52,388 bases of DNA from contig CANQDC010000003.1 in assembly GCA_947591455.1 (NCBI GenBank), forward strand, positions 1-52,388, given 5' to 3'. The translations under genes and the position numbers were made by a program. Source of the stretch: an uncultured Bacilli bacterium. GTDB taxonomy: Bacteria; Bacillota_I; Bacilli_A; RF39; UBA660. Positions within the stretch are counted from its first letter, which is position 1; the number at the start of each line of letters is the position of its first letter. Below the pieces are notes generated by a model. The model did not search any database, was not told the DNA's origin, and saw nothing but the letters and a program-made list of their open reading frames with translations. Of this stretch, positions 1 to 52,388 are shown piece after piece.

Positions 1-1
1 T

Positions 2-1273
2 AATAAAAATGTTGTAATATTAGCTAGTGATCAAAACGGAAGTGGACTTGCAGGATATTATATTGGAAATAATCCAATTTGTGAGAATAATTCTTACAAA
101 GCAACTAGCAAAGAAAAAGTAGAACAAACATTTGACAATGGAACGTATTATGTATGTGTAAAAGATAAAGTAGGAAATACCAGTAATACCGTTTCCTTCA
201 GCGTTAGTAAAATTGATAAAATAAAACCGACTTGTGAAATATTTGCTTCAGGAGAGAAAGGAACTAATGATTGGTATACAAGTAATGTTAGTTTTTCTTT
301 AACACCACACGATGAAGGAGGAAGTGGAGTCAGAAGTAAAAAAATCTCTTCAGAAAAACTTACCATGAATACCAAATCTTATGTTGTTAATGGAGTGGTT
401 ATTGATCAAGCCGGAAATGAAGGAACTTGTACTATAACAGTCAAAAAAGATGATAAAACTCCGAGTCTTACTGTGAATAAAACCAGTGTTACAATTGATC
501 AAGGGGCCTCAGAATCTATTACAAAATATTATACCGAAAGTACGGGATTAAGTGGAGCAAGTACAAAGTGTATGTATAATGGCACCGAAATTAGCAATAT
601 CAGTTCCTTGTCTTTGGGCGTATATCCAGTGACATGTACAATTACTGGTGGTAATGGAAAAACATCAAACAAAACAATTACTTTTAGACATAGATATAAA
701 TCCACTTTAGCTTGTAGTGGGAATAGAACTTTAAGTAATGGGACATGTACATATTATTATGAAAATAACGAAACGCAATGTGGATGTTCGGTTTATAAGA
801 GTTGTTCTAATTCAAATTGTACACCTATTTATAAAGAAAAAGCTGCTGCTCCTTGCGATTGTATCCAATATTCTTGTACTTTGTATCAATCTTGCCAAAT
901 ATGTCATGGTACTGCCTGGGTTGCATGTGAGGGTAAGTTTAAATATACGGTTTATTATCATGCTGATAGTCCTTATTTTCAATGTTGTACAACACCAGAA
1001 CCGGAACGTCAGAAAGACTGTGGTACGGAAACTGTATATGGTTCCGAATGCAATAATGCAACTTCTAAAAAATGTTCAAAATATAAATCTTGTCGGGATT
1101 CCTCATTTGGAATACAAGGTTATGAATCTTGCCGTGATTCATCTTGTGGGTGTGAAACGGCAAAAAATTGTACTAAAACGGAGAATCAATATTTATATAA
1201 TGCTTGTACTCAAAAGGGAAATGATGGCAGCTATGGGACCGTAAATAATACGGATAAATATTGTTATTTTTAG
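2..1273 (+). CDS. Ig-like, cysteine-rich surface protein (5' end outside window)
   Basis: The reading frame is open from base 2 to the TAA at 1273, so only the last 423 residues are seen; an internal ATG at 365 is not the start. The N-terminal half visible here has bacterial Ig-like/adhesin repeats, with patterns such as KPTCEI and DQAGNEGTCTITVK, each likely holding one disulphide. The last ~190 residues (from about 700) are extremely cysteine-rich, about 24 Cys, with CGC, CDC and SCRDSS repeats. This fits an extracellular, disulphide-stabilised domain. No LPXTG motif or C-terminal membrane segment is present, so anchoring must be N-terminal or indirect. The next gene starts 10 bases downstream and is probably co-transcribed. 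Surface location is inference; binding target unknown. Confidence 0.8.
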   Translation, partial: NKNVVILASDQNGSGLAGYYIGNNPICENNSYKATSKEKVEQTFDNGTYYVCVKDKVGNTSNTVSFSVSKIDKIKPTCEIFASGEKGTNDWYTSNVSFSLTPHDEGGSGVRSKKISSEKLTMNTKSYVVNGVVIDQAGNEGTCTITVKKDDKTPSLTVNKTSVTIDQGASESITKYYTESTGLSGASTKCMYNGTEISNISSLSLGVYPVTCTITGGNGKTSNKTITFRHRYKSTLACSGNRTLSNGTCTYYYENNETQCGCSVYKSCSNSNCTPIYKEKAAAPCDCIQYSCTLYQSCQICHGTAWVACEGKFKYTVYYHADSPYFQCCTTPEPERQKDCGTETVYGSECNNATSKKCSKYKSCRDSSFGIQGYESCRDSSCGCETAKNCTKTENQYLYNACTQKGNDGSYGTVNNTDKYCYF

Positions 1274-1282
1274 GAGAAGAAT

Positions 1283-1726
1283 ATGAAACATAAAATTATA
1301 TTATACATTCCTATATTTTTTCTAATATTTTTAGTTGCTTTTTTTACCACTTTTTATGTTGTTAAATTTTTTCATAACAGGAATACAAATATACCGGAAG
1401 TTACAGAAACGATAGAAGAAAAAAGCTGTCTTCTCAAAACTTTTGAAAATGAAGACGAAATTTCTTATATCAAAGTCAATATGAAAGTGGAAAAAGACAA
1501 AATTTTAAATAAAAGTTCTGAAGTATTTATAAAGTGTTTGAATAAAAAATATTTTCAAGAATTAGAAAATAATGAGGGATTTAAGCAAAATCGTCATTTT
1601 GATGAAGCAAATTTACAAATTACTTTATCGAATAATGATTATATGGATTTTACAACGCGTGATGAAATAGTCTCTTATCAAAATTATATAAATTCTTTAA
1701 AGGAAATAGGGTATATTTGTGATTAA
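1283..1726 (+). CDS. membrane-anchored hypothetical protein
   Basis: This 147-residue protein starts at ATG 1283 with a GGAGAAG ribosome site overlapping the end of the upstream surface-protein gene. Residues ~5-30 form one hydrophobic membrane segment. The rest (~115 residues) is charged and hydrophilic, with three Cys (C49, C85, C146), and is probably outside the cell. I do not recognise a family. The 9-base gap to the Ig-like gene and the terminator right after it suggest the two work together, perhaps as an anchor or accessory to the surface protein; that role is inference from position only. Confidence 0.7.
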   Translation: MKHKIILYIPIFFLIFLVAFFTTFYVVKFFHNRNTNIPEVTETIEEKSCLLKTFENEDEISYIKVNMKVEKDKILNKSSEVFIKCLNKKYFQELENNEGFKQNRHFDEANLQITLSNNDYMDFTTRDEIVSYQNYINSLKEIGYICD

Positions 1727-1759
1727 AAAAAGCTGATTAACTATTTAACAAGCTTTTTT
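1725..1759 (+). terminator. intrinsic terminator after the surface-protein pair
   Basis: AAAAAAGCT (1726-1734) pairs with AGCTTTTTT (1751-1759) across a 16-base loop. The stem starts in the stop codon of the 147-residue gene. Few G-C pairs, so strength is moderate. Confidence 0.6.
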
Positions 1760-1802
1760 CTTTTATACGTGATATAATACATACGTTTTGGAAGTGATAA
1801 CC

Positions 1803-3086
1803 ATGAAATTTAATATTATAACTCTTGGATGTAAAGTAAATTTATATGAAAGTGAAATTATGAAAGAGAAATTAATTCAGAACGGTTTTCTTGCAACGGA
1901 TTTTGATCAAGCTGATATTGTAGTAATAAATACCTGTTCAGTCACAAATATGGCGGATAAAAAATCTTTGAGACAAGTAAAACATGCTAAGAGGGCGGGT
2001 AAAATTCTTGTGGTATGTGGATGCAGTTCTGAAAATCATCAAGTCGATTATCAAAGTCAAGGAATAGACATTTTAATCGGAAATAAAGACAAAAGTAAAA
2101 TTGCTTCCATACTTTTACAATATTTAAAAACCAAACAGGCAATTACTTGTTTTTATAATCAAGAAGAGTATGAATTTGAAGATATGACAATTGACAAATT
2201 TTTGGATCACACAAGAGCATTTGTAAAAATTCAAGATGGTTGTAATAATTTTTGCAGTTACTGTATTATTCCTTATGTCAGAAAAAATATTCGAAATAAA
2301 GAGTTTCAAAAAGCGATAAATGAGATTAAAACGTTAGTGAAAAATGGCCACAAAGAAATTGTTTTAACTGGAATTCATACAGGATCCTATCATACACCAG
2401 AAGGGCATGATTTAACCGATTTAATTCATGAGATAAGTAAAATAGAGGCGTTAAAAAGAATCAGAATTTCTTCTATTGAAGCGACCGAAATCAATGATAA
2501 ATTATTACAAGAAATTAAAGAAAATCCAAAAATCGTGAATCATTTTCATATTCCCTTACAATCTGGAAGTGATGCAATACTAAAACGAATGAATCGTAAA
2601 TATACTGTTGAGTTTTACAAAGAAAAAATAGCAGCCATTCGAAATATAAAGCCGGATGTAAGTATTACCACCGATGTTATCGTGGGACATCCATATGAAA
2701 CCGATGATTTATTTTTAGAAACTATAAAAACATGTCAAGAAATAAATTTTGCCAAAATTCATGTTTTTCCTTATTCGAAACGTGATGGAACATTATCCAG
2801 TACAATGCCTATGCAAGTAGAAGAGAAAATAAAAAAACAAAGAAGCAAAACACTAGGAGAAATTAGTAAAAATTTAGAAGAAAGTTTTTTTAAAAAACAT
2901 TTAGATCAGCAAGTAGAAGTGTTAATTGAAGAAGTTTTTGAAAATGAATCAATTGGTCATACTACCAATTATTTGAAGATTAAAGTAAGTGAAAAATTAG
3001 AAAAAAATGAACTGTATCTGGTTCATTTAACAGATGTACAAGATGGATATTTACTTGGAAAAAGAAAAGAAAAAGTTAGTTTATGA
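1803..3086 (+). CDS. mtaB: tRNA t6A37 methylthiotransferase MtaB
   Basis: Radical-SAM enzyme of the MiaB/MtaB family that adds a methylthio group to t6A37 of tRNA, using two [4Fe-4S] clusters. Start chosen at ATG 1803 (GGAAG ribosome site at 1790) rather than an in-frame TTG at 1788; 427 residues. The N-terminal cluster cysteines are C10 (in LGCKVNLYES, the signature of the YqeV/MtaB branch), C45 and C74; the radical-SAM cysteines are C147, C151 and C154 (CNNFCSYC). The C-terminal ~60 residues look like a TRAM RNA-binding domain. A TATAAT at 1773-1778 is the likely -10. The gene ends in TGA and overlaps the convergent XRE gene by 11 bases. Confidence 0.93.
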   Translation: MKFNIITLGCKVNLYESEIMKEKLIQNGFLATDFDQADIVVINTCSVTNMADKKSLRQVKHAKRAGKILVVCGCSSENHQVDYQSQGIDILIGNKDKSKIASILLQYLKTKQAITCFYNQEEYEFEDMTIDKFLDHTRAFVKIQDGCNNFCSYCIIPYVRKNIRNKEFQKAINEIKTLVKNGHKEIVLTGIHTGSYHTPEGHDLTDLIHEISKIEALKRIRISSIEATEINDKLLQEIKENPKIVNHFHIPLQSGSDAILKRMNRKYTVEFYKEKIAAIRNIKPDVSITTDVIVGHPYETDDLFLETIKTCQEINFAKIHVFPYSKRDGTLSSTMPMQVEEKIKKQRSKTLGEISKNLEESFFKKHLDQQVEVLIEEVFENESIGHTTNYLKIKVSEKLEKNELYLVHLTDVQDGYLLGKRKEKVSL

Positions 3087-3315
3087 CTTTTTCTTTCATT
3101 TTATATGAAATCATCGTATCAGTTAGTCCTAATAAATAATCTGCCGAAACATCTAATATTCTACATATATTAGCTAAATAAGTAATTGGCATAACGTTCA
3201 CCCCTTTTTCATAGCGAGCATATTGTTGTTGTTTTAATCCTAGTTGATTGGCAAGTTCCTTTTGAGTCATATTTCTACAATCGCGAACCCATTGTAGACG
3301 ATCCGTATAGTACAT
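3076..3315 (-). CDS. XRE-family transcriptional regulator (79 aa)
   Basis: Small Cro/CI-type DNA-binding protein. The helix-turn-helix covers about residues 16-38 (MTQKELANQLGLKQQQYARY), followed by the usual YLLGLTD end of these single-domain regulators. Start at ATG 3315 with an AAGGAGG site six bases upstream. Convergent with mtaB, whose end it overlaps. An inverted repeat ATGTGT-N10-ACACAT lies just upstream (3356-3377) and may be its own operator. Target genes are not evident from the window; rnhC upstream has its own terminator. Confidence 0.88.
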   Translation of the reverse strand: MYYTDRLQWVRDCRNMTQKELANQLGLKQQQYARYEKGVNVMPITYLANICRILDVSADYLLGLTDTMISYKMKEKVIN

Positions 3316-3355
3316 ATTTACCTCCTTAAGATTTTTATACTATTCATCCAAAACG

Positions 3356-3377
3356 ATGTGTCGATATATGAACACAT
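3356..3377. promoter_or_regulatory. inverted repeat, candidate operator
   Basis: ATGTGT (3356-3361) and ACACAT (3372-3377) form perfect half sites separated by 10 bases, about 40 bases upstream of the XRE gene start. Half-site spacing of about one and a half turns suits a dimeric regulator. Binding by the adjacent XRE protein is inference. Confidence 0.4.
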
Positions 3378-3409
3378 TTGTTGTAATAAAATAAGTGTAA
3401 AAAAGGAAG

Positions 3410-3447
3410 TAAAAAAGAAAAGAAGTTATTATTTAAAAGCTTCTTTT
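3410..3447 (-). terminator. intrinsic terminator of rnhC
   Basis: On the minus strand, AAAAGAAG (from 3447) pairs with CTTCTTTT (3425-3418), followed by a T run (3411-3416). The stem includes the last codons of rnhC. Confidence 0.6.
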
Positions 3448-4370
3448 ATTTTATCAGTATTTTTAAAATTTAATTTGGCAATATCATTTAATTTCTCAAA
3501 ACCATATTTTTTGACGATTTCAACTCCAACTTCATCGACTATTGTGTTGGCTCCTTTGGGTATTTGAATATCTAAATTTCTCGAAAGCTCATCCATTTTT
3601 AATAAAAAGATATAACGACTGATGACGCTCGCCACAGCTACACTAGCACATTTACTTTCTGCTTTCGTTGTAAAAGTAATATTAGTAACTTTTTGTGTAG
3701 ATTCGATAATATGCTCAAAATACTTTCGAGGATAAACAAATTGATCGACCACAATTTTTTCATAAGGATAAGTAGTTTCTTTATGTGTTATATTGTAAAG
3801 AACTTTATTATGTAAAATCGCTTTAATTTTGTTCATATTATATCCTTTATTTTGGTATGTGTTATAATCTTTATTGCTTAAAGTAAATGTTACGTAAGGA
3901 ATTTCTTTCATTAATATAGGGGCGATTTTTACTATTTTCTCATCCGTTAATTTTTTAGAATCTTTAACACCTAATTCATTAATAAAATCGATTTTTGTTT
4001 TATCAACAAAGCTAGCTGTTACAATGATAGGTCCAAAATAATCACCGGTGCCAACTTCATCCGATCCAATGGTTGACATGCTATAAAAATAATTTAATTC
4101 TTCTTTATATTTTTCTTTTTTCTTACTGTTTTCTGAAATATCAATCGTTCGATTATTTACTTTTTTTTCCATATCGACCCAAATATTCGCATCAATATCC
4201 GCACTTATTCCTTGAAACATTACTTTCCCACTTTGATATAGCGTAATAATCGTATCAGCTTCCATAGCTTGAAAAATAGCATAAGGAGGCGTTTTTTCTC
4301 TTCGTACATCCTTATAATACTCAATCATCTTTTTTTGAATATTGTCACTTACTTTAAATACTATTGTCAA
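3429..4370 (-). CDS. rnhC: ribonuclease HIII
   Basis: Cleaves the RNA strand of RNA-DNA hybrids in the cytoplasm. The N-terminal ~75 residues are the TBP-like/DUF3378 domain typical of RNase HIII (LYQSGKVMFQG). The RNase H-fold catalytic domain begins at GSDEVGTGDYFGP with the metal-binding D104 and E105, and further acidic residues in GVKDSKKL and VVDQF. Start placed at TTG 4370, which has GAGGTGA at good spacing; a GTG at 4379 lies inside that ribosome site. 313 residues, normal length. Divergent from cvpA, as in Bacillus where rnhC and zapA-cvpA adjoin; zapA is missing here. Confidence 0.93.
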   Translation of the reverse strand: MTIVFKVSDNIQKKMIEYYKDVRREKTPPYAIFQAMEADTIITLYQSGKVMFQGISADIDANIWVDMEKKVNNRTIDISENSKKKEKYKEELNYFYSMSTIGSDEVGTGDYFGPIIVTASFVDKTKIDFINELGVKDSKKLTDEKIVKIAPILMKEIPYVTFTLSNKDYNTYQNKGYNMNKIKAILHNKVLYNITHKETTYPYEKIVVDQFVYPRKYFEHIIESTQKVTNITFTTKAESKCASVAVASVISRYIFLLKMDELSRNLDIQIPKGANTIVDEVGVEIVKKYGFEKLNDIAKLNFKNTDKIKEAFK

Positions 4371-4456
4371 AAGAATCACCTCAAAAACATTTTAGCATAA
4401 ATTTCTTTCTTTTTCATTAAGAATATAATATAATGAAATAGAGTAGGAGAGTAAGT

Positions 4457-5164
4457 ATGAGTATTATTGATACAGTGATTATTCTGTTTTTATTGTTAGG
4501 TGCAGTATTAGGATTTAAAAAAGGAGTGATTCAAAGCATTGTCTCTTTTGTTGGGACAATTCTGGTTGTAATTCTTTCCTTTTGGCTTAAAAATCCTTTA
4601 TCGGTATTTTTATATACCTATTTACCATTTTTTAATTTTTCGATTAGTGCAATTAATATTTTAGTTTATGAAGCAATAGCATTTCTAATTGTTTTCGCTC
4701 TTTTAAGCACGATTTTACGAATTATATTAAAAATATCAGGTATGGTCGAATTGCTCTTAAAATTTACCATAGTATTAGCCATCCCATCTAAAATTTTAGG
4801 AGCAATTTTTGGCTTTTTGGAATATTACATATTTATATTTGTGATTTTGTTTGTATTTTCTTTATGTAATATTGATAGTGAATTACTCCAAGAAAGTAAA
4901 TTAGCAGAACAGATATTAAGTCATTCTCCTGTTATATCTACCATTGTTGAAGATTCCTATAATGCGGTAAAGACGTTTACTGATATTAATAAAAAAGAGG
5001 AAAGCATTGAAAAAAAGAATGAAGAAGCCATCGAAGTTTTATTAAAATATCATATGATTAGCGAAGAAAATTTAAATCGTTTGAACCAAAAGAAGAAATT
5101 CAATATTCCTAATTTAGATCAGATTATTAAAAATTCAACGAAAGGAGAAAAAGATAATGATTAA
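4457..5164 (+). CDS. cvpA: CvpA family membrane protein
   Basis: 235-residue membrane protein with about four hydrophobic segments in the first 150 residues and a charged cytoplasmic tail of about 85 residues. The N-terminus (IDTVIILFLLLGAVLGFKKG) is the CvpA/colicin V production signature. Two overlapping TATAAT boxes lie at 4424-4434 and an AGGAGA site precedes ATG 4457. It overlaps trxA by 8 bases, suggesting translational coupling. The biochemical role of CvpA proteins is poorly defined; the Bacillus homologue (YshB) sits in the same neighbourhood. Confidence 0.85.
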   Translation: MSIIDTVIILFLLLGAVLGFKKGVIQSIVSFVGTILVVILSFWLKNPLSVFLYTYLPFFNFSISAINILVYEAIAFLIVFALLSTILRIILKISGMVELLLKFTIVLAIPSKILGAIFGFLEYYIFIFVILFVFSLCNIDSELLQESKLAEQILSHSPVISTIVEDSYNAVKTFTDINKKEESIEKKNEEAIEVLLKYHMISEENLNRLNQKKKFNIPNLDQIIKNSTKGEKDND

Positions 5165-5450
5165 ATATTTAGAAAATGAAAATATGAAGGACATAATAAA
5201 AGAAGGCATTTACATTGTTGATTTTTATGCCGATTGGTGTGGACCATGTAAAATGATGGGTTCTGTTTTAGAAAACATGTCTGCTACCAATATTTTAAAA
5301 ATAAATACAGATTCTCATCCAGATGTAGCTAGTGAATATGGAATTATGAACATTCCCACTTTACTTTTTTTTAAAGATGGGGAAGAAATAAAGAAAACAG
5401 TTGGATTTAAAACCAAAGAAGAAATCCAAGAAATTCTTGATCAATTATAA
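5157..5450 (+). CDS. trxA: thioredoxin
   Basis: Small cytoplasmic disulphide reductase, 97 residues. The active site W27-C28-G29-P30-C31 and the cis-proline region NIPTLLFF are intact. It is translationally coupled to cvpA (ATG inside the end of cvpA; AAAGGAG upstream). The partner reductase is not in the window. In Bacillus trxA directly precedes uvrC; here a small divergently oriented YigZ-domain gene separates the two. Confidence 0.95.
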   Translation: MIKYLENENMKDIIKEGIYIVDFYADWCGPCKMMGSVLENMSATNILKINTDSHPDVASEYGIMNIPTLLFFKDGEEIKKTVGFKTKEEIQEILDQL

Positions 5451-5454
5451 AAAT

Positions 5455-5480
5455 TGGTTCGTTTGTTTAACCACTTTTTT
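5455..5480 (+). terminator. possible terminator after trxA
   Basis: TGGTT (5455-5459) pairs with AACCA (5469-5473), followed by a T run to 5480. Only a five-base stem, so weak. Confidence 0.4.
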
Positions 5481-5492
5481 TAAACAGAGATT

Positions 5493-5843
5493 TTACTTCA
5501 TTAAAACATTCTTACAAGCGGTAGTATACGCTCTTAGTAAACCGCCGGCCCCTAATTTTATTCCCCCAAAATATCGAACAACTGCAATGAGAACATGATT
5601 CAACTCTTTTCTTTCAATCAGCAAATAAATGGGGTTTCCCGCAGTACCAGAGGGTTCTTTATCATCACTTTTTTTCATGAATTGATCTATTTTATAAGCA
5701 TAGGGAATATGTTTTGCTTTTTTATGTTCCTTTTTTAAATATTCTAAAATCGTTTTTACTTCCTCTACATTTTCTACTTCATAGTAGTAAGCAATAAATT
5801 TCGATTTTTTAATTTCCAAGGTATATTCATTTATTAATTTCAT
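5493..5843 (-). CDS. YigZ/IMPACT-family protein, N-terminal domain only
   Basis: Start taken at the ATG at 5843, which has AGGAGA at correct spacing, giving 116 residues. The sequence carries the hallmarks of the YigZ/IMPACT N-terminal domain: SKFIAYY, HIPYAYKI, DDKEPSGTAGNPI and VRYFGGIKLGAGGLLRAY. Typical bacterial YigZ proteins are about 200 residues with a C-terminal DUF1949 domain, which is absent; the protein stops shortly after the conserved RAY motif. Whether this is a natural single-domain form or a truncation cannot be decided, but the conserved core is intact and the frame is clean. In eukaryotes IMPACT acts on the GCN1/GCN2 pathway; the bacterial role is unclear. Confidence 0.85.
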   Translation of the reverse strand: MKLINEYTLEIKKSKFIAYYYEVENVEEVKTILEYLKKEHKKAKHIPYAYKIDQFMKKSDDKEPSGTAGNPIYLLIERKELNHVLIAVVRYFGGIKLGAGGLLRAYTTACKNVLMK

Positions 5844-5961
5844 ATGATTCTCCTGTTCTTTTGTTATAGCATGAATTTCTAAAGGGAGCAAGTAGGTAAG
5901 AGAAATAGTCCTTATTTTTTTATAAATTTATAGTATAATAAAGTTGTTAGGAGGGATACTC

Positions 5962-7722
5962 ATGTTTAAAGAAAAATTAGCTTTAATTCCTAATTTACCG
6001 GGAAGTTATCAAATGCGTAATCAAGATGGCGTGATTATTTATGTAGGAAAAGCGAAAAATCTGCATCGTCGTGTCTCTTCCTATTTCAATCGTACCCAAA
6101 CAGGAAAAACGGCTAAAATGGTAAGTGAAATCGCTGATTTTACCTATATTGTTGCTAGTAGCGAATTGGAAGCATTTATTATTGAAATTAATTTAATTAA
6201 AGAATTTAATCCAAAATATAATATTTTATTAAAAGATGATAAAAGTTATCCGTATATTGAATATATTAGTAAACCTTATCCCAAAGTAAAAGTTTCTCGT
6301 TATTTAAATATTCGTAAAAAAGATAATAAAAAACTATTTGGACCATTTCCAAATGCCTATGCGGCTCGTCGAATTGTGAATTTACTAAATCGTATTTATC
6401 CTTTAAAAAAATGTAATGGAAATCCCAAAGAAGTCTGTTTGTATTATCATATTCATGAATGTTTAGGATATTGTAGTAAACGATTAAATCAACAAGAATT
6501 AGAACTTATGGAAAAAGAAATATTAAGTTTTTTACATGGCAACGATAAAGTATTAACCAACCGATTAGAAAAAAAGATGATCGAATATAGTAATTCCTTA
6601 AATTATGAAATGGCTTTAGAAATGAAAAAAGAATTGGAATACATAAAAATTGTTTTAAATAAACAAAAAGTAGAACTGCATGATTTAGTTGATCGAGATA
6701 TATTTGGGTATTACTTTGATAAAGGGTATATTAGTATTCAAATATTTTTCTTACGAAATGGGAAACTCGTAGGGGGAAAAACCGATATTTTTCCTTTAAT
6801 TAGTGAATTAGAAGATGATCTGGATTTATTTATCGCCTCATTTTATGCCAAACATGAAGTACCAAAAGAAATATTAGTAAGCGAGGCATTGAATAAAGAA
6901 ATATTAGAAAGCCTTCTAGCTACAAAATTTTTAACTCCTACGCGGGGAGCCAAAAAGAAACTGTTAGATATGGCTGTATTAAATAGTAAACTAAATTTAG
7001 AAAGAGAATTAGAATTAATTAAAAAAGACGAATATGTTACAGAAAGTGCCAATGAAGAATTAAAAGAGTTATTAGGATTAAAACAATTATATCGAATAGA
7101 TTTATTTGATAACTCCAATCTTTTTGGGAGTTTTTCGGTAAGTGGTATGGTTGTATTTAAAAATGGTCGTCCTAGCAAAAATGATTATCGAAAATTTAAA
7201 ATTAGCGTCGATAAAAATGATGATTATAATACGATGCGGGAAGTAATTTATAGAAGATATTCACGCATGAAAATGGAACAAAGTGAAAAACCAGATTTAA
7301 TTATTGTCGATGGAGGAGAAAATCAAGTGCGGGCTTGTTTAGAAATATTAGAAAGCCTAAATTTAAAGATTATGGTTTGTGGACTTAAGAAAAATGATCG
7401 CCATCGAACGAATGATTTAGTCTTAGAAAATTTAGAAATTGTGGAAATAGACCGAAGTAGTAATTTATTCCATTTTTTAACGCGTATGCAAGATGAAGTG
7501 CATCGTTATACGATTAATTATCATCGGACTATTCGAAGTAAGGGAAGTATATCAAGTGTTTTAGATCATGTCTATGGCATTGGTTCAAAACGAAAAAAAG
7601 AACTGATCAAACAATATGGCAGTGTGGCAAAAATGAAACAAGCTTCCCTAGAAGATTTAGAAAAATTCCTTCCCAAAGATACTGCAAAAAATTTATTTGA
7701 ATTTTTAAAAGATTTTAAATAG
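5962..7722 (+). CDS. uvrC: UvrABC excinuclease subunit C
   Basis: Makes both incisions in nucleotide excision repair. ATG 5962 is preceded by AGGAGGG; an in-frame TTG at 5944 lies before that site and was rejected. TATAAT at 5934-5939. Domains in order: GIY-YIG nuclease (LPGSYQMRNQDGVIIYVGK, residues ~10-90), a cysteine cluster near 135-165, UVR UvrB-binding motif (~200-235), RNase H-like endonuclease (IDLFDNSNLFGS and IIVDGGENQ), and C-terminal helix-hairpin-helix pairs (~530-580). 586 residues, full length. Confidence 0.96.
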   Translation: MFKEKLALIPNLPGSYQMRNQDGVIIYVGKAKNLHRRVSSYFNRTQTGKTAKMVSEIADFTYIVASSELEAFIIEINLIKEFNPKYNILLKDDKSYPYIEYISKPYPKVKVSRYLNIRKKDNKKLFGPFPNAYAARRIVNLLNRIYPLKKCNGNPKEVCLYYHIHECLGYCSKRLNQQELELMEKEILSFLHGNDKVLTNRLEKKMIEYSNSLNYEMALEMKKELEYIKIVLNKQKVELHDLVDRDIFGYYFDKGYISIQIFFLRNGKLVGGKTDIFPLISELEDDLDLFIASFYAKHEVPKEILVSEALNKEILESLLATKFLTPTRGAKKKLLDMAVLNSKLNLERELELIKKDEYVTESANEELKELLGLKQLYRIDLFDNSNLFGSFSVSGMVVFKNGRPSKNDYRKFKISVDKNDDYNTMREVIYRRYSRMKMEQSEKPDLIIVDGGENQVRACLEILESLNLKIMVCGLKKNDRHRTNDLVLENLEIVEIDRSSNLFHFLTRMQDEVHRYTINYHRTIRSKGSISSVLDHVYGIGSKRKKELIKQYGSVAKMKQASLEDLEKFLPKDTAKNLFEFLKDFK

Positions 7723-7764
7723 TCAGAGAGAATTTTATATAGTATAATAGAGTAGGTGAAGTAC

Positions 7765-8898
7765 ATGAAATTAATAAAACTGGATAAAAATTATGATATA
7801 AAAGTAAAAAGTCAAGTGACCCATTTTTTAACTCCTGATTTTATTTATATTCCCATTGAAAATAGACCGCTTCCATTTAAAAGAAATCAAGAAATTAAAA
7901 AAGAAGAGTCAATTTTTACTGATGTATTCTCTCCTATTTCTGGAAATATTATTGGTGTTTCCAATGGTACTTTTTATGATGGACAAACGAAAAAATGTCT
8001 TGTTTTAAAAAATAATTATCAAGAAAAAGTAAAAAATAGAGTAGCTACACGAAAAAAATTAAGTACCATTACGATTGAAAATATCAAAAATGAAATCAAA
8101 AGAGCGGATTTACAAGAAAAATTATTGCATTTAGATAGCAAACATCTAATCGTCTGTGGAATTGATGAAGAACCTTATATAGCCAATGAAGTATTTATTC
8201 AAAAAGAAAATACCAAAGAAATATTAGAGACGTTGGATGCTTTGTTAAAGTTTTATGAAAACGCCACAGCTCATATTATAATAAAAAATATTGATAGTGA
8301 AAATATAGAGAGTTATTCTAATTTTTTAGGGACATACCAAAATATTGAGCTACATTTAGTCGATGATTATTATATGATCGGCGAAGAACAAAATATTATT
8401 AAATCTTTACATATTAAAGAAGAATATATTTATCTAAAAGCAAGCGATGTTTATGAAATTTATTATAATTTGAAAAAAAGAAAGCCAATCGTCGAAAAAT
8501 ATATTACCATTACAGGAGATGGAATAGCCAATCCTCAAGTTTTTGCTGTAAAATTAGGAACAAAACTAATGGATATTTTAACTGTGAATTATGATCTTGA
8601 TTTCACTAAATATGATCTTTATGTGAATGGGCTTATGAGAGGGAAAAAAATAAATATTGCCAATTTAATCGTGACGAAAGAATTTGATGGAATACTTATT
8701 ATGAATAAAAAGAAAAAAGAACCAAAAGAATGTATTCGTTGCGGGAAATGTATTGAAATATGTCCAATTCATTCTAATCCTATGATGGCTTATTTAACTC
8801 ATAAAAAAGTTCCTTGTATTGAATGTGGTTTATGTTCTTATATATGTCCATCTTATATTCATTTAAGAAAATATTTAATAGGTGATAGTAATGAGTAG
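7765..8898 (+). CDS. RnfC-like iron-sulfur protein lacking the flavin-binding loop
   Basis: Resembles RnfC, the NADH-oxidising subunit of the Rnf ion-pumping complex. Visible parts: N-terminal biotinyl-like barrel (~residues 24-80, with FSPISGNIIGV), a Rossmann-like middle retaining CGIDEEPYIAN where RnfC has NGxECEPYxTSD, an SLBB domain (~246-310, ITGDGIANPQVF), and two [4Fe-4S] motifs with C323, C326, C329, C333 and C351, C354, C357, C361. The glycine-rich GGxGFPT loop that binds FMN/NADH in RnfC is not there; its place (~110-125) is lysine- and leucine-rich. 377 residues versus about 440 usual. ATG 7765 follows AGGTG; a GTG at 7756 is inside that site. TATAAT at 7743. Overlaps the RnfD-like gene by 8 bases. 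Alternative: a ferredoxin-like protein re-used outside Rnf. Confidence 0.75.
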   Translation: MKLIKLDKNYDIKVKSQVTHFLTPDFIYIPIENRPLPFKRNQEIKKEESIFTDVFSPISGNIIGVSNGTFYDGQTKKCLVLKNNYQEKVKNRVATRKKLSTITIENIKNEIKRADLQEKLLHLDSKHLIVCGIDEEPYIANEVFIQKENTKEILETLDALLKFYENATAHIIIKNIDSENIESYSNFLGTYQNIELHLVDDYYMIGEEQNIIKSLHIKEEYIYLKASDVYEIYYNLKKRKPIVEKYITITGDGIANPQVFAVKLGTKLMDILTVNYDLDFTKYDLYVNGLMRGKKINIANLIVTKEFDGILIMNKKKKEPKECIRCGKCIEICPIHSNPMMAYLTHKKVPCIECGLCSYICPSYIHLRKYLIGDSNE

Positions 8899-9796
8899 AT
8901 TACATAAAAAAATAACGATTTCTTTGCTTCAAAAATATTATATAGCTTTTTTCTTTTGTATACTATTTGGTATTTTTAAAAATGGCCTTCTTCCTTATGT
9001 TAAAGGGTATTCCAATATTTCCGAAACAATCACAATACTTATTTTGCCTATTTTATGTTTTGGAATAGGGTTTATTTTCGATCTTATTTTCAAAAATCGT
9101 GAAATGTTTAACAATCGTTTTTTTGCCTTACTTTTCTTACTCATGATTCCCGTTCAATCAAATCTTCTTTTTGTATTATTATTTTTATGTATTTGTTTAT
9201 TTTTATATAACTATATTAAAAAATGGCAAAAAAATAGTTTCTGGAATTGGATGGTAGGGATCAAATTATTTTTTGTTTTTTTACTGATATCGTTTCATAG
9301 TTATGGGTATGAAAATGTTTTAGAATTAAGTAAAGATTTTCAATATTCTTTTCTTGATTCTTTTATCGGATTTCATGTAAGTGGCCTGTATATTTCTAGC
9401 ACTATGATTCTATTTTTGTTTTTATTTATTTTTTGTTTTGATTATTATTATAAAAAGGAAATTGTTTTATATAGCTATGGTATATTTGGTATATCGTTAT
9501 TAGTGTACTCTTTATTAAAAGAAAATATGGGATTTATGCTGATGCATTTATTAGATAGCAATATATTATTCCCTTTAATTTTTATTGCTCCCTTATCATT
9601 ATTTTCACCTTATTCGAAAAAAGGAAAGTGGTTATATGGCATTTTAATTGGTATACTCACGTTACCATGCATTTGTTTAACCAATGTTTATGAAGGAACC
9701 TATATCGCTATATTTTTTGTCAATATTCTCTTTAATTTATTAAATTTAGTGATAAAAAGCGAAAGAAATCATATCAAAAAAGTAGAAAATGAATAG
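8891..9796 (+). CDS. RnfD/NqrB-like membrane protein (divergent)
   Basis: 301 residues, eight or nine hydrophobic segments. The resemblance to RnfD rests on two places: SFIGFHVSGLYISSTMIL (~155-175) at the position of the RnfD GxxxGxIGETSxLALL stretch, and FSPYSKKGKWLYGILIG with a following YEGTYIAIFFVNILFNLL (~235-285), matching the end of RnfD (PxTKKGxxxxGxxxG...YPEGVxFAILLMN). The covalent-FMN threonine motif of RnfD is not recognisable. ATG 8891 is inside the end of the RnfC-like gene with GGTGAT upstream, so the two are translationally coupled. No rnfA, B, E or G gene is nearby. Assignment is by pattern and by partnership with the RnfC-like gene; a database profile search is needed. Confidence 0.6.
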   Translation: MSRLHKKITISLLQKYYIAFFFCILFGIFKNGLLPYVKGYSNISETITILILPILCFGIGFIFDLIFKNREMFNNRFFALLFLLMIPVQSNLLFVLLFLCICLFLYNYIKKWQKNSFWNWMVGIKLFFVFLLISFHSYGYENVLELSKDFQYSFLDSFIGFHVSGLYISSTMILFLFLFIFCFDYYYKKEIVLYSYGIFGISLLVYSLLKENMGFMLMHLLDSNILFPLIFIAPLSLFSPYSKKGKWLYGILIGILTLPCICLTNVYEGTYIAIFFVNILFNLLNLVIKSERNHIKKVENE

Positions 9797-9874
9797 CAAA
9801 CCAAATTTTCTGCTTTTTGTTTGTTTTAAATAAATATGATATTTTAAGAGTACCCCTCCAAGAAAGGAGACATA

Positions 9875-10279
9875 GTGCTTATAAAATTTCATTTTTTAGT
9901 GATTCAACTATTTCTTTCTTTTCTTTTTTCTAAAGAAATGATAAATACCAAACTGATAATACCTAGTTTAGAAAAGACTGAAAAGTTACATATAAGTTTG
10001 AATAAACATGAATTCAATGCGAAAAACATAAAAATTACTTTCCAAAAAGATCAAATCATTCTTCAGGTTAAAAATAATGTAGCAAAAGAATTTTTAAAAG
10101 TAAATGATAAAATTAAAATATGTTTTCCAGATCAAATTGCCTATTATCGTGTGGTAGAAATTAAAAATTGGGAAGAAAAAGAGGAGCAATGGATTGTGAA
10201 AGCTCAAATGAGTGGCTACTTAGAAAAAAAAGAGAAAAATACGAAATTTATGACAAATTTCGTATTTTTTGATGTTTAA
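9875..10279 (+). CDS. hypothetical protein with N-terminal hydrophobic segment
   Basis: 134 residues from a GTG start (9875) with AAGGAGA five bases upstream. The first ~20 residues are hydrophobic (signal peptide or membrane anchor); the rest alternates beta-strand-like hydrophobic and charged residues (IKITFQKDQIILQVKNN), suggesting a small beta-rich domain outside the membrane. No FMN-attachment motif, so it is not RnfG. The last codons are inside a perfect 15-bp terminator hairpin. Follows the RnfCD-like pair after a 78-base gap; linkage to it is possible but unproven. Family not recognised. Confidence 0.65.
   Translation: MLIKFHFLVIQLFLSFLFSKEMINTKLIIPSLEKTEKLHISLNKHEFNAKNIKITFQKDQIILQVKNNVAKEFLKVNDKIKICFPDQIAYYRVVEIKNWEEKEEQWIVKAQMSGYLEKKEKNTKFMTNFVFFDV
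10235..10270 (+). terminator. strong intrinsic terminator inside the end of a coding region
   Basis: AAAAATACGAAATTT (10235-10249) pairs perfectly over 15 bp with AAATTTCGTATTTTT (10255-10269), loop ATGAC, followed by a T. It lies completely inside the 3' end of the 134-residue gene, whose stop is at 10277-10279. Confidence 0.75.
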
Positions 10280-10332
10280 AAAAAGGAATTTTGAAGGTGA
10301 CCTTTAATATATATGAATAGGAGGCTTTTTTT

Positions 10333-12087
10333 ATGGCTTTTATCTCACAAAAAGAAATTAATGACATACGAAATGCCGTATCTATTGTAGAAGTAATTTC
10401 TGCGTATATCCCATTAACGCAGCGAGGGAAAAATTACTTCGGAGTTTGTCCATTTCATGAAGACCATTCTCCTAGTATGAGTGTATCAGAAGAAAAACAA
10501 ATTTATAAATGTTTTTCTTGTGGAGCGACAGGAAATGTTTTTACTTTTCTCGAAAATTTTTTAAATATTTCCTTTGGCGAAGCTATTGCCCAAGTGGCTG
10601 AAAAAGCAGGAATTGTTTTAAATACAAAACTCTTTTTAAAAAAAGATACAAAATATCAAGAAGAATATGAAATTATGGAATTTAGTAATAAATTTTACCA
10701 AAATAACTTGAATAGTGAAGCAGGAAAAAAAGCCATTGCGTATTTAGAAGAACGAGGTCTAAATGAAGAGGCCAGAACTTCCTTTGATATAGGACTTTCC
10801 TTAAATAAAGATATGTTAAGCAAGATTCTTTTAAAGAAAAATTACAGTGAAAAAATGTTGGCGGATTTGGGGTTAGTTCATCAATCTTCTTCTACAGTTT
10901 ATGATGTCTTTCAAAATCGCATTATGTTTCCCATTCATAATTTAGATGGACAAGTTGTCGGCTTTACAGCTCGATGTTATTTAGAAGAAAACATTAAACC
11001 GAAGTATTTAAATAGTAAAGAAACGTATTTATTTAAAAAAGGCAAAATATTATATAATTATCATCGAGCAAAAGATACCATTCGCTTAAAAAAAGAAGTG
11101 ATTTTAGTAGAAGGAAATATGGATGCGATTCGCCTACATATAAATGGAATCCAAAATGTAGTCGCTCTAATGGGAACGAGTTTAACAAAAAGTCAAATGG
11201 AAACTTTACGAAAATTACATGTTAAAGTTATCCTCATGTTAGATAATGATGAAGCAGGGGAAAGTGCAACTTATGCAGTGGGGAATGAATTAGAAGAAAA
11301 CGGTTTTGATTTGGCGATTGTTCGTTTAAGTAAAGCAAAAGATCCCGATGAATATATATTAAAGTATGGGATAGCTGCTTTAGCTGAGAATATACAAAAA
11401 GCCATTCCGTTTATGGATTTTAAATTAAATTATTTAAAGAAAAATAAAAATTTAGATTCCTCGGTAGATCTAGCAGAATATATAAAAGCGGTAATTGCAA
11501 GTTTAAAGAAAAATGATGATGAAATTTTAAAAGAAGTAACTTTACAAAAATTAAGTAGTGATTATAATATCTCTTATGCTGTTTTAAAAAGTGAATTGGG
11601 GACTTTACAAGAAAATCAAATCGCCAAAGAGAAAAAAAACGATCCTCAAAGTCCGAAACCGAAAAGCAGTTATCAAAAAATTGTCGATGAAGTTTTATTT
11701 TTTATGATGAATAGTGAAGAGTATATTCGTTTATATCAAACAAAACTAGGAATGTTTCGAGAAAAAGAAAATCGAGCGATAGCCAATGAGATTATTTATT
11801 TTTACGAAACAAATAAAACAATGAATTTAGCTGATTTTATTTCTTATATAGAAACGATTTCTTTAAAAAAAGAAATTATGGATATAATAGAAAATGTAAA
11901 AGTAAAACAACTTTCTGTAGAAGCTATGGAAGAATTAATTTTACGTATTAAAAAGAAAATAAAAGAAGAAGAAATCAAAAAACTAAAAGAGGATTTAAAA
12001 ATGGAATTTGATATTCAAAAGAAAGTAGAACTGACAGAAAAAATTGCTGAAATAAAAAAAGGAAGTGTTGAAAATGAAAGTTATTAA
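10333..12087 (+). CDS. dnaG: DNA primase
   Basis: Makes RNA primers at the replication fork. 584 residues starting at ATG 10333 after AGGAGGC. The N-terminal CHC2 zinc finger is complete ([13 protein letters not shown]...[12 protein letters not shown], ~40-75). The catalytic core and TOPRIM domain follow ([27 protein letters not shown]). The C-terminal ~170 residues are the helicase-binding region and, as is common, poorly conserved. It overlaps rpoD by 14 bases, the classical macromolecular-synthesis operon without rpsU. Confidence 0.96.
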
Positions 12088-13168
12088 AACTTTAGAAGAA
12101 AGAAAAGAAGAGTTATTAAAATTGGGCAAAGAAAAAGGTATGATTACTTTTGAACAATTAGCAGAAGCCCTAAAAGGATTAGATGTAGATAATGATTCAT
12201 TAGATGAACTATATAATTTTTTTGTCGAAAATAATATCGAAATTGTTGCCAATGACGAAGATTCTTCAGATGGGGAAGCCCGCATAAAAGAAGATGAACC
12301 AATTATTTTAGACGATGCCGAAATTACCAAAGATGTCAATATCAATGATCCAGTTCGGATGTATTTAAAAGAAATTGGAAAAATTAGTCTTTTATCTGCC
12401 GAAGAAGAATTAAGTTTATCCAAAAGAGCAGCTGCTGGAGATGAAATGGCTAAAAATATTTTAGCAGAATCTAATTTACGTTTAGTAGTTAGTATTGCTA
12501 AACGCTATGTTGGTCGAGGATTATTATTTTTAGATTTAATTCAAGAAGGAAATATTGGCTTAATGAAAGCGGTAGATAAATTTGATTATGATAAAGGATT
12601 TAAATTTTCTACTTATGCTACTTGGTGGATACGTCAAGCGATTACTCGTGCTTTAGCAGATCAAGCCCGTACGATTCGAGTACCCGTTCATATGGTGGAA
12701 ACGATAAATAAAATGGCCCGTATTCAACGTCAATTAACTTTAGAGTTAAATCGGGAACCAACCGATGAAGAAATAGCCAAAAAAATGGGTATTACGGTAG
12801 AAAAAGTGAGAGAAGTAATTAAAATTAGTCAAGATCCCGTTTCATTAGAAACACCAATTGGGGAGGAAGATGATTCCCATTTAGGAGATTTCGTGAAAGA
12901 TGAAAGTGCTATGACTCCAGAAGAATATGCAACCAATGAAATTTTAAAAGAAGAAATAAAGGCAGTTTTACAAACATTACAAGAACGGGAACAAGAAGTA
13001 CTAGAATTGCGTTTTGGCCTTATTGATGGGACAAGCCATACATTAGAAGAAGTTGGGAAAAAATTTAATGTAACTCGGGAAAGAATTCGTCAAATAGAAG
13101 CCAAAGCATTGCGTAAATTAAGACATCCATCTCGGGCGAAAAAATTAAAGGATTTTCTTTCTGATTAA
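12074..13168 (+). CDS. rpoD: primary sigma factor (sigma-70/SigA)
   Basis: Housekeeping sigma subunit of RNA polymerase, 364 residues. Start at ATG 12074 with GGAAG eight bases upstream; GTG at 12065 belongs to the ribosome site. Region 1.1 (~1-70), region 1.2 ([13 protein letters not shown]), region 2 ([33 protein letters not shown]), region 3 and region 4 ([20 protein letters not shown]) are all present. Reads the TTGACA/TATAAT promoters seen in this window. Coupled to dnaG upstream and trmK downstream. Confidence 0.97.
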
Positions 13169-13812
13169 TGAAAAGTTTACGTTTAGAAACCATTGCCTCC
13201 TTTGTTGAACCTGAGGATAAAGTAATAGATATAGGTTGTGATCATGCTTATCTTCCTATTTTTTTGATACAAAAAAAAATATGTCAGAAAGTGATTGCTT
13301 CCGATATACATGAAGAAGCTTTAAAAATAGCTAGAAAAAATATCGAAAAAAATCATTTGATGGAAGAGATTCCTCTTTATTTATCAGATGGATTAAAAAA
13401 TGTGCCAGATAAAGATATTAATACGATAATCATTGCTGGAATGGGCACCAATACGATTTTACATATTTTATCTTCTTTAGATCCTTTTTCAATTGATAAA
13501 CTAATTATTCAAGCGAATAATGATCTTCCTTTATTACGAAAAGAATTACGCAAGAAAAAATTTTTTCTTCAAAAAGAAAAAATTGTCTATGAAAAAAATC
13601 ATTACTATATTATTGGCATATATTCAAAAAATGCGCGTCGATTAACCAGTAAAGAAAAATATTTTGGTCCCTATGATGCTTCGAATCATGGCTACTATAT
13701 TTCTTTGTATAATCATTTTCAAACTATCAATCACAAACTTTCTTGGAAGAAAAATACGAAAGAAAAATTTTTCCTTTTTTTAAAAATACAGTTATTAAAA
13801 AAATATTTATAA
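13168..13812 (+). CDS. trmK: tRNA (adenine22-N1)-methyltransferase TrmK
   Basis: SAM-dependent Rossmann methyltransferase modifying A22 of tRNA (YqfN family). Motif I is DIGCDHAYLPI (~22-32), followed by ASDIHEEAL and the catalytic region IIAGMGTNTI. 214 residues. The ATG overlaps the rpoD stop (TAATG), so it is translationally coupled, and the sigA-yqfN order is as in Bacillus. The usual following gene (yqfO/nif3-like) is missing; a convergent YqfQ-like gene is there instead. Confidence 0.93.
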   Translation: MKSLRLETIASFVEPEDKVIDIGCDHAYLPIFLIQKKICQKVIASDIHEEALKIARKNIEKNHLMEEIPLYLSDGLKNVPDKDINTIIIAGMGTNTILHILSSLDPFSIDKLIIQANNDLPLLRKELRKKKFFLQKEKIVYEKNHYYIIGIYSKNARRLTSKEKYFGPYDASNHGYYISLYNHFQTINHKLSWKKNTKEKFFLFLKIQLLKKYL

Positions 13813-14097
13813 AAAAAAGGTTGGGGCAGTTGCCTTTTTTTCTTGTAATGGAGGGTTAGAGGGTAATGATTTATTAGGAGCAAGAAAAGTCTTTTCTTCA
13901 CTTGAAGAAGTGACATTTTTTTTACCCATTTCTTTCAAAACGCTTATCATGCTTCTTGCATTCTGAATGGCTGGTTTTGCTCGTTGATAAAGAGGAATAA
14001 TTTGATTAGCAATTTGTAAAGTTCTGGATAGTCCTCCAATGATTTTTCCAAAACTTAACCCTCGGGCCAGTCCTGTAACATTAAACATATCACTCAC
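13807..14097 (-). CDS. VrrA/YqfQ-like protein
   Basis: 96 residues. The first ~55 match the short YqfQ/VrrA pattern: a Gly/Phe-rich start, then LSRTLQIANQIIPLYQRAKPAIQNARSMI, a probable amphipathic or membrane-associated helix pair. The tail is Ser/Pro/Lys-rich and low in complexity. Function unknown in any species. In Bacillus yqfQ lies a few genes after sigA-yqfN-yqfO, supporting the assignment, though here it is inverted. Its last codons overlap the end of trmK and the shared terminator. Confidence 0.65.
   Translation of the reverse strand: MSDMFNVTGLARGLSFGKIIGGLSRTLQIANQIIPLYQRAKPAIQNARSMISVLKEMGKKNVTSSSEEKTFLAPNKSLPSNPPLQEKKATAPTFFL
13813..13840. terminator. bidirectional terminator between trmK and yqfQ-like gene
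   Basis: AAAAAAGG (13813-13820) pairs with CCTTTTTT (13833-13840). T runs on both strands let it serve both convergent genes; it lies inside the end of the yqfQ-like frame. Confidence 0.65.
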
Positions 14098-14204
14098 CTT
14101 GGTTTATTTTATGCGTTTAACAGAAAAATATTTCGCTATTTCAATTTAAATATAAATTATTTTGGAGTATAATAGATATAAATTAAGAAAAAGGAAGTAT
14201 GTTT

Positions 14205-15704
14205 ATGTTAATGGCTATTAAAAGAATGATTATTGTAATTTGTGGGTTCTTGTTGCAAATTGGTTTTAGTCTAATTCTTTATTTATTTTTTATGAAATAT
14301 ATTGCCATAATTCATATCATCTATTCCATCATAGGTTTATTTTTAGTCTTATATTTGATAAAAGATAGTCGTAATTATTCCTATACTTTACCATGGATTA
14401 TATTACTATTATTATTTCCTGTCATTGCCTCTTTACTATATATTATCTTAGGAAATAATAAAAAACGAAGTAAAACACTAAAAAGAATTGTCGAAGAGGA
14501 AAAGAAAAGTAAAAAATATTTAATTCAAGAGGAAGAAATTTATAAAGAATTTCGCGATAATAGTCGTCTGCGTTATATTAGTGATTTTGCGCATTTCCCT
14601 GTAAGCACGAACAATGACGTGGATTATTATTCCCTAGGAGATCTGGCCTTCCCAGTAATGCTAGAAGAATTAAAAAAGGCGCAAAAATTTATATTTTTTG
14701 AATATTTCATTGTACATCAAGGAACCATGTGGAATCAAATAGTAGAAATATTAGAAGAAAAAGCAAAAAATGGAGTCGAAGTAAGAGTACTATATGATGA
14801 TTTAGGATGCTTGACGACATTACATAAAAATTATTATAAAGAATTAGAAAAAAAAGGAATTCAATGTATTGTTTTTAATCGGTTAAATCCGATTGCAGGA
14901 ATTATTATGAATAATCGTGATCATCGAAAAATTTTAATTATTGATGGGAAAGTAGCTTTTTCGGGTGGAATCAATATTGCAGATGAATACATCAATATAA
15001 ATAGTCCTTATGGGCATTGGAAAGATAATGCCATTCGTGTATCGGGAGAGGCTGTTTGGAATTATACTGTATTATTTTTAACCATGTGGAATGCCTTCAA
15101 AAAAACAGATAAAGATTTTTTTCAATATAAATATGAATTTAAAAAAAGTAAAAAGAAAAATGGCTTTGTTGTCCCTTATGGGGAATCTCCTTTGGATGAA
15201 GAAATCACAGGAGAAGATATTTACTTAAATATTATCAATCAAGCGAACCATTACATATATATATTTACACCCTATTTGATTATTGATACAGATATGATTA
15301 ATGCGCTTACTCTAGCTGCTAAAAGAGGAGTAGATGTTCGTATTGTCATACCAGGAATACCAGATAAAAAAATTGTCTATACTTTATCAGAAAGTTATGT
15401 AACCCCTCTTGTCAAAGGAGGAGTAAAAGTATATAAATATACGCCAGGTTTTATCCATGCGAAAGTTTTTGTAGCGGATGATACGGTAGCGACCGTTGGA
15501 ACAATAAATATGGATTATCGAAGTTTATATTTACATTTCGAATGTGGTTGTTATTTTGAAAAAGTAGATGTCATCAAAAAAATAAAAATGGATGCCGATG
15601 AAACCATAAAAAAATCACATTTAATTTCCCAAAAGGAAGCCTCTGCCAAATTTTTAAAAGCCATGTGGCAAGCCATTTTAAGATTAATTGCTCCTCTTAT
15701 GTAA
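14205..15704 (+). CDS. cls: cardiolipin synthase
   Basis: Phospholipase D-superfamily enzyme condensing two phosphatidylglycerols to cardiolipin at the membrane. Two N-terminal membrane helices (~5-65) precede two HKD active-site motifs: DHRKILIIDGKVAFSGGIN and IHAKVFVADDTVATVGTINM. 499 residues, family-typical. ATG 14205 gives seven bases from AAGGAAG; ATG 14199 is too close to it. TATAAT at 14168-14173. Monocistronic by appearance. Confidence 0.95.
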   Translation: MLMAIKRMIIVICGFLLQIGFSLILYLFFMKYIAIIHIIYSIIGLFLVLYLIKDSRNYSYTLPWIILLLLFPVIASLLYIILGNNKKRSKTLKRIVEEEKKSKKYLIQEEEIYKEFRDNSRLRYISDFAHFPVSTNNDVDYYSLGDLAFPVMLEELKKAQKFIFFEYFIVHQGTMWNQIVEILEEKAKNGVEVRVLYDDLGCLTTLHKNYYKELEKKGIQCIVFNRLNPIAGIIMNNRDHRKILIIDGKVAFSGGINIADEYININSPYGHWKDNAIRVSGEAVWNYTVLFLTMWNAFKKTDKDFFQYKYEFKKSKKKNGFVVPYGESPLDEEITGEDIYLNIINQANHYIYIFTPYLIIDTDMINALTLAAKRGVDVRIVIPGIPDKKIVYTLSESYVTPLVKGGVKVYKYTPGFIHAKVFVADDTVATVGTINMDYRSLYLHFECGCYFEKVDVIKKIKMDADETIKKSHLISQKEASAKFLKAMWQAILRLIAPLM

Positions 15705-15807
15705 TTAATGAAAACAATAAAAAAATAGAAGTAATAAACTATTTCCTCTAGTCAAAAAGAATAGAGATATGATATAATTTTTTATAGTAAGAGTAGGAGG
15801 GTATTTC

Positions 15808-17274
15808 ATGACACAAACCAAAACGATGACTATGGATATTTTAAAGTTTCCCTTTTTACTTATCTTAGATATTTTATCATTAGCCGTACGTGGTTTTAAG
15901 TTTTTAACGATTGATATAATAAAACGTTTATTTAAAGAACTACAAAAAAACAATCAAATTACTAATAAAAAAGTAGCTCAAAAATTGGAATTAAAGCGCC
16001 AAGAACTAATAAAAGATTTACAAAATGAAGGCGGTTTCAGAAGCAAAACACCACGTGTATTTTGGTATCGAGCTTTAAATAAAGAAGGAAAACTAGAAAC
16101 AGGAACTATCAATGGTTATTCGAAATTAGATGTAAATACCTTTTTATTACAAGAATCTTATATAGTATATGAAATTCGTTCGGATAAATATATTGATTTT
16201 TTATATAGCGATTCAAGTATTTTTGCCGTAAGAATGTCAAATAAGGACTTACTTTTTTGGCTGACACAACTTTCGACGTATATTAAAAGTGGGATCACTT
16301 TGACCGAATCAATAAAAATATTAAATAATCAAATGCATAATAAAAAACATTATCGTAAAGCATTTCAATCCATTATCTATGAATTAACGATGGGGGAAAG
16401 TTTTTCCAAAGCCCTAGAAAAACAAGGTGGGATGTTTCCAGCATTATTAATTAATATGATTCGTGCTGCCGAAGCAACCGGAGAATTAGAATCCACGCTA
16501 GCCGATATGTCCAATTATTATGAAGAAGTAGAAAAAACAAGAAAACAAATGATTAGTGCAATTACTTATCCTGCTATTATCATGATCTTTGCAACAGCTG
16601 TTATTACTTTCATATTGATTTATGTAATTCCTCAATTTGTTAAAATTTATGAAGAATCGAACGCCGAAATTAATGGGTTAACTGTTTTTATAATTAACTT
16701 AAGTAATTTTTTACAAAACAATATAGTAAATATTATCCTAATTTTAGTAGTGGCTGTAATTATTCTATATTTCTGTTATACAAGAATTAAAGCTTTTCGT
16801 AAAAATGTTCAATATGCTCTAATGCATTTCCCTGTTATTAGCAAAATAATTATTTATAAAGAATTGACGATTTTTACCAAAACATTTTCTTCTTTACTAG
16901 CAAATAACGTCAATATTACCGAAAGTATGGATATTTTAAGTAAAATTACCGGCAATGAGATCTATAAAGATATAATGGAACAAACAATTAAAAATATTGT
17001 CAAAGGTGATAAAATTTCTACATCTTTTAAAGATCACTGGGCCATACCCGATATTGCTTATTACATGATTGTAACAGGGGAATCTACGGGGCAATTAGCA
17101 GAAATGATGCAAAGAGTAAGTGCTTACTATTCTGAAATGCATAAAAGTATTGTCACAAACTTAAAATCCTTTATTGAACCTGTTTTAATTTCCATGTTGG
17201 CATTAGTAGTCGGAGTCATTATTTTGGCCGTTATAGTTCCTATGTTTGGATTAATGAGTCAATTAGAAACATAA
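15808..17274 (+). CDS. type II secretion/type IV pilus inner-membrane protein (PilC/GspF family)
   Basis: Platform protein that works with a PilB/GspE ATPase to assemble pilin or pseudopilin fibres. 488 residues with two T2SSF repeats (~145-270 and ~345-475), each with conserved LTQLSTYIKSGITLTESI-type helices, and three membrane segments near 245-275, 290-315 and 455-480. The first ~75 residues are an extra hydrophobic/amphipathic stretch before the usual FWYRALNKEGK start of the family. AGGAGG and TATAAT (15773-15778) give a clear start. The prepilin peptidase gene starts 11 bases downstream. Confidence 0.92.
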   Translation: MTQTKTMTMDILKFPFLLILDILSLAVRGFKFLTIDIIKRLFKELQKNNQITNKKVAQKLELKRQELIKDLQNEGGFRSKTPRVFWYRALNKEGKLETGTINGYSKLDVNTFLLQESYIVYEIRSDKYIDFLYSDSSIFAVRMSNKDLLFWLTQLSTYIKSGITLTESIKILNNQMHNKKHYRKAFQSIIYELTMGESFSKALEKQGGMFPALLINMIRAAEATGELESTLADMSNYYEEVEKTRKQMISAITYPAIIMIFATAVITFILIYVIPQFVKIYEESNAEINGLTVFIINLSNFLQNNIVNIILILVVAVIILYFCYTRIKAFRKNVQYALMHFPVISKIIIYKELTIFTKTFSSLLANNVNITESMDILSKITGNEIYKDIMEQTIKNIVKGDKISTSFKDHWAIPDIAYYMIVTGESTGQLAEMMQRVSAYYSEMHKSIVTNLKSFIEPVLISMLALVVGVIILAVIVPMFGLMSQLET

Positions 17275-17285
17275 AGGTGAGTTTT

Positions 17286-18032
17286 ATGAGTATTTTAATT
17301 TTTATAATTGGGGCGGTTTTTGGGTCTTTTTATTATGTTGTAGGAACGAGACTTCCCAATCAAGAGTCTTTAATTAAGCCGGGAAGTCATTGTACATACT
17401 GTAAACACCCTTTAAAACCCTATGATTTAGTACCCTTATTTTCTTTTTTATTTTTAAAAGGGAAATGTCGTTATTGCCAAAAAAAATTAAGTAAAGAATA
17501 TTTCGTTTATGAATTATTGACGGCGATTTTATTTACCGTGAGTTATTTAAAGTATAATTTATCTTATTCTTTTTTTATTTTGCTCATAATTTCTTCTTTA
17601 GTTGTACTTATTTTTATTACGGATTTTAAATATTTTATCATTTTAGATTCGCCACTTATTATTTCAGCCTTACTCATTCTAATCATAAAAGCTATTTATT
17701 TTGGTTTTAATGAAATTAGTATTTGCCTTTTAAATGGCCTTATGGTCTTTTTAACCATGCTACTCATTCGCCAAATAGGTAACTTGTTATTCAAACGAGA
17801 ATCTTTAGGGGGAGGGGATATCAAATTCTCCTTTATCGCTGGAATGATTTTAGGATATAAATTTGCGATTCTTTCTCTTGTTTTATCTACTTTTTTAGCT
17901 TTACCATATGCGATAGCCACCATGTTTATAAAAAAAGATAGTGAAGTTCCTTTTGGGCCTTTCTTAGTAAGTAGTCTTTTTTTAGTTTTTTATTTTTTGG
18001 AAAAATTCCAATATGTATTATATTTCTTTTAA
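17286..18032 (+). CDS. prepilin peptidase (A24 family)
   Basis: Membrane aspartic protease that cuts type III signal peptides of prepilins and often N-methylates them. ATG 17286 follows AAAGGTGA; a GTG at 17277 is in the ribosome site. 248 residues: GSFYYVVGTRLP, then a four-cysteine methylase-type loop (CTYC ... CRYC), then about six membrane helices carrying the catalytic aspartates in FITDFKYFIILD and GGGDIKF. Forms an operon with the PilC-like gene. Convergent with the ATPase gene; the two stops are 7 bases apart. Confidence 0.93.
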   Translation: MSILIFIIGAVFGSFYYVVGTRLPNQESLIKPGSHCTYCKHPLKPYDLVPLFSFLFLKGKCRYCQKKLSKEYFVYELLTAILFTVSYLKYNLSYSFFILLIISSLVVLIFITDFKYFIILDSPLIISALLILIIKAIYFGFNEISICLLNGLMVFLTMLLIRQIGNLLFKRESLGGGDIKFSFIAGMILGYKFAILSLVLSTFLALPYAIATMFIKKDSEVPFGPFLVSSLFLVFYFLEKFQYVLYFF

Positions 18033-18039
18033 TAAGTAA

Positions 18040-19548
18040 TTATAATAGATCGATTTCTGAATCTTGTAAATCAAGAGAGTCTAACTCATCGCTGCTATCA
18101 TCATCCACTTCGAGTAGATCAATTGGCTCGTCAACAGACTCTAAAGAATCTTCTTCATCGACTATATTTTCTGCCCCTTCTTCCAGAGTTTCTATATCCT
18201 CATCGTTAGGTAGCGCAAGTTCCGCGTCTTCTTCCTTTAATTCATCATCATTTACATCTACTACTTCTTCAACCGCAGGAGTTTCTTCTACTTCCGTTGG
18301 TACTTCTTCCGCTCTTTTTCCTAAAAGAGCATTTTTAATATTAACATCTTCATTACCGAAATCATCTTCAATATCAATAACACGCAATATTTCTTCAAAA
18401 CTTGTTAATCCCTCAATAACTTTCATAAGTCCATCCTCAAGAAGGGTAATAGTAGCATTTTCACCATATACAAGTTTACGAAGTTCTTCTTTTCTGATAT
18501 TATTCGTAATGGCATCACGAATAGTTTGATCAATACCTAATACTTCTTGAATGGCAATACGACCCTTATAGCCATCAAGACATTCTTCACAACCGACAGG
18601 AGTATAAATGTCCGTAATATCCATTCCTAAAACTTCTTTAAAAACATTTTTTTCATAATCGCTAGCTTGTCTAGAACTCCGACATTTTGGGCATAATTTT
18701 TTGACTAATCTTTGACTAATAACTCCCGCTAGAGCGGATCCTAATAAATATCTTTCTACATCCATATCCAATAATCTTTCAATCGTATTTAATGAATTAT
18801 TTGTATGGATAGTGGAAAGAACTAAATGTCCAGTAATGGAAGCACGAACGGCGATACGTGCAGTTTCATCATCACGAATTTCTCCGATCATGATTACATC
18901 GGGGTCTTGACGAAGAATACTACGTAAAGCGCTGGCAAAAGTAAGACCAATTTCACTCATAGTTTGGACTTGATTAATACCAGTTAATTTCATTTCCACG
19001 GGATCTTCTACTGTAATAATATTTCTTTCCGGCGTATTTAAAATTTGTAACATAGAATAAACCGTCGTTGATTTTCCTGTACCAGTAGCTCCGGTAATTA
19101 AAATAATACCATTAGGGATTTCAATCATTTTTCGAACTTTTTCATAATTTTTAGGAGAAAATCCTAAAGAATCTAATCCATTGGTACTCATACTATAATC
19201 TAAAATACGAATAACAACTTTTTCGCCATACACAATAGGAAGGGTAGAAACACGAAGATCAAGATCGCGGCCTTCAATAATATTTTTGATAGCGCCATCT
19301 TGAGGAAGTCGAGATTCGGTAATATTCATTCCAGAAATAATTTTAATTCGAGTAATTAATGGATTTTTGACATTTTCAGGGACTTCGGCATAGTTTACTA
19401 ATTCTCCATCAACCCGAATACGTACCTTTAAAATGGTAGGAGTTGGATCAAAGTGGATATCACTGGCATTTTTGTTAGCAGCATCGATAATCATTTCATT
19501 AACAATATCTACAACTGGCAAACGATCATAATCAAAATCTTTAAACAT
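18040..19548 (-). CDS. type II/IV secretion ATPase (PilB/GspE family) with acidic tail
   Basis: Hexameric motor for pilus or pseudopilus assembly. 502 residues. The N-terminal MshEN domain common in PilB is absent; the protein begins almost at the N2 domain. Walker A is GATGTGKS (153-160); the Asp box, Walker B (RQDPDVIMIGEIRDDET) and His box follow; a tetracysteine zinc site is present (CPKC ... CEEC). From about residue 398 to the end there is an unusual, strongly acidic low-complexity tail (Glu/Asp-rich, ending LDSLDLQDSEIDLL). Encoded opposite to the PilC-prepilin peptidase pair, so regulation is separate. The DNA of the tail is GA-rich but the frame is continuous. Confidence 0.93.
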   Translation of the reverse strand: MFKDFDYDRLPVVDIVNEMIIDAANKNASDIHFDPTPTILKVRIRVDGELVNYAEVPENVKNPLITRIKIISGMNITESRLPQDGAIKNIIEGRDLDLRVSTLPIVYGEKVVIRILDYSMSTNGLDSLGFSPKNYEKVRKMIEIPNGIILITGATGTGKSTTVYSMLQILNTPERNIITVEDPVEMKLTGINQVQTMSEIGLTFASALRSILRQDPDVIMIGEIRDDETARIAVRASITGHLVLSTIHTNNSLNTIERLLDMDVERYLLGSALAGVISQRLVKKLCPKCRSSRQASDYEKNVFKEVLGMDITDIYTPVGCEECLDGYKGRIAIQEVLGIDQTIRDAITNNIRKEELRKLVYGENATITLLEDGLMKVIEGLTSFEEILRVIDIEDDFGNEDVNIKNALLGKRAEEVPTEVEETPAVEEVVDVNDDELKEEDAELALPNDEDIETLEEGAENIVDEEDSLESVDEPIDLLEVDDDSSDELDSLDLQDSEIDLL

Positions 19549-19624
19549 GATACCACCAGACCCTTCTTATTCTTCTCTAATTATATAATAAGAAGAGCAA
19601 AGTTACAAGCGTTAAACAAAAAAT

Positions 19625-19648
19625 AAAAAAACTGATTTCCAGTTTTTT
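19625..19648 (-). terminator. intrinsic terminator after the 33-residue gene
   Basis: AAAAAACTG (19626-19634) pairs with CAGTTTTTT (19640-19648), loop of five. T runs on both strands; it directly follows the small minus-strand gene ending at 19657. Confidence 0.75.
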
Positions 19649-19656
19649 AAAGTATA

Positions 19657-19758
19657 TTATCTAGCTTGAATGATATAACCAATAATGGATGCAATGACGC
19701 TGCCAACCATTAAAAATACCATCAACCATACAACCAATTTTCTAGTCTTCTTTTTCAT
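19657..19758 (-). CDS. 33-residue single-pass membrane microprotein (DUF4044/Prli42-like)
   Basis: Reads MKKKTRKLVVWLMVFLMVGS and then 13 more residues to QAR. A lysine-rich start, one membrane helix and an -R end. ATG 19758 has GAGGTG nine bases before it and a good terminator follows, so it is a real transcription unit. The pattern (KK..R..VVWLM, then a helix) resembles two very short Bacillota families, DUF4044 and the stressosome-linked Prli42; at this length I cannot decide between them. Divergent from the SpoIIM-like gene. Confidence 0.6.
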   Translation of the reverse strand: MKKKTRKLVVWLMVFLMVGSVIASIIGYIIQAR

Positions 19759-19833
19759 CACGTTCACCTCTAACATAAATAAATGTATCATATTTTTCTT
19801 TTGAAGTAAATATGATTAACTAAGGTGAATGAA

Positions 19834-20403
19834 ATGAAAAAACATAGGACAAGCTTTAAAAAACATAAAAACGTATTTATATTTTTAGGAATTATTTTTT
19901 TCTTTGGCGTAGTAAGTGGAATCATTTTTTATTTAAAACAAGAACCAAACGTTCAACAAAGTATTTTAGTCAATAGTCAAGATATATTTAGTCATAATGT
20001 TTTTAGCATCAGAAATATTTTAATTCATTTAGGAATCATTTTTACCGTCATTGTAACTTCCTTTCTCTTTTTATCTCCACCTCTTTTTCTTTGTATTTAC
20101 TTTTTTGAAGGCGTTGGAGTAGGGTTCATTATTCCAATATTATTTTCCGTCTTTAAATGGAAATTTTTTCTTTATTTTGGTCTCTATTTCTTATTTATCA
20201 AATTCATTTATTTACTTTTATTGGGGTATGTATTTGATAGCCAAATCTTATTTTTAAAAGAATACCTACAATATATAAAAACCAAAAAAATTAATTTTTT
20301 CCTTTCCTTAAAACGAATGTTTCTTTTTAGTTTCTTTCTCTTTTTAAACGATCTTTTTACTTTTTTTATTTCCAATCGTATTTTATTATTTATTTTAAAA
20401 TAA
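19834..20403 (+). CDS. SpoIIM-like integral membrane protein
   Basis: 189 residues with about five membrane helices. Start at ATG 19834 with AAGGTGA. The layout (short basic N-terminus, first helix, ~40-residue external loop, then a block of helices with FEGVGVGFIIPILFSVFKWK) recalls the SpoIIM family, where a glycine-rich FxxGxxxGF stretch sits at this position. In sporulating bacteria SpoIIM belongs to the engulfment complex; no sporulation genes of that complex are here, so a general membrane role is more likely. Similarity is by pattern only. Confidence 0.5.
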   Translation: MKKHRTSFKKHKNVFIFLGIIFFFGVVSGIIFYLKQEPNVQQSILVNSQDIFSHNVFSIRNILIHLGIIFTVIVTSFLFLSPPLFLCIYFFEGVGVGFIIPILFSVFKWKFFLYFGLYFLFIKFIYLLLLGYVFDSQILFLKEYLQYIKTKKINFFLSLKRMFLFSFFLFLNDLFTFFISNRILLFILK

Positions 20404-20501
20404 CAAAAACAAGTTCTAAAAGTCCTTAGTACATACGGTTTTAACTTTTCTTTCCAGCAAATTCTTGTTATAATAAAATTCGAATTAAGGGTGATTTGAA
20501 A

Positions 20502-21605
20502 GTGGCAAAAGTAATTGTTGGTATGAGTGGGGGAGTCGATTCAGCCGTTTCTGCCTATTTGTTAAAAAAAGAAGGGTATGAAGTTGAAGGGCTTTTCATG
20601 CGAAATTGGGATTCTTTAATTAATAACGATATATCCGGAAATCCTAATTTAGATCATGCAATTTGTCCTCAAGAAGAGGATTATAATGATGCTTTAAAAA
20701 CATGTACGATTTTAAATATTCCATTGCATCGCGTTGATTTTATTAAAGAATACTGGGATTATGTTTTTACCTATTTTTTAAAAGAATTAGAACATGGTAG
20801 AACTCCAAATCCCGATTTATTGTGTAATAAATATATTAAATTTGATTTATTTAAAAAAGAAGCAGAAAAATTAGGAGCCGATTTTATTGCTACGGGACAC
20901 TATGCTCAAGTAAAAAATGGAAAATTATACCGTGGTATTGATAAAAATAAAGATCAAAGTTATTTTTTAGCGATGGTAAGCCGTGAACAATTAAAAAATG
21001 TTATTTTTCCTGTTGGGAAAATGTTAAAAAAAGACGTTCGCAAAATTGCTAACCAAATTCATTTAAACGTAGCAAAGAAAAAAGACTCTACGGGAATCTG
21101 CTTTATCGGGGAAAGAAATTATCAAGCGTTCATAAAAAATTATTTAAAACCGAATCCTGGACCGATTGTAGATGTGAAAACCATGCAAAAAATAGGAACG
21201 CATACTGGTCTTATGAATTATACTATTGGTCAAAGAAGAAATGTAGGAATTAGTGGCAATGACAAACGTCATTATGTATGTGGTAAAGATGTTAAACAAA
21301 ATATTTTATATGTAGCCTTTGGAGATAGTGAATACTTATATAGCGATGCTTGTATCGTTGAAAATGTCCAATTTATTAGTGAAGAGCGCCCTTTAAATTG
21401 CACTGCTAAGTTTCGTTATCGGGGCGAGGATTATCCCGTGTCCTTAACATACTTAGATGATACACATATCAAAGTAAATTATCCAGAAAAAGTAAAAGCC
21501 GTAACTCCTGGTCAAGCTTGTGTTTTCTATCAAGAAGAAGAATGCCTAGGCTGTGGAATTATCAGCGATATTTATAAAAATGGCGAAAAATTATTTTATT
21601 TATAA
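20502..21605 (+). CDS. mnmA: tRNA 2-thiouridylase MnmA
   Basis: Adds sulfur to U34 of Lys, Glu and Gln tRNAs. PP-loop GMSGGVDSAVSAYLL (~7-21), catalytic cysteines in NPDLLCNKYIKF and STGICFIGERN. 367 residues. Likely start GTG 20502, eight bases after AGGGTG; a TTG at 20496 is too close to that site. TATAAT at 20469-20474. A cysteine desulfurase partner is not in the window. Confidence 0.95.
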   Translation: MAKVIVGMSGGVDSAVSAYLLKKEGYEVEGLFMRNWDSLINNDISGNPNLDHAICPQEEDYNDALKTCTILNIPLHRVDFIKEYWDYVFTYFLKELEHGRTPNPDLLCNKYIKFDLFKKEAEKLGADFIATGHYAQVKNGKLYRGIDKNKDQSYFLAMVSREQLKNVIFPVGKMLKKDVRKIANQIHLNVAKKKDSTGICFIGERNYQAFIKNYLKPNPGPIVDVKTMQKIGTHTGLMNYTIGQRRNVGISGNDKRHYVCGKDVKQNILYVAFGDSEYLYSDACIVENVQFISEERPLNCTAKFRYRGEDYPVSLTYLDDTHIKVNYPEKVKAVTPGQACVFYQEEECLGCGIISDIYKNGEKLFYL

Positions 21606-21620
21606 ACTTGACGCATATTT

Positions 21621-21652
21621 ACACTTGACAAAAAAGTGTTAAATGATATAAT
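21621..21652 (+). promoter_or_regulatory. consensus sigma-A promoter with overlapping inverted repeat
   Basis: TTGACA (21625-21630), 16-base spacer, TATAAT (21647-21652), driving the 258-residue HTH gene. ACACTT (21621-21626) and AAGTGT (21634-21639) form an inverted repeat over the -35 box, a likely operator, perhaps for self-regulation. Confidence 0.75.
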
Positions 21653-21683
21653 TTAAATGTAAAATGCGAGAGGAGAATGCATC

Positions 21684-22460
21684 TTGGGAAGATTAAGTGA
21701 ACTATTACAAGAATTAGGAATTTCTAAAGTACGCTTGGCAAAATATTTAGGAGTTTCTAGACAAATGGTTTATAATTATTTAGAATTAGATGATATTAAT
21801 AAATGGCCAAAAGAAAAGAAAATTTTGTTATTTAAATTATTAGATATTGAAGATGGTGATGAAGCCACAATTAGTGCGATTAAAGTAACTACCGACTATT
21901 TAATGGCTGTTGAATCAAGATTAAATCAAGGGGTAAAATCAACTAGTGATTTAGATAATTATTTTGATTTAAAAGGATTAAGTAAAGAAGATCAAACTTT
22001 ACTAGCCGATATTACTTATTTATTAAAAGAAAAATTATTAGATGAACACAAAAAAGAAGAAAATCGATATGCTTTCGAATATTTATATCATATATTACAA
22101 TCAATTGATAATGTTCCTGAAATTAAGTATATATTTGGATACATGTCTAAAACAACTGGATTTACAAATCCCGAAGAGTACCATTTTAATGAAGATAAAC
22201 AATTTATTTTTGAAGGAATTTTATATTCAGCCTTAACTTTATATAATAATGGGGGTGCGAGTCGTAGTAAACTTGCAGAAAGCCATAAACGTTTTGTTCA
22301 AGAAATAGAACAAAAAAACGAAGAAAAATTAAGTCGCACACAACAATTAAATACCATTCGTATTCAAGCTTTAAAAGAACTTGGTTATACCGAAATGAAT
22401 GAATCAAATGCAGCAGAAATTATTGAAAAAATTGCTGAAATTGAATCAAGAAAAGTGTAA
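21684..22460 (+). CDS. helix-turn-helix regulator with large helical C-terminal domain
   Basis: 258 residues from TTG 21684 (AGGAG eight bases before). HTH at about residues 10-35 (ISKVRLAKYLGVSRQMVYNY). The remaining ~200 residues are helical and charged, without a family I recognise; no peptidase S24 or sugar-binding signature. It has the best promoter in the window, with an inverted repeat over the -35 box. The stop overlaps a possible start of the radical SAM gene (TAATG), so the two may be one operon. Confidence 0.8.
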   Translation: MGRLSELLQELGISKVRLAKYLGVSRQMVYNYLELDDINKWPKEKKILLFKLLDIEDGDEATISAIKVTTDYLMAVESRLNQGVKSTSDLDNYFDLKGLSKEDQTLLADITYLLKEKLLDEHKKEENRYAFEYLYHILQSIDNVPEIKYIFGYMSKTTGFTNPEEYHFNEDKQFIFEGILYSALTLYNNGGASRSKLAESHKRFVQEIEQKNEEKLSRTQQLNTIRIQALKELGYTEMNESNAAEIIEKIAEIESRKV

Positions 22461-22486
22461 TGCTTTTCTTTTTCGTTGGAAAAAAG

Positions 22487-23308
22487 ATGAAATTTAAAAA
22501 AATATATATAGAAATAACGAATCGTTGTAATTTAGCTTGTTCTTTTTGTGCGAAAACCACTCGACCAAAAGAGTGGATGTCTCAAAAAAACTTTTTAAAA
22601 ATTTTAAAAGAAATACAGCCTTATACGCATTATATTTATTTACATGTAATGGGAGAACCTCTACTTCATCCCGAAATAAATGAGTTTATTCAATTAGCAA
22701 ATGAAAGAGGATTTGAAGTCAATTTGACTACCAATGGAACCTTACTAGATCGTTTATCGGATTCTACAAAGGTACGTCAAATAAATATTTCCCTCCATGC
22801 TTGTAAAGAACAAACCAACTATCCCATCAATACTTATTTAAATCGGGTATTTGAAAAATGTGAAAAATTAAATCAAAATGGTACATACATTAATTATCGT
22901 ATCTGGCGAAAGAATAATGAGGATCTTGTAAAAATCTTAGAAAATAGATATTCTATTATCATAAATAGTTCATCTAAAAAACTAAAAGAGGGTATTTTTT
23001 ATTCCAATGAAGCGGAATTCCTTTGGCCAATAAATAGGCTAGGAGAGGGGAAGTCTATACATGGTACCTGTCGTGCTTTAAAAGACCATATAGGTATTTT
23101 AGTAGATGGTACAGTTGTTCCTTGCTGTTTAGATAATAATGCCCAAATCGTTTTAGGAAATATATTCAAAACCCCTTTTTCGAAAATTATTAACTCCCCT
23201 CTTTTCTGTCATCTAGTAAAAGCATTTAACGAAAACAAAAAAGTCCATCCTTTATGCCAAAGTTGTTCTTTTTATGAGCAAAGAAAAAAGAATACAAATG
23301 ATGAATAA
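22487..23308 (+). CDS. radical SAM/SPASM-like protein
   Basis: Iron-sulfur enzyme of unknown reaction. The radical-SAM cluster motif is CNLACSFC close to the N-terminus (IYIEITNRCNLACSFCAK), with MGEPLLHP and NLTTNGTLL typical of the barrel. The C-terminal cysteines (CRALKD, VVPCCLDN, LCQSCSF) form a SPASM-like second cluster region. 273 residues from ATG 22487, where homologous proteins usually begin; ATG 22460, overlapping the upstream stop, would add nine hydrophobic residues and cannot be excluded. No peptide substrate gene is beside it, so a RiPP role is not supported. Confidence 0.85.
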   Translation: MKFKKIYIEITNRCNLACSFCAKTTRPKEWMSQKNFLKILKEIQPYTHYIYLHVMGEPLLHPEINEFIQLANERGFEVNLTTNGTLLDRLSDSTKVRQINISLHACKEQTNYPINTYLNRVFEKCEKLNQNGTYINYRIWRKNNEDLVKILENRYSIIINSSSKKLKEGIFYSNEAEFLWPINRLGEGKSIHGTCRALKDHIGILVDGTVVPCCLDNNAQIVLGNIFKTPFSKIINSPLFCHLVKAFNENKKVHPLCQSCSFYEQRKKNTNDE

Positions 23309-23555
23309 TGAATAGAATAATCTTTTAAAAGAATATAATAAATAATAGTTAAAGAATTATAAAGATTTATAAAAAATAAATTAGATAATAGATAATGCTT
23401 CAAAATTTTTTATAATTCTTGTAAGATAAAAGATAAATAAAAACACAAGTGAATATTATTGTATTTAGAACCAAATAAAGATAAAATCAGGCCAAAAATT
23501 CAAAGAAATATAGTTTCGTATAATATATATTATGTTAACTTTATAAAAAATACTT
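23309..23555. other. AT-rich spacer without a visible gene
   Basis: About 250 bases of very AT-rich sequence between the convergent radical SAM and amidotransferase genes. I see no ORF with a ribosome site, no RNA structure and only short A/T stretches that could act in termination. Confidence 0.6.
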
Positions 23556-24182
23556 CTATAATATATCAATAAAGAAATTAAATAATTTTTTCGAATAGGA
23601 ATCGTGCATAAGACTTTCTGGATGCCATTGTACTCCAATAAAAAACCGTTTTTGTGCGTCTTCAACAGCTTCTATAACTAAATCATCAGCAATCGCACTT
23701 ACGGATAATTCCGTGGTTGTGATATGTTCACTATGACGACTATTAACTAGAATATAATCATCGCCTAAAATTTTATGTAACAGACTATTCTTTTTTATTT
23801 TTACCGTATGGACATATTTGTCCTCTTTTTGATGATCCGTACATGGAAGCATTTTTAAATCGCCTTCAAAAGCCAAAGACATAATTTGCATACCCAAACA
23901 AATCCCTAATGTAGGAATATCTTGTTGATGTAAATATTTTACAATTTTGATATCGATTTCATGAGGAGCTTGTCCTCCTGGTAAAATAACTCCCTGACAG
24001 AGTTGAAGACACTCCACTACCCTTTCAAATTCAGTATCTATGTTGTTTTGAAAAGATATTGGAATACAAATGACTTGAACATTATATTTTCGTAAATATA
24101 ATAATAAATCACTTCGTATAGCGAGTAAAGAATGATTACTGAGACTTTTATAATCTCGTAAGAAAATACCTACTGTTTTCAT
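23556..24182 (-). CDS. class I glutamine amidotransferase (peptidase C26, PuuD-like)
   Basis: 208-residue gamma-glutamyl hydrolase-type enzyme. Catalytic Cys in LGICLGMQ, oxyanion region VILPGGQAPHEID, and catalytic His-Glu in VQWHPE are all in place. The family includes gamma-glutamyl-GABA hydrolase and related proteins; substrate cannot be told from sequence alone. Good GGGGGAG ribosome site before ATG 24182. The ZIP transporter ends just upstream of it (15 bases), so they are probably co-transcribed. Confidence 0.88.
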   Translation of the reverse strand: MKTVGIFLRDYKSLSNHSLLAIRSDLLLYLRKYNVQVICIPISFQNNIDTEFERVVECLQLCQGVILPGGQAPHEIDIKIVKYLHQQDIPTLGICLGMQIMSLAFEGDLKMLPCTDHQKEDKYVHTVKIKKNSLLHKILGDDYILVNSRHSEHITTTELSVSAIADDLVIEAVEDAQKRFFIGVQWHPESLMHDSYSKKLFNFFIDIL

Positions 24183-24197
24183 TTAAATCTCCCCCTT

Positions 24198-24950
24198 TTA
24201 TAAGAAAAAATGATTACATAAAAGTAAAAGAATTCCTAATAAAAAACCAATAAATAGAAAACGATTTTCTTTATATTTTAATGTTTCTGGATAAATTTCT
24301 TCAATGGAAATAGTAATCATAATTCCAGCAACGAAAAGTAAAATAACACTAATTAATTCACTCGTAATATAATTTTTAAATAAAATAAAAGCAAATATGG
24401 CTCCAATTGGTTCAGCAAAGCCAGAAATAAAAGTCTTTTTTAAAGCTTCTTTTTTACTATTTGTAGCATAATAAATAGGTACAGCAATACTAATTCCTTC
24501 AGGAATATTATGAAGCATAATCGCTAGTCCTAAATGAATGCCCATTTGCATATCTTGATAAGAACTTAAAAACGTAGCCACTCCCTCAGGAAAATTATGA
24601 AGTAATAAAGCAATCATATTTAAAATTCCCAGCGTATAAAGACTACTTGTATTCTTTTTAGCTTGGGCAATTTTTGCAATTAATAGTTTAATCGAAAAAA
24701 TTCCTACCAAAATAGATCCTATAGCTAATAAAAAACCTTTTTGAAAATTACTTTTTAACAATACTTCTAAAGAATTTGGTATTAAATCCGTTAAACTTAT
24801 CCCAATCATAATAGCCAATGAAAAACTAAGACAGAGCGTAATAAATTTATTGATCTGTTCTTTTTTGATCCTTAAAAAAACAATGAAAGCTCCCAATACC
24901 GTTGAAAAACCAGCTATGGTAGAAACTAGCAAAGGACCAATTATTTCCAT
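24198..24950 (-). CDS. zupT: ZIP-family metal transporter
   Basis: 250 residues, about eight membrane helices. The metal-transport helices carry HNFPEGVA and HNIPEGISIAVPIY, the double HNxPEG signature of the ZIP/ZupT branch, and GFAEPIGA follows. Imports zinc or other divalent cations. Starts at ATG 24950 with GGTGAT. It is the first gene of a probable two-gene unit with the amidotransferase. Exact metal not determinable. Confidence 0.9.
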   Translation of the reverse strand: MEIIGPLLVSTIAGFSTVLGAFIVFLRIKKEQINKFITLCLSFSLAIMIGISLTDLIPNSLEVLLKSNFQKGFLLAIGSILVGIFSIKLLIAKIAQAKKNTSSLYTLGILNMIALLLHNFPEGVATFLSSYQDMQMGIHLGLAIMLHNIPEGISIAVPIYYATNSKKEALKKTFISGFAEPIGAIFAFILFKNYITSELISVILLFVAGIMITISIEEIYPETLKYKENRFLFIGFLLGILLLLCNHFFL

Positions 24951-25020
24951 GATATCACCAATATAATTTATGAATTATATGATATAAAAAGTACATAATA
25001 AAAGTAGGAGGTAATAGATT

Positions 25021-25167
25021 ATGAATAGAAATAGTAATAATTCTAGAAATAACTCTAGAAATAACCAAAAAGAACAAAATTCTAGAAACAACAGCAGAAA
25101 TAATAACAGAAATGAACAACAAAATTCTAGAAATAATAAATCTAGCAGAAACGAACAATCTCGTTAG
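25021..25167 (+). CDS. 48-residue Asn/Arg/Ser-rich microprotein
   Basis: Nearly the whole protein is made of Asn, Arg, Ser and Gln in an SRNN/NNSRN repeat (begins MNRNSNNSRNNSRNNQ). ATG 25021 is preceded by a textbook AGGAGG site (spacing nine), and a 8-bp-stem terminator follows 12 bases after the stop; both support a real gene. It is highly basic and surely disordered, so RNA or DNA binding, or coating of another polyanion, is plausible but unproven. No known family recognised. Stands between convergent xerD and divergent zupT. Confidence 0.65.
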   Translation: MNRNSNNSRNNSRNNQKEQNSRNNSRNNNRNEQQNSRNNKSSRNEQSR

Positions 25168-25178
25168 TTAGATAAAGA

Positions 25179-25210
25179 AAGGAAACGACTAAATGTTTCC
25201 TTCTTTTTTT
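25179..25210 (+). terminator. intrinsic terminator of the microprotein gene
   Basis: AAGGAAAC (25179-25186) pairs with GTTTCCTT (25195-25202), then CTTTTTTT. It reaches into the end of the convergent xerD gene. Confidence 0.75.
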
Positions 25211-26079
25211 GCCCGCGGGTGATGTTCATATTCTTTTTTTATTTTATCATTCAATAAATGAGTATAAATTTGAGTAGTAGAAATATCGCTATGGCCAAGT
25301 AATTCTTGGATAACCCTTAAATCTGCTCCATGGCTAAGCAAATGAGTCGCATAAGAATGTCTTAATGTATGAGGACTAATCTCCTTTTTTATGCCTTGCT
25401 TTTGAGCAATTTGTTTTAAATTCTTAAAAAATCCTTGTCGGGATATAGGTTTACCAAAATTATTAATAAATAAATAATCACTATCTTTATTTTTTAATAG
25501 CTTATTACGATATTGATCAATATATATTTTTAAATAATTCTCCGCCATACTAGAAATAGGACTAATACGCTCTTTACTCCCCTTCCCTAACACGCGAATA
25601 TAATCATCATGTAAATCGAGATTATTTAACTTTAACTGAACTAATTCAGAAACCCGTATTCCGGTCGCATAGAGCAATTCTAACATCGCTTTATTGCGAT
25701 AATCATAGGGAGTTTTAAGAGGAATATTTAACAATTGATTCACTTCTTCTTCCGTTAAATAATGAGGAAGTGTTTTCGAAATTTTCGGTTGTTCAATATT
25801 TTCACAAGGATTATTCTCTAAATATCCTTCAGTAGCTAAAAAAGAATAAAAATTCTTAATAACCGTTAAATAATGGGCTCTACTTTTTTCAGCCATCTGC
25901 TCATTAAATTTCAAATACGCTTCAATATCCTTTCTTGTTACATGATTAATAGACTTCCCCTGTAAAAAAATCTCAAAGCGTTTTAAATTATCTTGATAGG
26001 AAGCAATGGTATTTTTAGACAATTTTCGTTCAAATAACAAATAATCTAGATATTTTTCATAATATTTTTCATTGGTCAT
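25189..26079 (-). CDS. xerD: tyrosine recombinase XerD/XerC type
   Basis: Resolves chromosome dimers at dif. 296 residues. N-terminal SAM-like DNA-binding domain (residues ~1-85), then catalytic residues: Arg in ATGIRVSELVQL, HTLRHSYATHLL (His, Arg), LLGHSDISTTQIYTH (His and nucleophile Tyr). No linked excisionase, att repeats or phage genes, so it is read as the housekeeping enzyme. Confidence 0.92.
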   Translation of the reverse strand: MTNEKYYEKYLDYLLFERKLSKNTIASYQDNLKRFEIFLQGKSINHVTRKDIEAYLKFNEQMAEKSRAHYLTVIKNFYSFLATEGYLENNPCENIEQPKISKTLPHYLTEEEVNQLLNIPLKTPYDYRNKAMLELLYATGIRVSELVQLKLNNLDLHDDYIRVLGKGSKERISPISSMAENYLKIYIDQYRNKLLKNKDSDYLFINNFGKPISRQGFFKNLKQIAQKQGIKKEISPHTLRHSYATHLLSHGADLRVIQELLGHSDISTTQIYTHLLNDKIKKEYEHHPRAKKEGNI

Positions 26080-26143
26080 AGAAAAAACTCCTTCTATATA
26101 AATTATATAAAAATTTTTTTATAAACAAAAGCTTAAATAAAAA

Positions 26144-26172
26144 TTGTTAACTATAGGAATTAATGGTATAAT
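26144..26172 (+). promoter_or_regulatory. promoter of rarA-gpsA
   Basis: TTGTTA (26144-26149), 17-base spacer, TATAAT (26167-26172), 18 bases before the rarA start. Confidence 0.65.
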
Positions 26173-26189
26173 AATATGCGGTGATAAAG

Positions 26190-27392
26190 TTGGAATTATT
26201 GTCTAATTTATTAAGACCGAAATGTTTAAATGATATTATAGGACAAGACCATTTAATTGGAACAGGAAAAATTTTATCCAATATGGTAAAAAATGGAAAG
26301 ATTTTTTCTTTTATCTTATATGGAAAACCAGGAACAGGAAAAACAAGTATTGCCAATGCCATTGTAACAGAATTACATCGCCCTCATCGCTTTTTAAATG
26401 CAACAATCAACAACAAAAAGGATTTTGATATTGTCATTGAGGAAGCTAAAATGGAAGGCGAAATGATCTTAATTATTGATGAAATTCATCGAATGAATAA
26501 AGATAAACAAGACTTGTTACTCCCTTATATAGAAAGTGGTTTAATTATATTAATTGGTCTTACAACATCAAACCCCTATCACACCATTAATCCAGCAATT
26601 CGCAGTCGAGTTCAAATTTTTGAAGTTCATGAATTAACGAAAAGCGATTTAATCAGAGGCTTAAAAAAAGCTTGTACTCATTTAGAAAATATTCAAATTG
26701 ATGAAGAAAGTTTAGCCCATATTGCTCTCGTCTCTTCTGGGGATTTTAGAAGTGCTATTAATTTATTGGAAGTGTGCTACAATTCTAGTAATGAAGATAA
26801 AAAAGTAGATCTCTCTTTAGTAAAATCAATAAATAGTAAACCCGTGTTTTTTCATGATAAAAACGAAGATGGACATTACGATGTTTTAAGTGCGTTTCAA
26901 AAATCAATTCGGGGTAGTGATGTCGATGCTTCCCTGCATTATTTAGCTAGATTATTAGAAGCTGGTGATTTAGATAGTATCTATAGAAGAATGAGTGTCA
27001 TCGCCTATGAAGATATTGGTCTGGCCAATCCCTCAATCGGTCCCAAAGTAATGGCTGCCATTCATGCTGCTGAATTAGTTGGTCTTCCAGAAGCCGTAAT
27101 TCCTCTTGGAACAGTGATTACAGAAATGGCTTTGTCTCCGAAAAGTAATAGCGCCTATATAGCGATTCAAACAGCTCTTAGTGACATCCGTCGTGGAAGT
27201 ACAGGAAATGTTCCAAATCATATAAAAACAAATAGTACAACCTACAAATATCCTCATGATTATAAAAACGATTGGGTATTACAAGAATATATGCCAAAAG
27301 AATTACAAGGGAAAAAATATTATCAAGCCAAAAATAACAAATATGAGGCAAATATAAATAAATTATATATGGAAATGAAAGGTGAAAAATAA
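26190..27392 (+). CDS. rarA: replication-associated recombination protein A (RarA/MgsA)
   Basis: AAA+ ATPase acting at stalled replication forks. 400 residues. TTG 26190 is the likely start (GGTGAT before it); the GTG at 26181 is in that site. Walker A is GKPGTGKTS, Walker B IIDEIHR, sensor 1 LTTSNP, and the C-terminal clamp-loader-like domain is complete (AYEDIGLANP, NHIKT). In Bacillus rarA (yrvN) follows tcdA; here the two are near but gpsA lies between, convergent to tcdA. Confidence 0.95.
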   Translation: MELLSNLLRPKCLNDIIGQDHLIGTGKILSNMVKNGKIFSFILYGKPGTGKTSIANAIVTELHRPHRFLNATINNKKDFDIVIEEAKMEGEMILIIDEIHRMNKDKQDLLLPYIESGLIILIGLTTSNPYHTINPAIRSRVQIFEVHELTKSDLIRGLKKACTHLENIQIDEESLAHIALVSSGDFRSAINLLEVCYNSSNEDKKVDLSLVKSINSKPVFFHDKNEDGHYDVLSAFQKSIRGSDVDASLHYLARLLEAGDLDSIYRRMSVIAYEDIGLANPSIGPKVMAAIHAAELVGLPEAVIPLGTVITEMALSPKSNSAYIAIQTALSDIRRGSTGNVPNHIKTNSTTYKYPHDYKNDWVLQEYMPKELQGKKYYQAKNNKYEANINKLYMEMKGEK

Positions 27393-27393
27393 A

Positions 27394-28377
27394 ATGAAAA
27401 TAGGAATAATAGGAACCGGTGTATTTAGTACATCTATTGCCCTTTTACTAGCAAACAATAAAGAGAATCAAATTATTTTATGGAGTGAAAATGAAAATTT
27501 AGTAGAAGAATATAAAAAAAATAAGAAACTAAATAGTATTTTTAAAGAGAAAACCGTCCCTAAAAATATTACTGTTACAAATTCTTATGATGAAGCGCTT
27601 GATCAAGTAGAAATCGTTTTTTTAATGACAAGCGTTAATTATTTAGATGATGTTTGTAAAGATATAAAACACAAAATTAATCCTTTAATTCCTGTCTGTA
27701 TAGGTACAAAAGGAATAGCAAATGATAATAAAAAAATGGTACATGAAATCGTCCATAAACATCTAAAAAACAAATTTGCTCTTTTAAGTGGCCCTACTTT
27801 TGCCAATGATGTAGCAAAGTCAGATCCTATTGGTTTTGTTTTAGCTTGCAAAGACAAAAAAACTCGTGAAATTATTCATACAGTATTCTCCTTCCATTCT
27901 GTCTTTATTAAAGACTCAACGGACTTTGCAGGTGTTGCCATTTGTGGATGCATTAAAAACATTTATGCCATTGGTTCAGGAATTTTAAGTGGCCTAGGAT
28001 ACCATGAAAGTACCAATGCTCTTTATTTAACCAAAGTATACGACGAAATAGGAGAAATTTTATATAAATACAAATCTTCTTTAGAAACATTCCATAGCTT
28101 AGCTTGTTTTGGTGATTTACTAGTAACATGTACTTCCAATCAAAGCCGAAATTATACCTATGGAGAAAAATTAGGGAAAAATGGAAGTAAAAAAGCCCTT
28201 GAAAAATATCGCAAGGAAAATACCATTGAAGGAATTTCTACATTAGAAGTTATGCATAAAATAATAAAAAGAAAACACCTAAAATGTCCAATTTTAGATG
28301 TACTATATAAAATAGTCTTCCAAGAAGAAAGTCCAAAAATTTTAATAGAAGAAATAACAAAAATATCGACTAAATAG
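27394..28377 (+). CDS. gpsA: glycerol-3-phosphate dehydrogenase [NAD(P)+]
   Basis: Makes sn-glycerol 3-phosphate for phospholipids. 327 residues. N-terminal dinucleotide fold IGIIGTGVFSTSIA; substrate and active-site motifs LLSGPTFANDVA and CGCIKNIYAIGSG with the catalytic Lys. ATG 27394 overlaps nothing but sits one base after the rarA stop, with AAAGGTG as the site, so the two are co-transcribed. Ends in a terminator shared with the convergent tcdA remnant. Confidence 0.94.
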   Translation: MKIGIIGTGVFSTSIALLLANNKENQIILWSENENLVEEYKKNKKLNSIFKEKTVPKNITVTNSYDEALDQVEIVFLMTSVNYLDDVCKDIKHKINPLIPVCIGTKGIANDNKKMVHEIVHKHLKNKFALLSGPTFANDVAKSDPIGFVLACKDKKTREIIHTVFSFHSVFIKDSTDFAGVAICGCIKNIYAIGSGILSGLGYHESTNALYLTKVYDEIGEILYKYKSSLETFHSLACFGDLLVTCTSNQSRNYTYGEKLGKNGSKKALEKYRKENTIEGISTLEVMHKIIKRKHLKCPILDVLYKIVFQEESPKILIEEITKISTK

Positions 28378-28388
28378 TCGACTTTTTT
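28366..28388. terminator. shared terminator of gpsA and tcdA
   Basis: TCGACT (28366-28371), loop AAAT, AGTCGA (28376-28381), then CTTTTTT. It includes both convergent stop codons. Confidence 0.65.
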
Positions 28389-29053
28389 ATATCCTCTAAT
28401 AAATAATAAGCAATGAGCATTCCAGCCGTTGTAGGAACCAACATAATTGATCCAGGAGTACGCAATCCATTTTTGATTGGAACCTCTCTACTCCAAATGA
28501 CAGGTACTTTTAGAGAAACATGATTCTTTTTACAAATAGAACGCATACTTTTAGCTAAAGGATCATTATACGTTTTATCTAAAGTAGTTATTTGTAATTC
28601 TAAAGGATTCATACGATTTCCTGTCCCCATACAAGAAATGATTTTTATATTTCTTTTTTGCGCTTCTTGAATTAATAAAAATTTTGTTGTAATCGTATCA
28701 CAAGTATCAATAATATAATCATAAGTATCCGAAAATATTTCATGGATATTGGAATCGTTTAAAAACAGTTTTAAAGATTGAATATTTACTTTTGGATTAA
28801 TATCGATACAACGTTTTTTTGCCATTTCTACTTTATATTTACCAATATTTTTTTGACTTGTAATCATTTGGCGATTGAGATTGGTAATATCAATACAATC
28901 ATGATCTACTAAAGTAATATTTTGAAATCCTAAACGTATTAATGCCTCTAAAGCTGATCCCCCTACTCCCCCAATTCCTACAATTAAAATTTTCTTTTTT
29001 TGTAATCTATCAAAAACAGAGTGATCTATAATTTGTAATGTTCATTCAAACAT
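28370..29053 (-). pseudogene. tcdA: tRNA threonylcarbamoyladenosine dehydratase, nonsense mutation at codon 4
   Basis: From ATG 29053, with a perfect GAGGTGA ribosome site, the frame reads M-F-E-stop (TGA 29042-29044) and then continues open for 223 codons: TLQIIDHSVFDRLQKKK, ILIVGIGGVGGSA (nucleotide-binding loop), VDHDCIDITNLNRQ, TCDTITTKFLL and RTPGSIMLVPTTAG. This is the full TcdA (HesA/MoeB/ThiF-family E1-like enzyme that cyclises t6A to ct6A). Family members have Arg-Thr at the TGA position, so a CGA-to-TGA change explains it. No ATG/GTG/TTG start lies between the TGA and the glycine-rich loop; the next ATG (28867) would remove that loop. Either a fresh pseudogene, a sequencing error, or readthrough. 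Located next to 6S RNA as in Bacillus. Confidence 0.85.
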
Positions 29054-29069
29054 AACTTCACCTCAAAAT

Positions 29070-29247
29070 AAAAACCCGAAGGAAAGTCTGTTTGGATAAA
29101 AAACCCGCTCACGCGAGGTGGGCATCACATGAACTGTTTTAGGATCCTAGCAACACTTAATGGGCTAGTCTTCTACACCACAATTCAATTAGATTCCCAA
29201 TAATATCCATAGTCGGTTTTATGTAAAACAAACTATATCCTTCAGGT
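29070..29247 (-). ncRNA. ssrS: 6S RNA
   Basis: Minus-strand RNA of ~180 bases that mimics an open promoter and binds sigma-70 RNA polymerase. A TATAAT (29259-29254) stands 7 bases before the proposed start. The ends pair: CCTGAAGGA (29246-29238) with TCCTTCGGG (29083-29075), followed by AGTTTG/CAAAC, and then TTTTTATTTT as exit. The 3' part has the 6S-like CCTAAAACAGTTCATG ... GCCCACCT segment. It lies between aspS and tcdA (yrvM), as does bsrA in Bacillus, though several genes have come in between. No protein frame crosses it. Confidence 0.85.
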
Positions 29248-29299
29248 ACTATTATTATACCACAAAAATAATCATTTATACAAGCGAATTGTCATTTAA

Positions 29300-30121
29300 C
29301 TATTTTGTTAATTTTCTCTCTAATTGATCATGTTTATCTTGAGTATCTTTTAATAATTCATAACATAGATTATTGCTAGTAAATTCAGGATTATTACGAT
29401 ATTTTTTGATAAATTCAATATTCTCAGTACTAATAGTATAGGCAATAATTCCTATTAAAGAAAAAGCAAAACCAAAACAAGTTCCTCCAATATTTCTTGA
29501 AGAAGTCTCAGGTACCCAAATAAAATCATTTTTATCTATTTCATTTATTTTTATTTCAAAATTTGTCTTATTTTGATTCGTTTCTTGAACATCTTCTAAC
29601 TCTGCTACTTCATAATCCTTTAAATAAGTTGTAAACGAATCCATACTTTCTTGCAATAAAGATACGATTTTTTCTTCACTCATAGCCGAAATGTCATATG
29701 TTTCCAAAGAATAGTTACTATCTTCTAAAATAGAAGATTTGGAAGTTGTAACATAGAGTTTCTTCGTTGATTCTTCTTGATGAGGCTCACAATTATTTTT
29801 ACTATATCCAGCATTTCCACCCCATTTATAATAATTATAACCCTTTTTTTCTTCCGTCACATCGCCATTTCCATCAATCGTTTTTTCGATTTCTTGACAA
29901 GCTTTTATATTGTCACGAATAATTGGATACCCTAAACCAAGAGCTTTATTAGTTAAAAATACAGCTGCTGTGATGGCCGAAAAATAAGCAATCGCCATTT
30001 TAGCTTTCGCTCTTTTATATGCTTTAATTCCAATTTGTTGAACACTTTCATTCGATTCTAATATATTTTTATATTCTTGGATTTTTCTTTGTAATTTTTC
30101 TAATCTTTGCTTTTTATTCAT
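29300..30121 (-). CDS. hypothetical protein with two membrane segments
   Basis: 273 residues. N-terminal charged coiled-coil-like helix (~1-40), first membrane segment (~44-65, AYFSAITAAVFLTNKALGLG), a long hydrophilic region (~70-215) with four or more Cys and an Asn/Lys-rich stretch, second membrane segment (~220-240, FGFAFSLIGIIAYTI), then a charged C-terminal tail. Not recognised as any family. Preceded on its own by a HerA-like ATPase gene, from which a terminator separates it. Function not inferable. Confidence 0.7.
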   Translation of the reverse strand: MNKKQRLEKLQRKIQEYKNILESNESVQQIGIKAYKRAKAKMAIAYFSAITAAVFLTNKALGLGYPIIRDNIKACQEIEKTIDGNGDVTEEKKGYNYYKWGGNAGYSKNNCEPHQEESTKKLYVTTSKSSILEDSNYSLETYDISAMSEEKIVSLLQESMDSFTTYLKDYEVAELEDVQETNQNKTNFEIKINEIDKNDFIWVPETSSRNIGGTCFGFAFSLIGIIAYTISTENIEFIKKYRNNPEFTSNNLCYELLKDTQDKHDQLERKLTK

Positions 30122-30219
30122 AGAATAATATCTCCTTTTTTTCTAAGGGTTTATTATAGCATAAAAATAAGAAATAACAAGCTTTAAGAATAGATGAATA
30201 GTAAAGACTTCGACATGTA

Positions 30220-30244
30220 AAAAAGCCCTTTTAAGAGGCTTTTT
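30220..30244 (-). terminator. intrinsic terminator of the HerA-like gene
   Basis: AAAAAGCC (30244-30237 on the minus strand) pairs with GGCTTTTT (30227-30220), then T. The HerA stop codon lies in the loop. Confidence 0.75.
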
Positions 30245-32000
30245 GTTGTTGTACATTCCATCTCCCTGATACATCACAGTTCGAACTATATGGTAATGGA
30301 TTAGGAAGTTGCAGTTTGATAATCATTGGTATTTTAAAAGCACTACCAAATCCAACACAATTTCCAGGTTGCAAGGTTTTTTGCTTTTCGATTACATCTG
30401 CAGAGATATTTGGAAGCATTTCTTCAATGTATTTAATATCTTTTGGATGGGTCATTTTAAAGATTAAAAAGTTAGAAACTTGGGAAATAACTGTATCAGA
30501 GATTTCAACTGGTCTTTGACTAATAATTCCTAACAAGGTTCCATACTTACGACCTTCTTTAGCAATACGATCAAAAATATTATAACCAAGCAAATAAGTA
30601 TCATTATCATGTTGAATATAACGGTGAGCTTCTTCCAAAAATAAATGAAACGGAATACTTGCTCTTTGTTTTAAATTTTTACAAAAATCAAAGAATAAAC
30701 GAGACATAATTTTTACAATCACTTTAGCATAGGTATCATCAATATCTTCTAAATTAATATTAATAATTTGAGCCTTTTTATTATTTTTTACCACTAAACT
30801 ACTTACATATTTATCTAAAGTAATAAAACCATTGCTTGAAAAATATTTTCCAACTCTTGTATTTAATATTGTACTTAAACGTACCTTTAAAATCATAGCA
30901 TCATTATACAAATTAGAATTATTTTGGAATCCTTCACTAATCATTGTAAACTCAAGAGCTTTGGCAAAATCTGCTAAAGAATAATTATATTCTTTTGGTT
31001 CTTCCATTTCTTCATAAGAATCTTCAATATGTTTTAAAATATATTCCGTAATCAAAACACTTTCACCAAAGTTTCCATTGGAATCAATTTCAAAACACTC
31101 ACTAAAAGTTCTAGTATATCCTAACCCAGCAATTTGACTATCAAAATTAAACTCTTTCGTATGACATACTTCAATTATTTGAAAAACTTCATTTTTCTTA
31201 CGAGCGGTAGTTTGATTACTAAATAAAATAGCAAGTAAAGCCTTAGCAATTAAATGATTTTTATATTTAATTGACTCTTCATTTTCTTGACTAAATATTT
31301 TGGCCAAGCGAATCGTTCTTTCCAAAATAGGTAATTGACTATGATTCGTTGCTTGCAAAAGTAGCGCATAATCATCTAAAACAAGTAAACTAACCGGTAT
31401 TTGTAGAAGAAAATCATCCGCATCAATTGGATTCGTAGTAATAAATTTATAACTATAGTTTGGATTAATTTGACTAATACTACCAAAAGCATTTTTATAT
31501 TCTCCATAAGCATCAAAAACAAATACGTTGGCATTATAAGAAAGCATATTCGGATTACTAAATACATTTTGAACAATTCTTGCTACCCCACAAGATTTCC
31601 CACTACCACTATTTCCAAAGATAGCTAAATGATTAGAGAAAAAATCATTAATATTGGGACAGATATGGAATTTCTTATAAATAGCACTTTCTCCTAAGGT
31701 AAACGCCTTATCACTTTGTGTACCAACTAATTCCATCAATTCTTCGCTATTGATAATACGAATTTTACTTGATAAAAGAGGTTTTCTTATTACACCATTT
31801 ACATACCGATTATTTACATATTCTCCTAAAAAGCGGATTTTTATCTCACTGCTATTAATTTCAGTGATTTCTCCTAAAATTCTTTGATCAGGAGCCTCAA
31901 AAACTACATTTACATTCATTAAGTCAGTAGTTCCGGCATCTCCTCCTAAATTTTCAATGTAAGCAATATTTTCACTAATATATTTAATTTTACCAAACAT
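30231..32000 (-). CDS. HerA-like DNA-pumping ATPase (DUF87)
   Basis: 589 residues from ATG 32000 (AGAGGTG upstream); an upstream in-frame ATG lies before that site. Domain order: N-terminal HAS-barrel (~1-65), then a FtsK/HerA-type ATPase with Walker A GNSGSGKS (129-136), Walker B/catalytic region FHLFLEEAHRYI (~440), and ISQRPVEISDTVISQ, the sensor/arginine-finger part of HerA. In archaea HerA works with the nuclease NurA in end resection; in bacteria it is found with nucleases or SIR2-type effectors in defence. No nuclease gene is beside it here; neighbours are a sigma factor remnant and a two-TM unknown protein. Confidence 0.85.
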   Translation of the reverse strand: MFGKIKYISENIAYIENLGGDAGTTDLMNVNVVFEAPDQRILGEITEINSSEIKIRFLGEYVNNRYVNGVIRKPLLSSKIRIINSEELMELVGTQSDKAFTLGESAIYKKFHICPNINDFFSNHLAIFGNSGSGKSCGVARIVQNVFSNPNMLSYNANVFVFDAYGEYKNAFGSISQINPNYSYKFITTNPIDADDFLLQIPVSLLVLDDYALLLQATNHSQLPILERTIRLAKIFSQENEESIKYKNHLIAKALLAILFSNQTTARKKNEVFQIIEVCHTKEFNFDSQIAGLGYTRTFSECFEIDSNGNFGESVLITEYILKHIEDSYEEMEEPKEYNYSLADFAKALEFTMISEGFQNNSNLYNDAMILKVRLSTILNTRVGKYFSSNGFITLDKYVSSLVVKNNKKAQIININLEDIDDTYAKVIVKIMSRLFFDFCKNLKQRASIPFHLFLEEAHRYIQHDNDTYLLGYNIFDRIAKEGRKYGTLLGIISQRPVEISDTVISQVSNFLIFKMTHPKDIKYIEEMLPNISADVIEKQKTLQPGNCVGFGSAFKIPMIIKLQLPNPLPYSSNCDVSGRWNVQQQKAS

Positions 32001-32069
32001 AGTCAAACACCTCTTTATATTCTTCTTCATTATAACATACAAATTTATCCTTTTCTACCAAAATGTTAT

Positions 32070-32093
32070 AAAAAAAAGAACAAATTTTTGTTC
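32070..32093 (-). terminator. strong terminator at the end of the hisS-to-sigma unit
   Basis: GAACAA (32093-32088 on the minus strand) pairs with TTGTTC (32083-32078) around a four-base loop, followed by eight Ts (32077-32070). First clear terminator downstream of the T-box leader at 42.5 kb. Confidence 0.75.
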
Positions 32094-32097
32094 CCTT

Positions 32098-32930
32098 TTA
32101 ATCATCAAATAAATATTGATTTTGCGCCCTTATTTGAGGTTGTTTTAATTTTTTTAAAGCCTTATGTTCAATCTCTGAAATATAAGATTCACTTACATGA
32201 TAAAGATTAGCTATCTCTCGTAATTTTTTTTCTTGAAACTTACGCATCAGTAATATCTTTTTTTCTTTTTCCGTTAAACAATTTAATCCTTTATTAATAT
32301 AAGAAAATAAATTTTGATAAATAATTTGATTTTCTAAAGAACATTCTTTCTTACTAGTAAGAGAATTATAAGCCATTTCGCAATCATTTTCTAATTCATT
32401 TAAACTAACTGGGTAATCAGAAACTGAAAATAAATCCGAATTGTTTCTTTTGATAATCCAACACTTTGTTCAATTTCTTCAATCGTAGGAAAACGTTGAT
32501 TGAATTGATTCATAAATTGTAAAATCTTTTTAAACTCTTTTTCTTTATTTACGGGAATGCGAATCAATTTGCCCTTTTCAAACAAAGCATTTTCTATTTC
32601 ATTCTTAATACAACAAGTAGCAAAAGTAGAAAATTTATTATTTTTGTTCTCTTGAAAATTATTAACCGCTTTAATAAGACCGATATTTCCTTCCTGAATT
32701 AAATCTATAAACTCTAAGCCTCTATTTCGATAATGCTTGGCAACAGGAATAACCAGTGCCAAATTATGTTTAACCATTAATTGCTTTGCTTCCTCCGCCC
32801 CATCGGCCACTTGTTTCAATAATTTTGTTTCTTCTTCTTCTATAGTTAATAAAGGAATTTGCCGAATCAAATAGAAATATTGATCTGTACTATCAATAAA
32901 ATATAAATCGGGCTCAAATCGATCATTCAT
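32098..32930 (-). pseudogene. sigma-70 family factor split by a frameshift
   Basis: Two frames make one sigma factor. Frame 1 (ATG 32930 to TAA 32400) holds region 1.2 (YLIRQIPLLTIEEEE), region 2 ([24 protein letters not shown]) and region 3 to IRIYFQ. The continuation, YPVSLNELENDCEMAYNSL, is in the -1 frame and runs through region 4 (LREIANLYHVSESYISEIEH) to TAA 32098. PVSLNE is the conserved region 3/4 linker, so the join is certain. Adding one T to the run of four (32427-32430) restores a 277-codon gene. May be a pseudogene, a sequencing error, or a phase-switching site. Last gene of the gatCAB operon, four bases after gatB's end region; a group-2/alternative sigma by sequence. Confidence 0.85.
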
Positions 32931-32933
32931 TTT

Positions 32934-34361
32934 TTATTGTAACCTTTGCTTAAGGATTTCTTTCGTAATAACAGGATTCGCTTTTCCTCGTGTTTCTTTC
33001 ATTACTTGTCCGACAAAATAATCAAATAAATTGTCTTTTCCATTTTTATATTGTTCCACTTGTACAGCATTTTTAGCCAAAATTTCGACAATAATATTCT
33101 CTAATTCTTCACGATTAGAAATTTGCGCCATATCACTACTAATAAATGATTTTGGTTCTTTTTTCTCTTCAACTGCTTTATAAAATATTTCTTTTGCTTG
33201 TTTTGAGGAAATGGTTCCTGCCTCAATAGCATCTACAATTTGTTTTAAATATTCTGGAGTCAGAAAAAATTCACTTAAGCCAATTTCTTCATGATTAATT
33301 TCACCTAATATTTGCGTTGTTAACCAATTACTTGCTTTTTTGGCATCAATTCCTAAATCGATACATTTTTCAAAATAATCGGCATATTCTTTTTCTTTGA
33401 CAATGACACTTGCATCGTAATCACTTAATCCATAATCGGCCATATATTTGTCTTTTCTCTCTAAAGCAAGCATAGGGATATCTTTTTTTATCTCTTCTAA
33501 CCAACTGGCTTCAATCTTAAATTTAGGAATATTGGGATCAACAAAATATTTATAATCAATGGCATCAACTTTACTACGCATCCGTATAGTTGTTCCTGAT
33601 TCTTCATCAAAACGTCTCGTTTCTTGCTCGACTTCATCATATCTTCCTTGCTCTTTTAATTCACTTTGCCGTTTAATTTCATAATTGATTGCATCATAAA
33701 CATTGCCAAAAGAATTAATATTTTTTACTTCCACTCGAGTCCCAAATTCAGTGGCTTCCTTATCCATAATGGAAACATTTACGTCACATCTTATTTGTCC
33801 TTTTTTGGTATCTGCTTCCGAAACACCACAATACTTATAAGCACTTCTCATATGTTCCAAAAAAGCTACCGCTTCTTCAGCACTAGAAAAACAAGGTTCC
33901 GTAACCAACTCCAAAAGAGGAACGCCAGCTCGGTTATAATCAATACAAGATGTATCATAATAATGATCGAGACTAGCCGCATCTTCTTCTAAGTGAATAT
34001 CATGAATTGTTACTGGAATACGCTTTTTATCACATTCAATTTCAATTTTACCATGAACTCCTACAGGAGAAGCCATTTGAGTAATTTGATATCCTTTAGG
34101 TAAATCAGGATAATAATAATTTTTACGATCAAAATATATATATTCAGGTTGCTCGCAATTCAAAACCATACTCATCATTAAGGCATCTCGTACACATTTT
34201 TTATTCACGACAGGAAGAGTTCCTGGAAAAGCCATATCTACCGGACGAACATTATCGTTTGGTATTTCATTATAAGAATTTCGAGCACTAGAGAAAACTT
34301 TAGAATTACTTTTTAATTCGCAGTGCATTTCGAGTCCAATAACCGCTCTATATTTTCCCAT
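32934..34361 (-). CDS. gatB: Asp-tRNA(Asn)/Glu-tRNA(Gln) amidotransferase subunit B
   Basis: Kinase and tRNA-binding subunit of GatCAB. 475 residues: IGLEMHCELKSNSKVFSSA, PDLPKGYQITQ, NRAGVPLLELVTEP, RCDVNVSI, and the C-terminal YqeY-like tail ending in VMKETRGKANPVITKEIL. The ATG overlaps the gatA stop (TAATG), so they are coupled. With asnS present in the same operon, the main job is probably Gln-tRNA formation. Confidence 0.96.
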   Translation of the reverse strand: MGKYRAVIGLEMHCELKSNSKVFSSARNSYNEIPNDNVRPVDMAFPGTLPVVNKKCVRDALMMSMVLNCEQPEYIYFDRKNYYYPDLPKGYQITQMASPVGVHGKIEIECDKKRIPVTIHDIHLEEDAASLDHYYDTSCIDYNRAGVPLLELVTEPCFSSAEEAVAFLEHMRSAYKYCGVSEADTKKGQIRCDVNVSIMDKEATEFGTRVEVKNINSFGNVYDAINYEIKRQSELKEQGRYDEVEQETRRFDEESGTTIRMRSKVDAIDYKYFVDPNIPKFKIEASWLEEIKKDIPMLALERKDKYMADYGLSDYDASVIVKEKEYADYFEKCIDLGIDAKKASNWLTTQILGEINHEEIGLSEFFLTPEYLKQIVDAIEAGTISSKQAKEIFYKAVEEKKEPKSFISSDMAQISNREELENIIVEILAKNAVQVEQYKNGKDNLFDYFVGQVMKETRGKANPVITKEILKQRLQ

Positions 34362-35818
34362 TAGTTCACTTCCTTTGCAATTTGATTTTTATAATTCATT
34401 TGAGATTCAATGGCATAAGCAATATTTAAAACATTGGCATCATCATAAACATTCCCGGTAATATTTAAAGCCACTGGTAAGCCATTTATAAAGCCATCCG
34501 GTATCGTAATAGAAGGAAACCCTCCAAAATTACCAATTTGCATATGTTCTTCTAAAACAGCAGTATCTTTCGTTAAGATATCTTTTGAACCATCTAGGTG
34601 TTTGGCAGGACCACTACCAACCGGTAAAATAACCGCATCATAAGTTTCATATAACTTTTTCCAAGTATCGACAAGTAAACGTCTAACTCTTTGGGCATTT
34701 TTAAAATATCTTTCTTGATTTTCTTTTTGTAAAATATAAGACCCAATAACAAAACGTCGTTTAATTAAAGGAGAAAAACCATGCGTACGATGATCCATCA
34801 TAACTTCGTTGATACTAGATCCATTCCCCCGTGGTCCAAAAATAATCCCGGTTAAATTGGACAGATTGCTAGTTGCTTCCGCACAAGAAATAGCCACATA
34901 CACACTAGGTTCCGCATCTAAAAGCTTTTTATCAACGCTTACTTCTTCAACAAGAATGCCTAACTTTTTAATATTTTCTAAGACATTCATAAAGTTTTCT
35001 AAATGTAATTTTAATTCTTCTGAAGGATTTTCATAATTTTTAATATCACAAATTTCTTTGATATAACATAATTTTTTCCCTTTTACATTGCCCGTTAAAG
35101 ATTCTAACAAATGAATATCACTAGAATCCCAACTGGTCATGTCATTTTTATCGATTCCTTTCATCGCATCAACGACAATGGCGGCATCTCGAACATTTCT
35201 CGAAAACACGCCGCAATGATCTAAACTAGAAGCAAATGGAAATAAGCCATATCGAGAAATCATACCATAAGTTGGTTTATAGCCGACGATTCCACAATAA
35301 GCCGCTGGTTTCCGAATCGAATCCCCCGTATCACTTCCTAAAGCATAAGGATAAACACCACTGGCAACAGCACAAGCACTACCAGCACTTGATCCTGCAC
35401 AACTCCGTGATAAATCCCAAGGATTTTTGACAGCACCGGTATGTCCCGTAGTTCCGGTACCACCCATACCAAATTCATCCATAACAGTTTTATTAACTGG
35501 AACGGCTCCCGCTTGATATAAATTTTCGACTGCAGTTGCATTAAAGAAAGGGACATAATCTTTTAGCGTATTAGAAGAACCCGTTGACAATATATCTTTC
35601 GTAGAATAATTATCTTTAATTCCAAAAGGAATACCAGATAATAAATTATCAGTAACATTAGTGCCTTTCGCATCATCTAAAATAGTTACAAAAGCATTAC
35701 ACTTTTCTTGAACTTCATGAGTCTTTTCTAACGCTTCTTTTACTAAATCTTCACTTGTTACTGTACCATTTACTAAATCCTCATGTAACTCTTCAATGGT
35801 TTTATACATAAAATTCAT
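34361..35818 (-). CDS. gatA: Asp-tRNA(Asn)/Glu-tRNA(Gln) amidotransferase subunit A
   Basis: Glutaminase subunit. 485 residues with the Ser-cisSer-Lys triad: Lys in IPFGIKDNYS, cis-Ser in CAGSSAGSACAV, nucleophile Ser in GSDTGDSIRKPA. The usual TGGS is TGDS and GSSGGS is GSSAGS here; Mollicutes-type sequences share such changes. ATG 35818 overlaps gatC's TGA (ATGA) with AAAGGTGG upstream; ATG 35809 is a possible alternative. Confidence 0.95.
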   Translation of the reverse strand: MNFMYKTIEELHEDLVNGTVTSEDLVKEALEKTHEVQEKCNAFVTILDDAKGTNVTDNLLSGIPFGIKDNYSTKDILSTGSSNTLKDYVPFFNATAVENLYQAGAVPVNKTVMDEFGMGGTGTTGHTGAVKNPWDLSRSCAGSSAGSACAVASGVYPYALGSDTGDSIRKPAAYCGIVGYKPTYGMISRYGLFPFASSLDHCGVFSRNVRDAAIVVDAMKGIDKNDMTSWDSSDIHLLESLTGNVKGKKLCYIKEICDIKNYENPSEELKLHLENFMNVLENIKKLGILVEEVSVDKKLLDAEPSVYVAISCAEATSNLSNLTGIIFGPRGNGSSINEVMMDHRTHGFSPLIKRRFVIGSYILQKENQERYFKNAQRVRRLLVDTWKKLYETYDAVILPVGSGPAKHLDGSKDILTKDTAVLEEHMQIGNFGGFPSITIPDGFINGLPVALNITGNVYDDANVLNIAYAIESQMNYKNQIAKEVN

Positions 35819-36111
35819 TCTCCCACCACCTTTGGTACTTCAATTTCTCTTCCTTCAATTTTGTCCGAATTCCTAAGTAACTCTTCTACTGGAATCGATT
35901 CTTCCGCAACATCTTCTCGTAAAGTACAAGAAAAATTATCTAAACAATGCGTCATTGGTTCAACGGCATCAAGACCTTCAAGTTCTAATTTTCCTAAATT
36001 TTCATCAATAATCGCAAATTCATCTAATACTTGTTTATTTTCTTCTTCGGTCAATCCAATTAATAATTTCTCGGCTAAACGATCGACTAATTCTTTTGTA
36101 AAATTATTCAT
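35815..36111 (-). CDS. gatC: Asp-tRNA(Asn)/Glu-tRNA(Gln) amidotransferase subunit C
   Basis: 98-residue linker subunit stabilising GatA-GatB. Carries LEGLDAVEPMTHCLDNFSC and LREDVAEESIP, the conserved GatC core. First of gatCAB; ends in TGA that overlaps the gatA start. Upstream hypothetical gene ends 17 bases before. Confidence 0.93.
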   Translation of the reverse strand: MNNFTKELVDRLAEKLLIGLTEEENKQVLDEFAIIDENLGKLELEGLDAVEPMTHCLDNFSCTLREDVAEESIPVEELLRNSDKIEGREIEVPKVVGE

Positions 36112-36127
36112 CTTCTCTACCTCTTTT

Positions 36128-36727
36128 CTAATTTAAAATACGCTTACGAATGGATCCTTCTTCTTCCAATGGTTGAAAACTATCTGATGTCCCCTGTAAA
36201 CTTTTTGAAGTTAAAATGGAAAAATAATCTGATAACTTATTTTCATTTACTAATTTATAACTTTCTTTATTATACTCATCATAATTTACTTGTTTTAAAA
36301 TCCCATTCTCCCAATAACTCTCTTCTTTTAATTGGTACCCAAATAAATCCGGATACATAAATGCAAACTTCCCATTAAAAATATTATTTTTTATATCCAT
36401 ACAATCTTGTTTAGATAAATTCTCTCGAAAACCGGTAACTTGCAATAAATTATTTAATTGCATACAATTCATGATAAATTTTTCTTTTTGAAGGTAAGCT
36501 TGTTGGGCCAAATAAATTTCTTTTTGACTTGTTTTATTAAAATAACAATTATAAGAGGGTGTTTCGTAAAATAAATCAAAATTGAAAGTAAATTCATAGG
36601 GATTGGCTATAGCTTTAAACAATATATCTCGAGATTTCTTTTCCGTCCATGTTTCTTCATCATAGAAGACAACTTTCCCATAAAAAAGTTGTCTACGAGG
36701 CACTGGCCATGTTTCTTTATTCATCAT
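36128..36727 (-). CDS. hypothetical protein between aspS and gatC
   Basis: 199 residues, from ATG 36727 with GGAGGAGG in the last aspS codons (11-base overlap with aspS). Aromatic-rich (Phe, Tyr) and soluble; no membrane segment or motif I know. FYGKVVFYDEETW near the start and NIFNGKFAFMYPDLFGYQL in the middle are the most ordered-looking parts. Its place in a tRNA-charging operon suggests a translation-linked role, but this is only context. Confidence 0.7.
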   Translation of the reverse strand: MMNKETWPVPRRQLFYGKVVFYDEETWTEKKSRDILFKAIANPYEFTFNFDLFYETPSYNCYFNKTSQKEIYLAQQAYLQKEKFIMNCMQLNNLLQVTGFRENLSKQDCMDIKNNIFNGKFAFMYPDLFGYQLKEESYWENGILKQVNYDEYNKESYKLVNENKLSDYFSILTSKSLQGTSDSFQPLEEEGSIRKRILN

Positions 36728-38486
36728 CTTCTTCCTCCTCCTTAATAACCGCAATACCAAGTTCTTTTAATTGGGCCTCACTAACACGAGTTGGAGCCTC
36801 ACTCATTAAATCACTTGCACTTTGCGTTTTAGGGAAGGCTATAACATCCTTTATATCACTTGTCCCTGTTAAAACCATCACTAATCTTTCTATTCCTGGA
36901 GCAATACCGGCATGAGGAGGTACGCCATATTTGAAGGCATCTAATATAAAACCAAAGCGCAATTTTGCTTCTTCCTCACGAATACTTAAGGCTTTAAAAA
37001 TACGCGCTAAATCTTTCGCTTTATGATTTCTTACGCCACCACTGGCTAATTCATACCCATTTACCACCAAATCGAAACTTCTGGAAATACAATGTTCTGG
37101 ATCATCAATCGTATTAATATCTTTTACCATGGTAAAAGGATTATGTTCCGCTTTCCATCTTCCTTCCGTCTCAGAATATTCAAAGAATGGAAAATCGGTA
37201 ATCCATAAGAAATTCAATTTATCTTCATCAATTAAATGAAGTTCACGAGCAATCTTGTTACGTAAAGCTCCTAAAGAGGCATAAACAATTTTTTTCGTAT
37301 CAGCAACAATCAAAATTAAATCGTTATTAGTAATACCAAATTTTTCTTTCATGGCCGCAAGTTTTTCATCTTCTAAATTTTTTGCAATAACGCCATTAAA
37401 TTTATCATCATCATATTTTAACCAAGCTAATCCTTTTGCACCATATATTTTAACAAAATCTGTTAAATGTTCTACATCACTTCTAGAATATTTATCGCCA
37501 TTATTTTTTACAAGTAAACATTTAACAATTCCTCCTTTTTCGATAGCATTTCGAAAAACATTCATATTGGTATCTTTTAAAATATCCGTTAAATCTAAAA
37601 GTTCCATTTCAAAACGAGTATCTGGTTTATCGCTTCCAAATCGGTCCATGGCTTCTTGATATGTGATCCGTGGAAAATCAGGTAAATCAATATTTTTAAC
37701 ATCTTTAACGATTTTTTTAATCATTCCCTCGGTAACATTCCAAACATCCTCTTCTTCGGCGAAACTCATTTCCAAATCAATTTGTGTAAATTCAGGTTGA
37801 CGATCACTTCGTAAATCTTCATCTCGAAAACTTCTGGCAATTTGATAATAACGTTCAAAACCAGATACCATTAAAAGTTGTTTAAATATTTGTGGACTTT
37901 GCGGTAAAGCATAAAAAGAGCCTTTATTAATACGAGAAGGAACCAAATAATCTCGAGCTCCTTCTGGCGTTGATTTACAAAGAATTGGGGTCTCAATTTC
38001 AATAAAACCTAAATTATTTAAATATTCCCGAGCACTTTTACATACTTGATGGCGAATAAGAAGATTATTCTTTAATTTTTCTCGACGTAAATCTAAATAA
38101 CGATATTTTAAAGCTACGTTTTCATTTACCTCCGCTTCATTATCATAGACATTAAACGGTAAAACATCACATTCACTTAGAACTTCAAGCTCTTCAACCA
38201 TTAATTCAACTTCCCCAGTTGGAATTTTTGGATTAATCATATCAGGAGTACGAGCAAGTAATTTACCAGTAACTTTAATACAATACTCATTTTTTAAACT
38301 TTCTGCTAAACTAAAATCATTTTTTAAATAACTACGATTAAAGACCACTTGTAAAAAACCAGATCGATCCCTTAGGTCAACGAATATAACTCCACCCATA
38401 TCACGACGTTTATTTACCCAACCATATACGGTATACTCTTTATCGATATCTTTTTTTCGAAATTCTCCATTATTATATTGTTTCAT
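36717..38486 (-). CDS. aspS: aspartyl-tRNA synthetase
   Basis: Class IIb synthetase, 589 residues, bacterial type with GAD insertion. OB-fold anticodon domain (VYGWVNKRRDMGGVIFVDLR), motif 2 FRDEDLRSDRQPEFTQID, motif 3 GIAPGIERLVMVLTG. Last residues are acidic (EEEEDDE). Overlaps the genes on both sides (38473-38486 and 36717-36727), so tightly embedded in the operon. Confidence 0.97.
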   Translation of the reverse strand: MKQYNNGEFRKKDIDKEYTVYGWVNKRRDMGGVIFVDLRDRSGFLQVVFNRSYLKNDFSLAESLKNEYCIKVTGKLLARTPDMINPKIPTGEVELMVEELEVLSECDVLPFNVYDNEAEVNENVALKYRYLDLRREKLKNNLLIRHQVCKSAREYLNNLGFIEIETPILCKSTPEGARDYLVPSRINKGSFYALPQSPQIFKQLLMVSGFERYYQIARSFRDEDLRSDRQPEFTQIDLEMSFAEEEDVWNVTEGMIKKIVKDVKNIDLPDFPRITYQEAMDRFGSDKPDTRFEMELLDLTDILKDTNMNVFRNAIEKGGIVKCLLVKNNGDKYSRSDVEHLTDFVKIYGAKGLAWLKYDDDKFNGVIAKNLEDEKLAAMKEKFGITNNDLILIVADTKKIVYASLGALRNKIARELHLIDEDKLNFLWITDFPFFEYSETEGRWKAEHNPFTMVKDINTIDDPEHCISRSFDLVVNGYELASGGVRNHKAKDLARIFKALSIREEEAKLRFGFILDAFKYGVPPHAGIAPGIERLVMVLTGTSDIKDVIAFPKTQSASDLMSEAPTRVSEAQLKELGIAVIKEEEEDDE

Positions 38487-39285
38487 TTTCTTCTTCCTTT
38501 CTAATCATCTCATTCATTTTTTGCATTTGTTCTTCACTAAAATAATCCTTTAGATAATCATCTTTTTGATCAAGTTCTTGAAAAAAATTTAAATCGTGAG
38601 TTTCTCCAATTTTTTCAATTAATCGATCTTTGTCTAAAGCCTCATCGGCAACGCTAATTAGCTCCGTTAAATAATAAGCATCTCTTTTTTCAATGAAATA
38701 ATCCTCAATTAAAGATAAATCTTTATTATGTCTATTATAGTTGGCTGCTAATCGCCATAAAGCTTCTCTTTTATCTTCATTAATAGCAACATTCACTAAA
38801 TCATTAAAGGCTTCTTGATTAATCATCGGAGGCATAGGAACGCTTATATATTGTGTAATAAAATTTAGTAGTTGTTCATCATTCATACTTCTACAATAAT
38901 TTATATACGTTTCACTATTAGTTAATAAGGAAAATATACTTTTAAATCGTTTGCCACAATCTCTTATCATTTTCTTATCTTCTAATAAACTATTATAACA
39001 TTCTTGTAATTTTTTTTGTTCCTGTTCATCTAACTTGTTATTTTTTAAAGTTTTTTCGATACTGGCAATAATTTTTTCAAGGTTAGCCATTCTTCTTTTT
39101 TCTATATCATCAATTTCATTAGGAACTGAATTAACAATTTCTTTTAAATTTTTTATTAACTCGTCAATTTCCTTATTTTCCGTATCAGTAAAAGCTTTAC
39201 GATCTATATTATTTAATAGTTCTAACAATTTTTCACTATTAATAAAACGATTTACATACTTATAAATAATATTTACTAAATCCAT
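38473..39285 (-). CDS. hypothetical helical protein
   Basis: 270 residues from ATG 39285 (GAGGAGG six bases before). Almost entirely alpha-helical and highly charged, with coiled-coil-like heptads at ~40-120 and tetratrico-like helical pairs after 150. No membrane segment, no motif recognised. It overlaps aspS by 14 bases and its ribosome site overlaps the stop of the tdk-like gene, so translation of the three is linked. Role unknown. Confidence 0.75.
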   Translation of the reverse strand: MDLVNIIYKYVNRFINSEKLLELLNNIDRKAFTDTENKEIDELIKNLKEIVNSVPNEIDDIEKRRMANLEKIIASIEKTLKNNKLDEQEQKKLQECYNSLLEDKKMIRDCGKRFKSIFSLLTNSETYINYCRSMNDEQLLNFITQYISVPMPPMINQEAFNDLVNVAINEDKREALWRLAANYNRHNKDLSLIEDYFIEKRDAYYLTELISVADEALDKDRLIEKIGETHDLNFFQELDQKDDYLKDYFSEEQMQKMNEMIRKEEENETI

Positions 39286-39296
39286 TTGAAGCCTCC

Positions 39297-39830
39297 TCAA
39301 ATATCGTATTTATCTGACTTAAAATTTCTTCCAAAATTCATTTTTTTCTTCCGATTTAAAAGAGAACATTCCCCACAAACAGCTTTATAATTTATTTCGT
39401 CTAGAGATTCGTTCGTCTTCATTTCTTCGATAGTATCAGCAATTTGTAAAAGTCTATCATAACCAGGAAAAGCATTCATACGAAAATCACAATGTAAGCC
39501 ATAACAAAGAACAGGAATACCAAATTCTTTCGTTAAAAAATAGAAGTCATCCACTTGTTCAGCAGTTAAGAATTGCGCCTCATCGACTATAATGGCACTT
39601 AATCCATCAAAAGGAATTTTTTTAAAAACTTTATCGTTAGGTTTTAAAAGAATATCTATCGTTCCTTCAAAACTTACTCTACTAACGACTTGATCATTTC
39701 CTAACGTATCACTCGCGGCTGTAATAATCGCTACTTTTGTACCTCTTTCTTCATAATTAGTAGCAACTTGCTGCAAAAGCGTTGTGGTATCACAATCCAT
39801 TGCTCCGTAGTGAAAATATAACTTTGCCAT
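39297..39830 (-). CDS. thymidine kinase homologue with destroyed P-loop
   Basis: 177 residues, clearly of the Tdk family by LYFHYGAMDCDTTTLLQQ, NYEERGTKVAI, IIVDEAQFLTAEQV, IPVLCYGLHCDF and the closing CGEC. The Walker A loop, normally GAMNSGKST, is GAMDCDTTT: the P-loop glycine and the phosphate-binding lysine (position 15 is Thr) are both lost. The Arg-Thr of GLRTDF is His-Cys, and one of the two zinc Cys pairs (CxCG) is gone. The Walker B/catalytic Glu (VDEAQF) remains. The frame is intact and coupled to neighbours. Likely catalytically dead or changed in function; structural or regulatory role possible. Confidence 0.85.
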   Translation of the reverse strand: MAKLYFHYGAMDCDTTTLLQQVATNYEERGTKVAIITAASDTLGNDQVVSRVSFEGTIDILLKPNDKVFKKIPFDGLSAIIVDEAQFLTAEQVDDFYFLTKEFGIPVLCYGLHCDFRMNAFPGYDRLLQIADTIEEMKTNESLDEINYKAVCGECSLLNRKKKMNFGRNFKSDKYDI

Positions 39831-39844
39831 AAAAACTCACCTAC

Positions 39845-41209
39845 CTAAAAATCACAATTTCCTGGTGTTCTTGGATACGGAATAACGTCTCTTATATTAT
39901 CGACTCCTGTTAAATAGATTAATAATCTTTCAAAACCCATACCGAAACCAGAATGCGGACAAGTTCCATATTTTCTTAAATTTAAATACCATTCCATATC
40001 TTTCGTTTCCATATGCATTTCTTGCATTCGTTTCACAAGTTTATCGTAGTCTTCTTCTCTTTGACTACCACCCATCAATTCACCAGCGCCCGGTACTTCT
40101 AAATCAACAGCAGCAACCGTTTTATTATCGGGATTTAATTTCATATAAAAAGCTTTGATATCTTTCGGCCAATTTTTAATAAACACCGGTCCATCAAAAT
40201 ATTCTGTTAAATATTTTTCATGTTCTTTCGCAATATCGCATCCATATTGGGGTTCATATTCCCATTTAACAGATGCTTTTTTAAGAATGGTAATAGCATC
40301 ATAGTGATCAATACGGGTAAACTTACTATTTACTAATTTTTCTAATTTAGAAATAATTCCTTTTTCAACAAAATCATCAAAAAACTTCATTTCATCAGAA
40401 CATTTTTCTAATACAGAAGAAACCACATATTTTAACATGTCTTCCATAACTTGCATGTCGCCTTCTAAATCACAGAAAGCCATTTCTGGTTCAATCATCC
40501 AAAATTCTGCCGCATGCGTTTTTGTATTTGAATTCTCTGCTCGAAATGTTGGTCCAAACGTATAGGTCTTTTTATAAGCAGTAGCAAATGTTTCCGCCTC
40601 CAATTGCCCACTGACCGTTAAATTTGTCATTTTGCCAAAAAAATCTTTACTATAATCAATTTCTTTTTGGCCACTATTTAAAGGAAGAGTCGTTACTTGA
40701 AACATTTCTCCAGCCCCTTCACAATCACTTGAAGTTAAAAGAGGTGCATGAAAATACACAAACCCATGCTTTTGAAAATATTCATGAATAGCAAAAGCAG
40801 CAACACTTCGAACCCGGAATACCGCTTGAAAAAGATTCGTTCTAGGTCTTAAATAAGCAACACTTCGCAAAAACTCTCTTGTATGACGTTTCGGCTGAAT
40901 TGGATAATCTTCAGGGCAAGTTCCCACGACATCAATTTTCACTGCTTGCAATTCTACTTCTTGATTTCCCCTCGATTCAACGAGTTTCCCTTCTATATGT
41001 AAAGCACTTCCAACCAATACTTTACTAATTTCATCAAAATTTTCTAAAGAAGTATCGTAAACAATTTGCAAGTGTTTAAAGCAAGTTCCATCGCTAAAAT
41101 CAATAAAACCAAACCCTTTTTGACGGCGATGATTACGTACCCAACCATCTAAACAAATCGTTGTATTTAAGTATTTCGTACTATCTACAAAAATTTCTCT
41201 TAAATCCAT
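39845..41209 (-). CDS. asnS: asparaginyl-tRNA synthetase
   Basis: Class IIb synthetase, 454 residues. OB-fold (LDGWVRNHRRQKGFGFIDF), YLRPRTNLFQAVFRVRS, motif 2 FRAENSNTKTHAAEFWMIEP, motif 3 GFGMGFERLLIYLTG. The NFGGS/MGGSQRE stretch marks it as AsnS rather than AspS. Ten bases separate it from hisS (CDS end 41219), so it is under the same T-box. Confidence 0.96.
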   Translation of the reverse strand: MDLREIFVDSTKYLNTTICLDGWVRNHRRQKGFGFIDFSDGTCFKHLQIVYDTSLENFDEISKVLVGSALHIEGKLVESRGNQEVELQAVKIDVVGTCPEDYPIQPKRHTREFLRSVAYLRPRTNLFQAVFRVRSVAAFAIHEYFQKHGFVYFHAPLLTSSDCEGAGEMFQVTTLPLNSGQKEIDYSKDFFGKMTNLTVSGQLEAETFATAYKKTYTFGPTFRAENSNTKTHAAEFWMIEPEMAFCDLEGDMQVMEDMLKYVVSSVLEKCSDEMKFFDDFVEKGIISKLEKLVNSKFTRIDHYDAITILKKASVKWEYEPQYGCDIAKEHEKYLTEYFDGPVFIKNWPKDIKAFYMKLNPDNKTVAAVDLEVPGAGELMGGSQREEDYDKLVKRMQEMHMETKDMEWYLNLRKYGTCPHSGFGMGFERLLIYLTGVDNIRDVIPYPRTPGNCDF

Positions 41210-41218
41210 ACTTTCCTC

Positions 41219-42475
41219 CTAGGCATTAGAAACAATATAATCAATTATTTCGTTTTCATCAATTTTATGTTCTTCTTTCGTTTTATTATCCTTTACTGTA
41301 ATTAATCCTTTACTTAAATCTTCACTATTTAAAAGAATTAATAGTTCTGCTTGATTACGATCGGCTTCTTTAAATTGACTTTTTAGAGAACGCCCCGTTG
41401 TATCATAATCAACAGAAACACCAGAAATTCGTAAATCCTGGGCCAAAGTAATGGCTTTCATTTTTTCTTCTTCATTTACATATAAAATATAACAATTTAA
41501 AGGTCGACGTTCAGAGAATATAGGATCATCCATAGCTAACATGACCCGTTCTAAGCCACTAGCAAAACCCATACATGGAATACTTGGGCCTCCTAAATCC
41601 TCCACAAGTCCATTATATCTTCCACCAGCCGCAATCGTGTTCGCACTTCCTAATACTTCTTTATCACAAACAATTTCAAAGACAGTATAATCATAATAAT
41701 CAAGGCCACGAACAATTTTATCATCCACTTCATAATCAATATCTAAGAAAGTTAAATATTGTAATACTTTTTTAAATCGATCTTGCGATTCTTTACTTTG
41801 ATAATCCAAAATACTAGGTACATTTTTTAATAGGTCATTATCTTGATCGACCTTACAATCTAAAATACGTAAGGGATTAGTCTCAAAACGTTTTTGACAA
41901 TCACTACATAATTCATGAATATGAGGTTTTAAATAAGAAACTAACGCTTCACGATACTTTTCACGATCCTTCTTTGCCCCTAAATTATTAATTTTAACTG
42001 TTAAATCTTTAAATCCTAACTCTTCAAAAAGACGATAAGGCAAAGAAATTACTTCTGCATCAATAGCAGGATCATTGCTTCCTAAAACTTCTATACCAAA
42101 TTGCGTAAATTCTCTATTTCTACCATTTCCAGGTCGTTCATATCGATACATAGTCCCATTATAGAAAAACTTTCGAGGCAAATTTTCGCCATATAATTTA
42201 TTTTCAATAAAACTACGAACAACTCCTGCTGTTCCTTCTGGACGAAGAGTCAATTCACGATCACTACGATCCTTAAAATCATACGTTTCCTTTGTGACAA
42301 TATCAGAAGATTCTCCTACACTACGGTGAAATAATTCCCGTGATTCAAATAGTGGAGTTCGAATGTATTCATAATTATAAAAATCACAAAAATATTCAAT
42401 TAATTGATTAATTTTTTCTAACTTTACGGCCTCTTTTCCAAGAACATCGTAGGTTCCTTTAGGTTTCATTATCAT
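41219..42475 (-). CDS. hisS: histidyl-tRNA synthetase
   Basis: Class IIa synthetase, 418 residues. KPKGTYDVLGKEA start, motif 2 YRYERPGNGRNREFTQFG, histidine-A motif RGLDYYDYTVFEIV, motif 3 GFASGLERVMLAM, and the C-terminal anticodon domain. ATG 42475 is preceded by AGGAGG; a second ATG follows at 42469. First gene after the T-box leader and leader of a nine-gene run. Confidence 0.97.
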   Translation of the reverse strand: MIMKPKGTYDVLGKEAVKLEKINQLIEYFCDFYNYEYIRTPLFESRELFHRSVGESSDIVTKETYDFKDRSDRELTLRPEGTAGVVRSFIENKLYGENLPRKFFYNGTMYRYERPGNGRNREFTQFGIEVLGSNDPAIDAEVISLPYRLFEELGFKDLTVKINNLGAKKDREKYREALVSYLKPHIHELCSDCQKRFETNPLRILDCKVDQDNDLLKNVPSILDYQSKESQDRFKKVLQYLTFLDIDYEVDDKIVRGLDYYDYTVFEIVCDKEVLGSANTIAAGGRYNGLVEDLGGPSIPCMGFASGLERVMLAMDDPIFSERRPLNCYILYVNEEEKMKAITLAQDLRISGVSVDYDTTGRSLKSQFKEADRNQAELLILLNSEDLSKGLITVKDNKTKEEHKIDENEIIDYIVSNA

Positions 42476-42499
42476 ATTCTATTCCTCCTTTTTGATAAT

Positions 42500-42706
42500 A
42501 AAAAAACCTAATAATGTAAGGACGAAAATAATTCCGCGGTGCCACCTTACTTTACTAGGTACTCTCTCAAAATTTATCGCATTTTATGCGTTCTATGTTA
42601 TGAAAAGCTGTCTTTCTATTTATACTTTTTAGGCATTCGCAGCAAACTAGCCTTCTCTTAAAAAAGCACTTAAATATACTTTGTCTTTTCCATAGAAATT
42701 ACGTAT
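42500..42706 (-). promoter_or_regulatory. T-box leader upstream of hisS
   Basis: Minus-strand leader, ~200 bases. The T-box sequence AAGGTGGCACCGCGG is at 42548-42534. The terminator arms CCTAGTAAAGTAAGG (42559-42545) and CCTTACATTATTAGG (42521-42507) pair over ~14 of 15 positions and are followed by TTTTTT; uncharged tRNA should stabilise the alternative antiterminator. A stem-I-like GGCTAGTTTGCTGCGAATGCC segment lies further 5'. Cognate amino acid is presumably His from the first gene, but the specifier codon could not be fixed by eye; Asn or Asp are alternatives given the operon. Confidence 0.93.
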
Positions 42707-42712
42707 ATCTAC

Positions 42713-42741
42713 ATTTTATTACTTTTGCAATTTAAAGTCAA
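42713..42741 (-). promoter_or_regulatory. promoter of the T-box-hisS operon
   Basis: On the minus strand TTGACT (42741-42736), 17-base spacer, TAAAAT (42718-42713); start expected near 42706. Confidence 0.75.
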
Positions 42742-42788
42742 GCAACTAACTATTATTATGTTTTAGTCAGCTAAAAATATACATTAGA

Positions 42789-44783
42789 TTAGATGGCTAG
42801 AACTACACGGAAAGAAATACTATTAACTCCATTTCCATGAGTTCTTCCAATATAAAATGGACCAGCCTCAAATCCACTACGAAAATGTCCTCCTCGAACA
42901 AACCATGGAGTACTACTAGATTCATTACCAAATGGGAAAAATGCTGTATTTTTATACCAACCACTCACTGTTCGATCACTGTTTTCTACTCCAGTACTTT
43001 CAATACGATAATGTATTTTATAAAAAGGACCAAGTTCTTTCGTTGCATCTCCTAAGATTCCGCGACTATAATCATACGCATTAGTACTATAACTATAAAC
43101 ATCATAATATTTAGACTCTGGTAAATCAATTCCATCTGTCACCTCTTGGCCGTCTAAAGTTTTACCCTTAAATCCAGAATTACGACTTATTTTTTGACCT
43201 GAGGCCGGAATATTAGAATTACTTTCTGCTTCCATACCTGCTAAAACAAATTCTAAAGATCCACCACTTAAATCATAGATACCTGTATAATTTCCTGTCG
43301 TGCTAGCTAAGGTGCTTAAATTATTAAAATAGTTAACAGTATATTCTCCATCACTTCCTGCTTCAGAAGGACCATGTTCATTACATGCATTTGGATAACT
43401 AGAACATGGTTCCACTGTTGAGGATCCAATATCTCCCGTAGTCGGATTATTTCTAGCCGCATAACCGGTTAAATGAGAATCATTATTATTTACTCTTACT
43501 CTACTATCATCATTACATTGATTATCTTTACATCTACCATATTTAGAATTTGTAAGGTACGCTACTGCTCCCCATTCTGTATTCTTCATCATATGACTGT
43601 CTAATTCTCTTTGATAGTTATAACTTACTAAATGAGCATTAGCTAATTGAATACTTCTCCAACTATAGACATTTGGCTTGATTTGTAATTTTTTTGCTGC
43701 TTCAATAGCTTCATCTGCACTAGCTGGATTTACCTCAGCAGCTTTTGTTGACTCTGCATCTTTATATCCTGATTCAAACTTACCTACCCATATTCCATTG
43801 ACTCCAAAGGCTGTAAAGGCTGGATGAGTAAGCCAATCAGTAGCTTTTGATCCATTTGATGCAATATCATTGGTTGTTTCAAATTGTATTTCAATTGGTT
43901 GAACTTTGCTTGATAATTGTGTCTCGTCTTCAACTCTTGTTGTATAATTCCCCTCATCCCATATTTTATATTTATATCTTGGGATCCATACAAAATAACT
44001 TTCTATGCTATCTTCATCTATTACTGCTCCCACTTCTGGTTCTTGAGCTTCATCTGCTAATATAACAGCATTTGCCCATTCTTGTTTTCCGTATTCATAC
44101 CATTTCTCTTCTAGATTGGCTCTTTTTACTTCTCCTTTAGCATCTATAATTACTGGAATTAAGTTTTCTCCTAATACTGGATCTGCTCCATTTAATAGAT
44201 CCTCTTTATAATAAGCATAATGGATATTTTCAGAAGTTACAGTTACTTTACTGGTGAAATTCTTATTCATAGCATCATCATTGATATCTACACTTTCATC
44301 TACCCATAATTTTAATGAAAAATCTTTTTCTTCGCCTGCTTTAATCGTACCTGTAGTTATTTGATAAGCTTTGTTTGCTGTAAAATCTGTTTCTTTTACT
44401 GTAGGATCGACTGTACTATATGTATTTAACAGTTCTTTACTATTTCCATTATAAGAAAGAGCTATATATTCATCACTTAAGACATCATTTTCATCTTTTA
44501 CTTCTAATTGGACACTATACGTAGCATCAACATTACATGTATTATGTATTTTAAAAGTAAAAGGGGTTAAAGCTTCTGCTTCTTTATCGGTTATAGGGAA
44601 TTCTTTTAATAAAGAGATATTATTTTGTTCTTCCTCGATATTTACTTCTAAGCAATTTGTATTTAATCTATTGATTGTTTCTTGACTTGCTTGGAAAGTC
44701 CAATAAGCATAACTGACTCCTATAATTACTACGATAAAAAGAAAAAGAAAAATGACGATTATATTTTTATGCTTCTTCTCCAT
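42789..44783 (-). CDS. surface protein: SipW-type signal, beta-domain, C-type-lectin/FGE-like domain
   Basis: 664 residues. The N-terminal membrane signal (MEKKHKNIIVIFLFLFIVVI, then GVSYAYWTF) and a following beta-sandwich (~40-200) resemble TasA/camelysin-type proteins handled by SipW-like peptidases. The C-terminal ~330 residues have the formylglycine-enzyme/C-type-lectin fold pattern: NTEWGAVAYLTNSKYG, YTGIYDLSGGSLEFVLAGM, WFVRGGHFRSGF and SFRVVLA at the very end. FGE active-site cysteines are not evident, so it is a binding fold rather than an enzyme. This architecture is frequent in gut Bacillota and in variable proteins of diversity-generating retroelements. Monocistronic, controlled from the operator region at 44.8 kb. 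Confidence 0.8.
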   Translation of the reverse strand: MEKKHKNIIVIFLFLFIVVIIGVSYAYWTFQASQETINRLNTNCLEVNIEEEQNNISLLKEFPITDKEAEALTPFTFKIHNTCNVDATYSVQLEVKDENDVLSDEYIALSYNGNSKELLNTYSTVDPTVKETDFTANKAYQITTGTIKAGEEKDFSLKLWVDESVDINDDAMNKNFTSKVTVTSENIHYAYYKEDLLNGADPVLGENLIPVIIDAKGEVKRANLEEKWYEYGKQEWANAVILADEAQEPEVGAVIDEDSIESYFVWIPRYKYKIWDEGNYTTRVEDETQLSSKVQPIEIQFETTNDIASNGSKATDWLTHPAFTAFGVNGIWVGKFESGYKDAESTKAAEVNPASADEAIEAAKKLQIKPNVYSWRSIQLANAHLVSYNYQRELDSHMMKNTEWGAVAYLTNSKYGRCKDNQCNDDSRVRVNNNDSHLTGYAARNNPTTGDIGSSTVEPCSSYPNACNEHGPSEAGSDGEYTVNYFNNLSTLASTTGNYTGIYDLSGGSLEFVLAGMEAESNSNIPASGQKISRNSGFKGKTLDGQEVTDGIDLPESKYYDVYSYSTNAYDYSRGILGDATKELGPFYKIHYRIESTGVENSDRTVSGWYKNTAFFPFGNESSSTPWFVRGGHFRSGFEAGPFYIGRTHGNGVNSISFRVVLAI

Positions 44784-44799
44784 TTTTAAATCACTCCTT

Positions 44800-44870
44800 A
44801 ACTTATTTTAGGTTATTACATCTTTATTATAACCTGTTTTAAGTTATAATTCAATAACTTATTTTAAGTT
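44800..44870. promoter_or_regulatory. three near-palindromic operators and surface-protein promoter
   Basis: Three 15-bp sites: AACTTATTTTAGGTT (44800-44814), AACCTGTTTTAAGTT (44831-44845), AACTTATTTTAAGTT (44856-44870), centres 31 and 25 bases apart. On the minus strand TTGAAT (44854-44849)-17-TATAAT (44831-44826) drives the surface protein; one site lies in the spacer, one upstream of -35 and one near the start of transcription. A plus-strand TATAAT (44845-44850) could serve the divergent XRE gene. Arrangement typical of a repressor controlling itself and its target. Confidence 0.8.
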
Positions 44871-44902
44871 GTGCTATTCTTCCGTTGAGGTGACAAGATC
44901 AA

Positions 44903-45145
44903 ATGAATAGACTGAGAGAATTGAGAGAAAACCGAGATTTATATCAAAAAGATCTAGCAAAAATTTTAAATATGTCCCAAACCGGTTATTCTCAATATGA
45001 AACCGAAACAAATGATATTCCAACAGAAATATTAAAAAAATTAGCCTCATTTTATGGCGTAAGTATTGATTATTTACTATACTGTACAGACGAAAGAAAA
45101 CCGTATCCTAAATCAATTATTCATTCAAAAGAAAAGAGACCTTAA
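44903..45145 (+). CDS. XRE-family regulator of the surface-protein gene
   Basis: 80 residues from ATG 44903 (GAGGTGA before it). HTH at ~14-38 (LYQKDLAKILNMSQTGYSQY), then IDYLLYCTDERKPYP. Same single-domain type as the regulator at 3.1 kb but only distantly alike. Its gene is divergent from the CLec-fold surface protein, and the gap has three matching operator sites, so it most likely represses (or switches) that gene and itself. Signal unknown. Confidence 0.87.
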   Translation: MNRLRELRENRDLYQKDLAKILNMSQTGYSQYETETNDIPTEILKKLASFYGVSIDYLLYCTDERKPYPKSIIHSKEKRP

Positions 45146-45165
45146 AATATAAGATCTTTTATTTA
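45131..45165. terminator. possible shared terminator of XRE gene and dtd
   Basis: AAAAGA (45132-45137) and TCTTTT (45155-45160) form an imperfect hairpin with T runs; stems have a bulge, so weak. Confidence 0.35.
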
Positions 45166-45602
45166 TTTTTAGAATCCAATAAAATGCTAATTGGACCATT
45201 ATTTTCAATATTTACGATCATATCCGCTCCAAAAACACCGGTTTTCACTGGGAGAAAGGAATTTAATTTTTGATTAAATAAATCATATAATGAACGAGCT
45301 TGTTCACTTTTCATGGCTTTTATATAAGAAGGACGATTGCCTTTTTTCGTATCAGCATGCAAAGTAAATTGACTAATCGATAATATTTCTCCTTGCGTTT
45401 CTAAGATATTTTTATTCATAATTCCTTTATCGTCATCAAATATACGTAATCCAATAATTTTTTTAACCATATAGTCGATATCTTGCTCTGTATCCGTAAC
45501 TTCAAAACCAACAAGCAAAACCATGCCTTTTGGTATTTGATTATACAGATTCCCCTCAATCGTTACAGAGGATTGATTACTGCGTTGAATGAATACTCTC
45601 AT
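45159..45602 (-). CDS. dtd: D-aminoacyl-tRNA deacylase
   Basis: Removes D-amino acids (and Gly from Ala-tRNA) from mischarged tRNAs. 147 residues with SISQFTLHADTKKGNRPSY and the cross-subunit NNGPISILLDS motif. The ATG overlaps the rel stop (ATGA), the usual rel-dtd pair of Bacillota. Confidence 0.95.
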   Translation of the reverse strand: MRVFIQRSNQSSVTIEGNLYNQIPKGMVLLVGFEVTDTEQDIDYMVKKIIGLRIFDDDKGIMNKNILETQGEILSISQFTLHADTKKGNRPSYIKAMKSEQARSLYDLFNQKLNSFLPVKTGVFGADMIVNIENNGPISILLDSKNK

Positions 45603-47752
45603 AATTTTCGACCCGCTTTTTTTACAAAACGTAGAGAATACAAACTATTTAAAAAATCGTTTAACTCCGTAATATTGGCAACTTTAATCGTTAAAGAATA
45701 CACTAAATAGGTAGTAGAATCATTACTATGAATAGAAATAACATTTATATTTTTAGAAGTAGCTTTATTAATTATATCAGCAATATGATTTTTATCATTT
45801 AAGCATTCTACATAAATATTCGTTAAATATTCTTGATCCATATTTTCTCCCCAAAAAACTGGAATCAAACGTTCTTTTTTGGAAAGAATATTTGAGCAAT
45901 CACTTTTATGAACAGTAATTCCTTCTCCTTTAGTGATATAGCCCATAATTTTATCACCTTTTACTGGTTTACAACATTTCGCTAACGTAATTAAAATATC
46001 ATTATATCCTCCAACAATAATATCATTTTTATGATCTATTTTTGGTATATTTTTCGGTTTGGTAGCTTTTAAAGTTAAAGCATCTGATACATTGTTTTTT
46101 TCCTCAGTAGAAAGACGAATAACATAACCGGCTGTATAGCGAAATGAACCAATGGCCATATAGATATCATCCATATCATTAAACTTCAAATCTTTTTGAA
46201 TCTTTTTTAATTTTTCTTCATTAAAAACTTCTGCAAAAGATAAATGAAGTTTACGTAGTTCTTTTTCTAAGATATTTTTACCGGTTGTAATATATCGAAT
46301 CCGATCCTGTTTGCTGAAAAAAGAACGTATTTTACTTTTCGCACTATTGGTTTTAACAAATTGTAACCATTCTTGACTTGGCGTAGAATTTTTATTTATA
46401 TTAATCTTAACCACATCATGATCTTTTAATTCATAAGACAAAGGAACAATTTCATCGTTGACGATAGCACCAACTGTAGTATCTCCTACATGAGAGTGAA
46501 TACGATAAGCAAAATCAACAGGTGTAGAGCCTTTAGGAAGTTCAAAAACATCCCCATTCGGTGTAAATACATAAATAAATTCTCCTAGAACATCACTATT
46601 CACATTAATTAAAAAGTCTTCTTCATTATCATTTTCCTTATAGGTATCAATAATATTTCGAAAAATTTCTAATTTTTGTTCCATCATATTTTGAATTTTC
46701 TTGGTTCCTTTTTCTTTATAAGACCAATGAGAAGCAATTCCTTTTTCGGCTAGTTCATCCATCTCCTTCGTACGAACTTGTATTTCATAAATATGGCCAT
46801 CCGATCCAAAAACACCGGTATGTAAAGATTGATACATATTTTCTTTAGGCATAGCAATGTAATCTTTAAAACGTTTTGGTAAAGGATGGTATTTAGAGTG
46901 AATTAAACCAATAGCTAAGTAACAATCGCTTTCTTTTTCAACAATTAAACGTAAAGCTAAAATATCATAAATTTCTTTCCATTTTTTTCCTTTTTCTAAC
47001 TTTTTATATATGCTATAAACACTTTTTACTCGACTTTTTATCGTAAATTTCATACCATGATCTATTAACATTTCCGATATATCTTCTTGCATTCCATCTA
47101 AAATATCTCTTAGTTCTTCTACAGAAGTATCCAATTGTTTTAAAATATCTTCATATACTTCTGGTTTTAAATATTTTAAACATAAATCTTCTAATTCACT
47201 TTTAACAGAATAAATTCCTAAGCGATGGGCGATCGGAATAAGTACGGTCATGGTTTCCGTAGCTTTTTTCTTTTGCTTTTCAGGAGCCACTGCCCAAATC
47301 GTTCGCATATTATGTAACCGATCCGCCAACTTTATAAAAAGCACACGAACATCTTCCGCAAGACCTACTAAAACTTTTCTTAAATAAATAGCGGAAGATT
47401 CTTTATCATCAGGTAATTCCAATTTGTTAATCGTCGTAATACTTTTAACAATATTCGTAATTTCAGTCCCAAAATTTTGCTCTATTTCCTGTTCTTCTGT
47501 ATCGCCATTATTTATGACTTCATGAAGTAAAGCCGCCATAATCGTGATTTTATCAACGTGTAAATCACTTAAAATAAGAGCTACTTGCAAAGGATGCGTA
47601 ATAAATTCCTCATTCGTTAAACGCATAAAACCTTTATGTTTTTCATCAGCGAAAGTATATGCCTTTTGAATATCATCCAAATCCTCTTTGGAAAAATTTG
47701 GTTCTAATTTTTGTAATAATTCTTCAAACAGTCGTTCTTTTTCTTGCATCAT
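45599..47752 (-). CDS. rel: RelA/SpoT (p)ppGpp synthetase with altered hydrolase site
   Basis: Long RSH protein, 717 residues. Hydrolase domain (~25-180): the metal-binding HDxxED of active hydrolases is HEVINN (77-82), though KLADRLHNMRT is kept, so hydrolysis is probably lost. Synthetase (~230-360) looks active: YDILALRLIV, RFKDYIAMPKENMYQSLHT, EIQVRTKEMDELAE. TGS (~385-445, FIYVFTPNGDVFELPKGSTP), conserved-Cys domain (LAKCCKPVKGD, HKSDC) and ACT follow. ATGATG start near AGGTGG. Coupled to dtd; comN is immediately upstream, whereas secDF, recJ and apt of the Bacillus order are absent. Confidence 0.94.
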   Translation of the reverse strand: MMQEKERLFEELLQKLEPNFSKEDLDDIQKAYTFADEKHKGFMRLTNEEFITHPLQVALILSDLHVDKITIMAALLHEVINNGDTEEQEIEQNFGTEITNIVKSITTINKLELPDDKESSAIYLRKVLVGLAEDVRVLFIKLADRLHNMRTIWAVAPEKQKKKATETMTVLIPIAHRLGIYSVKSELEDLCLKYLKPEVYEDILKQLDTSVEELRDILDGMQEDISEMLIDHGMKFTIKSRVKSVYSIYKKLEKGKKWKEIYDILALRLIVEKESDCYLAIGLIHSKYHPLPKRFKDYIAMPKENMYQSLHTGVFGSDGHIYEIQVRTKEMDELAEKGIASHWSYKEKGTKKIQNMMEQKLEIFRNIIDTYKENDNEEDFLINVNSDVLGEFIYVFTPNGDVFELPKGSTPVDFAYRIHSHVGDTTVGAIVNDEIVPLSYELKDHDVVKININKNSTPSQEWLQFVKTNSAKSKIRSFFSKQDRIRYITTGKNILEKELRKLHLSFAEVFNEEKLKKIQKDLKFNDMDDIYMAIGSFRYTAGYVIRLSTEEKNNVSDALTLKATKPKNIPKIDHKNDIIVGGYNDILITLAKCCKPVKGDKIMGYITKGEGITVHKSDCSNILSKKERLIPVFWGENMDQEYLTNIYVECLNDKNHIADIINKATSKNINVISIHSNDSTTYLVYSLTIKVANITELNDFLNSLYSLRFVKKAGRKL

Positions 47753-47757
47753 TCCAC

Positions 47758-48006
47758 CTAGTTTCTACTTTTTTCATTCATATAAATAATTAATTCCTTT
47801 TCTGTAATATTTAATATATCATTTACAATATCAAATAATGTCAAATCAACATTTCTATGCCATTTTCTTTCCATTAAACAATTCCAAATAATTTTTTCTG
47901 TAATAAAAGGCAACTTTTGAATACGAAGTTCCTCTCTTTTAGAATGTAGGGCTGGGAAAACCCGTTCATAAAGTTCTTGCAATGATTGAAATTCTTCATT
48001 TACCAT
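47758..48006 (-). CDS. comN: ComN-like post-transcriptional regulator
   Basis: 82 residues. LQELYERVFPALHSKREEL, ITEKIIWNCLMERKW and LFDIVNDILNI follow the pattern of the ComN/YrzD family (LYE.v.PaL.SKa.Ef ... vw..Ll.kKW ... lhEiv.DiL). In Bacillus ComN affects comE mRNA localisation and stability. Position between spoVB (divergent) and rel, as in Bacillus, supports the call. Five bases from rel; AAGGGTG ribosome site. Confidence 0.75.
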   Translation of the reverse strand: MVNEEFQSLQELYERVFPALHSKREELRIQKLPFITEKIIWNCLMERKWHRNVDLTLFDIVNDILNITEKELIIYMNEKSRN

Positions 48007-48071
48007 AATCTCACACCCTTAAACATATATATTATAGAACAAAGTAAATATTTTTTAAAGGTGTGATTCGC

Positions 48072-49370
48072 ATGAAAAATAAATTTATTTCGTCAACGAT
48101 TATTTTAATTTTAGGAGGTTTTTTAACCAAATTTTTAGGTTTTCTCATTAAAATTCTATACACTCGCATTATATTAGAAGAAGGCGTCAGTTTATATGCG
48201 ATCATCATGCCTACTTACTCTCTTTTAATTACTATTGCAACGATGGCTATGCCACTCGCAATTTCGAAATTAGTCGCAGAAGAAAAAATAAGAAGTGTCA
48301 AGATTTTAACCTCATCAACAGCCATTATGATTCTTGTAAATGCTCTTCTTTTGTCCGTAATGTTTCCCTTAAGTAAATTCATTGCCTTTCATTTATTAAA
48401 AACCAAAGAAGCGTATATCTTGCTGTTAGCTTGTACCATCACCTTACCATTTATTAGTCTTTCAAGTATTGTCAAAGGGTATTTCTTTGGTAAACAAAGA
48501 ATGATTCCTTACGCAATTTCAAATTCTTTTGAACAGATAATTCGGTTACTATTAATTGCCCTATTTTTACCTTTTTTTATGAAAAAAGGAACTCTTTTTG
48601 GAGTATGTGCTTTAATTTTGTTAAACATTATTTCAGAAATTTCTTCTATTTTTATTTTCTTTCTCTTTTTACCAAAACATATTCAAATAAAAAAAGACGA
48701 TATTGTCCCAAATGTAAAAACCATAAAAGAAATTTTGCAAGTAAGTATCCCAACCGTTTCTTCAAGATTTGTAGGAAATATAGGTTTCTTTTTTGAACCC
48801 ATTATTTTGACAAACATTTTACTTTTTGTTGGTTATTCCAATTCTTTTATTTTAAGAGAATATGGAGCGTATAATGCCTATACAATTGCCCTTTTAACTA
48901 TGCCCAGCTTTTTTGTTGGGGCTATAGCTAGTTCCCTTGTTCCTGAGATTAGTAAATTTCATCAACAAAAAAATCATAAAATGGTAAAAAGAAGATTTCA
49001 TCAAGCTATGCTTTTTTCTTTTATTTTAGGGTTTTCTTTTTCTTTATTAATATTTATTTTTCGAAAAAAATTATTATGGATTTTATATCATACAACCAGT
49101 GGCTTAAATTATATTACCGTCTTAGCTCCTTTTTTTGTTTTATTTTACTTAGAAACCCCTATCATTAGCACTTTACAAGGACTTGGGGAAGCAAAATACA
49201 CGATGAAAATTACTTTTTGGGGCGTCATTTTAAAAAATATTGTTTTAGCTTTATTTTCTTTTTTACACATCGGCATTTATGGTTTAATTATTTCTGAAAT
49301 TGCCAATATTATCTTTGTAGTCAGTATGAACTTTTATAAAATAAAAAAAATAATGGCAATCAATTCTTGA
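48072..49370 (+). CDS. spoVB: SpoVB/MurJ-like lipid flippase (MVF superfamily)
   Basis: 432 residues, about 12 membrane helices. Start ATG 48072 with AAAGGTG; GTG at 48063 lies within the site. The beginning (ILILGGFLTKFLGFLIKILYTRII) and LGEAKYTMKITF region are those of the SpoVB branch of MATE/MVF polysaccharide exporters, which flip lipid-linked cell-wall precursors. About 80 residues shorter than Bacillus SpoVB, mainly at the C-terminus. Its location beside yrbG and comN is conserved. A role in cell-wall precursor export rather than sporulation is likely here. Confidence 0.88.
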   Translation: MKNKFISSTIILILGGFLTKFLGFLIKILYTRIILEEGVSLYAIIMPTYSLLITIATMAMPLAISKLVAEEKIRSVKILTSSTAIMILVNALLLSVMFPLSKFIAFHLLKTKEAYILLLACTITLPFISLSSIVKGYFFGKQRMIPYAISNSFEQIIRLLLIALFLPFFMKKGTLFGVCALILLNIISEISSIFIFFLFLPKHIQIKKDDIVPNVKTIKEILQVSIPTVSSRFVGNIGFFFEPIILTNILLFVGYSNSFILREYGAYNAYTIALLTMPSFFVGAIASSLVPEISKFHQQKNHKMVKRRFHQAMLFSFILGFSFSLLIFIFRKKLLWILYHTTSGLNYITVLAPFFVLFYLETPIISTLQGLGEAKYTMKITFWGVILKNIVLALFSFLHIGIYGLIISEIANIIFVVSMNFYKIKKIMAINS

Positions 49371-49377
49371 CATTATT

Positions 49378-49512
49378 TTAGATTTTTAAACAATGATTTA
49401 GGATAACGAAAAGGAAAAAGAGAATTTGAAAAACCATTCCCAGGATCATCATATAACCGTACTTGATCATTTTATGGATTTTCCTTTTTATTTTAGATAA
49501 AATGTTATTCAT
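49378..49512 (-). CDS. 44-residue membrane microprotein coupled to the DUF421 gene
   Basis: ATG 49512-49510 overlaps the DUF421 stop (TAATG). The product starts MNNILSKIKRKIHKMIKYGY, a basic amphipathic segment, followed by one membrane helix (MMILGMVFQILFFLFVIL) and NHCLKI. No separate ribosome site, so it would depend on coupled translation. Family unknown; a subunit or modulator of the DUF421 protein is conceivable. Confidence 0.45.
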   Translation of the reverse strand: MNNILSKIKRKIHKMIKYGYMMILGMVFQILFFLFVILNHCLKI

Positions 49513-50156
49513 TATAAAGAACTCTTTCGAATAATATAGATTTGATTTTTCTTTTTAAAAGCATAAAAAACATCTTTTATTTGTAACCCCTTTTTAGCCA
49601 GTTCTTTCTCTAACCATGATTTATTTTTCTTAATATATTCCAGTGCTCGCATTTGAATTTCCCCATCTAAAATAACGGGCATAGGATAATTACTTTTTGT
49701 ATGAAAAAAATTATACTGAAAAATAGATAATTTTCCATTAGGTTCTAAGAAGGCATATTCTACATCTTCAATACTTTTAATTTCTTTCTGACGCAAACTT
49801 AAAAGAAGATCATCCATGCTATATCTTTGTCGAACCATTTCCTTATAATTAACATTTCCATTTACAATAATTAACGAAGGTTTCCCTCCAAATAAATTTC
49901 GAAATGTCCGCGATTTAATACTTACAAAAGCTAAGAACAATTCTAGAAAAACTAATAAAGCAATAGGTAAAATTGTTAAAAAAATAGAATCTTTAATATT
50001 TTCAATACTGATGGCCACTAATTCTGCAATTAGAATAGAAACAATTAAATCAATAATTCCCAGCTGACCAATTTCTCTTTTGCCCATAATTCGATAAGCA
50101 AGAACAATAAAGAAATAAAAAAATGTCGTCCGAAAAATGACAGAGAATAATTCCAC
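49512..50156 (-). CDS. yrbG: DUF421 membrane protein (YrbG-like)
   Basis: 214 residues. Three N-terminal membrane helices (RIMGKREIGQLGIIDLIVSI at ~25-45 is the family signature) and a cytoplasmic DUF421/YetF domain (GKPSLIIVNGNVN, MDDLLLSLRQKEIKSIEDVEYAFLEPNGKLS). Start: GTG 50156, eight bases after AGGGTG, the same layout as mnmA; TTG 50162 is too near. In Bacillus yrbG lies between yrzE and spoVB, as here. Biochemical role unknown. Confidence 0.88.
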   Translation of the reverse strand: MELFSVIFRTTFFYFFIVLAYRIMGKREIGQLGIIDLIVSILIAELVAISIENIKDSIFLTILPIALLVFLELFLAFVSIKSRTFRNLFGGKPSLIIVNGNVNYKEMVRQRYSMDDLLLSLRQKEIKSIEDVEYAFLEPNGKLSIFQYNFFHTKSNYPMPVILDGEIQMRALEYIKKNKSWLEKELAKKGLQIKDVFYAFKKKNQIYIIRKSSL

Positions 50157-50236
50157 TTTCAATCACCCTTTCAACTATAGTATGGTACATTTCATATTTT
50201 TTTAATCATCTTCATACAATAAATTAGGTGATTTTT

Positions 50237-50599
50237 ATGGAATTTATCAAAAAATATGGATTACTCTCTTTGATTTTTTTAGGAGCCTTTTTTATAGGAT
50301 CTTTCCTTCTAAGTATTCTTAATTATTTTTTACTAGCTAGCAAAACAACTCATATCATTGGCCTATTTTATTTACTTATCGTATGTATCGTTTTAAGTTT
50401 CTTAACTTCTAAAAAAAGCAATTCTAGAGGAATCATTACAGGATTAAAAAATGGATTTTTATTTATAGGGATTCTTCTTTTGATCAATCTTGTGTTTTTT
50501 CAAAGCTCCTTTAAATTTATGCGCCTATTTTATTACATAATTTTAGTATTTGCTAGTATTTTTGGTGCCATTTTCGGAGTCAATACCAAAAAAGAATGA
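50237..50599 (+). CDS. yrzE: TIGR04086 family membrane protein (YrzE-like)
   Basis: 120 residues, four membrane helices, ATG 50237 with TAGGTGA before it. The SKKSNSRGIITGLKNGFLF loop and final IFGAIFGVNTKK are typical of the YrzE/TIGR04086 family. Function unknown. Occupies the Bacillus position between yrbG and tgt, but on the opposite strand. The stop is in the terminator shared with the next gene. Confidence 0.78.
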   Translation: MEFIKKYGLLSLIFLGAFFIGSFLLSILNYFLLASKTTHIIGLFYLLIVCIVLSFLTSKKSNSRGIITGLKNGFLFIGILLLINLVFFQSSFKFMRLFYYIILVFASIFGAIFGVNTKKE

Positions 50600-50623
50600 T
50601 CCCTTTCTAAAATCATTCTTTTT
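50589..50623. terminator. bidirectional terminator holding both stop codons
   Basis: AAAAAGAATGAT (50589-50600) pairs perfectly with ATCATTCTTTTT (50612-50623), loop of 11. The plus-strand TGA (50597-50599) and minus-strand TGA (50615-50613) are both in the stem. Confidence 0.85.
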
Positions 50624-50921
50624 CAATAAATTTAAAATTGTCTTGAGTATCAACATAAGAAGACTCATTATAAGCTTTTTTAGTTAAAGGATTAATCATG
50701 ACTTCTAAATCTGTTTTTTCATATAATTCATTTAAAGTAATTTCCTTATTAATACAAGATTCCGTATAATAACAATTTTTAGCAGTTTCAATAATCTTTT
50801 TCTCAGTGACAGCTATTAATCTTTCGTTATGTTTATGGACAGTTTTCATAATCGATGGAACAGCAATTAATAAGATTATCAGTAAAACTGTTCCATAAAA
50901 AATAATTTTATTTTTATTCAT
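50613..50921 (-). CDS. membrane-anchored pseudopilin-like protein
   Basis: 102 residues. N-terminal membrane helix (IIFYGTVLLIILLIAVPSIM), a helix with Lys/Glu (~30-45), then ETAKNCYYTESCINKEITLN, ELYEKTDLEVMINPLTKK: the order of a pseudopilin (helix, then ‘TL..L...G.l.....NP..’) but without a G/FTLIE prepilin-peptidase site. So either a degenerate pilin or an unrelated anchored protein. Two Cys (50 and 56) may form a disulphide. Lies where yajC is in Bacillus, but is not YajC. Confidence 0.55.
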   Translation of the reverse strand: MNKNKIIFYGTVLLIILLIAVPSIMKTVHKHNERLIAVTEKKIIETAKNCYYTESCINKEITLNELYEKTDLEVMINPLTKKAYNESSYVDTQDNFKFIEKE

Positions 50922-50938
50922 TTTCTTACCTCTTTTTA

Positions 50939-52284
<1,346 letters not shown>

Positions 52285-52377
52285 ATGAGAAAATCAGAGA
52301 AATATCTTTGCTCTATCATAATACTCCTTATTATTGTGATTTTAATCATATTAATAAAAATAGTACCAACTGTATAA
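52285..52377 (+). CDS. 30-residue hydrophobic membrane peptide, possible type I toxin
   Basis: Reads MRKSEKYLCSIIILLIIVIL, then IILIKIVPTV. A strong AAGGAGGTGA site precedes ATG 52285 by six bases. A single membrane helix with a short basic start is the layout of small type I toxins and of phage holin-like peptides. An 11-bp hairpin overlaps its end (52361-52387), and GGTACTATT upstream can pair with AATAGTACC in the last codons. No known family recognised, and the downstream context is outside the window. Confidence 0.45.
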   Translation: MRKSEKYLCSIIILLIIVILIILIKIVPTV

Positions 52378-52387
52378 GTCGGTACTA
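52361..52387 (+). repeat. inverted repeat/terminator at the window edge
   Basis: TAGTACCAACT (52361-52371) pairs with AGTCGGTACTA (52377-52387) with one mismatch, loop GTATA. T tail, if any, is outside the window. Confidence 0.55.
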
Positions 52388-52388
52388 A

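Follow-up and report, generated by a model that had tools for sequence, protein, structure and literature searches.

The DNA analyzed here (the window, 52,388 nucleotides) is one contig of a 1.03-Mb genome that is 67% complete, and its close named relatives are uncultured Bacilli MAGs, mainly from the gut, including UBA660 and Candidatus Caccenecus. In the interval from uvrC to dnaG, the plus strand of the window encodes an RnfC-like protein of 377 amino acids (positions 7765 to 8898, ATG start), an RnfD/NqrB-like membrane protein of 301 amino acids (8891 to 9796) and a degenerate sortase-like exported protein of 134 amino acids (9875 to 10279, GTG start). The stop of the RnfC-like gene and the start of the RnfD-like gene overlap by 8 nt, in agreement with the coupled gene pair proposed in the initial annotation. 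No RnfB-like gene was noticed adjoining the pair, and the locus carries neither a gene for an extracytosolic flavoprotein nor a conserved partner gene.

The first product matched the NCBIfam rnfC profile (TIGR01945) with an E value of 4.5e-39, at 134 bits and under the cut-off of 246, and its top PDB match was an RnfC chain (7zc6_C, E value of 1.8e-26). The AF2 model (pLDDT 92.6, from a 44-row alignment) matched solved RnfC chains over the whole length, with TM scores of 0.82 to 0.86. The protein comprises a barrel, a NuoF-like domain with the FMN loop deleted, an SLBB-like domain and a C-terminal domain with two [4Fe-4S] motifs. An earlier claim that the RnfC barrel and the SLBB domain are kept is thus supported by fold, but by sequence both fall under the Pfam cut-offs (RnfC_N, 14.8 bits; SLBB, 16 bits). 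When RnfC_N was used as a family for genome searches, zero matches were obtained, because the barrel of the pair is too diverged. The two CxxCxxCxxxCP motifs (8731 to 8850) supply eight cysteines, C323, C326, C329 and C333 plus C351, C354, C357 and C361, which are the predicted ligands of two [4Fe-4S] clusters. Both motifs are complete in 44/44 pair sequences, whereas the GxGGxxFP flavin/NADH loop is deleted in the window protein and in all pair members, as the initial annotation had described for this protein. Besides the eight cysteines, S59, G60, N83, N288 and two prolines are invariant in the 44 pair sequences. N288 opens an N-G-x-M-x-G stretch (8626 to 8643) and is a derived invariant residue, the same position being Gly in 94% of the RnfC proteins of full Rnf systems.

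The second product matched PF03116 at 53 bits (E value of 3.3e-14), above the cut-off of 27.7, and scored under the NCBIfam rnfD cut-off. PF03116 is its only Pfam domain, and the NAD-binding domain PF00175 is absent. Its AF2 model (pLDDT 95.0, 44-row alignment) had NqrB and RnfD as best Foldseek matches, with TM scores of 0.62 to 0.74, so that both single-chain models of the pair resemble the folds expected from the first reading of the sequence. In solved Rnf complexes, a covalent FMN and a riboflavin carry the electrons through RnfD (PMC11889175, PMC9588780). The TPL motif, with the Thr that binds this FMN, was found in 16/17 full-Rnf relatives and in none of the pair members with readable sequence, window included, which confirms the missing flavinylation motif. 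Using the riboflavin ligands N123 and D249 of Acetobacterium woodii RnfD as reference (PMC11889175), N123 corresponds to N119 of the window protein and is Asn in 33 of the 44 pair members; D249, the riboflavin/Na+ Asp, corresponds to Leu235 and is Asp in only 8. A Glu that lies beside the FMN, on a proposed Na+ path, is also lost. Three charged residues, K30, E145 and K188, are invariant across the 44 sequences. K188 belongs to a Y187-K188-K189-E-I signature (9449 to 9463; canonical IKWRI), located in the loop joining two membrane helices, whose first three positions are conserved at 95%, 100% and 95%, respectively. The N-terminal arm, to which RnfC is anchored in solved Rnf, is shorter here, the first helix beginning at about residue 12.

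Next, RnfA, RnfE and RnfG-type subunits, as well as ApbE, were sought beyond the locus. PF02508 (RnfA/E) gave no match in the window's own genome, in 22 sampled genomes of the genus (own plus 21 congeners, 11 of the 22 with a completeness of 90% or more) or, above the cut-off, in the 26 pair genomes (one per genus); these genomes are MAGs, so one absence may be an assembly gap, and the pattern rests on many genomes. Likewise, PF04205 (RnfG-type FMN_bind) and PF02424 (ApbE) were absent from the own genome, and ApbE from all 26 pair genomes; FMN_bind was present in one of them (G041), in an unlinked ORF. Consequently, the idea that the missing subunits are encoded elsewhere was rejected for RnfA/E in the own genome, the congeners and the family, and for FMN_bind and ApbE in the own genome. 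Diverged RnfA/E proteins overlooked by Pfam were also considered, and family-specific profiles gave none near the pair or near the intermediate genes described below. No sampled genome combines the pair with an above-cut-off RnfA/E. The absence of Rnf partners, noted at first around the locus, therefore extends to RnfA, RnfE and RnfG-type genes in the genome and, for RnfA/E, to the relatives that carry this pair. Of the two findings that the initial annotation had named as refuting, further Rnf genes in the genome and dissimilar predicted structures, neither emerged for the subunits sought and the two folds.

In a family survey of 117 genera, with one genome each and classes that are not phylogenetically independent, the short pair was present in 26 genera, RnfA/E (full or nearly full Rnf) in 21, an intermediate state with canonical-length RnfC and RnfD and no RnfA/E in 14, and a cluster-less RnfC barrel alone, of 267 to 289 amino acids, in 4. 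The remaining genera had none of these classes, two further matches being short and ferredoxin-like. The pair is thus widespread in the family and not a one-genome curiosity. C-D adjacency held at 24 of the 25 survey pair loci, and the remaining locus has masked sequence. Scanning 84,980 species genomes yielded at least 534 loci encoding relatives; among the best 80 of these, all carry both Fe-S motifs and 72 are loop-less, with RnfD adjacent at 70 of the 72. When 395 genomes of the class were sampled, the matches outside the family, among those listed, were canonical in length and score. We found no earlier account of an RnfC/RnfD-only module in the open-licence papers searched.

The barrel-only proteins, which lack the Fe-S domain and an RnfD, are the furthest reduction stage (L063:5875-6678, L064:6809-7636, L065:577-1446 and L090), and three of the four lie downstream of uvrC. 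As for the intermediates, eleven can firmly be described as "C and D only"; of the other three, G022 and G046 retain ApbE and an RnfG domain in fused form, and the G075 locus abuts the end of its contig. Among the 14, 6 have an intact RnfC loop, 7 have an altered one and 1 has lost it, and the TPL motif of RnfD is lost in most intermediates without RnfG and kept in two (L056 and L077). In the RnfC tree, pair and barrel proteins fall together on one side of a branch with 100/100 support, and the intermediates are dispersed among full Rnf; well-supported branches require at least five changes, a pattern that suggests reduction on several independent occasions. The uvrC/dnaG neighborhood is common to pair and barrel loci and, with one exception, is absent from full and intermediate loci; the pair may therefore be an old paralogue or a relocated copy and not the product of in-place decay. 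At the full Rnf loci of the family (L057:3444-7764, L066 and L082 to L088), we also observed that RnfD and RnfG form a fusion, in some cases with two FMN_bind domains, and that the RnfB-like product has about 85 to 95 amino acids and lacks the usual ferredoxin modules.

The dN/dS ratios (NG86) in nine close pairs of sequences were 0.10 to 0.29 for the RnfC-like protein and 0.09 to 0.37 for the RnfD-like protein, values that are approximate because dS is 0.67 to 1.6, near saturation. N288 and the YKK residues are conserved in the pair, and canonical proteins have other residues at these positions, indicating that the module gained a constraint of its own besides losing earlier ones; these derived invariants argue for an altered, selected role. 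Together with the invariant cysteines and the dN/dS ratios, they identify the pair as a derivative of RnfC-RnfD that is specific to this clade and under purifying selection, and as neither a relic nor a pump.

The third gene had been described as coding for an exported protein of unknown type. The product looks like a degenerate sortase: it matched by phmmer the products of relatives at L099 (9e-8), L115 (7e-4) and L101 (0.012), two of which, from L101 and L115, have Pfam Sortase matches (1.4e-15 and 3.7e-13, respectively). The 134-residue protein lacks the catalytic Cys motif, and its gene is syntenic with intact sortases of relatives. In these, genes for a sortase and for a surface protein of the thioester-domain/SpaA type often occupy the gap from rnfD to dnaG, of which the window retains the sortase-like remnant alone (Pfam TED, SpaA and Sortase; for example, L031:7236-10176, L032:2784-5106, L050:3268-4999 and L101:4267-5635). 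Many sortases at this position in the window's genus have no catalytic Cys. A sortase-like gene was present at 38/118 pair loci (duplicates included) versus 0/39 canonical-type loci. Since only some pair loci contain the cassette, often in degenerate form, it is not needed for the pair and was dismissed as its partner; the third gene is probably a neighbor outside the module.

Compared with known systems, the pair resembles RnfC and RnfD of A. woodii, C. tetanomorphum and A. vinelandii in folds and in C-D order, and its first protein shares with RnfC the two [4Fe-4S] motifs in the C-terminal domain. It differs in lacking the FMN/NADH loop, the covalent-FMN site, mostly the riboflavin Asp, and RnfA, RnfE and RnfG-type genes, and in scoring under the NCBIfam rnfC and rnfD cut-offs. 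In Na+-NQR, NqrA is an RnfC relative that has lost its cofactors, a likeness to the RnfC-like protein, and the RnfD-like protein has its best fold match in NqrB (TM score of 0.72 to 0.74). However, Fe-S clusters are missing from NqrA, which belongs to a pump of six subunits, and NqrB retains its flavins. PrdC and PduS, like the RnfC-like protein, are RnfC relatives outside the Rnf pump; we know of no RnfD-like membrane partner for them, and PduS uses a flavin. Two-subunit Nqr/Rnf-like complexes, composed of an RnfG-like protein and an RnfD with an NAD-binding domain, share with the pair the number of subunits and an RnfD-like protein without the flavinylation Thr, but they retain the flavinylated RnfG-like partner and the NAD-binding domain, whereas the pair has an RnfC-like partner and neither of these (PMC10979944).

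In the solved Rnf route, electrons pass from RnfG to the FMN and riboflavin in RnfD, then to the clusters and FMN of RnfC, and finally to NAD+ (PMC11889175, PMC12174285). Lacking RnfA/E/G as well as the flavin and NADH sites, the pair cannot use this route. Since pump subunits and flavin sites are lost and two parts are kept under strong selection, the pair must perform something other than ion pumping in the known way.

As the best explanation, to which we assign a probability of roughly 0.4, the pair would be a membrane-tethered two-cluster carrier of the ferredoxin type, whose output would be either an acceptor or a signal to the RnfD-like domain. By analogy with RnfC, the RnfC-like protein would sit on the cytosolic face of the RnfD-like protein, and its clusters could reasonably exchange electrons with a low-potential cytosolic ferredoxin. 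This ferredoxin might be supplied in reduced form by pyruvate:ferredoxin oxidoreductase (PFOR), whose genes, as well as those of an [FeFe]-hydrogenase, are present in the own genome. The pair would neither oxidize NADH nor pump by the Rnf mechanism. Its output could be an acceptor at the membrane or, in the working model that we prefer, a signal acting on the conformation of the RnfD-like domain, so that redox state would gate a membrane domain with a relationship to the Na+ path proposed for NqrB/RnfD; in solved Rnf, the RnfC clusters adjoin RnfD, which is one proposed Na+ path (PMC11889175, PMC9588780). In favor of this explanation, the eight cysteines are invariant in 44 divergent sequences that have all lost the flavin loop, and K30, E145 and K188 never vary despite the loss of the known RnfD cofactor sites; the low dN/dS ratios, the C-D adjacency, the two folds, the derived residues and the lack of RnfA/E and ApbE in pair genomes point the same way. 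The shortened N-terminal arm of the RnfD-like protein counts against it. A link to PFOR or hydrogenase was considered and rejected, as neither co-occurs specifically with the pair. In its more specific form, the two-cluster protein would sense ferredoxin reduction and control a flavin-free channel or transporter of the NqrB/RnfD fold, a version that we regard as unlikely; an ion channel is not predicted from the Na+-path residues, because the RnfD-like protein lost the conserved Asp and the Glu beside the FMN.

The same invariant Fe-S motifs would also suit another arrangement, somewhat unlikely in our judgment, in which the RnfD-like protein is a mere anchor and the RnfC-like protein passes electrons from ferredoxin on to a partner, either soluble or peripheral, much like PrdC and PduS, which are RnfC relatives employed outside Rnf (PMC1796856). 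Nevertheless, the invariant polar residues K30 and E145 exceed the apparent needs of an anchor, and the locus offers no conserved partner gene. Less probable is a structural or scaffold role, in which the clusters would serve the structure and their redox chemistry would be unused, comparable to NqrA, which operates cofactor-free (PMC12174285). The four barrel-only genera, three of them at the same uvrC-linked locus, imply that the barrel is of some use even when clusters and RnfD are missing, but the strict conservation of eight cysteines in otherwise fast-evolving pair sequences speaks against this role.

A transmembrane relay, as the initial annotation had proposed, would carry electrons from a cytosolic donor through the RnfC clusters and across the membrane via RnfD to an outside acceptor. 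RnfC clusters do exchange electrons with the RnfD riboflavin in solved Rnf (PMC11889175), and the riboflavin Asn and Asp retained in 33/44 and 8/44 pair members suggest that some members might still bind riboflavin. However, a relay needs an RnfD cofactor, for which there is little evidence: the covalent-FMN Thr is absent from pair members, the Asp is lost in most of them, window included, and neither ApbE nor an extracytosolic flavoprotein gene at the locus is found. With the RnfD cofactor sites mostly lost, the relay is poorly supported, and we consider it doubtful. Last, a decaying, functionless remnant, with which the small genomes, the fast evolution (end branches mostly of 0.4 to 2.1 changes per site) and the graded losses among relatives would agree, is extremely improbable, as frames are open in 26 genera, residues are invariant in derived states, and the purifying selection seen in dN/dS, together with the invariant cysteines, contradicts it for the pair taken as a whole.

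Rnf, a redox ion pump of ancient origin, is displayed by this gut-bacterial family at graded stages of reduction. Since the old pair clade keeps C and D, as canonical-RnfC lineages have repeatedly done, a use of the C-D subcomplex without flavins or pumping is suggested, and what RnfC clusters and the RnfD fold do alone becomes a testable question. If true, redox gating of a channel or transporter by the two-cluster protein could also explain why several canonical-RnfC lineages keep C and D after RnfA/E loss.

Elsewhere in the window, on the minus strand, a sigma-70-like factor is apparently split into two ORFs (32098 to 32930; 176 amino acids, followed by 92 amino acids resembling region 4), and a 664-amino-acid protein with an N-terminal signal-like helix, to which no type was assigned, is encoded at 42789 to 44783.
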